A stretch of 53,700 nt of DNA, from positions 1 to 53,700 of the forward strand of contig JAUWZD010000017.1 in the NCBI GenBank assembly GCA_030615505.1, written 5' to 3'. The notes below the pieces were generated by a model, which was not told the origin of the DNA, did not search any database, and worked only from the letters and a program-made list of their open reading frames with translations. Position numbers and translations under genes: made by a program. This stretch comes from Spirochaetales bacterium. Its GTDB lineage: Bacteria; Spirochaetota; Spirochaetia; SZUA-6; DRHE01. This document shows positions 1 through 53,700 of the stretch, one piece after another; position 1 is the stretch's first letter, and each line of letters opens with the position of its first letter.

Positions 1-217
1 GTTATTTATGTACCCCCTGACTAAAAAGGGTTTTTTGAGTTATGCGTGTTCCCGGAATTATTTCAATCTTTATCGTCAGGGGCTATCTACAAGGGTCAGC
101 TGGTGGATTTTTTTTGATCTTTCGTCGACCTCGTTTGCTAATCCTCGAAAATGGAGGTATTAAGGAAACTGACCTTTCAACACTATTCTTTAAAGAAAAT
201 GGAGGAGGTATTAATTG

Positions 218-562
218 TCACCTAACTACAAAATTAACTGCGGGGTTTGTAACAGCCAGTCCACCCACCAAGGAAAATAGGATTGTTTTGGAGCCAGTAT
301 AGTCCGGCCTTTCAGTATAAAACACAGACTGTGTTGCCATGCTTATTAAAGCGAGAAATATCATTACAACGAGCAGCAATTTACATTTTTTGAAGGGAAT
401 TTTAGCAAGGATCCAAATAAGCATGGATAAAATTATTAAAAATGAGAGTATCAAATAAGAGGATCTGATTAAGGCACAAATCATCATGCAAATCGTGTAA
501 AATAATTTTGTCCTTGGGTCCAAGGAGTGAATTATCGAATCCGAGTTTACATACTCTATCAT
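218..562 (-). pseudogene. Truncated ECF transporter T component (nickel/cobalt type)
   Basis: The 114 residues match the N-terminal half of EcfT/CbiQ-type membrane subunits: an SLDPRTKL-like motif near residues 13-20, then several hydrophobic segments. Family members are usually about 220-270 residues, so the reading frame stops at roughly half length. I could not recognise the missing C-terminal half in any frame of positions 1-217. It lies 8 bases after a 46-residue membrane ORF, on the same strand, and close to a larC remnant. In Lactiplantibacillus plantarum the larQ gene of the nickel transporter lies next to larC, so I infer a decayed nickel-uptake gene. Function is probably lost. Confidence 0.6.
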
Positions 563-570
563 TTTGACAT

Positions 571-711
571 CTATAAAGCCGCTACCACATTTTTTATCCT
601 ATTACCTAGACGATACCCAAGGAATCCCCCGATAGGAAATGTTATGGTAAATAAAGCAATCGTTCCAATTATTTTTGCTATGTCAAATGTAGTATGGGAG
701 AGTCTTTTCAT
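571..711 (-). CDS. Small membrane protein of 46 residues, possibly a CbiN/PDGLE-like transporter part or fragment
   Basis: A 46-codon ORF runs from ATG at 711 to TAG at 571. It encodes one hydrophobic helix containing the stretch IIGTIALFTITFPIGGFLG, then a basic tail. It ends 8 bases before the truncated T-component gene and appears to be the first gene of that transcription unit. The hydrophobic motif resembles the C-terminal membrane segment of PDGLE/CbiN-type accessory subunits of nickel and cobalt ECF transporters, but the match is short and rests mainly on context. It may itself be the remnant of a longer subunit. Confidence 0.4.
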   Translation of the reverse strand: MKRLSHTTFDIAKIIGTIALFTITFPIGGFLGYRLGNRIKNVVAAL

Positions 712-951
712 TATATAAGCCCACTGTTAACATCTTAATCACTTTATTTTAATCGTAATACTATTCTAATTTTCGTAACACTATACTAATCTTTAAACCT
801 TTCTTAGTCAAGCTCACAAGACTTTCCGTGATTTTGCATCACAACCACCCGTAACAAACAGCTTGGATAACATTTTTAAATTTTTATCTCTTCAGAGGTC
901 TTAGCAAACCGCCACTTTTTTCTGGAATCTTAAAAAATCTTTTGCAGGTTT
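712..951. other. AT-rich intergenic stretch upstream of the ECF remnant
   Basis: About 240 bases with no supported gene. The only structure I see is the tandem 20-base repeat at 754-793. The rest is AT-rich and is probably the upstream region of the transporter remnant plus debris left by the mobile element. Confidence 0.5.
754..793. repeat. Tandem 20-bp direct repeat, operator-like
   Basis: Two adjacent 20-base units, CGTAATACTATTCTAATTTT and CGTAACACTATACTAATCTT, agree at 17 of 20 positions. They lie 43-82 bases upstream of the first codon of the minus-strand ECF remnant operon. Position and spacing suggest two sites for a DNA-binding regulator. The sequence does not match the NikR consensus I know (GTATGA-N16-TCATAC). 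Confidence 0.45.
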
Positions 952-1450
952 TTATTGCACTTCATAGTTTATAGGCAGTTGAAACTTATCTAATGTCCTG
1001 GGAGCCATCGCATCTAGCTCTTCGCAAAACCTTCTGGCAGCATAATCAATCTCTTGGTTTTTGAACCTTCTAAAGCCTCACTTTCAAACTGCCATGCTCT
1101 AACTTTATGTATCCGCCTCTGTTCAGAATCATCGCCAGCGCCGGCATGATTTCTTTTCTCTTATCGTAATAATTAAGTAAAATCATACACATCTGTTGCT
1201 GCATGTTGCACGAAAATACTTTAATACAGTCTAAAAATCGTTTCTTTTCGAAATTGAGGTTGAGTAATTTCTTGCCGCCATGCGTTCGATCAAAAGTTAC
1301 CTTTTTCGGCAACTTATCGAGTTCTTGATCCAGAAAGAATATTTCATTATTCCTTGTAACAATATCTGCTAATAATTCAATCTGATTTTTCTTTATCTCT
1401 TCCCAATTCATGCCATCTTTTGCTTCTGCAAGGTCATTATTCAAGATGAA
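952..1450 (-). pseudogene. Transposase remnant (C-terminal part, frameshifted)
   Basis: The minus-strand frame encodes a piece (WEEIKKNQIELLADIV through HGSLKVRL) that stops at 1070. A different frame continues it at once with FRRFKNQEIDYAARRFCEEL and ends at TAA (954-952). Together they resemble the C-terminal domain of large DDE transposases, where a conserved basic FEKKRFLDCIKVF-like segment is followed by a short beta segment and an LC-x-ELN-like helix. The catalytic N-terminal domain is absent. The open frame continues upstream to 1591, but beyond about 1450 it is antisense to larC. The piece replaces the 5' part of larC, so it marks an old insertion or deletion event. Family assignment is tentative. 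Confidence 0.5.
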
Positions 1451-1459
1451 AAAGAACCC

Positions 1460-2292
1460 CATCATCACCCTGTTCATCGAAATTTGCACGATGTAGAAAG
1501 AATAATAGAAGATAATAACCTTAAGTCTGAAGTAAAGGATTTGAGTAAAAAGATATTCAATCATGTTGCGCTTGCTGAAGCCAAAGTGCACACGGGGTTA
1601 TTCCTGTACCGGTTACCGCGACAGTTGAGATTTTAAAGGATGTACCGGTCTATTCAACAGGAATAAAGGGAGAACTCGTGACACCTACCGGTGCTGCAAT
1701 AATAAAAAGCCTGGCTGATGATTTTTTAAGCCTTCCTAAAATAGAGATAGAAAGAGTTGGTTATGGAACGGGAAAGAAAACTTTTAATATACCCAATTTA
1801 TTGCGCATTTTTTTGGGCAAAGAAAAACAGAGTGGTACAGACACAACGAATAAGTTAATGATTCTTGAAACCAATATTGATGATATGAATCCGGAATCCT
1901 ATTCATATCTTGTTCCTCTTTTATTGAACAGGGGAGCCTTTGATGTATTTCTTACTAATATAATAATTAAAAAAGGCAGACCTGCAGTAATGCTCAGTGT
2001 TCTCTGTGAGCCTGAGAAGCAGTTCGAACTCGAGAGTATAATATTTACAGAAACAACAACCCTTGGTATAAGAAGGTACCCTGTGGATCGAAACAGCCTT
2101 GATAGGAAGATTATTACTATTGATACCCAGTTTGGAAAGGTCAGTGTAAAGTTGGCCTATAGAGATGGCAGGTTATTAAAAGTCTTACCCGAATATGAAG
2201 AATGTAAAAGAATCGCCGAAGAAAAAAGCCTACCCCTAAAAGATGTATATGATGTCCTTACAAAAGAATTCTTAAACCTTAAGATATTATAG
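1460..2292 (+). pseudogene. larC: larC remnant, nickel-pincer cofactor biosynthesis protein
   Basis: LarC inserts nickel into the pyridinium-dithiocarboxylate mononucleotide cofactor of lactate racemase-type enzymes. The first recognisable piece begins at 1460 (HHHPVHRNLHDVERIIE) and runs to AEAKVH near 1590. A frame change then leads directly into HGVIPVPVTATVEILKDVPV and ELVTPTGAAI, after which 200 residues continue to 2292 with NIDDMNPE and the usual C-terminal domain. Intact LarC has roughly 50 residues between the two pieces (the HFHEVG-x-DAI region), so an internal deletion of about 150 bases has occurred. The N-terminal part before 1460 is missing and abuts a transposase remnant. The gene cannot make a working protein. 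Confidence 0.8.
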
Positions 2293-2306
2293 CCTTTTTT
2301 CTCCAC

Positions 2307-2336
2307 TTGAAACTCCACCTGGCGTTGTTTTATCAT
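2307..2336 (+). promoter_or_regulatory. Candidate promoter of nadC
   Basis: TTGAAA at 2307-2312 and TATCAT at 2331-2336 are separated by 18 bases. The -10 box ends only 5 bases before the nadC ATG, and I see no Shine-Dalgarno sequence, so the transcript would start at or next to the start codon. Confidence 0.4.
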
Positions 2337-2341
2337 CACCT

Positions 2342-3193
2342 ATGCGCACTGAGGACTACCGGAAATTGATCGATCTGGCCTTGGAGGAAGACCTGGGTGA
2401 CTTAGGAGATATTACTACCCAAAGCCTGAATAAAGATGAGGGCAGAGCTGTGCTCATCAGTAAAGACACAGGCATCTTAGCCGGTTCTGAAATATTTCAG
2501 GCTGTGTTCAAACGCCTTGACCCTCAGATAGATATTCAATTTTTCTTTAAGGATGGGCAATCTTTAGAACCTGGAGATAAAGTGTCTCAGATTACCGGAC
2601 AATCCCGTGCCATTCTTACAGCGGAACGTACCGCCCTTAACTTTTTATCCTTTCTTTCGGGAATTGCTACACGGACCCGACTTTTTATAGAAACCGCTTC
2701 CAGGTATGGAAAGGCACAGATTCTTGATACACGGAAAACCCTTCCCGGCTTTCGCTCCCTTTCCAAGTATGCAGTAAAGGTGGGAGGAGGAAAAAATCAC
2801 CGCAATGGACTCTACGATATGATATTAATCAAGGACAATCATATTGATTTGTCCGGCTCGATTACCAGGGCTGTAGAGGCAGTTCAAAAAAAGTGGGGAG
2901 CGCGTTTCACTATAGAGGTAGAGTGCAGAAACATAGGCGAAGTTAAAGAAGCCCTGGCTTCAAAAGTGGATATTATCATGCTTGATAATTTGGATTTAGA
3001 TAAGATCAAAGAAGCAGTCTCAATCGCCCGGGTCCACGGCAGAACACAGCTTGAGGCATCCGGAGGAATCGATTTGGAGAAGATAAAGCTCTTAAGCTCT
3101 ACGGGTATCGATTTTATCTCTGTGGGCAGAATCACACACTCGATAGAGGCTTTTGACTTTTCGCTGCAGATTGAAGACAAGAAGACAATGTGA
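2342..3193 (+). CDS. nadC: Nicotinate-nucleotide pyrophosphorylase (carboxylating)
   Basis: Converts quinolinate and PRPP to nicotinate mononucleotide, the third step of de novo NAD synthesis. The 283 residues match the family's usual length (about 280). Visible motifs are ERTALN (95-100), DTRKT (129-133), GGGKNHR (148-154), KDNH (164-167), LDNL and SVGRITHS near the C-terminus; these cover the quinolinate and phosphate binding sites. All key Arg, Lys and His residues seem present, so this gene looks intact. It begins the nadC-nadA-nadB run, but the two genes that would supply its substrate are broken. It may therefore be a functional relic, or use quinolinate from another source. Confidence 0.95.
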   Translation: MRTEDYRKLIDLALEEDLGDLGDITTQSLNKDEGRAVLISKDTGILAGSEIFQAVFKRLDPQIDIQFFFKDGQSLEPGDKVSQITGQSRAILTAERTALNFLSFLSGIATRTRLFIETASRYGKAQILDTRKTLPGFRSLSKYAVKVGGGKNHRNGLYDMILIKDNHIDLSGSITRAVEAVQKKWGARFTIEVECRNIGEVKEALASKVDIIMLDNLDLDKIKEAVSIARVHGRTQLEASGGIDLEKIKLLSSTGIDFISVGRITHSIEAFDFSLQIEDKKTM

Positions 3194-3211
3194 AAAGATG
3201 ACCTAGCCTTC

Positions 3212-4143
3212 ATGAACAGGGAAGCATATTACAAAGAAATTATAAAGCTTAAAGAGCAGTATAAATCAGTGCTGTTGATACTCTGTCATTTTTATATGCA
3301 CCCGGATATTCTCTGGCTGGCGGATATAATTGGAGACTCATATCTATTGTCAGTGAAAGCATCACAAGCATCTGCAAGGAACATTATTTTCTGCGGTGTA
3401 TACTTCATGGCAGAAAGCTCCCGCATACTCTGTAAAGAGGAACAGCGTGTGTTTATTCCCGATACAGAAGCCGGCTGTCCGCTGGCCGATACAATAACGC
3501 CTGAAGCCTTTACGAGCTGCATGAGTGAGATCTCTTTAGAATTCGGGGAACCTCCGGTTCCAGTTGTATATGTGAACTCCAGTGCCGGGGTTAAGGCATT
3601 AGCGGGTAAAGCCGGCGGCATCTGCTGTACATCATCCAATGCCAAAGCCATCGTTAAGTCGATTTTAAAATCGGGAAGGCGTGTTTTCTTCCTGCCTGAC
3701 CGCAACCTTGGGTGGAATGTAGCCAGATCATTGAATTTAAACAAAGAGGATATATGGCTGATCACAGCCGCAATCACACATGCCGGATACTGGTTCACCC
3801 GGAGTGCACCCCCCAGGTTGTGGAAGCCTGCGATTTTTCAGGTTCCACCTCTCAGATCCTCAAGCAGATCGAAGGAGCTGCACCCGGATCAATCTTATAC
3901 ATAGGAACAGAAATCAACTTCGTGCGCCGGGCGCAAAGCCTTAGAAGCGATATTATTGTTCATCCTCTGCGCGAATCTAAATGTAACAATATGCATAAAA
4001 TTAATTTTCAAAATTTATTAAATACACTCAGGGCAATAGAAACAGACAATCCGGTTAAGGAGGTTTATGTGGAAAAAAATATTGCCCGGTCCGCCAGAGA
4101 AGCCTTAAGGCGGATGATTGAATACATGGAAAAAAGGAAATAA
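3212..4143 (+). pseudogene. nadA: Quinolinate synthase, broken by deletion and frameshift
   Basis: NadA condenses iminoaspartate with dihydroxyacetone phosphate on a [4Fe-4S] cluster held by three cysteines. The first frame (3212 to about 3757) carries ADIIGDS, FCGVYFMAES, DTEAGCPLAD, CCTSSNAKA and LPDRNLG. After the Trp codon near 3754 the homology jumps to another frame with ILVHPEC, GSTSQI, GTEINFV and CNNMHKI, ending at 4143. About 20 residues between W and HPEC are missing, including the G-x-C-x-VH segment that carries the second cluster cysteine. The first cluster Cys (in FCGV) and the third (in CNNM) are still there. Restoring the frame alone would not restore activity, so this is a true pseudogene unless the assembly is wrong. 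Confidence 0.85.
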
Positions 4144-4150
4144 TTCTTCT

Positions 4151-5567
4151 ATGACTTCAGTGACTTCAGGGAAGAGAGATTTTGATCTACTCATCATCGG
4201 AAGCGGTATCAGCGGTCTTACGGCCGCAATTTCAGCAGCAGAGAAAGGCTTGGCAGTGGCAGTCATTTCCAAGGAAGCTTACCTTTCTGAATGCAATACC
4301 AGCTACGCACAGGGCGGAATCGTGGGCATCGGGAAGAATGATTCCCCGGAGCTTCTGGAGAAAGATATTACTCTGGCCGGAGATGGAATAAACTGCAGTG
4401 AAGCTGTACGCCTCCTTGCCACTGAAGGCCCGAAATTGGTTGAGGAGTTCCTGGTCAAAAAAATAAGGGTTCCATTCTGTAAAGATGAAAGTGGAAAACC
4501 GGATTTGACCCGGGAAGCCGCCCATTCGATAAGACGCATCTATCATATCAAGGACAAAACCGGAGAAGTTATTGAGAATGAGCTGATCCGTTTTGCAAAA
4601 AACCATGGGGGAATTAAACTGTTTCACTCTCATACGGCGATTGATTTAATCACCAATACGCACAATTCCAGGAACACACAGGAGCGTTACCGGAGAACCA
4701 GGGTTATAGGCGCTTATGTGCTTGAGGAGAGTATGAATAGAGTAATCGTATTTTTCTCACCCTCCGTGATTCTTGCCACAGGAGGAGCAGGCAATCTTTT
4801 TCTTCATACATCCAATCCTCCGGGAGCCAGCGGAGACGGCATTGCCATGGCCTATCGAATTGGTGCGGAAGTTATGAATGCCGAGTATGTTCAGTTTCAT
4901 CCCACAGTACTCTACCACCGGGATGTCAAACGATTCTTGATTTCTGAATCTCTGCGGGGTGAAGGTGCCCGGCTGATGAATAAAAAGGGCGAATATTTTA
5001 TGGAAAAGTATGATCAGGATCTTAAAGATCTCGCTCCCCGCGATGAAGTAGCACGAGCCATCTTCCGGGAAATGGAATTGGAGGATTCTGAGTATGTAAA
5101 ACTGGATGCACGCTGTATCCGAGATATTGATCTGGAAAAACGTTTTCCTGCCATTTTCGGGCAATGCAAAGCATTAGGCCTTGATATCGGGAAAGAGCCG
5201 ATACCGGTAGTGCCTGCGGCTCATTATTTCTGCGGTGGGAGAAAATGCCTGCACAGGAGTTCACGGTGCGAACAGATTAGCCTCTGTGTCTCTACTTGAA
5301 GGACTAGACTGGGGATATTGAGCCGGAAAAGAAGCGATTAAAAACGAGGCGCCCCTTAGCACAGAATTTAAAAACAGCATTCCGGAGTGGGTATATCCCC
5401 ATCCGGAAGAAGTATTCGATCCGGTACTCATCAATCATGATCTATTGAATGTTCAATCAACCATGTGGAACTTCGCCGGTATTATGAGAAACCGCAAGCG
5501 GCTCCTTAGAGCCCTGGCTAACGGCACATCCAGGGGATGTCATTATATGGCAGATTCGGTGCAGTAA
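4151..5567 (+). pseudogene. nadB: L-aspartate oxidase, broken by deletions and a stop codon
   Basis: NadB is the FAD enzyme that makes iminoaspartate for NadA. The intact N-terminal part shows the Rossmann motif IIGSGISGLTAA, then SYAQGGI, HSIRRIYH, ATGGAG and [11 protein letters not shown]. After FCGG (about 5234) the frame shifts to [20 protein letters not shown], skipping about 20 residues (the G-R-T-S...LYA-GE segment). TGA then replaces the Arg codon in W-G-Y-R-AGKEA (about 5319). The frame continues with NVQSTMWNFAGIMRNRKRL, but jumps from RLLRAL straight to the C-terminal ANGTSRGCHYMADS, losing about 45 residues. TAA is at 5565-5567. Three independent lesions make sequencing error unlikely. 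The start at 4151 (MTSVTSG) is preferred over 4118, which overlaps nadA. Confidence 0.85.
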
Positions 5568-5614
5568 GATGTGGCTCTTGACATCAACAAGGCCCTGAAG
5601 GTAGCATTCAGCCA

Positions 5615-6925
5615 ATGGACCCCATTATTGAACCCAAGGTACTGCGCGGTTTTCGCGATTCTTTACCTCGTACGGAGCTCTTACGGAAGAAAATCCGAAA
5701 TACACTGGAGCGGGAATTTACCCTGTTTGGTTTCGTACCCATTGACACTCCTGCGCTTGAATACTCAGAGATCCTGCTGGGCAAGGGAGGCGGCGAAACA
5801 GACAAGCAGATATACCGCTTCTTAGATCATGGAAAGAGAGATATTGCCCTGCGCTTTGATCTTACCGTGCCGTTTGCTCGATTCATGGCCAGGTATTCGG
5901 GGGAGATCATTCTGCCCTTCAAGCGCTACCATATCGCTAAAGTCTGGAGGGGAGAGAATACTCAAAGAGGCCGCTACCGGGAGTTCACACAGATAGATTT
6001 TGATATTGTGGGGGTTGATTCTGCTTCTGCTGATTTTGAAATTCTTATGGTTATGCAGAGAAGCTTTACCGCCTTAGGGGTTAAAAAATTCAAGATTCAT
6101 TTTTCCCACCGGGAATTGCTTAAAGAATTTCTTAAAAATTACGGCCTTGAAATGAACTACGTGTCCATCCTGCGCATAATAGATAAGACAAAGAAGATCG
6201 GTAAAGCAAAGGTTAAGGATCTGCTCACCGAGCTTTGCGCTGCATCACAGGCAGATGATATTCTTGAATTTATAAAAATAGAGAAAAATGATTCGCTTAC
6301 CCTGAATAAAATGGCAGATGCCCTGGACCCTGATATTGAGGCTTTCAGACGAATTGATGAGATTTTTAAGTGTATCGAAGAATGCGGCTTAAGTGAATAT
6401 TTCAGCTTCGATCCCAGTATCACCCGGGGTCTGGATTATTATACCGGCTTAGTTTATGAAACATTCTTGATGGATCTTCCGGAAATCGGCTCTGTTTGTT
6501 CAGGAGGAAGATATAATAATCTGGCCTCCTTATACACCCGGGAAAAACTTCCCGGTGTAGGCTCCTCAATCGGATTGGACCGGCTCATCTCCGCCTTAGA
6601 AGAGCTCAAGCTGTCAGATCCGGTGGAAGAGGGCTCAAACCTCATCATCCTATTTTTGGATGATTCCCTGCTGGCCGCTTACCAGAAAATGGCAGCTCAA
6701 TTGAGAGAGGCCGGTTTATCTGTCGATGTATTCCCACAGAAAAAAAAGCTCGCTGTCCAGTTCAACTATGCTGAAAAACGTACGATTCCCCTGGCTCTCA
6801 TCTATGGGGAAACCGAACATAAAAAAGGAGTTGTTACTCTAAAGGATTTAAGAACCCGTAAGAGCTACGAGAATCTTAAACTTGAAAACGCGATAAATAC
6901 TGCCTTAGAACTTCTGAGATCATAG
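5615..6925 (+). CDS. hisS: Histidyl-tRNA synthetase
   Basis: Charges tRNA-His. At 436 residues it has normal length for a bacterial HisRS. Visible class II elements are the RFDLTVPFARFMA segment, motif 2 around VWRGENTQRGRYREF, the histidine-specific RGLDYYTGLVYE, and motif 3 GVGSSIGLDRLISAL, followed by a C-terminal anticodon-binding domain of about 95 residues. It starts 47 bases after the nadB remnant and is the first intact gene after nadC. No good Shine-Dalgarno sequence precedes the ATG; this start gives the usual N-terminus (PKVLRGFRD). Its 3' end overlaps the convergent M28 peptidase gene by 50 bases. Confidence 0.96.
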   Translation: MDPIIEPKVLRGFRDSLPRTELLRKKIRNTLEREFTLFGFVPIDTPALEYSEILLGKGGGETDKQIYRFLDHGKRDIALRFDLTVPFARFMARYSGEIILPFKRYHIAKVWRGENTQRGRYREFTQIDFDIVGVDSASADFEILMVMQRSFTALGVKKFKIHFSHRELLKEFLKNYGLEMNYVSILRIIDKTKKIGKAKVKDLLTELCAASQADDILEFIKIEKNDSLTLNKMADALDPDIEAFRRIDEIFKCIEECGLSEYFSFDPSITRGLDYYTGLVYETFLMDLPEIGSVCSGGRYNNLASLYTREKLPGVGSSIGLDRLISALEELKLSDPVEEGSNLIILFLDDSLLAAYQKMAAQLREAGLSVDVFPQKKKLAVQFNYAEKRTIPLALIYGETEHKKGVVTLKDLRTRKSYENLKLENAINTALELLRS

Positions 6926-7748
6926 CCAGTGAGGATGAGGACATTGCCTCCGGCAGATCCCTTTGAGTATGCCATTCAGGATAATCCAGATCAATCAATA
7001 GACAGCTAGGTATGCCGGCCCTTAGGAAGGGATAGTGATCGCATATAATATATCTCAACCTTTCTTTATTCTTACGGATAAAAGGTGAAAATCCTCTCTG
7101 CACCCCGATCCTGAACAGAGCGGAGGTCAACCGCATACTCGCCGGATGGTTAAGGATATGGGCATCTATATTTAAAGCCATGTCTCTGCCGCCAACCATA
7201 TCAAGAACAATCACTTCCGAGGGCATGGATGGCTTAGGATTCTCCACAAAAAACCTGGCACCCACTGAAAATGAATGATTATCAATATCTCCCACATCTT
7301 CAGCATCAAAGAAAACTACCAGCACATCCCGGCTTAAGACAGCGGTCTTTAAAAAATCCAACAGGTTAAGCAACACTGCAGTACCCGAGCCCCCGTCATT
7401 TGCCCCGGGAATCGGCAATCTCTGCTCATTAATTTTTGTTTCCCTGTCAGCCTTGACCCGGGTATCAAAGTGAGACCCCAGTAAAAGAGAACCCGACTTT
7501 TTGGAAGATTTTGCTTTAAATACACCGATAAGGTTGTCGCAGTCAGCTCTCTGCGCCTTTAGGAATATGGAAAAATCCTGCCGGATTACATGATCAGCAC
7601 AAGATTTCAGCCGGGATAAAAGAGCTTTCTTAAGTGCATAGTGCCCCGGAGAACCGGGATACCTCGGGCCAAAGGCTACCTGCCACCTTACTAAATCCAG
7701 GATCTCATTGCCTGTAGAAACACTATGACACTCCAAAGTCAATTTCAC
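6876..7748 (-). CDS. M28-family zinc peptidase / glutaminyl-cyclase-like protein
   Basis: 290 residues. Zinc-site motifs in order are SHFDTR, GANDGGSGTA, FFDAEDVG, VLDMVGG and WHTQRD, plus CDHYPFLRAGIP just before the last histidine. This order, especially DH-x-PF with WHT, resembles glutaminyl-peptide cyclotransferase-like members of M28 as much as true aminopeptidases. In DAED the usual second Glu is Asp, still able to bind zinc. There is no signal peptide, so it is probably cytoplasmic. The GTG start lies 26 bases inside the end of the ClpX-like gene, suggesting translational coupling. The 3' end overlaps hisS. Confidence 0.8.
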   Translation of the reverse strand: MKLTLECHSVSTGNEILDLVRWQVAFGPRYPGSPGHYALKKALLSRLKSCADHVIRQDFSIFLKAQRADCDNLIGVFKAKSSKKSGSLLLGSHFDTRVKADRETKINEQRLPIPGANDGGSGTAVLLNLLDFLKTAVLSRDVLVVFFDAEDVGDIDNHSFSVGARFFVENPKPSMPSEVIVLDMVGGRDMALNIDAHILNHPASMRLTSALFRIGVQRGFSPFIRKNKERLRYIICDHYPFLRAGIPSCLLIDLDYPEWHTQRDLPEAMSSSSLAMISEVLRQYLSRFQV

Positions 7749-8844
7749 CGTTTTTTAAGCTGATTACCACTTTAGTTACACCAGGCTTAGAATAGGTTTC
7801 AAACGCGGCATCCTCCAGATACTGTATGAAGGCCGAATCTATACCTCTGGCTCCCGTTTCCATTTTAAAGCTGTGGCGGACAATCTTCTCAAGCACATCC
7901 TCCTTCACTATCAGGGTAATGCCGTCCAATCTGAACTCGTCTTGATACTGCTTAAGTACTCTCTGTCTGAGTATTGATTTCAACTGCTCTTCTGAGAGAG
8001 CATGAAAGGGGACAATACGATTGAAGCGCCCAATGAGCTCCGGAAGAAACCCGAAATTCTGAAAATTCTTTACCAGATCCATCTCATCTTCAGTATAGCT
8101 CACAGCGATTCTGTCCTGAACGCCGGATAAGGAGAAGCGGCCAAACCCGATATGCTCCGAATCTGAACGCTCGATCAGGCCCTTAAGTCCGGAAAATGTC
8201 CCGCAGGCCACAAAGATAATATCCCGGGTAGAGATAACGGATCTGGGCGCATACTCGGAGTGGGATAGCTCAATGGGTACAGAAATATCAGCATCCTCGA
8301 GCATCTTTAGAAGCTCCCGCTGAACCCCCAAACCGGATACATCCTTTGTGGTTCCGGCGCCCGCAAAAACAGCGCTGTTCTGCCCGGAAGCAAGCTTGTC
8401 AAACTCATCTAAGCACACGATTCCGATAGAGCTGACTAAAGAATTGAGATTTGCAGTATAGAGCAGCCTGGTTAAAATAGAAGAGACGTCCTGACCCACA
8501 TACCCGGTTTCCGAGTAACCGGTCATATCCACAATAACCGTGGGCAATTTCAGTATTTCCTGAAAGAGAATCTCAATCAGATAGGTCTTGCCGCAGCCTG
8601 TGGGGCCGACGAAGAGCATGTTTATTTTGGGCGGTAAGAGCTTGCGGTGGATTCCACGCAGGTAAATTTTTCTCAAGTGGGATATATGACGGTAGGCCCA
8701 GAGAGAAACGGCCTTAACAGCCCGTTCCTGACCAATGTAGCCCCTCTCTCTTATTTTAGTATAGATCTGGCGGGGAGAATGGGTAGGAATTCCGGCGATC
8801 AAGACTCTAAGATCATCTTTTGGCAATTCTCTGGGTTCGGCCAT
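7723..8844 (-). CDS. ClpX-like AAA+ unfoldase lacking the zinc-binding domain
   Basis: Motifs are Walker A GPTGCGKT, pore loop TGYVGQDV, Walker B VCLDEFDKL, an IGFG element matching the ClpP-docking loop of ClpX, sensor-1-like FVACGTFSGL and sensor 2 ETGARGI. The four-Cys zinc domain that starts normal ClpX is missing; only about 20 residues precede the AAA+ module (IGQERAVKAV). I chose the ATG at 8844 rather than 8856 because GGAGG sits 5 bases upstream of it. It should be an ATP-driven unfoldase, perhaps with ClpP and different adaptors. It could be a paralogue of a standard clpX elsewhere. It precedes and overlaps the M28 peptidase gene. Confidence 0.82.
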   Translation of the reverse strand: MAEPRELPKDDLRVLIAGIPTHSPRQIYTKIRERGYIGQERAVKAVSLWAYRHISHLRKIYLRGIHRKLLPPKINMLFVGPTGCGKTYLIEILFQEILKLPTVIVDMTGYSETGYVGQDVSSILTRLLYTANLNSLVSSIGIVCLDEFDKLASGQNSAVFAGAGTTKDVSGLGVQRELLKMLEDADISVPIELSHSEYAPRSVISTRDIIFVACGTFSGLKGLIERSDSEHIGFGRFSLSGVQDRIAVSYTEDEMDLVKNFQNFGFLPELIGRFNRIVPFHALSEEQLKSILRQRVLKQYQDEFRLDGITLIVKEDVLEKIVRHSFKMETGARGIDSAFIQYLEDAAFETYSKPGVTKVVISLKNGEIDFGVS

Positions 8845-8943
8845 AACTGCCTCCATATCTATACCTTACCATCAGGAATCCATACAGACAAGGTGGTTAT
8901 AAAGTTTTATGCAACACCCCTGTGCCGATCCGGCATAAGCCAT

Positions 8944-8973
8944 TTGGACATAGAATTAATAATATGGTATAAG
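8944..8973 (+). promoter_or_regulatory. Candidate promoter of the hrpA-like gene
   Basis: TTGGAC at 8944-8949 and TATAAG at 8968-8973 are 18 bases apart. The -10 box ends 5 bases before the ATG at 8979, and no ribosome-binding site lies between, so a leaderless mRNA is likely. Confidence 0.45.
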
Positions 8974-8978
8974 TATTT

Positions 8979-11450
8979 ATGCGCTCTTTAGATTTGCCAA
9001 TTTACAAACATAAAGACAGGATTCTGGATGCCCTGGTAGACAGTCAGGTTATTGTTGTCGAGAGCCCGACCGGTTCCGGAAAAACAACTCAGATTCCACA
9101 GATTCTGCTGGCCGCAGGATATGCAGACCCTCTCTCCATCGGCGTAACCCAGCCAAGAAGAATCGCAGCCGTATCAGTGGCACAATTTATAGCAAGTCAA
9201 ATGGGAAAGACCATTCCCGACACTGTGGGCTATAAAATGCGCTTTGAAGACCTTACCGATGAATCAACTCGGATAAAAATCATGACCGACGGCATCCTGC
9301 TCCAGGAGTTGAAAGGAGATAATACTCTCTCTAAATACGGTATCATCATGGTGGATGAAGCCCACGAGCGCAGCTTGAATATAGACTTTATTCTGGGGCT
9401 ATTAAAAAAGGTCTTAAGGCAAAGAGAAGATTTTAAGGTAGTCGTTTCTTCGGCAACAATCAATGCCGAAATCTTTTCTGAGTATTTTGATGAGTGTCCG
9501 ATCGTAAAAATCGATGCCCGGGCATACCCTATTGAGCTGCACTATACTCCCCCCCGGCCGGAGAACAATGAAGAAGAAATGCTCAATAAGATCGCTGAAA
9601 TCGTTCTCCGGGTACAGACAAAAGAGAAAGGGGATATACTGATTTTCCTTTCCGGTGAAGGGGTTATTAGGAACTGTATCAGGGTGTTGGAGACCCTGCC
9701 TATAAAAAAGAACCTGAAAATACTGCCTCTATATTCCCGCCTATCTACCGAAGAGCAGGAAAGAGTTTTTCTGGATTATCCTGGAAAATCCAAGGTCATC
9801 GTAGCTACTAATATTGCAGAGACCAGTGTCACTATCGACGGAGTGACCTGTATTATTGATCCCGGTTATGCAAAAATGAACTTTTACAATCCCAGGAATT
9901 TCACATCTTCGTTAATTGAGATACCCGTTTCCAGGGCCTCCTCTAATCAGAGAAGGGGAAGAGCCGGAAGGACCCAACCGGGATCCTGTTACAGATTATA
10001 TACTCGTAGAGATTATGAAATGAGATCTCTCTTTAGCCTGGAAGAGATTCACAGAACCGACCTGTCCGAGGTTGTTCTGCGCATGGCGGAGTTAGGCATA
10101 CAGGATTTTGAACGCTTCGATTTCCTCTCCTCACCGGGGGAGGAAGGAATTATCAGCGCCATAGATACATTAGGCCACCTGGATGCACTGAATGAACAGA
10201 GAGAATTAACCCCCATAGGAAGACAGATGATTCTCTTTCCCACTCTTCCCAGAATTTCACGTATGATCGTAGAGGCTGTTCAGAATTATCATAATGTTCT
10301 TGAAGAGGTGCTGATCGCAGCCGCTTTTCTTTCCACCAGGTCTCCCTTTCTACTTCCACCAGGTAAGGAACTGGAAGCGCGGAAGGCACATCACTCCTTC
10401 CGGGATCCCATGGGAGATTTTGTCTCCTATATAAAGCTGTATCGAAACTTCCAGAAGAGCAAAAACAGAGAAGAGTATTGCAAGCGAAACTACCTGGATT
10501 TGAGAACAATGAAGGAAATCTACAATATTAAGTGCCAGCTAGATGAGATTCTGGGGGAACAGGGAATTCCGCTCAGTTCGGGGGGCACCATAAAAGATTA
10601 TCTCTGCTCCATTGCCCGCGGCCTGATCCAATTCGTCTGCATAAAATCCGGCCGCGGCGTTTACAAAACCCTGACCGCAGGAAAGATTCAGATTCATCCG
10701 GGTTCGGTCATGTTTCGGGAAAACCCCCAGTATATCGTAGCCGGCGAAATCGTCAGAACCACTCGAATGTATGCCAGATCCGTTTCTCCTCTAAAGAAGG
10801 AGTGGCTTAAGCAAATTTCCCCCATCGTGTATAGCAATCTGGTGGAAAAGGGCGATAAAATCGTAAAAAGGGCCAGAAAGAGGGATTTTACAAATACAAT
10901 AAAAATCGGACAGCAAGTATTCAGAATCGATTTGGAAAAGGGTAATCGAAGAACTGTACAGCTGCCCTGGGGAAAGATTCGCCCCCTGATGGAAAAAACA
11001 GAGTGGGCGCTGCTGCCGAATTATAAAAACTTAAGGGGCAAAATCATCTTAGGTAACTATGAAATTTTAAACGGAATGAGGCTTAACTCCCTGCTGTACC
11101 TGGTACCAAAGATCGAGACTGAGAAAGGTATAATCAATCGAGTACCCATCTCCACCTTTAATCTCAGCTTAAATGGCGAGGAGCTTACAAAACAGATTGA
11201 TAATCTGCTCAGGCTGTGCAGGATCAAGAAGAAAAGCAAAATGCTTGGTTTTATCACACTTTACACAGACAGTATGGGAAATTACTGGTTTAAAGGGGTA
11301 AGGCATTTCCCCACCGCCCTTTCGGAGAGCCTTGCCAGTTTAGAAGCTTTAGCCGATGAGCCGGAGACGGAAAGAAATTTAAAAAATGCCGATCGTAAAC
11401 AGATCAACGCTCTTTATCGGAAACTGTCGAGTATGCTGGACCAACTTTAA
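8979..11450 (+). CDS. hrpA: DEAH-box ATP-dependent RNA helicase, HrpA-like
   Basis: 823 residues. Motif I is SPTGSGKTTQIPQ (about 28-40), motif II DEAH (about 126-129), motif III SSATI, motif V TNIAETSVTIDG and motif VI QRRGRAGRT, followed by winged-helix/HA2 and OB-fold regions typical of the DEAH/RHA group. E. coli HrpA is about 1300 residues; this one lacks the long C-terminal extension and has a different tail of about 200 residues (10850-11450). In other bacteria such helicases act on mRNA and on collided ribosomes. It is transcribed divergently from the ClpX-like gene. HrpB is an alternative name by length, but the sequence order fits HrpA better. Confidence 0.88.
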   Translation: MRSLDLPIYKHKDRILDALVDSQVIVVESPTGSGKTTQIPQILLAAGYADPLSIGVTQPRRIAAVSVAQFIASQMGKTIPDTVGYKMRFEDLTDESTRIKIMTDGILLQELKGDNTLSKYGIIMVDEAHERSLNIDFILGLLKKVLRQREDFKVVVSSATINAEIFSEYFDECPIVKIDARAYPIELHYTPPRPENNEEEMLNKIAEIVLRVQTKEKGDILIFLSGEGVIRNCIRVLETLPIKKNLKILPLYSRLSTEEQERVFLDYPGKSKVIVATNIAETSVTIDGVTCIIDPGYAKMNFYNPRNFTSSLIEIPVSRASSNQRRGRAGRTQPGSCYRLYTRRDYEMRSLFSLEEIHRTDLSEVVLRMAELGIQDFERFDFLSSPGEEGIISAIDTLGHLDALNEQRELTPIGRQMILFPTLPRISRMIVEAVQNYHNVLEEVLIAAAFLSTRSPFLLPPGKELEARKAHHSFRDPMGDFVSYIKLYRNFQKSKNREEYCKRNYLDLRTMKEIYNIKCQLDEILGEQGIPLSSGGTIKDYLCSIARGLIQFVCIKSGRGVYKTLTAGKIQIHPGSVMFRENPQYIVAGEIVRTTRMYARSVSPLKKEWLKQISPIVYSNLVEKGDKIVKRARKRDFTNTIKIGQQVFRIDLEKGNRRTVQLPWGKIRPLMEKTEWALLPNYKNLRGKIILGNYEILNGMRLNSLLYLVPKIETEKGIINRVPISTFNLSLNGEELTKQIDNLLRLCRIKKKSKMLGFITLYTDSMGNYWFKGVRHFPTALSESLASLEALADEPETERNLKNADRKQINALYRKLSSMLDQL

Positions 11451-11471
11451 AGCTTTACAGAAGGAATTGAT

Positions 11472-12104
11472 TTAACCTTGCACAAAACTTGCACTGCGCT
11501 CATCAACAATTATCTCATCTTTGCCTCGGACCGATTGTTTTACCATTCCCTGCTTCAGCAGACTTTGAATTATAACTTTAACATCCTTAGCTCTTATTCC
11601 CAGATGCGTTTCAACCCAATTCACGAAGCTGTCAAGGTTTACCCGCTTCCCCTTAAATGTTGAAATACCATGTTCTTCGGCGAACTTGACCAAACTATTC
11701 ATAATCTGATTCTGTCGGTTGGTTTGGGTCATGGCTTGTATAATAGAATTAGCCTTTCTCAATCTCTCTGCCATCATCCTGATAATCTTTTTGGCAAAAT
11801 CCGGATTTGTCCCGATTATCGATTCAAAAAGTTTCTCATTCATCACTAAAACCTTGGTGGCCACAGTGGCGATTGCCGAAGCGGACCGGGGTTTCTTCTC
11901 TATAATAGCCATTTCACCAAAGATATCTCCCTTATGAAAGACGATCAGGGTTTTGGATGCTGTTGAAGATGTGCGCTTGCGGATTTCCACCTCCCCCTGA
12001 ATGATTATAAACATCTCCATACCCGGGTCTCCCTCTTCGAATATAACCTTCCCAGGGGAATAAGAGGTTACATATTTTTCGTAAACACCTCTGTTAATTC
12101 TCAT
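11472..12104 (-). CDS. CRP/FNR-like cyclic-nucleotide-binding regulator
   Basis: 210 residues. A cyclic nucleotide-binding beta-barrel occupies about 15-125, with GDIFGEMAIIEKKPRSASA containing the Glu and Arg that contact cAMP or cGMP. A long helix (about 110-140) follows, then a C-terminal domain of about 70 residues that is probably winged-helix and DNA-binding, although I could not see a classical HTH motif. It is the last gene of the minus-strand run sigma factor-aroA-aroB-this gene, 9 bases after aroB. The signal could be cAMP or cyclic di-GMP; the sequence does not decide. Confidence 0.8.
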   Translation of the reverse strand: MRINRGVYEKYVTSYSPGKVIFEEGDPGMEMFIIIQGEVEIRKRTSSTASKTLIVFHKGDIFGEMAIIEKKPRSASAIATVATKVLVMNEKLFESIIGTNPDFAKKIIRMMAERLRKANSIIQAMTQTNRQNQIMNSLVKFAEEHGISTFKGKRVNLDSFVNWVETHLGIRAKDVKVIIQSLLKQGMVKQSVRGKDEIIVDERSASFVQG

Positions 12105-12113
12105 AACTCACCC

Positions 12114-13142
12114 CTAAGATAAGATCGCTCTGATTTGCCCATCCTCGATATGCTCTAAAAAAGTATCGCAGATTCCTCTCTGAATTACCAGGCGCATCAT
12201 CCCTCCCCTTTTTTTCTTATCAGCATGCATGGCCTGAATGAGCTCGGAAGCGGATATAGATCCTCCGGTCTCAAGCCGGTATTCATAATCAGAGAGAATT
12301 TTCTTAACTGAGTGAGCATAGCCTTTCTCAGTAACTCCGATCCTTTCTCCCAGCTCCACAGCTTTGGCCAGACCCCAGGCCACTGCTTCTCCGTGATTCC
12401 AGTGCTTAAATCCGCTTACAGCTTCAAGGGCATGGGCAAATGTATGTCCTAAATTGAGAATCGCCCGTTTTCCTGCTTCTCTAAAGTCTTGCTCCACAAC
12501 TCTTCCTTTGACAATAATACAACGGTGAATAATTTCTTTTAAGATCTGCGGCTGCCTGTCCATAATTTCATGTATCTTTTCAGAGAGCAGGTTAAACAGA
12601 TCGGCATCGCCGATCATGGCAGTTTTTATAGCTTCAGCCAGGCCTGCTTTGTATTCCCTGAAGGGAAGGGATTTTATAGCCTTTATGAAGAGACAGATTT
12701 CCTCAGCAGGGTAAAATGTTCCTGCCATGTTTTTATAGCTATTTATATTAATACCGGTCTTCCCTCCGATGGCGGCATCCACCATGGCCAGCAAGCTGGT
12801 CGGAATCAGCACTAAACGGCATCCGCGCATGTAGATTGATGCGCTGAAGGAGGCAAGGTCACAGATAACACCGCCTCCTACTCCTATGATGACTCCATCT
12901 CTTCCAAGTCCCGAATGAACAGCCTTACGGATGATTTTTTCCACGCTCTGCCAGCACTTGCTACTCTCCCCGGGATTCAGCACTACAGGATTAGAGGTAT
13001 CTTTACCAAACAGGGAATATGTGTTCAGGTCAAAAACTGTAACTGTGTCCTTTCGGCTCGTCATATCTGAAAGCTTTACACTATCTTCAAATCGAATAAA
13101 TGATTTACAAGCACCGAATGTAAACTCAAGCGGCTCCATCAT
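12114..13142 (-). CDS. aroB: 3-dehydroquinate synthase
   Basis: Second step of the shikimate pathway: DAHP to 3-dehydroquinate, NAD- and metal-dependent. The 342 residues fit the family. Motifs visible are VGGGVICDLASFSASIYMRG, PTSLLAMVDAAIGGKTGIN, AEAIKTAMIGD, LNLGHTFAHALE and HGEAVAWG, carrying the zinc-ligand Glu and the two His residues, and ADKKKRGG. The start overlaps the end of aroA by four bases (ATGA), so the two are translationally coupled. Confidence 0.95.
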   Translation of the reverse strand: MMEPLEFTFGACKSFIRFEDSVKLSDMTSRKDTVTVFDLNTYSLFGKDTSNPVVLNPGESSKCWQSVEKIIRKAVHSGLGRDGVIIGVGGGVICDLASFSASIYMRGCRLVLIPTSLLAMVDAAIGGKTGININSYKNMAGTFYPAEEICLFIKAIKSLPFREYKAGLAEAIKTAMIGDADLFNLLSEKIHEIMDRQPQILKEIIHRCIIVKGRVVEQDFREAGKRAILNLGHTFAHALEAVSGFKHWNHGEAVAWGLAKAVELGERIGVTEKGYAHSVKKILSDYEYRLETGGSISASELIQAMHADKKKRGGMMRLVIQRGICDTFLEHIEDGQIRAILS

Positions 13143-14446
13143 TCTACCTTTCCGCCCAGATTTCTAAAATAATCCAGGAAATTTGGAAAGGAAACTGAAG
13201 CTGCCTCAAATCCATGTACTTCCACTTTATCCCTGACTCCCGCGCTCAAAACAGCCGCGGCCATGGCGATTCTATGATCCCCTTCAGAATTAATTACACC
13301 ACCTGAGAGTAACTGCGGCCCTTCCAGAGAAAAGCCGTCATTATGCACTGTAACGCTCCCACCCAAAGCGCTAATAAATCGTGAGACGGCTTCAATCCTG
13401 TCACTCTCCTTATGTCTTAGCTCCTTAGCACCCCTGACCTCTGTACAGCCCTGAGCAAAAGCTGCTAAAACAGCAATCAGGGGAATTTCATCAATCAGGA
13501 ATGGCACTTCGGACCCCTTAATGGAAACTCCATGAAGAGTATCCGGCTTAATGTGTATGCTTCCGATCGGTTCGTTTCCAGAGCTGGATTCCTCAACGAT
13601 CTCTATCCGAGCTCCCATCCTTCGAAGAACTTCATAAAAACCCATGCGGGTGGGGTTAATACCGCAATTGTATACTGTAATCTCCCGGCCTGAAATTAGA
13701 GCAGCCGTTATGAAGAAAGCGGCTGAAGAAGGATCTCCGGGAATCTTAACATCAAAAGCCGGAATACGGCTTACCGGCTCAAGAATCAGGCAATCCTCCT
13801 CTGTACTTATGGGGAGCTGCAGGTAATTAAATAACTTTTCCGTATGATCCCGGGAATTAAGACAGCCTCTAAGAACTGTTTTTCCAGTGCTTCTCAGTGC
13901 GGCAAACAGAATAGCGCTTTTAACCTGGGCGCTGGGTATGGTGAGCTCATAGTCTATGGGAGACAATGAGCCGTCACCCGGCAAGAACGAAAGAGGGGCA
14001 TATTCCCCTGAAGCCCGGCCTGCAATGGCTGCCCCCATGCGCCTCAAAGGCTCCACTACCCTCAGCATGGGCCTGGACATCAAGGATCTGTCCCCAACCA
14101 TAACCGTATAAATCGGAAGCCCCGCTAAAAGACCGGCCAGCAGGCGTAGTGTTGTCCCTGAGTTCCCTGCATCGAGGGGAGCTTCCGGCTCTCGGAATCC
14201 CGTAAGCCCTAAACCCTCGATCCTTAAATTCCTATTCTTCCTTTCTCCTGTTTCGGATATGGAAACCCCCAGGGAACTCAAGCACCTCCGCGTTACCAGG
14301 CAGTCTCCTGTATTGAGAGAATTTCGCACTAAACATGCCCCATCAGAAACTGCACCGAGCATAAGAGCTCTATGGGTTAAAGATTTATCCGGTGGGGGGT
14401 TGAGTTCTCCCCCAATTCCATTGGGAGCATAAAAAACGGCTTTCAT
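13139..14446 (-). CDS. aroA: 3-phosphoshikimate 1-carboxyvinyltransferase (EPSP synthase)
   Basis: Transfers enolpyruvyl from PEP to shikimate 3-phosphate. 435 residues, normal length. Motifs are PPDKSLTHRALML, LDAGNSGTTLRLLAG, SRPMLRVVEPLRRMGA, IPSAQVKSAILFAAL, LIDEIPLIAVLAAFAQG and LRHKESDRI. It lies 3 bases after the sigma factor gene and overlaps aroB by 4 bases. Confidence 0.95.
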   Translation of the reverse strand: MKAVFYAPNGIGGELNPPPDKSLTHRALMLGAVSDGACLVRNSLNTGDCLVTRRCLSSLGVSISETGERKNRNLRIEGLGLTGFREPEAPLDAGNSGTTLRLLAGLLAGLPIYTVMVGDRSLMSRPMLRVVEPLRRMGAAIAGRASGEYAPLSFLPGDGSLSPIDYELTIPSAQVKSAILFAALRSTGKTVLRGCLNSRDHTEKLFNYLQLPISTEEDCLILEPVSRIPAFDVKIPGDPSSAAFFITAALISGREITVYNCGINPTRMGFYEVLRRMGARIEIVEESSSGNEPIGSIHIKPDTLHGVSIKGSEVPFLIDEIPLIAVLAAFAQGCTEVRGAKELRHKESDRIEAVSRFISALGGSVTVHNDGFSLEGPQLLSGGVINSEGDHRIAMAAAVLSAGVRDKVEVHGFEAASVSFPNFLDYFRNLGGKVE

Positions 14447-14449
14447 CGG

Positions 14450-15424
14450 CTAATTATAATCGATAAAATCCCTTAACTCTTTTACAAGTTTAAAATTCCT
14501 GAGTTTGGAAATTGCCTTTTCCTGAATCTGCCGCACGCGTTCACGGGTAATGCCTAAGGTTTTTCCGGTTTCTTCAAGGGTGCAGGGGCCTCTGCAGGTC
14601 AGTCCGAAACGGAGTTTAATGATTTTCATCTCTCTCTTATTTAATTTATTTAACACACGCTCGAGGGTATCCTGCAGCGTCATGATAAATACAGCCTCAA
14701 AAGGCTCTCCGGTTAAATCATCCTTGATCAGATCGGAGAGTTTGGTGACATTCTCATCATCAACAGATGAATCTAAAGATGCGGTCTCCTGAGAGAGCTT
14801 TAATATTTCTTTAATTTTAGAAGGCTGTAGATTCATATATCTGGCAAGCTCCTCACTTGAAGGATCCCGTCCCAATTCCTGAGTGAGATGCTTGGCTACG
14901 AAATAGCATTTTTTAATTGTATTAAGCATGTGAATCGGAATGCGAATCACCCGGCCCTTATCGGCTAAGGATTTTATAATAGCCTGTCTAATCCACCAGG
15001 TCCCATAGGTCGTAAATCGGCATCCTCGTTTGTAGTCGAATCTCTCCACCGCTTCAATCAATCCTATATTTCCCTCATCAATAAGATCGAGGAGTGAAAG
15101 ACCCCTATACTGGTATTTTTTAGCAATAGATACAACCAGTCTTAAATTGGCGTTAATCATTCTGTTTTTCAACATTTTTAGCTTTTGTTCACTTTTTCTC
15201 TTTCGCTCCAGGCAGGCACGCCTGGTTGAGCCGTCTCTCTTTATTTCCTCCTTTAGCATTTCAAGCTCCTTCCGGATGGCATCGATACCTGCGCCGATTT
15301 CCTGCTCGTCCTTAAGGCTTAAGAGCGGGTACATGGATATCTGTTTAAGATAAAGAGCAAGAGGGTCTGTGTCTGAGTCCTGTCTCTTTTGTTTTTCCGT
15401 ATTTCCCTGCACTTTTAAATGCAT
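14450..15424 (-). CDS. Sigma-70 family factor, primary-like without region 1.1
   Basis: 324 residues with regions 1.2 (DPLALYLKQI), 2 (NLRLVVSIAKKYQYRGLSLL, DEGNIGLIEAVERFDYKRG, TYGTWWIRQAI), 3 (SSEELARYMNL) and 4 (LNKREMKIIKLRFGL, LEETGKTLGITRERVRQIQ). The N-terminal region 1.1 of housekeeping RpoD is missing and the protein is short, so this looks like a group 2 (RpoS-like) factor. It heads the sigma-aroA-aroB-CRP run. The genome would need a separate rpoD. The start ATG has no obvious Shine-Dalgarno sequence. Confidence 0.85.
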   Translation of the reverse strand: MHLKVQGNTEKQKRQDSDTDPLALYLKQISMYPLLSLKDEQEIGAGIDAIRKELEMLKEEIKRDGSTRRACLERKRKSEQKLKMLKNRMINANLRLVVSIAKKYQYRGLSLLDLIDEGNIGLIEAVERFDYKRGCRFTTYGTWWIRQAIIKSLADKGRVIRIPIHMLNTIKKCYFVAKHLTQELGRDPSSEELARYMNLQPSKIKEILKLSQETASLDSSVDDENVTKLSDLIKDDLTGEPFEAVFIMTLQDTLERVLNKLNKREMKIIKLRFGLTCRGPCTLEETGKTLGITRERVRQIQEKAISKLRNFKLVKELRDFIDYN

Positions 15425-15543
15425 ATGATAATTTATACAATGAGCAGGTTTCTATCCTACTCATACCCTTCTTAAAAAATAGACCTTTATATACTAAAAA
15501 ACTACAAAAATACTTATAGATCATGTAAACAAAATACAATTTT

Positions 15544-16311
15544 TTAGCCTCGGGGGGCATTATAGGGATCAACCGGTTTGCCATCATGATATACTAAAAA
15601 CAAGAGCTGTGGTATGCCCTCATGAACGTTCATTCCCAGGCGAGCGATTTCAGTTCCTTTCTTAACGGATTCTCCTACTTTAACTAAAGTCTCTTCATTC
15701 CCCGCATAAACATAAATATAATTATTCTTCGATTCAACGAACACAACCCGGCCAAAACCTCGATAGGGCCCCACCCAAACAACATGACCGGATGAAACAG
15801 AAACAACTTTATCCCCCTTGTTTCCATGAATTATTATTCCGGTGACCTTTCCTTTAAGGCTTTTCCTTTGCCCTGGATGAGGCCATATCAGAACATTCTT
15901 CTGTTCAGTAGAATATATGGATGGGGAGCTGACTATATTCTGTTCTTCAGGCAATGCAATGCTGCCAGGGATATAGAGCTTCTTCCCCACATAGAGCCTG
16001 GTAGAATCCATAATATTGTTAATCTTAATAAGATTATCCAGATCCACATCGTAACGCCTGGAAATGCTGTAAAGAGTGTCACCCTTTTGCACTGTATATA
16101 GAGATGGAATCCTGATCTCAGTTCCTTCTTTAAGTTGAGAGGGATCTTTTATCCCGTTGTAGGTCTTCAATATATCAACAGAAATATAATACTTCCTTGA
16201 GATTTTGTAGAGGGTATCACCCCTTTTCAAGGTATATATCTGCTCGTTTGCGAATAGATTGCCACCCACCAGGATCAACAGTAATGATAGTAGTCTTATA
16301 TATCGTGACAT
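15544..16311 (-). CDS. Secreted protein with two LysM domains and a degenerate M23 peptidase domain
   Basis: I place the start at the ATG at 16311, where a signal peptide begins (MSRYIRLLSLLLILVGG, then NLFA-NEQ). Two LysM repeats follow, each with a GDTLY-x-IS core (IYTLKRGDTLYKISRKY and LYTVQKGDTLYSISRRY), and then an M23/LytM-type beta domain. The zinc ligands of active M23 enzymes (H-x3-D and H-x-H) are not apparent: the first site reads HGNKGD, and the H-x-H position reads QLLFLVYHDG. This suggests an EnvC/NlpD-like regulator of cell-wall amidases bound to peptidoglycan, rather than an endopeptidase. Confidence 0.85.
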   Translation of the reverse strand: MSRYIRLLSLLLILVGGNLFANEQIYTLKRGDTLYKISRKYYISVDILKTYNGIKDPSQLKEGTEIRIPSLYTVQKGDTLYSISRRYDVDLDNLIKINNIMDSTRLYVGKKLYIPGSIALPEEQNIVSSPSIYSTEQKNVLIWPHPGQRKSLKGKVTGIIIHGNKGDKVVSVSSGHVVWVGPYRGFGRVVFVESKNNYIYVYAGNEETLVKVGESVKKGTEIARLGMNVHEGIPQLLFLVYHDGKPVDPYNAPRG

Positions 16312-16414
16312 TTGCCTAAAATAAGCTTCGGCCTCACACTCTATAAACTGAAATTGCAAGCTTTATTACTCATAGTGAATATTAGGATGGAATAGAATTG
16401 TGATGATTAATACC

Positions 16415-16487
16415 TCGGGCTGGGGAGATTTGAACTCCCGGCCTCTCGGTCCCGAACCGAGCGCGCTAACCACTGCGCCACAGCCCG
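16415..16487 (-). tRNA. tRNA-Pro (anticodon CGG)
   Basis: The cloverleaf reads on the minus strand. Acceptor CGGGCTG pairs with CAGCCCG, discriminator A. The anticodon stem CTCGG/CCGAG encloses loop TTCGGGA with anticodon CGG, and the T loop is TTCAAAT. 73 nt; CCA is not encoded. It follows the tRNA-Asp terminator hairpin by only about 20 bases. Confidence 0.93.
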
Positions 16488-16508
16488 ATCTTAGATCCCT
16501 GCAAGGGG

Positions 16509-16535
16509 TAAAAAAACCCCCAAACGGGGGTTTTT
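16509..16535 (-). terminator. Symmetric rho-independent terminator between two tRNA genes
   Basis: AAAAACCCCC-AAAC-GGGGGTTTTT forms a perfect 5-GC-pair stem with a T-run on either strand. On the minus strand it closes the tRNA-Asp transcript, yet it lies just before tRNA-Pro with little room for a separate promoter. Confidence 0.75.
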
Positions 16536-16536
16536 A

Positions 16537-16610
16537 CGGGAGCGACGGGACTTGAACCCGCGATCTCCGGCTTGACAGGCCGGCGCGATAACCTGCTTCG
16601 CCACGCCCCC
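16537..16610 (-). tRNA. tRNA-Asp (anticodon GTC)
   Basis: Acceptor GGGGGCG pairs with CGCTCCC (one G-T pair), discriminator G. The anticodon stem CCGGC/GCCGG encloses loop CTGTCAA with GTC, and the T loop is TTCAAGT. 74 nt without encoded CCA. G73 is the expected identity base for tRNA-Asp. Confidence 0.94.
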
Positions 16611-16636
16611 TTATTACGCTGTATACATTTCACGGT

Positions 16637-16665
16637 ACTATACGTATCAAATACTGAAGTGTCAA
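16637..16665 (-). promoter_or_regulatory. Strong sigma-70 promoter of tRNA-Asp
   Basis: On the minus strand TTGACA (16665-16660) and TATAGT (16642-16637) are separated by exactly 17 bases, 26 bases before the tRNA 5' end. A second, plus-strand TTGACA lies at 16674-16679, so a divergent promoter for the parvulin gene may sit back to back with it. Confidence 0.8.
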
Positions 16666-16718
16666 GACCCTGATTGACATTCCTGCAGGTTCGATGTTAA
16701 GGTTTCACCGTTAGGCAT

Positions 16719-16796
16719 CCGCTCCGAATGAGCGGGTCAGCTTGAAATAAACTTAAAATTAGAATACTTCCATTGCGGTCGAAGGCTGCAATGGAA
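16719..16796 (+). promoter_or_regulatory. Two inverted repeats in the leader of the parvulin gene
   Basis: Stem 1 is CCGCTC-CGAAT-GAGCGG (16719-16735). Stem 2 is TTCCATTGC with an 11-base loop and GCAATGGAA (16768-16796). Neither is followed by a T-run, so they are not ordinary terminators. They lie 43-120 bases before the start codon and could be RNA structures or protein-binding sites. Confidence 0.45.
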
Positions 16797-16838
16797 TCCG
16801 ATTGTAATGTTTAAGTAATATTGCATAAAGGATGTTCA

Positions 16839-18371
16839 ATGCCCTCAAGAGAGTTCAGGCGCTTAGGCCGAAAAAAGAGTAAAAAACCTGCAACGTATAT
16901 CGAAAAGAAAAGGACTGCTCATCCATTCTTATATATTTTCAGTGTCATTATTTTAATCATAATCGTGGTAACTTTTGTCGGCGGACCGCTTATTTCTCGC
17001 TCCGCCGGCAGTGGATCAATAAGCTTCGGCACTTATAAGGGGAAATCCATCGATTATTATCCCGGAAATTATTTTTCTCAGCAAAAAGATATCTATGCTG
17101 AGCGGCTGCGGCAGTCAGGAGGAAATGATAATCTGGAAACTCAAGCCTATAAGGTATGGCGGAATGCATTTGACCAGACAGTTTTTCATACGGCTGTGCT
17201 CCTTGAAGCTGAAAAAAGCAATATATGGGTATCGGAAAACCTTATAGACAAAGCCGTTATAAGCTCCGGACAGTATATGGTTGATGGAGAGTTCAACGAG
17301 GAAAAATACCGGAACACCCCTAATTCGGAGCGTTTCGCAACCCGAAAGCTTTTTAAAGAACAAATCATCCATGAACGGTATCTTGCCGATGTTCTAGGCG
17401 CTCAGAAATCAAGCCGGAAGGAGATGAATTTTATTAAGGAGATGGCTGATGTGCAGCGAAGCTTTTCCTTTGTGCATTTTCTATTTTCAGATCTTCCGGA
17501 GGAAAAAGTTCTCTCCTATGCAGAAGAAAATCGCAACCGATTTAAAAAAATAAAGCTCAGCCGCATACTAATCAAATCAAGTGCAAGTGAAGCTGAGGAA
17601 ATCAAAAAGAAACTTGATGCGAGGATCAGCAGTTTTGAGGAACTGGCCAGAGCCCATTCAAAGGATCTATATGCAGAAAAGGGTGGAGACATGGGATGGC
17701 GCTATTTTTACGATCTTGAAGGAGATTTTGATTCCACAGAGCCGGTAGAAAAGATCTTCAGTCTGAATGAAGGTGATCTGACGAGCGTACTATCCAGCCG
17801 TTTTGGATGGGTTATCTACCGCAGCAATTCGCCCTCTATCGAAATGGATATATTTGACGATGAGACTCTTCAAATTGCCAGACATTATATCATGAGATAT
17901 GAGAAGGGAATGGTTGAAGATTATTTCCAGGAAAAAGGCCAAAACTTCAGCACCAGGGCTAATGAGATCGGATTCAGACTTGCTGCCATTGAAAGAGGTA
18001 TTGTTCCTTCCGAAACGGATTATTTCCCCTTAAATTATCAGGGAATCTTCTTTATGACGCCTGTCAGGGCTTTAGACCAGGAAGTCAACATATCTTCAGC
18101 TTCCTACAGCCGAGAATTTTTTGAGGTTGCGTTCTCTATTCGTAAAAACCAGATCTCAGATCCTATTATGCTGGATGATCAGGTTATAGTACTAAACCTG
18201 GAGGACGAAAGAAAGACTCCTGAACGAGGTCTCGCTCTGATGGAGGATTTTTACCGCTATTTTGCAGCCAGAACATTAGAAGCCGACCTACAGAATGTAT
18301 TAATGGATCCGGATTTCTTAGAGGATAACTTTAACAACATATTCTATCAGTACATCTTTCCCAGACAATAG
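16839..18371 (+). CDS. Membrane-anchored parvulin peptidyl-prolyl isomerase (PpiD/SurA-like)
   Basis: 510 residues from the ATG at 16839, which has AAAGGA six bases upstream; a TTG at 16821 is less likely. A basic N-terminus is followed by one membrane segment (FLYIFSVIILIIIVVTFVGG), a helical SurA_N-like domain (about 90-210), and a parvulin domain (about 240-340) with SRILIKS, FEELARAHSKD, GGDMGW and VLSSRFGWVIYR. The C-terminal 150 residues resemble a second, degenerate PPIase-like fold. It is probably a chaperone for exported proteins at the outer face of the inner membrane. The stop codon directly abuts the next ATG (TAGATG). Confidence 0.85.
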   Translation: MPSREFRRLGRKKSKKPATYIEKKRTAHPFLYIFSVIILIIIVVTFVGGPLISRSAGSGSISFGTYKGKSIDYYPGNYFSQQKDIYAERLRQSGGNDNLETQAYKVWRNAFDQTVFHTAVLLEAEKSNIWVSENLIDKAVISSGQYMVDGEFNEEKYRNTPNSERFATRKLFKEQIIHERYLADVLGAQKSSRKEMNFIKEMADVQRSFSFVHFLFSDLPEEKVLSYAEENRNRFKKIKLSRILIKSSASEAEEIKKKLDARISSFEELARAHSKDLYAEKGGDMGWRYFYDLEGDFDSTEPVEKIFSLNEGDLTSVLSSRFGWVIYRSNSPSIEMDIFDDETLQIARHYIMRYEKGMVEDYFQEKGQNFSTRANEIGFRLAAIERGIVPSETDYFPLNYQGIFFMTPVRALDQEVNISSASYSREFFEVAFSIRKNQISDPIMLDDQVIVLNLEDERKTPERGLALMEDFYRYFAARTLEADLQNVLMDPDFLEDNFNNIFYQYIFPRQ

Positions 18372-20021
18372 ATGGTATCTGCAGAACCCCTTTTGATTGA
18401 TACGGGCAAGGGATTTACGATCAAGTACAAAGGAAAATTTCTCTATTCATCGGTTAGTCCCCTGGCTGCTGTTCAGAAGCGGGTGTCCAGAATCTCCTTA
18501 ACCCACCAGACCCTCATTTTTATTCCCTCACTGGGTTTAGGATACGGTCTTAGAGAGCTTCTCCTAAGGCTTCCGCCTGACTGCCATATACTCTGTATTG
18601 AGGCTGACCAGTACCTGATGGCTTTAGCCGTACAGAGCCGGATAGTTAAATTGCCGGAGGACCCAAGGATAACTATAATTCGAACTGATAAAACTGCAGG
18701 AGCGATCAAGACACTTTATTCCCTGGGAGTCTGGAACTTCAGGCGGGTAGAGACCCGCTATCTATGCGGCGGATATCACCTTAACAAGGAAATATATAAG
18801 AAGATGCAGTTGGCTTTGGAAGAGGAGGTCCGTACCTACTGGCAGAACAAGATCACCCTTATCAATATGTCAAAGCTCTGGATGAAGAACCTCTTCTATA
18901 ATCTTAAGTCCACATGCGGCGCTCGGGATATCAGCAGTCTAATAACAGATAAGCCGATTATAGTGACAGGAGCCGGCCCCTCGTTGGAAGAAAGCTTTAA
19001 GTGGATTGAGAAGGTCATAGGGGATGTAATCATCCTGACCGTTGACACAGCCCTGCCTGCTCTGCTGGATGCAGGGATAAAGCCGGACTATGTTTTTATG
19101 CTGGAATCCCAGTTAATCAATCTGCAGGATTTTCTTCCCCACCATAACTCAGATATTACCCTAATATGTGATATCACTTCTAATCCACTAATCATTCGCC
19201 TCTTTAGGGATAATCTTTACTTTTACTCATCCCGATTCCATCCTTTGAAGCTGTTCGACCGTCTTATAAGCTTCGGACTTCTTCCTGCGTCTATTCCTCC
19301 CCTGGGATCTGTGGGAGTTGCTTCTGTACATACAGCCCTGAAAATTACAAACGGTCCGGTGCTTTTCACAGGGCTGGATTTCAGCTATATAGCTGAAAAA
19401 ACCCATGCACGGGGTACTCCAGTAAACAGAATTATGCATTTTACCTCCAGCCGTATAAAACCCGCAGGCATGATGAGCTACGAGGCGATTTTTAAGCGTC
19501 CCCTGCTTAAGCTTGAGGGAAAAGATAAATCAGAAACAATAAGTGATCTTATTTTAAGATCTTATTCCCTGCAGCTTAAAAAAGAAATTTCCGGCACTAG
19601 AAGGGTCTTTGATATGGGCCGGACGGGATTACCCACAAATGCTCCTCAGATTCGCTCTGAAGCCGAGCTATTAAATGTCTTAAGGTCAGTTTCTGCTGAA
19701 CGCTGTAGAAAAATAGAAAATAATTTTTGTCCCTCTTTAGAGGCTGTCAAGGCCTTTTATGAGACTGAAATGGAATTACTGCTGCATGCTGAAAAACAGC
19801 TGGAAGAAGACTTAAGCCGGCGCGTTTCCGGGAAATTTACCTTAAGTGAAAGCACCAAAGAGATCCTAAAAGACATTGAGTATACAGTCTTACATTTTCC
19901 TGATCTAACTCCGGACTTATCAGCTTCTGAAAATTTTATACCCCGGGTATTAGCCTCAATCCATTTTTTTCTCTCCAGGCTGCGGCGCCTGGAATCGAGT
20001 ATATTGTGCGGTAGAGCTTAA
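18372..20021 (+). CDS. DUF115 / 6-hydroxymethylpterin pyrophosphokinase MptE-like protein
   Basis: 549 residues. The central motifs TGAGPSLEESFKWIEK and DTALPALLDAGIKPDYVFML mark the DUF115 family, which includes motility-associated (Maf) proteins that glycosylate flagellin in several bacteria and the pterin enzyme MptE in archaea. PPLGSVGVASVHTALKI and FTGLDFSYI are also typical. In a flagellated spirochaete a Maf-type glycosyltransferase role is the more likely one. It is coupled to the parvulin gene upstream, and its last 4 bases overlap the convergent lepA. Confidence 0.78.
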   Translation: MVSAEPLLIDTGKGFTIKYKGKFLYSSVSPLAAVQKRVSRISLTHQTLIFIPSLGLGYGLRELLLRLPPDCHILCIEADQYLMALAVQSRIVKLPEDPRITIIRTDKTAGAIKTLYSLGVWNFRRVETRYLCGGYHLNKEIYKKMQLALEEEVRTYWQNKITLINMSKLWMKNLFYNLKSTCGARDISSLITDKPIIVTGAGPSLEESFKWIEKVIGDVIILTVDTALPALLDAGIKPDYVFMLESQLINLQDFLPHHNSDITLICDITSNPLIIRLFRDNLYFYSSRFHPLKLFDRLISFGLLPASIPPLGSVGVASVHTALKITNGPVLFTGLDFSYIAEKTHARGTPVNRIMHFTSSRIKPAGMMSYEAIFKRPLLKLEGKDKSETISDLILRSYSLQLKKEISGTRRVFDMGRTGLPTNAPQIRSEAELLNVLRSVSAERCRKIENNFCPSLEAVKAFYETEMELLLHAEKQLEEDLSRRVSGKFTLSESTKEILKDIEYTVLHFPDLTPDLSASENFIPRVLASIHFFLSRLRRLESSILCGRA

Positions 20022-21820
20022 TTCTCCCCGCTTTTAAGAACAGAGAGAAAGGCGCTCTGGGGAAGCTGTACATCACCCACCATCTTCATTCGCTTCTTTC
20101 CTTCCCTCTGTTTTTCCAGGAGTTTCCTTTTTCTGGATATATCACCGCCATAGCATTTGGCTGTAACATCCTTTCTCATGGCAGAAATTGTCTCCCGGGC
20201 AATAATCTGACCTCCAATAATGCCCTGAATGGGTATCTTAAACTGATGCCTGGGAATTTCATCCCTCAACTTTTTGCACACAAAGCGTGCTCTTTGATAG
20301 GCATCATCCCTGTATACAAGCTGGGAGAGGGCATCCACGGCCTTACCGTTAAGGAGGATATCGAGTTTAACAATATAGGTTTCCCTGTAATCTGCCATTT
20401 CATAATCAAAAGAGGCATAACCCCTGCTTAAGGATTTCAATCGGTCGTAAAAATCAAAAACAACCTCTGAGATAGGCATATCATAGATCAGCTCTACCCT
20501 CTTTTCATCCAGATAGGTAAGATTCTTCTGAACGCCGCGCTTCTCCAAACAGAGAGTGATAATATTTCCCAGGTAGGGTGAGGGGGTGATAATGGAAGCA
20601 TGAATATAGGGCTCTTCAGCCTTTATTATTTTACCGGGATCAGGATAGCTTACTGGATTGTCCACATAAACAAGCTGTCCATCTTTAAGGGTAAAGCGAA
20701 ATTTAACTGACGGCGCAGTAAATACAATGGAGAGCATAAACTCCTTTTCAAGTCTCTCCTGAACAATTTCAAGATGCAGAAGGCCCAAGAATCCGCAGCG
20801 GAAACCAAAGCCTAAGGCCGCAGAGGAATCTTTTTCGAATATTAAGGAAGCATCGTTCAATTTGAGTTTCCCCATAGCCAGAGCCAGCTCATCGTAATCA
20901 TTGGAATCGACCGGATAGATGGAAGAAAACACTACCGGTTTAACCTGGCGGAAGCCGGAAAGCGGATTCCTGCAGGGGTTCTGATTATCCGTAATAGTAT
21001 CCCCAACACGGATATCAGAAATTGTTTTAATGCCGGCAACAAAATAACCGACATCCCCGGCATGAAGCTCATCTGTTTTTTGAAGACCAAGCTGAAAGAC
21101 ACCCACTTCATCAACCCTGTAGGACGAATTATTAGACCAGAAGCAAACCTCCTGACCCATCCTGATTAGACCTCCGAACAGGCGGATATGAACAATAACT
21201 CCCCGGTAGGAATCATAATGGGAATCAAAAATTAATGCCCGAAGTGGCTCCTCCTCGGTACCTCCCGGGCAGGGGATTCTCTCCACCAGCGCTTCGATCA
21301 GCTCATCTATCCCTGTACCGAGCTTGGCCGAAACCTGGAGAGCTAATTCTGAATCTAGCCCCAGGTCATGTTTAATCTGCTTCTTAACCAGGTCAATATT
21401 CGCAGCGGGGAGATCGATCTTATTAATTACAGGTATTATGGTCAGATCATGCTCTATTGCCATGTACATATTGGAAAGAGTCTGAGCTTCCACACCTTGA
21501 GTGGCATCGACTAAAAGAATGGCTCCCTCACAGGCAGAAATTGCTCTGGAAACTTCATAGTAAAAATCCACATGTCCCGGAGTATCTACCAGATTCAAAA
21601 GATAGTCCTTTCCATTTCTCGACCTATATGGCAGGGCTACAGCCTGGGACTTTATAGTAATTCCACGTTCCCTTTCAATCTCCATGGTATCAAGAATCTG
21701 ATTATGGAACTCACGGTCCGATATAATCTGCGCTCTCTGAATAAAACGGTCCGCCAAAGTAGACTTACCGTGATCAATATGGGCAATAATACAAAAGTTC
21801 CGTATTTGTTCTTTTTCCAT
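20018..21820 (-). CDS. lepA: Elongation factor 4 (LepA), ribosome back-translocase GTPase
   Basis: 600 residues from the ATG at 21820, the usual LepA length. G-motifs are AHIDHGKST, DTPGHVDF and NKIDLP. LepA-specific features follow: GYFVAGIK, FGFRCGFLGLLHLEIVQERL, SYPDPGKI-like and the C-terminal GGDISRKRKLLEKQ with KMVGDVQLPQSAF. An in-frame extension upstream to 21916 exists, but the 21820 start (MEKEQIRNFC) gives the conserved N-terminus. Confidence 0.96.
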   Translation of the reverse strand: MEKEQIRNFCIIAHIDHGKSTLADRFIQRAQIISDREFHNQILDTMEIERERGITIKSQAVALPYRSRNGKDYLLNLVDTPGHVDFYYEVSRAISACEGAILLVDATQGVEAQTLSNMYMAIEHDLTIIPVINKIDLPAANIDLVKKQIKHDLGLDSELALQVSAKLGTGIDELIEALVERIPCPGGTEEEPLRALIFDSHYDSYRGVIVHIRLFGGLIRMGQEVCFWSNNSSYRVDEVGVFQLGLQKTDELHAGDVGYFVAGIKTISDIRVGDTITDNQNPCRNPLSGFRQVKPVVFSSIYPVDSNDYDELALAMGKLKLNDASLIFEKDSSAALGFGFRCGFLGLLHLEIVQERLEKEFMLSIVFTAPSVKFRFTLKDGQLVYVDNPVSYPDPGKIIKAEEPYIHASIITPSPYLGNIITLCLEKRGVQKNLTYLDEKRVELIYDMPISEVVFDFYDRLKSLSRGYASFDYEMADYRETYIVKLDILLNGKAVDALSQLVYRDDAYQRARFVCKKLRDEIPRHQFKIPIQGIIGGQIIARETISAMRKDVTAKCYGGDISRKRKLLEKQREGKKRMKMVGDVQLPQSAFLSVLKSGEN

Positions 21821-21954
21821 TATTTTTAACGCATTTACTATACCCGAAGGCATTTTTTCCATCAAGGCCGAAGCCATTATACGGAATATATTACATATGA
21901 GGGTGGGGATTCTCACCCCAATGTGCCTGGCGAATTTTCGCAGTCACTTCACTC

Positions 21955-21982
21955 TTGATTTCATATAGCAGATTATTATACT
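21955..21982 (+). promoter_or_regulatory. Candidate promoter of the receiver-ATPase gene
   Basis: TTGATT (21955-21960) and TATACT (21977-21982) are 16 bases apart. A short leader with AGGA about 7 bases before the ATG follows. Confidence 0.4.
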
Positions 21983-21998
21983 TATGATAGGATGATAT

Positions 21999-22910
21999 AT
22001 GGTTTCAGAATACAATAACACGAAAATATTAATCGTTGACGATCAGCAGGTCTTAAGAAACGTTTTGGTAAAATTCATACAAAAAGCTGGATTCGAGCCC
22101 ATTGAAGCGGAAGACGGCAAGAAAGCTATCGATCTCTACCGCACCTTACACCCTGCCGTGGTTCTCTCGGACATTATGATGCCTCGTATGGACGGCTTAA
22201 CGCTTTTGAATGAAATTAAAAAAATTGATTCGCAAGCTGTTGTAATCCTAATGACAGGCTATGGAAATGAAGATGTGCTGTTAAAAGCCTTACGAGGCGG
22301 AGCTTCCAACTATTTTAAAAAGCCGTTTAACTTCCATGAAATCGTTGAGGTTATAAAACATCTCTTAAAGCATCAGACAGAATTAGATCTCTCCCAGGTG
22401 TATTCGCCCTATTTGGTAAAGGAAAGCAAGCATTTTGTTTTTAAAACCATTGATGCTGATATCTTTCCAATTATCAACCAGATTACTCTTCATTTCAAGA
22501 ATATCGTTCCGCTCTCAGAAATACTCAATCTGAAAGTCGGTATAGAGGAGATACTGAAAAATGCAGTTGAGCACGGGAATCTCAGCATCACAACGGATGA
22601 AAAAAACAAAGCGATTGAACGGGGAAAGTTCGGGGAACTTGTAGAGGATAGATTAAAAAAGGGAGGCAATGCAGATAAAAAGATCTTCGTAAATGCTGAA
22701 GTAACAGCAGACCTGTTGAAAGTAACCATTCGGGATGAAGGTGACGGGTTTAACTGGCAATCCCTGCCCGATCTGCAGGCGGAAAGCCTGCTTCAATATT
22801 CGGGGCGGGGAATTTTCTTAACACGTATTTATTTTGATGAACTGATTTATAACCAGAAAGGAAATGAAGTTACTTTGATTAAATCAAGGGAATCAAAGAT
22901 CAGCCGTTAG
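21999..22910 (+). CDS. Response regulator receiver fused to an RsbW-like histidine-kinase ATPase
   Basis: 303 residues. Receiver domain at 8-125: acidic pair D14/D15, phospho-acceptor D58 (in LSDIMMP), switch Thr in ILMTGYG and Lys in FKKPF. A HATPase_c domain at about 160-295 has the N-box EEILKNAVEHGN, G1 DEGDGFNW and G2 GRGIFL, but no H-box phospho-acceptor histidine. This architecture fits a phosphorylation-controlled anti-sigma/anti-anti-sigma switch kinase more than a DNA-binding regulator. No partner STAS protein or kinase is adjacent. The stop lies 1 base from the end of the convergent protease gene. Confidence 0.85.
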   Translation: MVSEYNNTKILIVDDQQVLRNVLVKFIQKAGFEPIEAEDGKKAIDLYRTLHPAVVLSDIMMPRMDGLTLLNEIKKIDSQAVVILMTGYGNEDVLLKALRGGASNYFKKPFNFHEIVEVIKHLLKHQTELDLSQVYSPYLVKESKHFVFKTIDADIFPIINQITLHFKNIVPLSEILNLKVGIEEILKNAVEHGNLSITTDEKNKAIERGKFGELVEDRLKKGGNADKKIFVNAEVTADLLKVTIRDEGDGFNWQSLPDLQAESLLQYSGRGIFLTRIYFDELIYNQKGNEVTLIKSRESKISR

Positions 22911-22911
22911 A

Positions 22912-24699
22912 TCAGATAAAAATATCAGTCTCCAGGTAGGCGGCCAGTTGAATAACACTTTCCAAAAAACCCGACTTCCTCTTCTTTACAAATATCCGGA
23001 GAAGAACAAATCTATTCTCCATATCTACTTTCCAGCCGTGAACAGTCAAGGGGTCATTCTCTGAAAGCCCGGACTCGTCGGCTATAGAACCTTGCAGGAC
23101 TTGCTTGATCACATAGTCAGTGCGCCAGAGAAATTTACCTACCTTCTCAATCTTTATACCAAATAGAGGAAAGAAAAGATTCTCCTTGAGATCTCTTTCA
23201 AGAGCAACCTCCACAGGACTGAAGGGACGTTCTGCTAAGTTTAATACGCCTGTCAGTTCGGAACCTCCCCTGGTCCAGGCCAGGCTTATTAAACATGGAT
23301 GATCCAAATTCAGAATAGCTTCCTGGATATCTCGAAGATCGGTAAACTCTTGCCTATTGAGAGTTTTTATTATATCACCCTGCCTGATACCCGCTCGATG
23401 GGCCGGTTCACCGGGTACTGTATACACCACTACTAATCCCTCATCGGTTTTGTGAAGTGCCATACCAAGCCACGAATGGGACACCTCTTCTCCCTCGAAT
23501 AAACGGGGTAAGATGGTGTTAATCCAGTTAAAGGGAATAGCAAAATTTATACCTTCAAATTGCTCAATTCCGGCAAACACAACTCCTATCAACTCACCCT
23601 GGTCACCAATCAAAGGACCACCGCTGTTACCGGGATTCACAGGTACATCTATCTGGATAGCATCACCAATCTGCAAGAATCGTCTGCCCATAGCGGACAC
23701 AATTCCTGAGGTCACAGTATTTTCCAATCCGGCCGGCGAACCTATAGCCATAATTGAATCCCCAGGCTTTAGAGCGTAATCGCCCCCTGAGGATAGAATA
23801 AACTCCGGCTCGACTTCCGTCTTTATCAGAGCTATATCAAAGATCCTATCGTAGCCCACAACCCTAGCAGGTATCTTTTCTTCAACCCTGTCTGAAAGCC
23901 GGATATAGAGCCTTGAATATCCTTCGTATTCCGGATCTACCTCACTGGCAATCACATGGTAGTTTGTAAGCAGATACCCCCGTTTATCGATAAAAAATCC
24001 ACTTCCGATGACCCTATCCGGGTACCCTACTCCGCGTTCGATTTTAATTCCCCTGTTCACCCAGATCGTTACCGTGCCGCGCACAATTTTTTCTACCGGC
24101 GGAATCTCAAGGATTTTAGTCTTAAACCCCTCTGGAATAGAAAAACCCCGCTCATTCATGGTCATCATGATTCTTTGGCTGGTCTGGCTGTTACCGATTT
24201 CTGCAGCCATTTTCAGCACAAATAAAAGCTGCTGTTCAGTAGGTTCCCCCTTCGATAAGGCCTTCAAAGCCGTAATATAAGCAGTTGGTAATTCATCCTC
24301 TTCCGCCAGGCTTTCTGCCAGTAAAAACAAAATCTGACCTTCAGACCACTCGGAAACAAGCTCTTCACGGTTAATCCCCTTAAGAGAGCAAAAATATTTA
24401 TGAGCCCTGGCGTATTCCTTATTATTCATATGCTCATGAAAATCCTCAACTATCCTGTCTATGACGCTTTGTTTAAGTTCTTCACATTCTTCTCTGAATA
24501 GTTCTATCTCCGGCTTTCTTTCAAGATAGGAAATATCCTGGTATGCTTCGAAGATCTGGCCCTCCTCAACCAGTTTACGCACATTATCAAGATACAGTTG
24601 ATCAACTCTCTTTTCTTCTTCAGCAGTATCCGTGCTATTATAAGTTGCACAGCTTAAGAAGGCTCCTGCAAGAAGCGCCAGTATAAAAAGCCTCCTCAT
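22912..24699 (-). CDS. HtrA/DegP-like serine protease, predicted lipoprotein
   Basis: 595 residues. The N-terminal lipobox LLAGAFLSC predicts lipidation at Cys17. A helical region (about 30-190) precedes a trypsin-like domain with triad residues in LLTNYHVIA (His), IFDIALIKTE (Asp) and NPGNSGGPL (Ser). A PDZ domain follows (about 430-500, AGIRQGDIIKTLN), then a second PDZ-like segment at the C-terminus (IADESGLSENDPLTVHGWKV). It probably acts in periplasmic or outer-envelope protein quality control. Its start overlaps the upstream TPR gene by 4 bases, in an ftsH-TPR-protease run. Confidence 0.87.
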   Translation of the reverse strand: MRRLFILALLAGAFLSCATYNSTDTAEEEKRVDQLYLDNVRKLVEEGQIFEAYQDISYLERKPEIELFREECEELKQSVIDRIVEDFHEHMNNKEYARAHKYFCSLKGINREELVSEWSEGQILFLLAESLAEEDELPTAYITALKALSKGEPTEQQLLFVLKMAAEIGNSQTSQRIMMTMNERGFSIPEGFKTKILEIPPVEKIVRGTVTIWVNRGIKIERGVGYPDRVIGSGFFIDKRGYLLTNYHVIASEVDPEYEGYSRLYIRLSDRVEEKIPARVVGYDRIFDIALIKTEVEPEFILSSGGDYALKPGDSIMAIGSPAGLENTVTSGIVSAMGRRFLQIGDAIQIDVPVNPGNSGGPLIGDQGELIGVVFAGIEQFEGINFAIPFNWINTILPRLFEGEEVSHSWLGMALHKTDEGLVVVYTVPGEPAHRAGIRQGDIIKTLNRQEFTDLRDIQEAILNLDHPCLISLAWTRGGSELTGVLNLAERPFSPVEVALERDLKENLFFPLFGIKIEKVGKFLWRTDYVIKQVLQGSIADESGLSENDPLTVHGWKVDMENRFVLLRIFVKKRKSGFLESVIQLAAYLETDIFI

Positions 24700-26618
24700 T
24701 GCAGTTCCTCTATGTAGATCCTACCCAGGTTGTGAAAGATAAAATATTCGCGGTTGTTCATCCTTTGTATCCCTTCTGATAAACTTAATGGCGGAGTACC
24801 CGGAGGGCCGATCCAGAAAAGATCTCTTTCAGGATCATAGGATACAGGAATAACCCGTCTGCCGCGCTCTACCCGCTTGAGTATCCCTTTTATGAATAAA
24901 GCCTTTAAATCGAATGTCCCGTTTAAAGAGGAAGAAAACTCCCGTATTAGTCTGCCGTCAGAGAGCTCATATTCCCGGCTGTCATAAACCCCGTCTCCAT
25001 TATAATCCCAGTACATTTCCGTATTGGGGTTGATTATCTGGACATATTCAAATTTTCCGTTTCCATCCTGATCTAAAGCTATTTTAATCAACCCTCCCTC
25101 TGAATACTCTTCCCGGATCTCATAATGCCCGTCTCCATCCAGGTCCCGGAATCCTAAGGCAGGAGCTGAGCCTCTATAATGCACAATTCGCCTAAAAAGC
25201 CCATCTTCATTCGGATCTTCATTCAGTCGAACGATCTGACCACCTGAGTATGTATATACTCTGGCCGGATAGACAGATTCAGATACATATTCATCCATCC
25301 GAAAAGAGTGGATGAGAATATCCTTTTTTGAAGCCCAGCCTGGATCATTATGAAGATACAGCCTGAAATATGAGTCCCCGGCTTCGGAAGACCGGGTTAG
25401 TATTTCAAGCACAAATTGGTTGGGAAGGAGATGGTAAACTTCACGGCCCTGAGCGATAGGAAAAGAGATACTGTATAAAAAGGGGTATTCGCTGTAATGA
25501 TAACGGATCCTGCTGTCCTCCTCATTCAGTAAGATAACCTGAACCGGGATTGCATTGCCTGCAGTGCTGTCTGAGTTTGATCCGGCCTTAGATATAAATT
25601 TAATCTCAATTTCCGCTGCCCCATCCTGATTACTATCCAACTCCAAGGACTCAAGCTTTCCCTGAGAGTATCGGTACCTCTCTTCATAATAGCCGTCATG
25701 ATTGCTGTCTACGAATCGCATACCGGAATAGTTCAAAGAGGCATCTACCAATTCCTTAAGAAGATCATGATCGGTTTTAAGAAGCCGGTAAGCTTCCTCC
25801 AGATAATCCACATAGCTATTGCCTCCGAGGGACAGAAAAAGCTTTAGATAATACCTGGGATTATCAGGCTCCGAGTGTAAGCCCAGCAATGCAGCCCCCG
25901 GGTCTCTGCCATTCGAAATGAAGTATTCTTTAATTAGGGCAATACGGGTCTTTGGATTCTGTTCAATGCGGGCCTGAGCATAGAGGAGCGCAGGCTCGTG
26001 AGGGAATTCATTGAGCCCGGCTGCCAGTACGGCTTTTGCCCTATTAATATCGCCTGTTTCATCTAAAACCTCAGTGTATAATAAATAGAACTTAAGCGTT
26101 TTGGGAAACCGCTTTAATGCATCAGAAAGATAATTTTTAAGCCTCTGAGTCTCTCTCATTCCCTTAAGGTACTGAGCCCGGAGAAGAGCTATATCCGTAT
26201 TCTCGATCCTCTGATTGCCCAGTTCCAGAAGTATTCGATTTGCTCTTTTAAACTGACCGGTGCGCAGGAGAACTTCAGCCAGCTTAAGTTTTGCCAGATA
26301 CGGATTCGTAGAAACCCATGAATCAGCGTTAATAGCTTTTTCCAGGTATTCTATTCCCTGGTATGTTGTCTCCTGTTTCTGTAAGTTTAGCCGGGAATAG
26401 AGAAAATTAGCTTCAGAGAAGTCCGGGAAAAATTCTAAAGAGATTTTTAGCAGTTCCTTGACAGAAGAGATATCTCCCGAATTGTAGAGCTTTTCTGCCT
26501 GTTTAAAATAGCAGAAAGCGATATTCTGTTCAGTTGATTCAGTTGATAGTGAAACAGCATAGCGGCCTGAAAGCAGAAATACGGATAGGATTAGACCTGT
26601 TTTAAATACCTTAACCAT
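24696..26618 (-). CDS. Exported TPR protein with six EF-hand/dockerin-type calcium loops
   Basis: 640 residues with an N-terminal signal peptide (VFKTGLILSVFLLSG). The first half (about 30-270) is TPR-like: KQAEKLYNSGDI, EFFPDFSEANFLYSRL and EYLEKAINADSW. The second half carries at least six D-x-[DN]-x-[DN]-G loops: DSNHDGYYEE, DSNQDGAAEIE, DPNEDGLF, DLDGDGHYEIRE, DQDGNGKFEY and DYNGDGVYDSRE, each within a strand-rich repeat. It is likely a periplasmic or surface scaffold folded around Ca2+. I do not recognise a named family. Operon neighbours ftsH and the HtrA-like gene suggest a role in envelope proteostasis (inference). Confidence 0.7.
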   Translation of the reverse strand: MVKVFKTGLILSVFLLSGRYAVSLSTESTEQNIAFCYFKQAEKLYNSGDISSVKELLKISLEFFPDFSEANFLYSRLNLQKQETTYQGIEYLEKAINADSWVSTNPYLAKLKLAEVLLRTGQFKRANRILLELGNQRIENTDIALLRAQYLKGMRETQRLKNYLSDALKRFPKTLKFYLLYTEVLDETGDINRAKAVLAAGLNEFPHEPALLYAQARIEQNPKTRIALIKEYFISNGRDPGAALLGLHSEPDNPRYYLKLFLSLGGNSYVDYLEEAYRLLKTDHDLLKELVDASLNYSGMRFVDSNHDGYYEERYRYSQGKLESLELDSNQDGAAEIEIKFISKAGSNSDSTAGNAIPVQVILLNEEDSRIRYHYSEYPFLYSISFPIAQGREVYHLLPNQFVLEILTRSSEAGDSYFRLYLHNDPGWASKKDILIHSFRMDEYVSESVYPARVYTYSGGQIVRLNEDPNEDGLFRRIVHYRGSAPALGFRDLDGDGHYEIREEYSEGGLIKIALDQDGNGKFEYVQIINPNTEMYWDYNGDGVYDSREYELSDGRLIREFSSSLNGTFDLKALFIKGILKRVERGRRVIPVSYDPERDLFWIGPPGTPPLSLSEGIQRMNNREYFIFHNLGRIYIEELQ

Positions 26619-26625
26619 TGATTAC

Positions 26626-28515
26626 TCATACAGACTCACCCAATAAACTATTCGGATCCTTCCGCGGTGGAAATCCCAGCAGCTTTCTAACATCACTGTC
26701 GTCTAATGTTTCTTTTTCCACCAGGGTTTTTGCTAAAAGGACGAGCTTTTCCTTATTTCGGGTAAGTATTTCTTTAGCTTTTTTAAGACAGTATTCAACA
26801 ATATCTTTCACTTCCCTGTCTATTTGTTTTGCCGTTTCTTCGGAGTAATCCTTGTGCCGGGCAATCTCTTTACCCAGAAATATCGGTTCTTCCTTTTTAC
26901 CGTATGCTATGGGTCCCAATTCCCGGCTCATACCCCATTCACAGATCATTTTTCTGGCTATGTCGGTTACCTGTTCAATATCGTTCTGCGCCCCTGTGGT
27001 GCTTTCATTAAAAATGATATCTTCGGCTGCATATCCCCCCATACTGATTGTAATTCTGTCTCTCAGCCATCCTTCACTCCGTGAATATGAGTCTGTTTCT
27101 GGTAGTGAAAAGGCAAAACCCAATGCCTGCCCGTGAGGTACGACGGTCACCTTATGCAGAGGATCGGCATTTTTCAGGTAATAGTGCAGAAGCGCATGGC
27201 CGGCTTCGTGATATGCGGTCATTTCTCTTACCTTGGGAGGAATGATCTTTGACTTCCGCGCAATTCCCATCATGGCTTTATCCCTGGCGTCCTCGAAATC
27301 CTGCATATCCACCTTATTGTTATTTCTCCTGGCAGCATAGAGGGCAGCCTCATTTACCATATTGGCCAGATCCGCTCCGGATGATCCGGGTGTAGCCCGG
27401 GCTATCCTGTTAAGATCCACATTACCGGCCAGTGGAATCGATTTACTGTGAAGCTGCAGGATCTTCTGCCTCTCGTTGCTGTCAGGCATATCCACTACAA
27501 CCTGCCGGTCAAACCTTCCAGGTCTTAAAAGTGCCGGATCGAGGACATCGGGCCTGTTGGTTGCAGCAATGATAATTACACCGTCCTTGGTATCAAAGCC
27601 ATCCATCTCCACCAGCATCTGATTCAGGGTCTGCTCACGCTCATCATGTCCGCCGCCGTACCCTGCTCCACGTGTCCTGCCAACTGCATCCAGCTCATCG
27701 ATGAACAGAATACAGGGAGCATTCTTCCGCCCCTGCTCAAAGAGATCCCTTACCCTACTGGCCCCTACGCCCACAAACATCTCCACAAAATCAGAACCGG
27801 ACAGATGAAAAAAAGCAACACTTGCTTCTCCGGCAATGGCCTTGGCCATAAGGGTTTTTCCCGTACCCGGCATGCCGACGAGCAGCACGCCTTTGGGAAT
27901 TTTTGCCCCGATTTTGATAAACTTTTCCGGGCTTTGTAAGAATTCAACCACTTCCTGCAGCTCATACTTGGCCTCTTCCTGTCCGGCCACATCTGCAAAA
28001 GTAATTTTCTTTCCAGTGTCGAGATACTGTTTAGCCCGGCTTTTACCGAAACTGAAAGCCCTGTTACCGCTGCCCTGCACCTGTCGAAACATGAACCAGA
28101 TAAAGAAGAATCCCAGGATCCAGGGAAGAAATTCTATAAAGATCCTGATAGGGGTCACGGTCTTTGCCCCTCCGGTTACGCGCACTGCTTTTTGGGTAAG
28201 CCTCTCTATTAATTGAGGATCCTGGTATGGTATATTGGTTTTAAAAAAGACAAGATCACCGGCCTGACCGCGCAGGGTTCCCTGGATTTCAGATTGATCC
28301 ACGATTTTAACGGAATCAATCAAGCCCTGATCCAGATAATTCAGAAAAACAGAGTAAGGGATCTGCTGGCTGACATTACGGTCACTATAAAGGAAGAAAA
28401 ATATAAAAAAGAAAGCCAGAACCAAAAGAGAGATCAGGGCAACCCTGTTATTGAAGTTGAATTTGGAAAACCCGGGTTCCGGCCCTTTTTTGTTTGGCTT
28501 TTTATTATTATTCAC
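26626..28515 (-). CDS. ftsH: ATP-dependent zinc metalloprotease FtsH
   Basis: 629 residues starting at GTG (28515), whose TGA-containing overlap (GTGA) closes an ORF that runs through the repeat array. Two membrane helices (about 25-43 and 128-143) flank the periplasmic domain. Walker A GMPGTGKT is at 214-221, Walker B FIDELD at 271-276, SRH near RPGRFDRQ, and the zinc site HEAGH at 436-440. This hexameric membrane protease degrades unassembled membrane proteins and short-lived regulators. A G-run just upstream of GTG serves as the ribosome-binding site. Confidence 0.97.
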
Positions 28516-28528
28516 GATTCCCCCCCAT

Positions 28529-28722
28529 ACGCCTTGGTCCGGCTTCCGAGCCGGGCCCCATACGCCTTGGTCCGGCTTCTTAGTCCAGCGCAGCCTACGC
28601 CTGCGATGGGTTTCTTAGTCCAGCGCAGCCTACGCCTTGGTCCGGCTTCCGAGCCGGGCCCCCCATACGCCTGCGATGGGTTTCTTAGCCGGATGCTTTG
28701 ATCCAGCTTCTTAGCTGGATAG
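28529..28722. repeat. Array of five modular palindromic units between tilS and ftsH
   Basis: Units starting ACGCCT begin at 28529, 28562, 28597, 28632 and 28666, a 33-35 base spacing. Each has a conserved core (CTTCCGAG, CTTCTTAG or TTTCTTAG) flanked by arms drawn from a small set: GTCCGGC, CGATGGG and ATCCAGC to the left, and GCCGGGC, GTCCAGCGC and GCTGGAT to the right. Some combinations are perfect hairpins (CCGGCT-TCCG-AGCCGG; ATCCAGCT-TCTT-AGCTGGAT at 28701-28720) and others are mixed arms. The last hairpin contains the tilS stop codon. On the minus strand the array is open from ATG 28730 to the GTGA of ftsH (72 codons), overlapping both genes. Confidence 0.85.
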
Positions 28723-30165
28723 TTTTTCAATGCCGATTGTCATCTTACATATGTCTTTTTGTGATAGCCTGGGTCTGAATCTATTGGGATATCCGTAAGG
28801 TTCTCCCAGCACTGCCACAATTCCTTGTTTGTCAGTAATAATCGGCATCTTCCACCTCTTAAGTATCGGCACTCTCCATTCGGTAAATAGTTTCTTGACG
28901 GCTTTTAAGCCCCCCCTGATCCTTATCCGATCACCTGATTTCCAGGATCGCACCACAATCGGATCACCGGCTGCCTCAATGTCTATCGCAACAGCTTTGT
29001 TTGTCGCTAGATCCGGCGCCAGCCGGGCTCCCAAGGCCGGCGTCAGCCGGGCACTTTGCACAGGACTAACTGCTTCGTAAAATTTAAAACGCAATCCTGC
29101 GTTCGGTACAATATAATGTCGGTTCGTTCTAACGACTATAAGATAACCTTTTTTGGACTTACAGACAATATCCCTTTCAATAAAAAGATATTCCCTCTTC
29201 CGGTATAAGCGCACCCCGTATCCGGAGAGAATAATCCGTCTTTTCCGGATATATTCATCATCTAAAAGGCAGGACAGGTACCTGTATGGAACTCTCCCTA
29301 CCCCCTTATTCAGCATGTTTATCAGTTGATAAAGAGAAAATATTCTGATTATACCCGGAGCAGCTATAAAATTTTCAGATTTTATCCTGAATCCATGATA
29401 ACTCTCCGCCCAATTAAGGTTTAAATTTGCTTCTTTAGCAAAATATTCATTTATAAGGGTCATTTTTTCAGCCAGGGAGGTTAAACTCCCCCGAAATCCT
29501 GAAAACATGCTCTCCACAACAGGGATGAGCTTGAGCCGCACGGCATTTCGCAGGTAATCGGGATGAAGATTGGTCGAATCCGTAATATAGGAACGATTAC
29601 GGTCATGTAAAAATTTAAGTATCTCCTGACGTGAGCAGTAAATCAGCGGACGAATAATCCTTCCTCTCCGGGGCGGGATCCCGGAAAGCCCCGCAGCAGC
29701 ACCCTGAAAGAATCTCATAATAAGGGTTTCTATATTGTCGTCATTCGTATGTCCCACTGCAATAAAATCACATCCTAACTCCTCGGCACATTCCTTGAAA
29801 TACTTATACCGCTCTTCCCGAGCTAAGTCTTCCAGGCTTCTAACGGTAGAAATGGACATATTCTTTAAATACCCGGGAGTTATGCACTTGACCTTGAGTT
29901 CTACCTTGATTAAAGAACATACTTTTTTAACAAAAGCAGCTTCTTCTTCTATTTCCTTTCTGGATCGTATCCCGTGGTTCAGATAGGCACAATAAAGGGT
30001 TAGAGGAAAACTTTTTCTTAAATCAGCAAGTATTTGAAGAAGTGCTGTGGAATCCGGTCCGCCTGAAAAGCCCACAAGGATACTGGAATGTGCAGGTATC
30101 CCATATTCCCGAAAATAGTTAAGGACTTTTTCAATTGTTTCCGTATTACTTTTTATTGATGACAT
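28711..30165 (-). CDS. tilS: tRNA(Ile)-lysidine synthase
   Basis: Makes lysidine at C34 of tRNA-Ile(CAU) using ATP and lysine. 484 residues. The PP-loop is SGGPDSTALLQ near residue 29, followed by ARLNH-like CAYLNHGIRS, GHTNDDNIETLIMRFFQGA and a C-terminal domain with VRSWKSGDRIRIRGG. Residues near 380-400 contain an 8-residue tandem (ARLTPALG/ARLAPDLA) encoded by a palindromic repeat pair, which looks like an in-frame insertion. The stop codon also falls in a repeat hairpin. The start overlaps the end of pth by 20 bases. Confidence 0.93.
   Translation of the reverse strand: MSSIKSNTETIEKVLNYFREYGIPAHSSILVGFSGGPDSTALLQILADLRKSFPLTLYCAYLNHGIRSRKEIEEEAAFVKKVCSLIKVELKVKCITPGYLKNMSISTVRSLEDLAREERYKYFKECAEELGCDFIAVGHTNDDNIETLIMRFFQGAAAGLSGIPPRRGRIIRPLIYCSRQEILKFLHDRNRSYITDSTNLHPDYLRNAVRLKLIPVVESMFSGFRGSLTSLAEKMTLINEYFAKEANLNLNWAESYHGFRIKSENFIAAPGIIRIFSLYQLINMLNKGVGRVPYRYLSCLLDDEYIRKRRIILSGYGVRLYRKREYLFIERDIVCKSKKGYLIVVRTNRHYIVPNAGLRFKFYEAVSPVQSARLTPALGARLAPDLATNKAVAIDIEAAGDPIVVRSWKSGDRIRIRGGLKAVKKLFTEWRVPILKRWKMPIITDKQGIVAVLGEPYGYPNRFRPRLSQKDICKMTIGIEKLSS
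29010..29052. repeat. Palindromic repeat pair inside the tilS coding sequence
   Basis: CCGGC-GCCA-GCCGG (29013-29026) and CCGGC-GTCA-GCCGG (29037-29050) recur with a 24-base period, exactly 8 codons. The arms match the CCGGC/GCCGGGC arms of the array at 28529-28722. They encode a repeated ARL-x-P-x-L motif within TilS. Confidence 0.7.
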
Positions 30166-30715
30166 TCATCACCTTTTCAGGACCTTCTTCCTGCAGTTTC
30201 AGAATACCGTCTGCGGCGGTATGAAGGGCCTCATCAATTAAGGAGGCTTCCTCAACCGGTGGTTCTGTAAGCACATAATGAATGATTTCTTCTTTAAACG
30301 GCGGCCTTCCCACGCCTATATAAAACCGGATAAAACTGCCGGTTCCCAGTCTGGAAATAATGGAAGATAGGCCTTTGTGCCCGGCAGATGAGCCTTTTAA
30401 CTTAAGCCTGCATACACCCGGCTGCAGATCCAGGGTATCGCAAATTACTACTAGCTGCTCTGTTGTTGATTTCGTAGCCCTTAACACATCAGGAAATATA
30501 ACGCCTGAGCGATTCATATAGGTTAAGGGTTTTACTAAATACAGAATATGGTCCCCGTATTGCCCCCTTCCAACTTCATATTTTTTCATAAAGGGCTTTT
30601 TAAGATCAGTTTTTAATATATAAGCCAGTATATCAATGGTTCTGAAACCAACATTATGGCGCGCCAGCCTGTATCTGGAACCCGGATTGCCCAGTCCAAT
30701 AACAGTTATGGACAG
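30146..30715 (-). CDS. pth: Peptidyl-tRNA hydrolase, probable CTG start codon
   Basis: Cleaves peptidyl-tRNA released from stalled ribosomes. The first ATG in frame (30589) would remove the conserved N-terminus. Extending upstream gives SITVIGLGNPG and ARHNVGF, with the catalytic His, and YMNRSG. The only fitting start is CTG at 30715-30713, six bases after GAGGAG and one codon after the rplY stop, giving 189 residues, the normal length. The expected Asn in the GH-N-GL motif is Lys here (AGHKGLSSI), and the catalytic Asp is in DTLDL. It is translationally linked to rplY upstream and tilS downstream. Confidence 0.88.
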   Translation of the reverse strand: MSITVIGLGNPGSRYRLARHNVGFRTIDILAYILKTDLKKPFMKKYEVGRGQYGDHILYLVKPLTYMNRSGVIFPDVLRATKSTTEQLVVICDTLDLQPGVCRLKLKGSSAGHKGLSSIISRLGTGSFIRFYIGVGRPPFKEEIIHYVLTEPPVEEASLIDEALHTAADGILKLQEEGPEKVMNVINKK

Positions 30716-30718
30716 ATA

Positions 30719-31348
30719 TTACTCCTCAGCTTCTTCTGCTTCCTTTTCAGCTTCTTCTTCCACTTCCTCTTCTATCTCAACCTCAGCAACTTCCTCTTCC
30801 ACTCGCTTATGAGCTATGGTACACACAACCTGATCACCCGGATTGAGTACTTTCACTCCCTCCGGGATTGCAATTTCACTTATATGGATCGAATGCCCGA
30901 TCTGAAGATTCGAAATATCAATTACAACACTTTCCGGAAGATCCCTGGGCAGACATTCAATTTCCAGCTCATGTACAAATGTTTCCAGTATCCCCCCCTC
31001 TCTCACACCGATAGAGGCACCCCTTAAGTGTACACAAACATTGGTCTTTAGCTGTTTTCCCTTCTCTATTTCATAAAAGTCAATATGCAGAACTCTTCCG
31101 GTAATGGCATTTTCCTGAAAATCCCTGATCAGCACATCGTGAGATTTATCATCCAAATTGAGCCTGATAATGGTACTCTCTGATATAGTATTAAATTTGA
31201 AGATAAACTCATGCTCATCTACTGAAATATTCATCGGTTCATTATGACCGTAAACAACCGCCGGGATCTTGCCCATTTTCCTCAGTCGTCGTGCTGCTCC
31301 CTTCTTAGTTCCTACCCTTTGTACGGCAGTTAATGTTTTCTGCTTCAT
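30719..31348 (-). CDS. rplY: Ribosomal protein bL25 (CTC/TL5 type)
   Basis: 209 residues. The N-terminal 5S rRNA-binding domain (GTKKGAARRLRKMGKIPAVV) is joined to the CTC-type C-terminal domain (ECLPRDLPESVVIDISNLQI, IPEGVKVL), then an acidic tail of about 35 residues, mostly Glu. CTC-type bL25 is stress-linked in some bacteria. Its stop codon is 3 bases from the pth start. Confidence 0.95.
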   Translation of the reverse strand: MKQKTLTAVQRVGTKKGAARRLRKMGKIPAVVYGHNEPMNISVDEHEFIFKFNTISESTIIRLNLDDKSHDVLIRDFQENAITGRVLHIDFYEIEKGKQLKTNVCVHLRGASIGVREGGILETFVHELEIECLPRDLPESVVIDISNLQIGHSIHISEIAIPEGVKVLNPGDQVVCTIAHKRVEEEVAEVEIEEEVEEEAEKEAEEAEE

Positions 31349-31369
31349 TAAAAACTCCTTCTGCTTGTC

Positions 31370-31403
31370 TTTTTAGTCCAGCACAACCAAAGGCTGGGAT
31401 GGG
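31370..31403. repeat. Single diverged copy of the palindromic repeat family
   Basis: TTTTTAGTCCAGCACAACC followed by AAAGGCTGGGATGGG matches units of the array at 28529-28722 (core TTTCTTAGTCCAGCGCAGCC and the GCGATGGG arm), with several substitutions. It lies between tRNA-Gln and rplY, about 2.7 kb from the array. Confidence 0.6.
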
Positions 31404-31421
31404 CTATTATTCATAAATTAT

Positions 31422-31494
31422 CTGGGACGGCAGGATTCGAACCTGCGAAATGCCGGTACCAAAAACCGGTGGCTTACCACTTGCCTACGTCCCA
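31422..31494 (-). tRNA. tRNA-Gln (anticodon TTG)
   Basis: Acceptor TGGGACG pairs with CGTCCCA, discriminator G. The anticodon stem CCGGT/ACCGG encloses loop TTTTGGT with anticodon TTG, and the T loop is TTCGAAT. 73 nt. It lies inside the spoVG-rplY run, 8 bases after spoVG, so it is probably cut from a longer transcript. Confidence 0.94.
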
Positions 31495-31502
31495 ATGCTT
31501 AC

Positions 31503-31766
31503 TCAAGAATCATCTTCAGATTTTGAATACTCTTCAATTATCTTTGATTGAATTATCTGTCTGAAGGAGGAATTAATGGGGTGTGCGATATCCTTATACT
31601 CGCCTGTTTTTATTTTCCGACTCGGCATGGCAATAAAGGTACCTGCATTCCCTGAAATAATCTTCAAATTGTGAACAACAAAACAATTATCAAATGTAAT
31701 GGTGACATACGCTTTCAATTTGCCGCTTGTGCTTACCCTTTTAATTCTGATATCTGTGATATCCAT
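31503..31766 (-). CDS. spoVG: SpoVG-family RNA-binding regulator
   Basis: 87 residues with the family's [11 protein letters not shown] start, [20 protein letters not shown] and FIAMPSRK, then IAHPI. SpoVG proteins bind RNA and DNA and control many genes in Borrelia and in Firmicutes. A clear AGGGGG lies 7 bases before the ATG. It follows ispE by 19 bases. Confidence 0.95.
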
Positions 31767-31785
31767 GGATATCCCCCTGCATAAC

Positions 31786-32676
31786 TTATTCTAATGCGTC
31801 ATATGGCATTTTTTCAAGAGGATTTACCATTGCGACCATGGGATGGGTCCCCTTTAGCTCCTTCAATGCTCTTTCAGCCCCCTTCTGCATAGAGAAAATA
31901 CCCATGACTGCCGAACCGCTGCCCGAAATTCCTGCGCCATCAGCACCCAGCTCCTTAAGACACCGAATAATCGACTTAATCTGAGGGAACCGTTGTTCAA
32001 GTACCGACTGAAAAGAATTATATAAATACCATTTCCCAACAGACTGGTTGAGATAATTTTCCACTATTTCGTCCCTTGGCCGCCTAATATTTCCATTTTT
32101 CGATCGAGCTTCCTGTTCATCATACCAGGAATACGCATCCTCAGTGTTTATCTCAATTCCAGGGTACACAATAATCAGAAAATAATCACTCCGGGGCTTA
32201 AGAACCTCAATAACTTCGCCTCTTCCTCTTACAAACGCTGCAGCAGAGGATAGAAAAAATGGAACATCGCTTCCTAAAGAAGCGGCCAGTTCCAACAGCC
32301 TTTTACCTGAAAGTTTTGTCTCTGCTAACCGATTCAGACCACTCAATGTTGCAGCTGCATCGCTGGAGCCTCCGCCAAGACCCGCGCCTTGGGGTATTCT
32401 CTTTTCTACTATTATTTGTACTCCCCGGATCAGACCGGTTTCTTCCCGAAACATCCTGACAGCTTTGGTAATAATATTTTTCGACTCGGGAATATTGAAA
32501 CTGCCTTTAAGGTAAAGGGCATTTTCTTTTTTCAAAGAACGAAATTGTAAAATATCATATAGAGAGACCATCTGAAAAATAGAGATAATCTCATGATAAC
32601 CGTCGGGCCGTTTACTCTGCACCTCAAGGTAGAGATTTACTTTTGCTGGTGCTTTAAGTATCAGCTCATTAGCCAT
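31786..32676 (-). CDS. ispE: 4-diphosphocytidyl-2-C-methyl-D-erythritol kinase
   Basis: GHMP-family kinase of the MEP isoprenoid pathway. 296 residues. Motifs are [29 protein letters not shown] (the ATP loop), [10 protein letters not shown] with the catalytic Asp, and [13 protein letters not shown]. It heads the run ispE-spoVG-tRNA-Gln-rplY-pth-tilS-ftsH and is divergent from the acidic protein gene. Confidence 0.96.
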
Positions 32677-32802
32677 ACTGTGACGGCATAATATATAAAA
32701 AAAATCAATTTGACAATAGGATTTCAGTTATCTATAATTTCATCTTAGAAAGATGCAGTTTTAAAAAGCAAATAGCAGAAAATAAAATTCCTAAAAAAAT
32801 AG

Positions 32803-32830
32803 TTGACACAACGTAAGTCTAGGACATAGA
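32803..32830 (+). promoter_or_regulatory. Candidate promoter of the acidic protein gene
   Basis: A perfect TTGACA at 32803-32808 is followed about 16-17 bases later by a weak -10 (CATAGAT, around 32825). A leader of about 35 bases and a strong GGAGG before the ATG follow. Confidence 0.45.
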
Positions 32831-32867
32831 TTGAAGTGATAATAAATGCAAGATATGTGAGGAGGAT

Positions 32868-33182
32868 ATGACATCTAATTCCAACAAGACGGGTGAGTAT
32901 ATCGATGGGCTAAATTCATACTGGCAGTGTAGTGACGATCACGACGATGAAGATCTCTATGACGATGATTTTGAAGATGATTTCGATGATTTTGAAGATG
33001 ATTTCGATGAAGATCTGGATGAGGACGATTTCGATGAAGATCTGGATGAAGATCTAGATGAAGATTTTGAAGATGAGGAAGAAGAAGACTATGAGGATGA
33101 GGAATTCGATGAAGACTTCATCGAAGATGATAAGGACTACGACATCGATGACGAACTCGATTATGATGATTTTGATGAATAG
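32868..33182 (+). CDS. Extremely acidic protein of 104 residues, unknown function
   Basis: Start ATG with GAGGAGG 5 bases upstream and a promoter-like TTGACA further up, so it looks expressed. 62 of 104 residues are Asp or Glu. After a neutral N-terminus of about 22 residues (MTSNSNKTGEYIDGLNSYWQ) the chain shows a four-residue rhythm, with Phe or Leu every fourth position between acidic triplets (DFEDDFDDF, DEDLDEDLDEDF). The DNA is correspondingly repetitive (GATGAAGATCTGGATGA variants). It might bind ribosomal proteins, RNA polymerase (compare the acidic tail of the delta subunit), Ca2+ or DNA-binding proteins as a DNA mimic; none can be chosen. Its last 22 bases overlap convergent rsfS. 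Confidence 0.75.
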   Translation: MTSNSNKTGEYIDGLNSYWQCSDDHDDEDLYDDDFEDDFDDFEDDFDEDLDEDDFDEDLDEDLDEDFEDEEEEDYEDEEFDEDFIEDDKDYDIDDELDYDDFDE

Positions 33183-33523
33183 ACTATCTCATTTTTAAAC
33201 CATAACTTCTCGAGTTCATAGAACTCACGTTGTTCCTTTTCCATAAGATGAATAACAAAATCGCCGCAATCAATTAAAATCCATCCTTCTTCTTTTAAAT
33301 TCTTATGACGATTGAGCGGCTCGATATTATTCTTGCTGAAAAATGTATTTAAGGTACGGAGAAGGCCTTTCATGTGAGCCCTGCTTCGTACTGTTGAAAT
33401 AATAAAAAAATCTGTCCAGCTGCTCATCTCTCCGATATAGATAATTAAAACATCATCGCCGCGATGTTCCATAAGCAGTCGCCCAATTTGCAAAACGTTA
33501 GTCTTTACAGTACCTTCCATCAA
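33161..33523 (-). CDS. rsfS: Ribosomal silencing factor RsfS
   Basis: 120 residues of the RsfS/Iojap family: KTNVLQIGRLLMEHRGDDVL, SSWTDFFIISTVRSRAHMKGL, EGWILIDCGDFVIHLM and LEKLWF. It binds uL14 and blocks subunit joining when nutrients are short. Last gene of the rplU-prp-rpmA-obgE-nadD-LCP-rsfS run, overlapping the LCP gene by 26 bases. Confidence 0.93.
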   Translation of the reverse strand: MMEGTVKTNVLQIGRLLMEHRGDDVLIIYIGEMSSWTDFFIISTVRSRAHMKGLLRTLNTFFSKNNIEPLNRHKNLKEEGWILIDCGDFVIHLMEKEQREFYELEKLWFKNEIVYSSKSS

Positions 33524-34691
33524 AATCCTTCCCCAAGATTAAGGTTACATCAATTGAAAAATCTATTTCTTCGTCTAAACGAGTATATACCCTGCTGCAT
33601 TTTATCAAATCCGCTACCCGCTTTGCACATTCCAACCTACCCTTCCTGTCTAATACAACTGTTTTCAGGTACTCATCATTATCCGCATTTCCAATAGACA
33701 CAACCTCATAGCCGAAACTTCTCAAAACATTAGCACCCCTGCGCGCCAGGCCATTTACGCTGGTTCCATTGAGGATTTCCATGGAAATAATTAACTCCTC
33801 CTCGGGTGTGGTCTCCAAACTGGCTATGGTTTCCTGGGTCTGCTTAAGAGTCTCCTTAAGAAGTTCCCCGTCAAAATGAGGAAAAAGAAGTTCCTGCTTA
33901 TCAACAATTCGTTTACTGCCCAATACACGCTGAAAAATTAATCTTTCAGAATCCAGATCTTCCATTTCTATTATAAAAGAACGTAATGCTCTTGAGCTTA
34001 AATTACTATGAATAATCCGTTTCACATGATTGAAAGTTCTTTTATGGAGTAAAAAACTGCTGCGCTCTCCTATCCTTTTTAATAGAGCCTGTAAAAATTT
34101 TTGTTTACGACCCACCCAGTCCATTTCAGATTCTAATGAATCCTGGTAGGATATGAAATCCTTCATTTTATCCCCGTCTAAAATAATACTGCCCGAGGGA
34201 AGGAGGATCTTTCGTTCCCTGTACACTGAATCCACAGGATTGGGGATAAAAAGCTCAAGGCCTCCCAGAAGATCAACTAAGTCTTTTACATCTTTTTCAC
34301 TTAAATCCACTACAAAGGGGATATCCAATCCTGTGATCTCCTCTATTTTGCTCTTCAGTGGGAGTAAATTTCCTGGCCTGTACAGTACATCAATTCGATC
34401 CACTCTCTTTAAGGATTCAATAATGGAACCCACATTGCCGGGAATAAATGTAATCCCTCCCTTGTGAGATTTGGGGTTATACATAAATAGTTCAAAAAAT
34501 CGATAATCCTGATCTCCACTGATAGTAAAAAGTACAGTAACAGTCGACCCCATTTTAAGAGTTTCTGCAAATGCATCGGTTCTGAGATAAAAATATCCAA
34601 AAATAAAAGTGGCTATGACAATCACAACAATAAAAATCAGGAGAATAATGCTCTTATCCCATTTTCTCTTTCTCTTTCTAATTTTTGACAT
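33498..34691 (-). CDS. LytR-CpsA-Psr (LCP) family protein with LytR_C domain
   Basis: 397 residues. A basic N-terminus precedes one membrane helix (SIILLIFIVVIVIATFIFGY). The extracytoplasmic LCP-like domain follows (about 50-260; ITFIPGNVGSII, RIDVLYRPG, GDKMKDFISYQD). The C-terminal LytR_C domain is near 300-395 (ISMEILNGTSVNGLARRGANVL). LCP proteins join polymers to peptidoglycan in Gram-positives; the role in spirochaetes is unclear. The conserved Arg clusters that bind the polyprenyl pyrophosphate are only partly visible, so enzymatic activity is uncertain. Confidence 0.75.
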   Translation of the reverse strand: MSKIRKRKRKWDKSIILLIFIVVIVIATFIFGYFYLRTDAFAETLKMGSTVTVLFTISGDQDYRFFELFMYNPKSHKGGITFIPGNVGSIIESLKRVDRIDVLYRPGNLLPLKSKIEEITGLDIPFVVDLSEKDVKDLVDLLGGLELFIPNPVDSVYRERKILLPSGSIILDGDKMKDFISYQDSLESEMDWVGRKQKFLQALLKRIGERSSFLLHKRTFNHVKRIIHSNLSSRALRSFIIEMEDLDSERLIFQRVLGSKRIVDKQELLFPHFDGELLKETLKQTQETIASLETTPEEELIISMEILNGTSVNGLARRGANVLRSFGYEVVSIGNADNDEYLKTVVLDRKGRLECAKRVADLIKCSRVYTRLDEEIDFSIDVTLILGKDFDGRYCKD

Positions 34692-34727
34692 TCAAAGAAT
34701 TCCTCCTCATATGGGCTTAACAGAGTG

Positions 34728-35297
34728 TTAGAGGTACAATCTATTCTTTATAATGTATCGAATAACCTCATCCGGTACTAAAAACCGTATGGACTTGTTT
34801 GAATAAATTCTTTCCCTTATCTCAGATGAACAAACAGGCAGAAGCTCATTTTCAATATATACATATGGAAAGTCGATTCTAACCCTCTTTCTGTACTTCC
34901 TGTGAGCGATTATCAGATCTGACATATTAGCGAGGAGATCAGCTTGTTTCCAGGTATGAAAATCCTTAGCCAGGTCATCCCCTATGATTAATCCGGGTTT
35001 TGATCTAATCGAATATTTTTGAATAACCTTCTGAATCGTCTCGATGGTGTAGGATTCTCCACCGCGCCTTAATTCACAATCATCAACCAAAAATTCCGGG
35101 TAAGGTGCTGTGGCTAACTTAAGCATCTTCAGCCTGTGATCCGGATATATCGGACTCTCCATTTTTTTATGCACAGGGATATTTACCGGAATAAACAGGA
35201 TACGATCATAGTGCAGCCGCGTCCTGACCTCTTCTGCTAAAAATAGATGTCCCACGTGCACAGGGTTAAAGGTTCCACCGAAAATTGCTAAAGTCAT
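34728..35297 (-). CDS. nadD: Nicotinate-nucleotide adenylyltransferase
   Basis: Adenylates nicotinate mononucleotide to deamido-NAD. 189 residues with GGTFNPVHVGHLFLAEEV (nucleotidyltransferase HxGH), DRILFIPVN and SSEIRERI near the end. It is intact, unlike nadA and nadB, and serves both de novo and salvage routes. Four-base overlap with obgE. Confidence 0.95.
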   Translation of the reverse strand: MTLAIFGGTFNPVHVGHLFLAEEVRTRLHYDRILFIPVNIPVHKKMESPIYPDHRLKMLKLATAPYPEFLVDDCELRRGGESYTIETIQKVIQKYSIRSKPGLIIGDDLAKDFHTWKQADLLANMSDLIIAHRKYRKRVRIDFPYVYIENELLPVCSSEIRERIYSNKSIRFLVPDEVIRYIIKNRLYL

Positions 35298-36283
35298 AGA
35301 TTCTCTGCAGCAAGATCAGCCAGGGTCTTTTTTAATCTCGCGATTCCCAATCCCGTCAATGCAGAAATTCCTAATATTCGTTCCTCGGAATATGTACCGG
35401 CCAGAAGTTTCAAATTTTCTAAAGCAGGATCTAAATCCATCTTTGTGCCCACTAAGATCCGTGGTTTTTTTAATAGCTCTGGACTGAAGTTCTTCAATTC
35501 TTCTTTTAATATCTCAAAGGTATTAGAAAAGGATGGATTGCTCAAATCTATCAGAAAAGCCAATATCCGGGTTCTATTAATATGCTTTAGAAAGCGCAGG
35601 CCCAAACCGGCTCCTCTTGAAGCTCCCTCAATAATGCCGGGAATATCAGCTAAAACTATATCCTGTTCATAATAGGACAGAACCCCCAGGTTGGGTATCT
35701 TACTTGTGAAGGGGTAACCTGCGATTTCGGGATGGGCATTGGTGAGTACTGATAATAGAGTCGATTTTCCGGCATTCGGACGTCCAACCATTCCGATATC
35801 GGCGATTATATTCAGTTCAATCAGAATATTCCGGGTTTTACCGGGCTTACCAGGCTGAGCATACCGGGGAGCCTGTCGGGTAGATGATCTAAAGTGCCAG
35901 TTTCCCTTCCCTCCCCTTCCACCTTTCAGAAAAACCCAGGATTCTTTTTCTCCAGTTAAATCCTTGATGATTTCCCCGGTCTGAGGCTCCTTTAAGATAG
36001 TGCCCGGAGGAACGGGAATCTCAACATCCCTGCCCATCTTACCATGCTTTCGCCTGCCGCGGCCAGGAGAGCCATTCTCTGCCCGGTAAATACGGCACGT
36101 TTTAAACCGGGAGAGGGTTTTCAGATTTCTTTTAACTATAAAGACGGCATCTCCACCGCCGCCTCCATCTCCACCATCCGGTCCGCCTCTTTCTACATAC
36201 TTCTCCCTGCGGAAATGAACAGCTCCGCCTCCACCGTTCCCGGAAGAGACCTCTATAAGAGCTTCATCAACGAACCTGTTCAC
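35294..36283 (-). CDS. obgE: GTPase Obg/CgtA
   Basis: 329 residues. The Obg N-terminal glycine-rich fold (FVDEALIEVSSGNGGGGAVH, GGPDGGDGGGGG) is followed by a G domain with G1 GRPNAGKST, G3 ADIPG and NKxD replaced by GTKMDLD. The C-terminal OCT domain of longer homologues is absent, as in many bacteria. It acts in 50S subunit assembly and ppGpp signalling. Located after rpmA, the usual bacterial order. Confidence 0.96.
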   Translation of the reverse strand: MNRFVDEALIEVSSGNGGGGAVHFRREKYVERGGPDGGDGGGGGDAVFIVKRNLKTLSRFKTCRIYRAENGSPGRGRRKHGKMGRDVEIPVPPGTILKEPQTGEIIKDLTGEKESWVFLKGGRGGKGNWHFRSSTRQAPRYAQPGKPGKTRNILIELNIIADIGMVGRPNAGKSTLLSVLTNAHPEIAGYPFTSKIPNLGVLSYYEQDIVLADIPGIIEGASRGAGLGLRFLKHINRTRILAFLIDLSNPSFSNTFEILKEELKNFSPELLKKPRILVGTKMDLDPALENLKLLAGTYSEERILGISALTGLGIARLKKTLADLAAENL

Positions 36284-36299
36284 AAATTCAAACCCTTTA

Positions 36300-36548
36300 T
36301 CAGGGCGTGATGGAGATTAATTTCCTCCCCTTCCTTTTCTGAAAAAGGACTGTGCCGTCGATTTTAGCGAAAAGGGTATCATCCCTGCCTCTTCCCACAT
36401 TGTCACCAGGATGAAACCTTGTACCTCTCTGACGGACTATGATTGCCCCGGCGCGTACTGCTTCACCGCCGTATCTCTTAACACCCAATCTCTGGGCAGC
36501 GGAATCTCTGCCGTTCTTTGAGCTTCCTCCACCTTTTTTATGTGCCAT
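36300..36548 (-). CDS. rpmA: Ribosomal protein bL27
   Basis: 82 residues starting [20 protein letters not shown], the mature-type N-terminus that reaches the peptidyl-transferase centre. It has no cleavable leader of the Firmicutes kind, although a Prp protease gene sits directly upstream. Confidence 0.97.
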
Positions 36549-36551
36549 ATT

Positions 36552-36902
36552 CTAATCCTCTCCTATTATCTTACCATTAATATCAAGTCTCAAGAAATCA
36601 GCATACTCGGATTTTAAATCCTTAAGCCCGGAAAGCAGAAAATCTGTAATCCCTCTAATCCATTCAATCCGATCCGCAGGCGGATTGTGTAATATTAAAT
36701 ACATCTCACCAGGTTCCGGAGCATCACCTTCAGTAATTAGATCGGTCTGCATGCTCAGCAGCTTAGCACAGGTTCTCAGTAATGCGGTCACACTGGCGCA
36801 AACAATATCCTCACCCTTTTTATATCCGGCCCGGGCATGCCCTGAAGCCTTAAACAGCTTTAAACATCCATCAGGATAAAGAACTATCTTCAGACTTATC
36901 AC
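36552..36902 (-). CDS. prp: Prp (YsxB-family) ribosomal-processing cysteine protease homologue
   Basis: 116 residues with the family's catalytic His in SGHARAGYKKGEDIVC and Cys in DIVCASVTALLRT. In Staphylococcus aureus Prp removes a nine-residue leader from bL27. Here bL27 lacks that leader, so the substrate is unknown. Located between rplU and rpmA, the standard position. Confidence 0.9.
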   Translation of the reverse strand: MISLKIVLYPDGCLKLFKASGHARAGYKKGEDIVCASVTALLRTCAKLLSMQTDLITEGDAPEPGEMYLILHNPPADRIEWIRGITDFLLSGLKDLKSEYADFLRLDINGKIIGED

Positions 36903-36908
36903 CTATAA

Positions 36909-37457
36909 TTAGTTTTTGCTGGTTTTGGCGCCTACATCGGTTTTGGAACCTACATCGGTTTTAGAACCTACATCGGTTTTGGAACCTACTTTTACCTTTA
37001 CGCCCGTTCCAGACACGACAGACTTATCCGGCTTTACAGCAGGGCCGGCCTTTGCAGCTTTACCCTTCCCGGCAGCGTCCGCCTTTTCAACAGTGCCCTG
37101 TTTCTTAGCAGCACCTTCCTTCTCAGCAGCGCTCGCTTTTACAGCCGTACCAGTAATTTTCTGCACCCTGATCAGAGTATACTGCTGACGATGCCCTTGT
37201 GTACGGCGATAATTTTTTCTTTTCCTGAATTTAAATACTATAATTTTCTTATCCCGGCCGTGATCTTCCACCACGGCTTTCACTGTAACACCGTGTACAA
37301 ACGGCTTGCCCACTTTAGTCTTCTCTTCACCCGAAACCATTAGTACAGAATTAAACTCTAAGACCTCACCCTTATTCTTATCGATCTTATCAATTTTCAA
37401 CAGTGAGCCTTCCTCAGCCTTGTACTGTTTACCCTTTATCTCAACAAGCGTATACAT
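36909..37457 (-). CDS. rplU: Ribosomal protein bL21 with a long repetitive C-terminal tail
   Basis: I place the start at ATG 37457 (MYTLVEIKGKQYKAEEG), matching the family; the upstream in-frame ATG codons add 15 atypical residues. The first ~100 residues are normal bL21 (KRKNYRRTQGHRQQYTLIRV). An unusual tail of about 80 residues follows: an Ala/Lys/Gly-rich part, then VGSKTD repeats ending GAKTSKN. Such a flexible basic tail would project from the 50S surface. It heads the operon of large-subunit and GTPase genes. Confidence 0.93.
   Translation of the reverse strand: MYTLVEIKGKQYKAEEGSLLKIDKIDKNKGEVLEFNSVLMVSGEEKTKVGKPFVHGVTVKAVVEDHGRDKKIIVFKFRKRKNYRRTQGHRQQYTLIRVQKITGTAVKASAAEKEGAAKKQGTVEKADAAGKGKAAKAGPAVKPDKSVVSGTGVKVKVGSKTDVGSKTDVGSKTDVGAKTSKN
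36921..36992. repeat. Four 18-bp tandem repeats in the 3' end of rplU
   Basis: Units at 36921, 36939, 36957 and 36975 read GGTTTTGGAACCTACATC with one to three changes each, encoding VGSKTD on the minus strand. A multiple of three, so copy-number change keeps the frame. Confidence 0.9.
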
Positions 37458-37492
37458 CGATTCTTCCCTATTCGTGAAAAAATTAGTATATG

Positions 37493-37521
37493 ACATTACC
37501 ATAATGGAATTGCAGGGTCAA
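37493..37521 (-). promoter_or_regulatory. Candidate promoter of the rplU operon
   Basis: On the minus strand TTGACC (37521-37516) and TAATGT (37498-37493) are 17 bases apart, about 36 bases upstream of the rplU start codon, with GGGAAGA as ribosome-binding site. Confidence 0.5.
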
Positions 37522-37595
37522 GTGGACCAGTAGCCTCGATCAAAGGAGCATCCATCACCTGTCCTAATCCTTTCTTCAAGCTTTTAAGTTATCGG

Positions 37596-39371
37596 TCAGG
37601 CACGAGTCATTTTTAGCCAGAGAAACTGGCAGGCTTTTAGATCCACAGCCAGTTCTGAATCCTTATTACCAGGAACGGAACGACCTGAGATAATATCCTT
37701 TAGCTTATATCTTTTATCAATACCCAATTGTGAATGCGGAGAAGCAAAGAGCGCAGGCTCTGAACCGGTGTTAAAGAGACAGAGTATCCGTTCCCCTTTA
37801 TCCGGTGAAATCCTCATCAGTGCGAAAACAGCTCCTTTGGTTTTTATAATTTTCTGCTCGCCAAAGGGATGAAAGGCAGGATGTGCGCTTCGAACCTCAA
37901 GCAGTCCGGTAAAGCCCTTAAAGACTCTCCTCCGGATGGAGCCTGCTTCAGCCAGTTCCTCCTCGACTTCATTAAGCTTTAGTTTTTGCCGGTTGATGGT
38001 GCGATTAGCTCCTGTTTGACGGACTCCCTCCATAAAATTCGGAGTTCCCAACAGACTGTGCACGTAGATTCCCGGCACCCCCGCTATGGCCAGCATAATC
38101 GCCTGAGAGCCGAGGAATTTCTTAATCCGGGTCTCGTCTTCCTCCCCAGGTTGGGATATTGCATCAAAATAGCTTATATTCAGCTCATAGGGCACATCCC
38201 CTGATGGAGTTGATTTGTAGGACACAAACCCCCCGTGATTTTTAACCAGTTCGGCCAGACCATGCAGCTCTTCATCCTTTAGAATTCCATGCGCAGGTAA
38301 AAGGCCAATTCCATCGTGCGATGCTAAGAAATTGAAAAAAGTAATATTCCCTTTAAGCTCACCCAGCGTAGATGCCCACTCGCTCAGATGCGAAGCATCC
38401 CCCCGGCTGAAGGCATCAAGAACCAAAGGAGGAAGAGAAAATTGATACACCATCTGGGCCTCATTATAACCGTTTCCAAAATAGGAGATATTCTCCTCAT
38501 GGGGCACATTGGTTTCAGTAATAATAATTACCCAGGGAGCTACAACATCCAGGACCGCACGAAAAAGCCGGACTACACGATGAGTCTGCTCCAGATGAAT
38601 GCAGGAAGTGCCTATTTCCTTCCATAGATAAGCAATGGCATCCAGGCGAATAAACTGGGCTCCTACTTCAACATAGAAGAGCAGAATTTCTATCATCGTC
38701 AGTAGTAGGTCAGGATTCTGATAATTCAGATCGATCTGATCTGCACTGAAGGTGGTCCAGACTAGCTGCTCTTTCATACCATGCGCCTCAGAAGAGGTCT
38801 TAAACCGGGTCAGCAGGGGCAGAGCCCTGGGGCGAAATACACCCGCTAGATCGGTGCCTTCCGGCACAACTAAAAAGTAGTCTCTGTATTTAGCTTCATT
38901 CAATAGAAATCCTTTAAACCAGGGGCTCTGGGCAGAGATATGGTTTAAAACCAGGTCAAACATAAGACGAAAATCGGCCCCGATCCGGGAAATGTCATGC
39001 CAATCCCCCAACTCCGGATTTACCTGCCTGTAATCAATTACGGAAAAGCCGTCATCCGAAGAATAGGGAGAGAAGGGCAGAATATGAACACCTGATACAA
39101 ACCCTTTAAGATATTTCTTTAAAAACCTCCCCAGGGTTGACAGTGGAGCTTCTCCCTCCTGCTTAAACTGATCCCCATAGGTAATAAGAATGGAATCACG
39201 CTCATCAAGGGGCAGACCCCCGCCTGGCTGCGATTCCGCTGCGGGTGCATTTCCCGCTTCCTTAATCCTCCTGCTGGCATCCTCCATGAGCGAACTTAAT
39301 CGATCGTACGTTTCAACAGCCTGATCCCGGCCGTAAAGAAATTCCAGATATTCTTTAATCGTTTCATTCAT
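37596..39371 (-). CDS. GH13_18 sugar phosphorylase, probably glucosylglycerate phosphorylase
   Basis: 591 residues of the sucrose-phosphorylase-like GH13 subfamily. Markers are ITYGDQF, VHILPFSPYSSDDGFSVIDY, DLVLNHIS, FIRLDAIAYLWK (nucleophile Asp), IITETNVPHEENISYFG (acid/base Glu) and FLASHDGIGLLP (third Asp). Members act on sucrose, sucrose 6-phosphate, glucosylglycerol or glucosylglycerate. The nearby GpgS-like gene makes glucosylglycerate the best guess: phosphorolysis to glucose 1-phosphate and glycerate. Residues about 36-56 (EAGNAPAAESQPGGGLPLD) look like an insertion. It is divergent from the glycosyltransferase operon. Confidence 0.8.
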   Translation of the reverse strand: MNETIKEYLEFLYGRDQAVETYDRLSSLMEDASRRIKEAGNAPAAESQPGGGLPLDERDSILITYGDQFKQEGEAPLSTLGRFLKKYLKGFVSGVHILPFSPYSSDDGFSVIDYRQVNPELGDWHDISRIGADFRLMFDLVLNHISAQSPWFKGFLLNEAKYRDYFLVVPEGTDLAGVFRPRALPLLTRFKTSSEAHGMKEQLVWTTFSADQIDLNYQNPDLLLTMIEILLFYVEVGAQFIRLDAIAYLWKEIGTSCIHLEQTHRVVRLFRAVLDVVAPWVIIITETNVPHEENISYFGNGYNEAQMVYQFSLPPLVLDAFSRGDASHLSEWASTLGELKGNITFFNFLASHDGIGLLPAHGILKDEELHGLAELVKNHGGFVSYKSTPSGDVPYELNISYFDAISQPGEEDETRIKKFLGSQAIMLAIAGVPGIYVHSLLGTPNFMEGVRQTGANRTINRQKLKLNEVEEELAEAGSIRRRVFKGFTGLLEVRSAHPAFHPFGEQKIIKTKGAVFALMRISPDKGERILCLFNTGSEPALFASPHSQLGIDKRYKLKDIISGRSVPGNKDSELAVDLKACQFLWLKMTRA

Positions 39372-39377
39372 ATTCCT

Positions 39378-39407
39378 ATTGTATGTGTATAATTAATTAA
39401 TCTGCAA
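39378..39407 (-). promoter_or_regulatory. Candidate promoter of the GH13 phosphorylase
   Basis: Minus-strand TTGCAG (39407-39402) and TACAAT (39383-39378), 18 bases apart; the -10 ends 6 bases before the ATG at 39371. An AGGAA ribosome site overlaps this gap, so the true start point is uncertain. Confidence 0.35.
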
Positions 39408-39429
39408 GATGTTTTTTGGCTTCATGTGG

Positions 39430-39458
39430 TTGAAAATAGATTTTAACAGTATTATAAA
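39430..39458 (+). promoter_or_regulatory. Candidate promoter of the glycosyltransferase operon
   Basis: TTGAAA (39430-39435) and TATAAA (39453-39458) are 17 bases apart. The -10 ends 6 bases before the GTG start at 39465 and there is no ribosome-binding site, so the mRNA should be leaderless. Confidence 0.55.
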
Positions 39459-39464
39459 ACTAAA

Positions 39465-41009
39465 GTGAATTTAGTCATTTTTCATTATCATTTCTTAACC
39501 GGCGGTGTAACCAGGGTCGTCACAGAAGCGGTAAAGTCCTTCAGGCGATATCTAAGGCCTGAATTGAACAGAATCACCTTAGCCGCTGGCAGAATTCCCA
39601 ATCCTCAACTCCTGGCTGAAGAACTGGATGTTGACATTAAAATTATTCCGGCCATCGACTACCTGGACCCGGATCTTGCCGTGCAGGACTCGGGAGAGAA
39701 CAGACTTAAGCAGGCTAAAAAGTTGGCATCCCTGCTGCTTAAGGAATTTGGTTCGGAATCATCACTCTGGTGGGTGCACAATTACCACATCGGTAAAAAC
39801 CCTGTCTTCACAGAGGCACTGCTGAGCATAATTCAATCCGGTTTCCCTCAGAAAATGCTTCTGCAAATTCACGATTTTCCGGAATGCGGAAGGTTACAAA
39901 ATCTTAAACTCCTGAAACGGATATTGACTCTTCCCCCCTACCCGATCAGTCCTCATGTACACTATTCAGTTCTCAACATCCGGGACATGGACATTCTCCT
40001 GAATGCAGGAATACCATCTCAAAGCTTAAGCTTGCTTGAGAATCCAATCTCCCCTTATCAACCGGGCAGCACCGGTAAGCCGCTTTTAAAGCGAAAATTG
40101 GCTTGCGCCTTCTCGGAACGGTTTCCATCCTTTAACCGGGAGAATTCCCTTTTTTTCTATCCGGCACGGGCTATACGCAGGAAAAATGTATTTGAAGCCG
40201 CCTTTATAGCAAAACTACTGGGGAATTCAGTAAGCCTGCTGGTGAGCCTGCCCGGGATCTCCAAAAAGGAAGCCGCCTACTCAAGAATGGTGGAAACGGC
40301 CTATCGGAATGGAAGCATCAAGGGTCTCTGGAAGATCGGTACGGAGCTGAATCGATTTAATTTTCGTTTTGAAGATCTGGTCGGAGCCAGTGACCTTGTA
40401 CTTTCCTCATCAACTCAGGAAGGTTTCGGCTATCTCTTTATCAATGCCCTGCAGTGGAGACTGCCCTTAATAGCCAGGGACCTCGATACCCTCTCCGGAT
40501 TAAAAGATCTCTTCATCGATTATCCTGCCTATTTTTACCAGAGCATTCTCTATCCCTTGAAAACAGGGGATCGAAAGAAAATCATAAGCTCCTATAATAA
40601 AAAATTAAGAGACTTAAGGGGCATTGTGCCGGACCGGGAACTCTCCATACTAGAGAGGAATCTGCAAACTTATTTGGAAGAGGAGATGATAGACTTCTCC
40701 TATCTGCCGGCGGAGCTTCAGGTTCAAATTATAAGAGATATGGAAGATAAAAAATATTGCGATATCCTTAAGGAGGTTAATCAGGATCTACTCAGGACAG
40801 GCCGGTCCCTAATGCATTCTTGTCCTCCGGATAGAAATGAACAGGTCTTAGAGCGTTTCGGATATAAGCGGTACACTTTAACATTCAAAAAAATTCTCGA
40901 TTCCCTTAACAGGCCCTCAGAAGGCGCGAATACGGGTTTAAAGGATATCCAGGCAAAAATCATCCAGCAATTCGCAAAAAAAGAGTGCCTTAGGCTCCTG
41001 TACGATTGA
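39465..41009 (+). CDS. Glycosyltransferase, GT4-like, in a glucosylglycerate locus
   Basis: 514 residues starting at GTG. The N-terminal HYHFLTGGVTRVV is the glycine-rich loop of GT-B enzymes that act on a nucleotide sugar. FFYPARAIRRKNVFEAAFIA and SSSTQEGFGYLFINALQWRL (with the E-x7-E-like donor site) support a GT4-type fold. The last ~100 residues are extra to the fold. In Petrotoga and some planctomycetes a mannosyltransferase extends glucosylglycerate to mannosylglucosylglycerate; this gene is a candidate for a similar step, inferred only from context. Confidence 0.75.
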   Translation: MNLVIFHYHFLTGGVTRVVTEAVKSFRRYLRPELNRITLAAGRIPNPQLLAEELDVDIKIIPAIDYLDPDLAVQDSGENRLKQAKKLASLLLKEFGSESSLWWVHNYHIGKNPVFTEALLSIIQSGFPQKMLLQIHDFPECGRLQNLKLLKRILTLPPYPISPHVHYSVLNIRDMDILLNAGIPSQSLSLLENPISPYQPGSTGKPLLKRKLACAFSERFPSFNRENSLFFYPARAIRRKNVFEAAFIAKLLGNSVSLLVSLPGISKKEAAYSRMVETAYRNGSIKGLWKIGTELNRFNFRFEDLVGASDLVLSSSTQEGFGYLFINALQWRLPLIARDLDTLSGLKDLFIDYPAYFYQSILYPLKTGDRKKIISSYNKKLRDLRGIVPDRELSILERNLQTYLEEEMIDFSYLPAELQVQIIRDMEDKKYCDILKEVNQDLLRTGRSLMHSCPPDRNEQVLERFGYKRYTLTFKKILDSLNRPSEGANTGLKDIQAKIIQQFAKKECLRLLYD

Positions 41010-41090
41010 GCCTCTTCTATCGGCATTGTTAATTAATTGGCTTGCATTTTTACCTTTATAAGCAATAAAATAGTAGGTAAGAAATGTATT

Positions 41091-42311
41091 ATGCTTAATA
41101 TGAAAAGTAAATCGAAAAAACCCATACATCATGAGGGAACACACCACAAGGGAATCGAAGAGGTAATCGAACTGCTTCCATATATTCAGGATGCTGTGGT
41201 AGCTATACAGGAGATTCTATTAGCTAATTTAGTTATGATAGGAGAGATTCCTGCCCCGACCTTTGAAGAGCATCGTAGAGTTGAGTTTATTCAGCATCGG
41301 TTTACGGAAAGCGGATTACAAAACTCATCAACCGATGAAATGAGCAATGCCCTGGGGATTCTGCCCGGAACAGAGGGAGATAAGAATATCCTTATAGTGG
41401 CCCATACTGATACTTTTTTCGCATCCACTGTAGATCATACCATCACTGTTTACCCGGAATTTGTAAGCGGGCCCGGTATTGGCGATAATGCCCTGGGAGT
41501 GGCAGTTATGGCAACCATTCCCATGCTCTTAGATCTGCTTGATATTCAGCTTGAATCAAACCTTATATTGATGGGGGCTTCCCGCAGTCTCGGCAGGGGA
41601 GACCTTGAGGGCTTGCGCTTCTTTCTTTCAAATACAGTAATTCCCATCAAGGCGGGGGTCTGCATTGAGGGAGTCTCTTTAGGGCGGCTCAGTCACGATT
41701 CTATCGGTATGCTGAGGGGGGAGATCATTTGTACCGTACCCGAAGAATACGACTGGACCCGCTTTGGCGCAGTGGGCGCCATCGTGACCATTAATGAAGT
41801 GATTAATAAGATATTGATGATCCGCCTGCCCAAGCGTCCTCGAAGTGCTATCGTACTTGGATCTATAGAGGGAGGGCAGTCCTCCAATACCATAGCCACA
41901 AACGCGATCCTTCGATTTGAAATCCGCAGTGAAACCCAGGAAATCGGACAGGAAATCTACGAGCAGATGCATGATATTACTGCCGAAGTTTCTTCCCAAA
42001 CCGGAGCTGAAGTAAGCCTGGACATCTTTGCCAGCAGAAGACCGGGGGGAATCTCATTTTCTCATCCCCTGGCCAAGAACACTCGAAGAATCATGCGAGC
42101 GCTCCAGATTCAGTTCCACAAATCACCCAGCACTTCGGAGTTATCCGCCTTTATTGACCGTAATATACCGGCTATCACTGTGGGTATCAGTTACGGTGAG
42201 CATAAGAACCAGATTAATGAGCTTGTCAAAATAGAGCCCATGTTCACCGGTCTGGCTCAATTTATTGGCATACTGCTTGCTATTGACAGGGGATATTGCG
42301 ATGAACATTAA
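41091..42311 (+). CDS. M20-like metallopeptidase homologue, active-site Glu pair altered
   Basis: About 406 residues from ATG 41091; an upstream TTG at 41037 is less likely. Zinc-site motifs: VAHTDTFF (His, catalytic Asp), GIGDNALG (bridging Asp), CIEGVSLG (Glu) and SYGEHKNQINE (last His). The Glu-Glu pair normally found between the second and third motifs is missing: the segment reads LMGASRSLGRGDLEG. One Glu is the general base in M20/M42 enzymes, so catalysis should be lost or changed. It sits between the glycosyltransferase and the GpgS-like gene, overlapping the latter by 11 bases. Confidence 0.75.
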   Translation: MLNMKSKSKKPIHHEGTHHKGIEEVIELLPYIQDAVVAIQEILLANLVMIGEIPAPTFEEHRRVEFIQHRFTESGLQNSSTDEMSNALGILPGTEGDKNILIVAHTDTFFASTVDHTITVYPEFVSGPGIGDNALGVAVMATIPMLLDLLDIQLESNLILMGASRSLGRGDLEGLRFFLSNTVIPIKAGVCIEGVSLGRLSHDSIGMLRGEIICTVPEEYDWTRFGAVGAIVTINEVINKILMIRLPKRPRSAIVLGSIEGGQSSNTIATNAILRFEIRSETQEIGQEIYEQMHDITAEVSSQTGAEVSLDIFASRRPGGISFSHPLAKNTRRIMRALQIQFHKSPSTSELSAFIDRNIPAITVGISYGEHKNQINELVKIEPMFTGLAQFIGILLAIDRGYCDEH

Positions 42312-43275
42312 CAACTGGCTTAAGACCAATACCTTCCATCACTCTGATTTCTGGGATCTGAAGCAGCTTATAAGAGAAAAGGAAAAGCAGAACCTGACTG
42401 TATCCCTATGCATTCCCACCCTTAATGAGGAAAAAACCATCGGTAAGGAGGTTGTGATCTTTAAATCCGAGCTGATGAACAGATATCCCCTGCTGGATGA
42501 AATTGCAATCATAGACTCCGGCTCAACGGATAAAACCCGGGAGGTTGCAGAGGCCTTCGGTGCGGATGTCTTTCTTTCTTCTGACATCCTGAAAAGCATG
42601 GGTGAAAAGCAGGGGAAGGGCGAGAATCTGTGGAAGGCAATCTATCAGCTCAAGGGAGAAATCATTGTCTATATTGATGCGGATATTAAAAATATTCATC
42701 CCCGCTTTGTCTACGGCCTGCTTGCACCCCTTATTTATCAGCCTCAAATTAAATATGTCAAAGCCTTCTACGATCGTCCGCTGGCCTCCTCCCAGGGTAT
42801 CAGACCCTCCGGCGGCGGAAGGGTTACTGAGATACTGATCCGGCCCCTCTTCTCCCTCTTCTTTCCGGAACTTACAGCAATCATTCAACCGTTATCCGGG
42901 GAGTATGCTGTACGCCGTGAGATCTTAGAAAATATACCATTCCCCATCGGCTACGGAGTGGAAACCTCGCATCTGATCGATGTTTATCATCGATGCGGTA
43001 TGGATGCCTTTGCCCAGACTGATTTGGATAAAAGGGTGCACCGGAATCAGCATACCCGGGATCTGGGGAAAATGGCATTCGGAATATTACAGACTTTTCT
43101 TTCCCGGGTGGAATCCTTAGGCATACTGCATGATCTTCCGGAACTCACCAACACCCTGCGCCAGTTCCATGTTAAGGATAATGTCTTCGAAGAGGAGGTT
43201 CATGATATTGTTGAAGAGGAGCGTCCGCCCATGATTGAAGTTCCCCAATACAGAAAGAAATTCAACCGCAATTAA
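42301..43275 (+). CDS. gpgS: Glucosyl-3-phosphoglycerate synthase-like glycosyltransferase (GT81)
   Basis: 324 residues from ATG 42301, which has GGGGAT 7-8 bases upstream; the 42265 start would add atypical residues. Motifs are SLCIPTLNEEKTIG, IDSGSTDKT, KSMGEKQGKGENLWK, VYIDADIKNIHPRF (D-x-D) and PLSGEYAVRREIL, with GYGVETSHLID. These fit GpgS, which joins a nucleotide-activated glucose to 3-phosphoglycerate. The partner phosphatase (GpgP) is not in the window. Mannosyl-type relatives (MggA) are the main alternative. Confidence 0.85.
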   Translation: MNINNWLKTNTFHHSDFWDLKQLIREKEKQNLTVSLCIPTLNEEKTIGKEVVIFKSELMNRYPLLDEIAIIDSGSTDKTREVAEAFGADVFLSSDILKSMGEKQGKGENLWKAIYQLKGEIIVYIDADIKNIHPRFVYGLLAPLIYQPQIKYVKAFYDRPLASSQGIRPSGGGRVTEILIRPLFSLFFPELTAIIQPLSGEYAVRREILENIPFPIGYGVETSHLIDVYHRCGMDAFAQTDLDKRVHRNQHTRDLGKMAFGILQTFLSRVESLGILHDLPELTNTLRQFHVKDNVFEEEVHDIVEEERPPMIEVPQYRKKFNRN

Positions 43276-43276
43276 T

Positions 43277-43663
43277 ATGGAAACTATCTGTAAATCGAAT
43301 TCCCTTTCAGCAGTTCTGTCGGATAATCTCTACATCCTGATTCTGGCTATCCTCCTGTTAAATCTCATTCAGAGGAGATACCAGAAATACTCACAGAAGA
43401 AGCGGATGGCAACCCTGTATTTTGCCATTCTCAGCCTTGCCCTAATGGCTGTTTCTCTGCTAATTATCCATTTCAATTTAAGCGACCTGATTCTTGCGCC
43501 TCTTATTCTGGGTCTGGGAATAATCATATATCTGGCCAGGAATAGGTTCCTGCCTTTTAGGCTGCACTGCAGGAAATGCAGTAAAAGATTGCCCTTTAAG
43601 AGAATTATCTTTTTTGACTCCAACTGCTGTGATGACTGTGATCCCAGGGGTAATGATAAGTAA
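43277..43663 (+). CDS. Small membrane protein with C-terminal zinc ribbon
   Basis: 128 residues from ATG 43277. Three hydrophobic segments (ILILAILLLNLI, ILSLALMAVSLLIIHF, LIL-APLILGLGIIIYLA) are followed by C-x2-C and C-x-DDC-type cysteine motifs (HCRKCSKRL and NCCDDCD), probably a rubredoxin-like or zinc-ribbon site on one membrane face. No function recognised. It ends the glucosylglycerate operon. Confidence 0.7.
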   Translation: METICKSNSLSAVLSDNLYILILAILLLNLIQRRYQKYSQKKRMATLYFAILSLALMAVSLLIIHFNLSDLILAPLILGLGIIIYLARNRFLPFRLHCRKCSKRLPFKRIIFFDSNCCDDCDPRGNDK

Positions 43664-43677
43664 ACAGCGGAGAGGGA

Positions 43678-43706
43678 TTGTCATACTTTAGCCTTTAGTA
43701 TATAAT
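43678..43706 (+). promoter_or_regulatory. Promoter of the citrate-synthase family gene
   Basis: TTGTCA (43678-43683) and a perfect TATAAT (43701-43706) 17 bases apart, followed by a leader of about 55 bases and AAGGAAG before the ATG. Confidence 0.75.
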
Positions 43707-43769
43707 CTCGTATTTCTGTATAAAAATACAGTTACATTAAAACATGTATTCAATTCAAGGAAGTGTGGT

Positions 43770-45137
43770 ATGGCTGGTAAATCAAAGAAGAAAAACGGGA
43801 ACCATCAGCTTGAGGAACTGACTAAGCTGGCTGAGGGGAGAAATAAAATTCCACCCGAACTGTATCGTAAGTATCAGGTTAAAAGGGGATTAAGAAATGA
43901 GGACGGATCCGGTGTGCTGGTCGGCCTTACTGAAATCGGGGATGTCCATGGCTTTATCTTCGATGAAGGTGTTAAGATACCGGTTGATGGCAGACTCACC
44001 TACCGGGGCATCAGGATAGACGATATTGTTGCCTGCTTTCAGAAGGAGAAACGCTACGGGTTCGAGGAGGTCTGCTACCTCCTGCTTTTTGGGGAATTAC
44101 CCACTGAAACGCAATTAAATCAGTTCAACGCTTTACTTGGTGTAAACAGGGAACTTCCCGATGGGTTCACTGAAAACATGATTCTGAAGAATCCCAGTAA
44201 TGACATTATGAACAAACTTGGGAGGAGTGTACTGGTCAGCTATTCCTATGATCCCAATCCGGATGATATCAGTGTTAAAAATGTATTAAGACAGTCTATT
44301 GAGCTGATCGCTCGCTTCCCAACCATGGCCGCATATGGGTACCAGGCTAAATCACACTATTTCCAGGGAAAGAGCCTCTTTATACACAAGCCCCGAAAGG
44401 AATTAAGCACTTCGCAAAATCTTCTGCATATGATCAGAGCGGACAGCAAATATACCCGGTTAGAATCGGAAACCCTTGATCTCTCTTTAGTCCTCCACGC
44501 AGAGCACGGCGGCGGTAATAACTCCAGTTTTACAACCCATGTGGTGACTTCTACCGGTACTGATACATATTCGGCGATCGCTGCTGCCGTGGGCTCCCTT
44601 AAGGGGCCGCTTCACGGAGGCGCCAATAAAAAGGTAATGGGAATGATGGCTAATATCAAATCCCATGTACAGGATTGGAAAGATGAGGAAGAGATCGAAG
44701 CATACCTCGGCAAAATCGTGAGGAAAAAGGTCTATGACCGTACAGGCCTGATATATGGAATTGGACATGCCGTGTACACCATATCCGATCCCAGGGCCGT
44801 ACTGTTAAAACGAAAAGCCAAAGTCCTGGCTAAAGAAAAATCCTTGGAGCATGAGTACGACCTGTATGATCGTGTGGCCAGGCTTGCTCCATTAGTCTTG
44901 AAAAGGGAAAGAAACTCAGAGAAAACTGTGGCGCCTAATGTTGATTTTTATTCCGGATTTGTATACAAGATGCTGAATATCCCCGACGAGCTCTATACAC
45001 CTATCTTTACCATGGCGCGGATCGCCGGCTGGTCCGCCCACCGGATTGAAGAGATTATAAGCGGAAGCAGAATTATTAGGCCCGCATACAGAAATGTGTT
45101 CATACCCAGGGAATATATCCCCTTGGCTCAGAGATAG
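43770..45137 (+). CDS. gltA: Citrate synthase family enzyme
   Basis: 455 residues, longer than usual (about 370-430). Catalytic residues appear in HAEHGGGNNS (His), GIGHAVYTISDPRA (His) and NVDFYSGFVYKML (Asp), with LKGPLHGGANKKV for CoA and oxaloacetate binding. The N-terminal 30 residues are basic and low-complexity (MAGKSKKKNGNHQ). It could be a citrate or a 2-methylcitrate synthase; no prp-cycle gene is nearby. It stops 4 bases from the convergent mfd stop. Confidence 0.88.
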   Translation: MAGKSKKKNGNHQLEELTKLAEGRNKIPPELYRKYQVKRGLRNEDGSGVLVGLTEIGDVHGFIFDEGVKIPVDGRLTYRGIRIDDIVACFQKEKRYGFEEVCYLLLFGELPTETQLNQFNALLGVNRELPDGFTENMILKNPSNDIMNKLGRSVLVSYSYDPNPDDISVKNVLRQSIELIARFPTMAAYGYQAKSHYFQGKSLFIHKPRKELSTSQNLLHMIRADSKYTRLESETLDLSLVLHAEHGGGNNSSFTTHVVTSTGTDTYSAIAAAVGSLKGPLHGGANKKVMGMMANIKSHVQDWKDEEEIEAYLGKIVRKKVYDRTGLIYGIGHAVYTISDPRAVLLKRKAKVLAKEKSLEHEYDLYDRVARLAPLVLKRERNSEKTVAPNVDFYSGFVYKMLNIPDELYTPIFTMARIAGWSAHRIEEIISGSRIIRPAYRNVFIPREYIPLAQR

Positions 45138-45141
45138 GCAG

Positions 45142-48100
45142 CTACAGAAGTCTTCCGAGCCTCTCACTGATAAACTCCGATTTATCCTTTAAGTGAACAC
45201 TGCCGGTCTTAAGCAGGAGACAGTTAGGTTTTTTTGCATCCAGATAGACACTCCCGCCGCTCTCCTTGATCAGTGTAAGAACCCTGTCCACGGCCAGCTC
45301 TGACAGTCTGAAAAACTCGACCGTTACGGTCCCAGCCTTCTCCTTAAGCGAGGAAATATAGAGCTTCTTACACAGTATACGGGTCTCTGCAATGGAAAAG
45401 ATGCTTAAGACCTCATCCGGCAATGGTCCAAAACGGTCGGCAATTTCACGATGAACGGAATCGAGCTCGTCATCAGTTGTGATGGAGGCGATCTTCTTAT
45501 ACACTTCCATCTTCTCCATTGGTTCTGCGATATAGGAATCCGGAATGTACCCTGAGTAATCCAACTCCAGATAGACATCCGGGGCTTCCTCCTGCTCCTC
45601 TTCTCCGCTCATCTCCGCAATAGCCTCATCTAAAAGCTTAAGATACATATCAAAGCCTACTGAAAGGATATCCCCGTGCTGTTCTCTACCTAGAAGATTT
45701 CCCGCTCCCCGTATTTCCAAATCTTTTAAAGCGATTTTAAACCCGGAACCGAGCTCCGTGAAATCAGAGATTATTTTAAGCCTCTTCATAGCCAGTTCCG
45801 AAATCACCCTGGATTCCGGATAGAGAAGATATGCATAGGCCGCCTGATCAGCCCTGCCTACCCTTCCCCGCAGTTGATAGAGCTGGGAAATCCCGAACAT
45901 GTCGGCCCGATTAATGATAATTGTATTCACATTCGGAATATCCAGGCCGTTTTCTATAATTGTTGTGGAGAGCAGAACCTGAAAATCCCCCCGGATAAAG
46001 CGGTGCATCACTTCCTCAAGCTCATACTCTTCCATCTGTCCGTGTGCCGTGCCTATGCGTATCCCTGGCAGGAGATTTTCCAAATAAGAATGTACACGGG
46101 GCATGGTCTGAACCCGGTTATGGAGATAGTACACCTGACCTCCCCTTTTTATCTCACGCCGTATCGCCCGGGCTATGACCTCCGGATCGAACTCCTGGAT
46201 ATAAGTCTCGATGGGAAGGCGGTTCTGAGGCGGTGTGTCAATAATGGACATGTCCCTGATTTTCATCAGGGACATATGGAGGGTCCGAGGAATCGGTGTG
46301 GCCGTAAGCGTGAGACAGTCTATCGAGGTCTTAAGCTCTTTTAGCTTTTCCTTATGCTTGACTCCAAACCTTTGCTCCTCATCTATGATCAATAGTCCCA
46401 GATTCCGGAACTTTACATCTTTTTGAAGCAGCCTGTGAGTTCCGATGACAATATCTATCTCTCCTCTAGCGATTCCCTGGACAATTAACTTCTGTTCCGG
46501 ACGGCTCCTGAAACGGGAGAGCATCTCAATGTTCACAGGAAAATGCTCAAAACGCTCCTTGAATGTCTCGAAATGCTGCTCCACCAGGATAGTTGTCGGC
46601 GCCAGATAGGCTGCCTGTTTTCCGCCCATCACCGCCTTAAAGGCTGCCCTGAGGGCAATCTCTGTCTTCCCATAACCTACATCCCCGCAGATCAGCCGGT
46701 CCATTGGCCTGGGAGTTTCCATATCCTGTTTGACTTCTTCAATACACTTAAGCTGATCCTCAGTCTCCTGATAGGAGAAACCGGCATCAAAGGCGCTCTG
46801 CCAGTCCGAATCCGGGACCGGATCCTTAGGAAAGGCGAATCCCTTAATGGTATTTCTGCGGGAGTACAGTATAAGCAAATGCCTGGCTAAGTCTTCAACT
46901 CGTCTTTTCACACGCTTCTTCCTGGCTTCCCAGCTCCTCCCGCCGAGCCTGTCCAATCTGGGCGCTTTTCCCTCCTGCCCGATGTGCCTCTGGATAAAAT
47001 TTAGCTGCTCAATCGGCAGATATACCCGTTCTTCACCGTCATACTCTATAGAGATATAGTCCCTCTCATTGCCTGCCGCCCTTATTCGTTCAATACCGTT
47101 AAATAATCCTATACCGTAATTAATGTGCACCACGTAATCCCCCGGGTTTAGCTCAACAAAGGAATCGATAACTTGAGTCTTACTAGCTCCGACTGAGCGG
47201 GGTATGCGCTTCTTCCTGCCGAAGATCTCATTCTCCTGGATCACCATGATCTTGAAGTGGGGAAGAGAAAAACCGCTGGATATACTCTCAGGAAAGATCT
47301 CCACTTCCAGCTCTTTTAAGAGATGATTAAGCCTTTCGGCCTGGTGATGATAAACGGCGAAAATAAATACGCGGTAACCCACGCGGATCAAATTCTCAAG
47401 CTCCTCTTTAAAAAAGGAGATATTACCGAAGAATGATCTGGGGGGATCAGAACCCATATTTATGCGCGGCGGGTCCCCGGCCCGTCCTTTTAGAAAATGA
47501 AAGCAGACCCGCTTAGAGAATCCGTTAATCAAAGCAGAAAAATCCATCAGAATTTGCCCTGGTGCGGGCCTGAGTCTTTTTATGCCTGAAGCCTGTTTGT
47601 ACAGCTCCGTGTACTCCCTTTTTAATAATAATGAATTACTCTTTAGTCTTTCAGAATCTATCAGATAGAGCACGGAATCCTCCGGTAGATAATCCAGCAG
47701 AGAAAAGGAGCGGTTAAAGCAGAGAGGAAAAAGGAACTCGATACCCTGGAGTTCAGGATTAAGTTCGAGTTCTTCATGCAAATGTTTAAGCAAATTCCTC
47801 TTTATTCGATCAATAAAAACCCCTGTAATGATTACCTCGCGAATCGGAGATATGCTTATGCCTGTTCTATTAATGGTAGAAGACTGGGTTATTGGGTTGA
47901 ACTGCCTTATTTCAGCAACCTGCTCGAAATCGAGGACAATGCGGAGGGCTTCATCCTCCCCATAGGGGAATATATCCACAACCTCCCCCCGCATGGCATA
48001 CTCTCCTTTTAAGGTAACGCGAGGCACTCTTAAATACCCGAAGGCTTGTAACTTTAAAGCAAGCCTTGTATGATCGAGATGATCCCCCACAGATATAGAG

Positions 48101-48531
48101 ACGATCTGGGCAGCTAGATACTGTGGATCCGGAAGGGGCGTTAGAAACGCTCTTAAGGGAGCAACTACTGATAATTTTTCCCCGGCCATCAGCCGGGTGA
48201 GCACCCGCACCCGGTCTCCAAATACTACAGGAAGCGGATGCCCCTCGCCGTAAGGAATGGTTCCCCACCAGGGAAACAGCACCCCTTCGATTCCGGGAAA
48301 AAGCTTTAGATCCTGAACTAAAGCATCCGCTTCCTGTTCTGTGGGTACGACAATGAGGGCTGGATAAACGGATTCTTGATAGAAGAGGCTCAATATAAAG
48401 GGTAGAAATCCATTCTGTACTCCCTCGATATTGATGGGAAACTCACTGCTTCTAAACCTTTTCTTAAGCTCCTTGTATGGGTTATATTGATATAAGCTTG
48501 AGGTAAGCTGATTAATTAATAAGGTTATCAT
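45142..48531 (-). CDS. mfd: Transcription-repair coupling factor
   Basis: 1129 residues, full length. UvrB-homology region at the N-terminus, RNA-polymerase-interacting CarD-like domain (LNPGDYVVHINYGIGLFNGI), helicase motifs GDVGYGKTEIALRAAFKAV, DEEQRFGV, TATPIPRTLHMSL and LRGRVGRA, and the C-terminal TRCF domain. It removes stalled RNA polymerase and recruits UvrA. Around residues 350-370 a GDPPR/SDPPR-containing segment looks inserted. Confidence 0.97.
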   Translation of the reverse strand: MITLLINQLTSSLYQYNPYKELKKRFRSSEFPINIEGVQNGFLPFILSLFYQESVYPALIVVPTEQEADALVQDLKLFPGIEGVLFPWWGTIPYGEGHPLPVVFGDRVRVLTRLMAGEKLSVVAPLRAFLTPLPDPQYLAAQIVSISVGDHLDHTRLALKLQAFGYLRVPRVTLKGEYAMRGEVVDIFPYGEDEALRIVLDFEQVAEIRQFNPITQSSTINRTGISISPIREVIITGVFIDRIKRNLLKHLHEELELNPELQGIEFLFPLCFNRSFSLLDYLPEDSVLYLIDSERLKSNSLLLKREYTELYKQASGIKRLRPAPGQILMDFSALINGFSKRVCFHFLKGRAGDPPRINMGSDPPRSFFGNISFFKEELENLIRVGYRVFIFAVYHHQAERLNHLLKELEVEIFPESISSGFSLPHFKIMVIQENEIFGRKKRIPRSVGASKTQVIDSFVELNPGDYVVHINYGIGLFNGIERIRAAGNERDYISIEYDGEERVYLPIEQLNFIQRHIGQEGKAPRLDRLGGRSWEARKKRVKRRVEDLARHLLILYSRRNTIKGFAFPKDPVPDSDWQSAFDAGFSYQETEDQLKCIEEVKQDMETPRPMDRLICGDVGYGKTEIALRAAFKAVMGGKQAAYLAPTTILVEQHFETFKERFEHFPVNIEMLSRFRSRPEQKLIVQGIARGEIDIVIGTHRLLQKDVKFRNLGLLIIDEEQRFGVKHKEKLKELKTSIDCLTLTATPIPRTLHMSLMKIRDMSIIDTPPQNRLPIETYIQEFDPEVIARAIRREIKRGGQVYYLHNRVQTMPRVHSYLENLLPGIRIGTAHGQMEEYELEEVMHRFIRGDFQVLLSTTIIENGLDIPNVNTIIINRADMFGISQLYQLRGRVGRADQAAYAYLLYPESRVISELAMKRLKIISDFTELGSGFKIALKDLEIRGAGNLLGREQHGDILSVGFDMYLKLLDEAIAEMSGEEEQEEAPDVYLELDYSGYIPDSYIAEPMEKMEVYKKIASITTDDELDSVHREIADRFGPLPDEVLSIFSIAETRILCKKLYISSLKEKAGTVTVEFFRLSELAVDRVLTLIKESGGSVYLDAKKPNCLLLKTGSVHLKDKSEFISERLGRLL

Positions 48532-48573
48532 GCAATTTACCGAAAATTATAGCGAATATATGGAGTAACTATA

Positions 48574-49539
48574 ATGAAGCAACTCTCAGCATTATTTTTA
48601 CTACTCTTTATTTCCTCCTCCTGTTTCTCACTGTCCACAGGTGGAGTGGATTTTTCAATTCGGTTCCATGAAAAACGTATTTACTACCTGGGAGATAAGG
48701 CTCATCCGGTAAATATTGAAACAGTAATCACAAATAACTCGACTGAAACCTATCGTTTTAAAATGGCCAATAACAGAGTATTTAATCTTGATTTTGAAGT
48801 AACTACACCCACCAATATCATGCTGAATCATTCTAAAGAATTTACCATAGCAAAACACTCTAATCAACCGATTCTATTTCGTGAGATCAGTCTCGAACCG
48901 GGTGAAAAATACGGCATCGTAATCAGCTTAGCCGATTATGTTGAGATTGAAAAGCCGGGTTTATACACAGTCCGGGCGCTCTTTCACCCGGAACTGGATC
49001 TGGGCGGCAAGGCTCTTAGCACAAGGGGAAAGCGTCTAATATCCAACTCATTAACATTGAATATCAGACCTGCTGTGGTATTCCCGGAGGAGAGGGCGTT
49101 AATCGAGGCGGAAACAGGTATGCTCCTTACCCGGAAGAGCCTCCCTCCTGATGAAGTTGTAGCCTATACACTGAAGGCCCGCCAGAAGAGTCAGTGGGAA
49201 AAATTCTTCCTGTATCTTGACTTAGAAAGCCTCTATGTGAAAAAGCCTGAGAGGGCCACCAGGTTCAAGCGCTTGTCCGAAGAAAATCGCATAACAGCCT
49301 TAGAGAGATTTAAGAATGAACTTAAGCAGGAACGGGTGGACCGGGATATTTTAATTATTCCATCCAGTTTTAAGATTGTGCATACCAGTTATAACCCCTT
49401 TGAGGCCACAGTACTTGTTACAGCCAGGTTTGATTACCGGGATTATACGGAGGTTAAGAGATACACCTATACACTGCTCCGAAAAGATAAGGTTTGGATT
49501 ATTACCGATTATAGTATAACCAATCTGGGAACCGAATGA
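48574..49539 (+). CDS. Predicted exported lipoprotein, unknown family
   Basis: 321 residues. The N-terminal KQLSALFLLLFISSSC fits a signal peptide with a lipobox-like end (SSSC), then a beta-rich region (about 25-170, with VDFSIRFHEKRIYYLGDK) that looks immunoglobulin-like, and a charged C-terminal half that may fold separately (VTARFDYRDYTEVKRYTYTL). Good ribosome-binding site GGAG 9 bases upstream. Its stop abuts the next start (TGAATG). Function not recognised. Confidence 0.7.
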   Translation: MKQLSALFLLLFISSSCFSLSTGGVDFSIRFHEKRIYYLGDKAHPVNIETVITNNSTETYRFKMANNRVFNLDFEVTTPTNIMLNHSKEFTIAKHSNQPILFREISLEPGEKYGIVISLADYVEIEKPGLYTVRALFHPELDLGGKALSTRGKRLISNSLTLNIRPAVVFPEERALIEAETGMLLTRKSLPPDEVVAYTLKARQKSQWEKFFLYLDLESLYVKKPERATRFKRLSEENRITALERFKNELKQERVDRDILIIPSSFKIVHTSYNPFEATVLVTARFDYRDYTEVKRYTYTLLRKDKVWIITDYSITNLGTE

Positions 49540-50286
49540 ATGAAGGCTCTGATCGTTGCCCGGAATGATGAGATAAAAAATCTGCTTACCTACCATCTTA
49601 AACCGGTGGGTTTTGAGATTGTACACTACAAGGATCCCGTTAAGGCTATTGATAATTTTGAAGAATTAGATCCCCAAATGATCCTTTTCCATGGCCAGGA
49701 TTTTCCCCGTCACTGGAAACCCCTCTTGAAACTGCTCAGGGAAAAGAAAAGCAAGGAAGAGGCAGTATTTATCCTCATTAAGGCTCCTGATTTTCCCATG
49801 GAAGAGGCGGCCAAGGCTTCACATCTTGGCATCAATGGCATGATCAGTGCAGACTTGAAGAACAAAGAGGAAATCTATCATCTTGAGGAGCTCTTCAGAC
49901 GATACAAGTCTGTGAAGGACAAGAGGAAATTCCACCGCCTGGTACCGAAAAATCTGGACAGGATTCAGCTTATGTTCACGCACCCCTATTCTACTGTGAT
50001 TGTTACCGGCTCACTTGCTGAAATATCTATTCAGGGAGCCAGCTTTAAACCTGCAGATCCTTCTGTGACTTCAGACCTTAAGAGGGACCAGGAGATCCCA
50101 CTCTGCTCCCTGCGGGTTGGAGAAGATGTTATATCTCTGCTCTGCCGTGTAACCCGTAATAAAAAAGAAATGGGCCTGCAGTTTGTATCCTTTGAAACCG
50201 GGGGACATCATAAGCTTTTCAGGTATATACAATCCCGGGGCGGTCGAGAGCTGAAAGCGGCTGTTTTAAGTAAAAAGAATCAGTGA
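49540..50286 (+). CDS. Receiver-like plus PilZ domain protein
   Basis: 248 residues. The first ~120 resemble a receiver fold (MKALIVARNDEIKNLL) but lack the phospho-acceptor Asp (LDPQMILFHGQD). The C-terminal ~115 residues form a PilZ domain with the RKFHR (R-x3-R) motif and EISIQGASF in place of D/N-x-S-x2-G, so it may bind cyclic di-GMP. Directly follows the lipoprotein gene and overlaps the next, convergent gene by 7 bases. Confidence 0.75.
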   Translation: MKALIVARNDEIKNLLTYHLKPVGFEIVHYKDPVKAIDNFEELDPQMILFHGQDFPRHWKPLLKLLREKKSKEEAVFILIKAPDFPMEEAAKASHLGINGMISADLKNKEEIYHLEELFRRYKSVKDKRKFHRLVPKNLDRIQLMFTHPYSTVIVTGSLAEISIQGASFKPADPSVTSDLKRDQEIPLCSLRVGEDVISLLCRVTRNKKEMGLQFVSFETGGHHKLFRYIQSRGGRELKAAVLSKKNQ

Positions 50287-50552
50287 CGCTTAAATTGAGT
50301 CTTCCGGTTCAATGCTGATTGGAATCTCTTCCACGGATCAGCCTCAATTTTCGAGTGTGGACAGCCCGGCGCATGTTTCTTGCCGCTGGTGCGATAGATT
50401 CCATCCAGACGATCATCCTTGAAAACAACCTCTAATCCCATCTTTTCAAGCTTCATGAGCAGAACCCTGCGGCGCTCTTTAATAGTCCAGCAGGCGGGAC
50501 AAACTCCAATTGTAGCAAGATCGTGGGTCTTTATGTATCGGACCCTAATCAT
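50280..50552 (-). CDS. Small conserved-looking protein with CPAC and GCPH motifs
   Basis: 90 residues from ATG 50552, chosen because GAGGG lies about 7 bases upstream; an in-frame ATG at 50606 is possible. Contains VCPACWTIKERRR and HAPGCPHSKI, so Cys-x2-Cys and a later Cys-x-His could hold a metal. Rest is basic. I do not recognise the family. Confidence 0.55.
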   Translation of the reverse strand: MIRVRYIKTHDLATIGVCPACWTIKERRRVLLMKLEKMGLEVVFKDDRLDGIYRTSGKKHAPGCPHSKIEADPWKRFQSALNRKTQFKRH

Positions 50553-50627
50553 GGCTCTTCCCTCTAAAATGGCTATCTGCCTCTTTAATGACAAATTCCC
50601 TCCCATTCAGATCTTAAGGACAATAGC

Positions 50628-50657
50628 TTGACATTCGGCAGTCCTTCCCTGTACATA
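50628..50657 (+). promoter_or_regulatory. Candidate promoter of trpS-pfk
   Basis: A perfect TTGACA (50628-50633) and TACATA (50652-50657) 18 bases apart; GGGAG lies 6 bases before the GTG start of trpS. Confidence 0.5.
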
Positions 50658-50690
50658 TTATTATAATTTATTTTTGATCGGGAGTCATCA

Positions 50691-51683
50691 GTGAGGGTTC
50701 TCTTTACAGGTATTCAACCTACAGGATTACTGCATATTGGAAATTATTTCGGGGCAATCAAAAACTGGGTAGAGCTGCAGTACGACTACCGCTCCTATAT
50801 TTCCATCGTAGATCTGCATGCTCTCACAATCCGCCATGACCCTAAGCAAATGCCGGAACAGGTTTTCGATCTGGCAGTAGGGCTTTACGCCTGCGGTATA
50901 GACCAGGAAAAAACAACACTATTCATCCAATCAGAGGTTCCCGGGCATGCGGATTTGACCTGGATCTTCAATACCCTGGCTCCGTTAGGTGAACTTGAGA
51001 GAATGACTCAATTCAAGGATAAATCAGCCCGTAATCGAAAAAATGTAAATGTAGGACTCTTAGACTATCCGGTTCTGCAGGCATCTGATATTCTGATCTA
51101 CAAGGGAGAAATTGTTCCGGTAGGTGAGGACCAGGTCCAGCATGTTGAGTTTACCCGTGAAATTGCCCGCTATTTCAATTCCCGATACGGAAAGACCTTT
51201 CCGGAATGCCAGGCCAGGCTCACCCATACCCCCCGGATTACGGGCCTTGACGGGGCGAGTAAAATGAGCAAAAGCTTGGGGAATTATATCGGGCTAATGG
51301 AAAAAGAGGATGAGATATGGAAAAAACTATCCGTGGCAAAAACAGACCCCGCCCGGGTCAGGAGAACAGATCCGGGTAATCCCGAAATTTGCAATATCTA
51401 TTCATATCATAAAGTGGTTACACCGGAAACTGAGCTTTCCGATTATATCGCCTCAGGCTGCCGCTCAGCCGCCATAGGATGCCTGGACTGCAAAAGAAGG
51501 CTTCTTAACAATCTTATGAAAGTTCTTGATCCGATCCGGGAAGAATACGGATCCCTATGTGGGAAAAGAGAATATGTACGTGAATTACTGGATCGCAACG
51601 CCGAGCATTGCCGGGCTGTTGCACGGCAAACCATGCTCGAAATCAAGGAAAAGATGGGACTAACAGCAGTATGGAAAATTTAG
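50691..51683 (+). CDS. trpS: Tryptophanyl-tRNA synthetase
   Basis: 330 residues from GTG. Class I motifs: PTGLLHIGNYFGAIKNW (HIGN) and KMSKS (ASKMSKSLG). Charges tRNA-Trp. Its end overlaps pfk by 13 bases. Confidence 0.97.
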   Translation: MRVLFTGIQPTGLLHIGNYFGAIKNWVELQYDYRSYISIVDLHALTIRHDPKQMPEQVFDLAVGLYACGIDQEKTTLFIQSEVPGHADLTWIFNTLAPLGELERMTQFKDKSARNRKNVNVGLLDYPVLQASDILIYKGEIVPVGEDQVQHVEFTREIARYFNSRYGKTFPECQARLTHTPRITGLDGASKMSKSLGNYIGLMEKEDEIWKKLSVAKTDPARVRRTDPGNPEICNIYSYHKVVTPETELSDYIASGCRSAAIGCLDCKRRLLNNLMKVLDPIREEYGSLCGKREYVRELLDRNAEHCRAVARQTMLEIKEKMGLTAVWKI

Positions 51684-53014
51684 ACTTAACCCAGGAAAAT
51701 TTGCTTATCGATCAACTGGGTAAGCCCTCTATTCCTTCGCCGCTGGGCTTATCCACCGTGTACGGAGACAACATCGTTAATTACGTTGAAGACAGCGCCA
51801 CGGTACTTTACCATACCGACCGCAATCGTATTCTAGAAGAGATAAGGCAGGGTAAAATTCCTTTAGCCTTTGAGCTGTCCGGGCCACGGGAGATGATCTA
51901 TTTTGATCCCTCTAAAACCCGTGCGGCCATAGTTACATGCGGAGGGCTCTGCCCCGGCATAAATAATGTCATCCGATCTTTAGTGATGGCCCTGCATTAC
52001 AGGTACCAGGTCAAGACTATTTACGGCATTCAATACGGCTACAGGGGCTTCATACCGGAATACAAGCATGAGGCGCTCATTTTAACCCCTCAGTTCGTCA
52101 ATGATATTCACGAAAAAGGAGGCTCCGTCTTAGCGTCTTCCAGGGGCCCGCAGGACATGGAAAAAATCGTGGACTGCCTTGATCGAATGAATATCGGTAT
52201 TCTCTTCGCAATAGGCGGAGACGGTACCTTAAAGGGAACTCAGCGTATCCATGAAATTATTAAACAGAGGGATTTAAACATTTCCGTGATCGGTATTCCC
52301 AAAACCGTGGATAATGATATCGCTTATGTTGAAAAAACATTCGGATTAGAGACTGCATTCTCTATAGCCGCAGAGGCAATACGCAGTGCCCATGTAGAAG
52401 CGGTCGGAGCGCCGAACGGTCTTGGCATTGTTAAAGTTATGGGGAGAATGTCCGGCTTTATCGCAGCCAATGCAGCTTTAGCACTAAATGAAGTGAATTT
52501 TGTCCTTATCCCTGAGGTCCCCTTTGACCTTGAGGGTCGCAAGGGTCTGTTTAAGATTCTTGAACAGCGCCTTTGCAGGAGGGGACATGCTGTTATTATC
52601 GTTGCTGAAGGTGCAGGCCAGCAGTACGTGGAAGTAGGGGCTGACCGCAAGGATGATTCGGGAAATCCGGTTTTAGGGGACATCGGTATCTATTTAAAAA
52701 CAGAGATTAAAAAGTATTTTAAGAATAATACTGACATGTATGTGAATTTAAAATATATTGATCCCAGCTACTTAGTCCGCGCAGTCCCGGCTAATGCCCA
52801 TGATTCCATATACTGTGCACAGCTCGCTTACAATGCCGTTCACGCCGGCATGTCCGGGAAGACCGGGATGATAATAGGCCGCTGGAACAATCAGTTCACC
52901 CATACTCCAATCAGGCTCGCCGTTTCCGGCAGGAAGACTCTTTCCCCGGAGGACCCCCTCTGGCTGAGTGTGCTTGAAGCAACCGGACAGCCCATATCCA
53001 TGGTTAACGATTAG
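51671..53014 (+). CDS. pfk: 6-phosphofructokinase, plant/trypanosome-like group
   Basis: 447 residues from ATG 51671. CGGLCPGINNVIRSLV, AIGGDGTLKG, GIPKTVDNDIAYVEKTFGL and VKVMGRMSGFIA. The residue after GGD is Gly, as in ATP-dependent enzymes (Asp in pyrophosphate enzymes), but PKTVDND has Lys at the next discriminating site, as in plant, trypanosome and spirochaete members. Phosphoryl donor is therefore best guessed as ATP, not certain. Confidence 0.9.
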   Translation: MENLDLTQENLLIDQLGKPSIPSPLGLSTVYGDNIVNYVEDSATVLYHTDRNRILEEIRQGKIPLAFELSGPREMIYFDPSKTRAAIVTCGGLCPGINNVIRSLVMALHYRYQVKTIYGIQYGYRGFIPEYKHEALILTPQFVNDIHEKGGSVLASSRGPQDMEKIVDCLDRMNIGILFAIGGDGTLKGTQRIHEIIKQRDLNISVIGIPKTVDNDIAYVEKTFGLETAFSIAAEAIRSAHVEAVGAPNGLGIVKVMGRMSGFIAANAALALNEVNFVLIPEVPFDLEGRKGLFKILEQRLCRRGHAVIIVAEGAGQQYVEVGADRKDDSGNPVLGDIGIYLKTEIKKYFKNNTDMYVNLKYIDPSYLVRAVPANAHDSIYCAQLAYNAVHAGMSGKTGMIIGRWNNQFTHTPIRLAVSGRKTLSPEDPLWLSVLEATGQPISMVND

Positions 53015-53155
53015 GTGTTCCTATATCTAAAGCTTGACTCTGAAGCCGGGAATGATTAAATTGATTAAGAAAAACGATGTGGATTGATTTGCGGCATATT
53101 GCAACCACATAAAAAAAAGCACTAAAAAGCCAGGACCTTATTAAACTTTTTTAAG

Positions 53156-53182
53156 AACCTGCGCTGTGTCGCAGGTTTTTTT
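53156..53182 (+). terminator. Intrinsic terminator just before the metK ribosome-binding site
   Basis: AACCTGCG (53156-53163), loop CTGTGT, CGCAGGTT (53170-53177) and a seven-T run ending at 53182. GGAGG of metK starts at 53191. It may close the pfk transcript or act as an attenuator for metK. Confidence 0.8.
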
Positions 53183-53202
53183 ATTACAGCGGAGGTATTG
53201 GA

Positions 53203-53700
53203 ATGGAAGCACGAAAAAATTTTGTTTTTACATCAGAAAGTGTCGGAGAGGGTCACCCCGATAAGATCTGTGACCAGATTTCCGACGCTGTTTTGGACAG
53301 CGCATTGGAGCAGGATACTGATTCCAGGGTCGCCTGTGAAACTTTTACAACCACAGGATTGGTCCTGGTCGGGGGTGAAATTACCACAAAGGGATACATT
53401 GACCTTCAAAATACGGTACGTGGAGTTTTAAAATCAATCGGTTATGATGATCCCTCATATGGGATCGATTACCAATCATGCTCCGTAATTTCCACAATTC
53501 ATGAACAATCACCTGATATTGCTCAAGGGGTTGACTCCGGTAGTGGGCTGCATAAAGAGGCGGGCGCCGGAGATCAGGGAATGATGTTCGGCTATGCGTG
53601 CCGGGAAACCCCGGAATTGATGCCTGCACCCATCCATTACGCTCACCAGATTATGTTGAGAGCCGCTGTAGTTCGAAAAAAGGGAATACTTCCCTTTATG
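53203..53700 (+). CDS. metK: S-adenosylmethionine synthetase, 5' part only
   Basis: 166 codons before the window ends. Motifs [20 protein letters not shown] and [12 protein letters not shown] mark MetK, which makes SAM from methionine and ATP. Start ATG 53203 with GGAGG 7 bases upstream. The frame is open to the window edge. Confidence 0.96.

Follow-up and report, generated by a model that had tools for sequence, protein, structure and literature searches.

A modular palindromic repeat array between tilS and ftsH in a Spirochaetales bacterium, with related hairpins found mostly in IS91-family remnants

What defines a REP family is its tag, GTAG or CGTC; RAYTs go with the GTAG type, and variable stems and loops, arrays, insertions into genes and insertions within palindromes all have precedents among them (PMC3733652). 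Rickettsia palindromic elements (RPE) insert into coding regions (PMC10969869), and the GC clusters of yeast mitochondria fuse and are reshuffled, with one segment staying constant (PMC4478555). The origin and diversification of REP-like palindromes is an open question. The family described here occurs in empty, half-filled and filled forms within one genome (48, 81 and 107 bp, plus 5-bp flanks), and the array at which our analysis started appears to be an example of such an element splitting a widely conserved operon gene pair.

The window, i.e., the whole stretch of 53,700 nucleotides that was analysed (contig JAUWZD010000017.1 of assembly GCA_030615505.1), contains this array, the parts of which are as follows.

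28520–28722: modular palindromic repeat array, apparently inserted at the tilS/ftsH junction (repeat searches; junction of relatives without the array)
28536–28557: hairpin X1-TTCCGA-Y1, containing the 18-nt core GTCCGGCTTCCGAGCCGG common to other loci
28569–28593: hybrid unit X1-TTCTTA-Y2 with unmatched arms (folding, −3.3 kcal/mol)
28583–28611: hairpin Y2-CCTACGC-X2, spanning two units (folding, −10.9 kcal/mol)
28601–28628: hairpin X2-TTCTTA-Y2 (folding, −10.3 kcal/mol)
28639–28660: second copy of the X1-TTCCGA-Y1 hairpin (repeat search, folding, covariance model)
28671–28695: hybrid unit X2-TTCTTA-Yt (folding, −3.3 kcal/mol)
28688–28720: end unit GCCGGATG..ATCCAGCTTCTTAGCTGGAT, resembling the tRNA-cluster locus C9, with 26 of 29 nt identical (BLAST)

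Direct reading and a repeat search resolved positions 28528–28697 into five tandem units with steps of 33, 35, 35, and 35 bp, and a perfect hairpin at 28701–28720 closes the array after them. Each unit has a TTCTTAG or TTCCGAG core, and the arms come in two left and two right versions. TRF returned a period of 35 with a score of 122, and BLAST of the array against itself gave E values down to 1e-12, in agreement with the five 33–35-bp units sharing a core that had been noted in a preliminary description of this DNA. The arms follow one another in the order X1 Y1 X1 Y2 X2 Y2 X1 Y1 X2 Yt Xt Yt2, and every second spacer is a TTC(CG/TT)A loop, the others being rich in C, for instance CCATACGCCTT or CCTACGC. 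Matched arm pairs fold strongly (X1-Y1 at −16.4 kcal/mol, twice, and Y1-X1 at −13.9 kcal/mol), as does the final hairpin (−11.3 kcal/mol), while the mismatched neighbours are X1-Y2, Y2-X1, Y1-X2, and X2-Yt. Because pairwise folding is strong for matched arms and weak for hybrids, the earlier wording of perfect hairpins mixed with recombined halves is accurate. On either strand, the array is more stable than shuffled sequences (z of −2.0 for the operon strand and −2.7 for the other), and its GC content is 63.5% against 44–45% in the surroundings. Neither of the integron attC core motifs, GTTRRRY and RYYYAAC, is present in the array sequence.

The genes and signals at the junction are listed below.

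26626–28515, minus strand: ftsH (AAA protease)
28512–28515, minus strand: GTGA at the start of ftsH, a relic of the stop/start overlap that relatives retain
28711–28713, minus strand: TAA stop codon of tilS, supplied by the array hairpin that is transcribed first
28711–30165, minus strand: tilS (tRNA-Ile lysidine synthetase)

In 21 of the 25 relatives measured, the closest of which have a TilS 45–49% identical to the one studied here, the gap between tilS and ftsH is about −26 to +34 nt, often with a GTGA overlap (e.g., AGAGTGAACGGCGAC and GGAAAGGTGAACAATAATAATAA); the other four gaps (127–169 nt) are extrapolations, as FtsH was aligned only in part, and may be due to longer N-termini of this protein. 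Among named genomes, a scan with the TilS protein returned no relatives. The gap here is 195 nt: GTGAATAATAATAA is retained at the ftsH start, and the TAA of tilS lies 195 nt upstream, inside the hairpin CTATCCAGCTAAGAAGCTGGAT. Since the two genes overlap or nearly touch in most relatives, while the GTGA is kept here and tilS stops 195 nt earlier, the array is best read, from these sequence comparisons, as an insertion into the 3' end of tilS. Such an insertion would have supplied tilS with a new stop codon and left a transcribed hairpin array between the genes, which together probably uncouple the translation of ftsH from that of tilS. Neither this interruption nor the IS91 location of most other copies (see below) had featured in the preliminary description. 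On the minus strand, an open frame (28512–28730) spans the whole array and ends at a TGA overlapping the GTG start of ftsH; it is possibly a relic of the former end of tilS. Elsewhere in the window, a 104-codon open frame on the plus strand (32868–33182) consists almost wholly of Asp/Glu/Phe-rich repeats.

Within this genome of 4.4 Mb, the core hairpin family occupies about a dozen loci. When the array was compared with its own genome by BLAST, the matches elsewhere were mainly to its core hairpin; this hairpin, TTCTTAGTCCGGCTTCCGAGCCGGA, was matched nine times in the genome and in none of the 25 further genomes of its order that were searched, and 392 further genomes of the phylum lack the double hairpin. 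A covariance model found 18 strong hairpins on nine contigs (C119, C157, C70, C117, C12, C15, C9, C95, and C37), and an additional hairpin at C13:21543 (23.6 bits) contains the motif CATGCTTCTTAGTCC, its CATGGATG centre being empty. The latter region (C13:21543–21612, L127) forms a large hairpin with CATGCTTCTTAGTCC at its edge, closely upstream of a gene start. Another 345 kb of stretches of the same genome, a non-random sample, contained no core hairpin. Among named genomes, the single exact match was in the Planctomycetota MAG VRUG01000047 (L095), the genome of which has a second copy (L108), while 391 other Planctomycetota genomes had no copy. Scans of up to 400 genomes per phylum, in the phylum of our genome and in Planctomycetota, found none beyond our genome (G000) and G435, and the viral, phage, and plasmid collections gave no match. 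The genome-wide search proposed in the preliminary description thus turned up other copies in the genome, and relatives lack the array at the junction; the outcomes named there as speaking against a mobile element were a lack of further copies and copies fixed at the same place in relatives.

Two further segments of the window had been assigned to the family at that stage.

29010–29057, minus strand: about 16 extra codons inserted in frame in tilS, comprising two hairpins of the CCGGC-NNNN-GCCGG type (CCGGC..GCCGGGC) that are nearly identical
31366–31406, plus strand: claimed diverged copy, between rplY and tRNA-Gln; scored only while in the training set

The first, described as a coding copy at 29010–29052, is a real in-frame insert, and its approximately 16 residues are unique to this TilS in comparison with 28 relatives; it has no TTCNNA core and no match in 572 kb of selected stretches of this genome and related loci, and it is a candidate member of the family. 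The second (31370–31403) was found neither by a model built without it nor by BLAST against the same 572 kb, and we no longer count it as a copy.

Within the family, arm covariation (GACAT/ATGTC, GCGCAT/ATGCGC, and GTGCAT/ATGCAC) gave 14 cells with two-sided changes, where shuffling gave 7.4; none of the 500 shuffles reached this figure, which kinship of the copies can inflate. The link between the array and the units borne by IS91 rests on the exact 18-nt core and shorter matches (17 nt at C95 and 26 of 29 nt at C9), and a covariance model built without the window copies gave just 17.7 bits on two array hairpins. Locus C9, a tRNA cluster in which an exact 26-nt module lies beside the segment matching the end of the array, is the best bridge between the two.

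Twelve of the 18 strong hairpins lie in IS91 remnants (14 when two with IS91-like flanks are added), mostly within decayed transposase genes whose intact relatives match Y2_Tnp and the IS91 model; our literature search gave no relevant report of such repeats together with IS91 in spirochaetes. The copies occupy three recurring sites, which are, in order, LEGG|FDE, QYI|ARPP, and YI|RRYG, and which recur also in the Planctomycetota MAG. At YI|RRYG, the C70 copy reads AGACG-[107 bp]-AGACG and a C119 copy CGACG-[81 bp]-CGACG, and at QYI|ARPP the Planctomycetota copy L095 reads TACAT-[107 bp]-TACAT; the 5-bp direct repeats are imperfect in C117 and C119:6997 and are not clear-cut at the first site. 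The element is 95.5% identical between C70 and C117, against 74–75% for the flanks, and 96.2% identical between L095 and C119, against 82–85% for the surroundings. The nearest intact IS91 copies to C70 and C119 are C102 (84%, downstream) and C134 (87%), respectively, and the site is empty in both, which indicates that it was hit more than once or that the element was passed by conversion. At least two IS91 copies, including C102 and C134 (L138 and L139), have an intact frame of about 450–460 amino acids. Other short inserts are present in the IS91 pseudogenes (C70, C119, C12, C117, and L095), e.g., PFS|H(W/*)RGSTT|CKGF and palindromes resembling CCCCCTAAAGGGG, which suggests that several small palindrome families may reside in these remnants.

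Taken together, the junction insertion, the dispersed copies, the 5-bp repeats on either side, and the stronger conservation of the element relative to its flanks lend good support to the small mobile palindromic element first proposed for this locus, and we think it likely that small, non-autonomous mobile elements of palindromic type have multiplied locally and been reshuffled to form the array. The explanation that competes best with this, though we judge it unlikely, is that the hairpins are passengers of IS91, spread by copying by its Y2 transposase or by gene conversion, and that the array is a largely unrelated tandem repeat with a short GC-rich core. Most strong matches do lie in IS91 remnants, IS91 fragments and copies are numerous in the genome (33 matches), and the same three sites recur even in the Planctomycetota MAG; with 12 of the 18 strong hairpins so placed, part of the spread may be due to IS91 copying or gene conversion. 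But the element is far more conserved than the IS91 flanks and is bordered by 5-bp repeats, members exist outside IS91 at C9, C95:435–515, and C13, and C9 links an exact 26-nt unit to the end segment of the array. Two further loci were first read as insertions into other genes, C15:37229 into a 2-oxoacid oxidoreductase gene and C119:8634 into an ankyrin gene; because their flanks (e.g., CCCAGTATATC..TACATTGCCCGCCC) resemble the second IS91 site, they are possibly tiny IS91 remnants, and both were left out of the count of independent non-IS91 insertions. A 120-bp stretch that is 95% identical between C15:37270–37390 and C70:8977–9096 adjoins the hairpin in C15 and lies downstream of IS91 in C70.

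The copies also differ in their internal organization. The element at C95:18335 has 48 bp (CACATGGATGTG..CGGCGGAGACATGGATGTCGAGAGCCG) and two palindromes with centres CATG|GATG, both empty. In C70 and C117, each of these centres is occupied precisely, one by the 26-nt module CTTCTTAGTCCGGCTTCCGAGCCGGA and the other by a module of 33 nt (48 + 26 + 33 = 107), in C119:15178 one centre is filled and one empty, and C12 and C157 have longer modules containing further hairpins. The empty centres may represent either the ancestral or an excised form. No direct repeat flanks the module at the module junctions, which counts against simple slippage. In C119:6997 the left arm of one hairpin is joined to the right arm of the other with a single module between them, and C119:15447 stands in the same relation to L095; judged from their sequences, both look like deletion products between adjacent hairpins at the shared core, and the hybrid units of the window array would be explained by the same deletion between neighbours. 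We find the hairpin-end exchange proposed earlier to have no specific evidence in its favour, deletion or slippage at the core together with nesting at the centres being simpler. In the mechanism that we envisage, an enzyme acting in trans would insert the elements with duplication of 5 bp of target, hairpin modules would enter or leave at palindrome centres, perhaps once these are extruded as hairpins, and recombination or replication slippage at the common TTCNNAG core would give rise to arm swaps and tandem arrays. A bolder version, that these are selfish bacterial palindromes growing by precise module insertion at the extruded tips with a dedicated enzyme and crossing phyla within IS91 remnants, strikes us as rather improbable. 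No transposase could be assigned to the family, and the element does not carry inverted repeats at its ends, which read (A)GGTCGGC..CATG(CG).

We regard as quite doubtful the possibility that these repeats are of the REP/BIME type and owe their mobility to a RAYT, a tyrosine transposase that acts on single strands and cuts at a tetranucleotide beside the hairpin. A conserved unpaired tag, CTTCTTAG, which ends in TTAG, does stand directly 5' of the hairpin like the GTAG of REPs, and REPs are themselves described as having modular stems and loops, forming dimers and arrays, and inserting inside palindromes (PMC3733652), but the tag is TTAG, ATAG, or CGAG rather than GTAG or CGTC, and the copy number is low. 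The RAYT-type transposase for which a search had been recommended was not found in this genome, which is about 93% complete; its sole Y1_Tnp gene is of the IS200 type (132.6 bits against a cut-off of 55, and 32.3 against 80 for the RAYT model) and has different end hairpins. To our knowledge, 5-bp direct repeats are not expected from RAYT chemistry, which also counts against this explanation. The IS200-type tnpA (L028, C49:4307–7666) has its own flanking hairpins (CCACCGGCTATGCCGGTGG), with TTAG 5' of the left one.

An origin of the array in place, by tandem duplication, as a regulatory RNA or a terminator serving the tilS-ftsH operon seems very improbable to us, for although the array is flanked by two genes of the same orientation, is somewhat more stable than shuffled sequence on the operon strand, and extends to the ftsH ribosome-binding region, neither a promoter nor an operon-strand terminator was seen in it, no Rfam family scored above threshold in the region (best Qrr, E of 0.54, 19.8 bits against 50), the relatives examined lack it at the junction, and the presence of the same core at unrelated, dispersed loci disfavours this as its sole origin; a regulatory function may possibly have been acquired later.

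As a group of small mobile palindromes, the family can be compared with four known systems. It shares with REP/BIME sequences palindromes of 20–40 bp with alternative stems and loops and a one-sided unpaired tag, dimers and arrays, and members in genes, some of them inside other palindromes (PMC3733652). It differs in its TTAG, in its few copies, in that no RAYT was found, in its 5-bp flanking repeats, and in a two-level nesting exactly at palindrome centres. With regard to the GTAG superfamily, the variable 20–40-bp palindromes, dimers, and arrays are all present, while the tag is CTTCTTAG, TTCATAG, or TTCCGAG instead of a terminal GTAG, and the lone IS200-type Y1_Tnp is not flanked by the repeats. 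The features of the CGTC superfamily (CGTC tag, stem of 8–9 bp starting with AT pairs, and CCA-like tail) are absent; CGTC letters at one end of some IS91 copies are part of the 5-bp flanking repeat, and stem and tail do not fit. As the tag that defines REPs is lacking and their transposase was not found, we place the family among palindromic repeats as a new variant. RPEs are likewise palindromic elements, of about 100–150 bp, in coding sequence, sometimes in frame (PMC10969869), and palindromic inserts in coding regions are found here in the IS91 pseudogenes and at the 3' end of tilS; the present family has another sequence, fewer copies, and mostly IS91 pseudogenes as hosts. These hosts are decayed, and an in-frame insertion into a live gene is just suggested by the TilS insert, a candidate member. 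The GC clusters also consist of GC-rich palindromic modules with a constant segment and variable partners, mobile without a gene of their own (PMC4478555), but they are mitochondrial, have AG/ACT direct repeats, and occur in many copies, whereas this family is bacterial with 5-bp repeats. With bacterial MITEs it shares being a small non-autonomous element with target-site repeats (PMC10969869), the 5-bp repeats at the second and third IS91 sites being imperfect in some copies; terminal inverted repeats shared with a resident transposase were not found among the IS compared. In its behaviour, then, the family resembles the REP, RPE, MITE, and GC-cluster palindromes, and it looks like a new variant among small palindromic mobile repeats.
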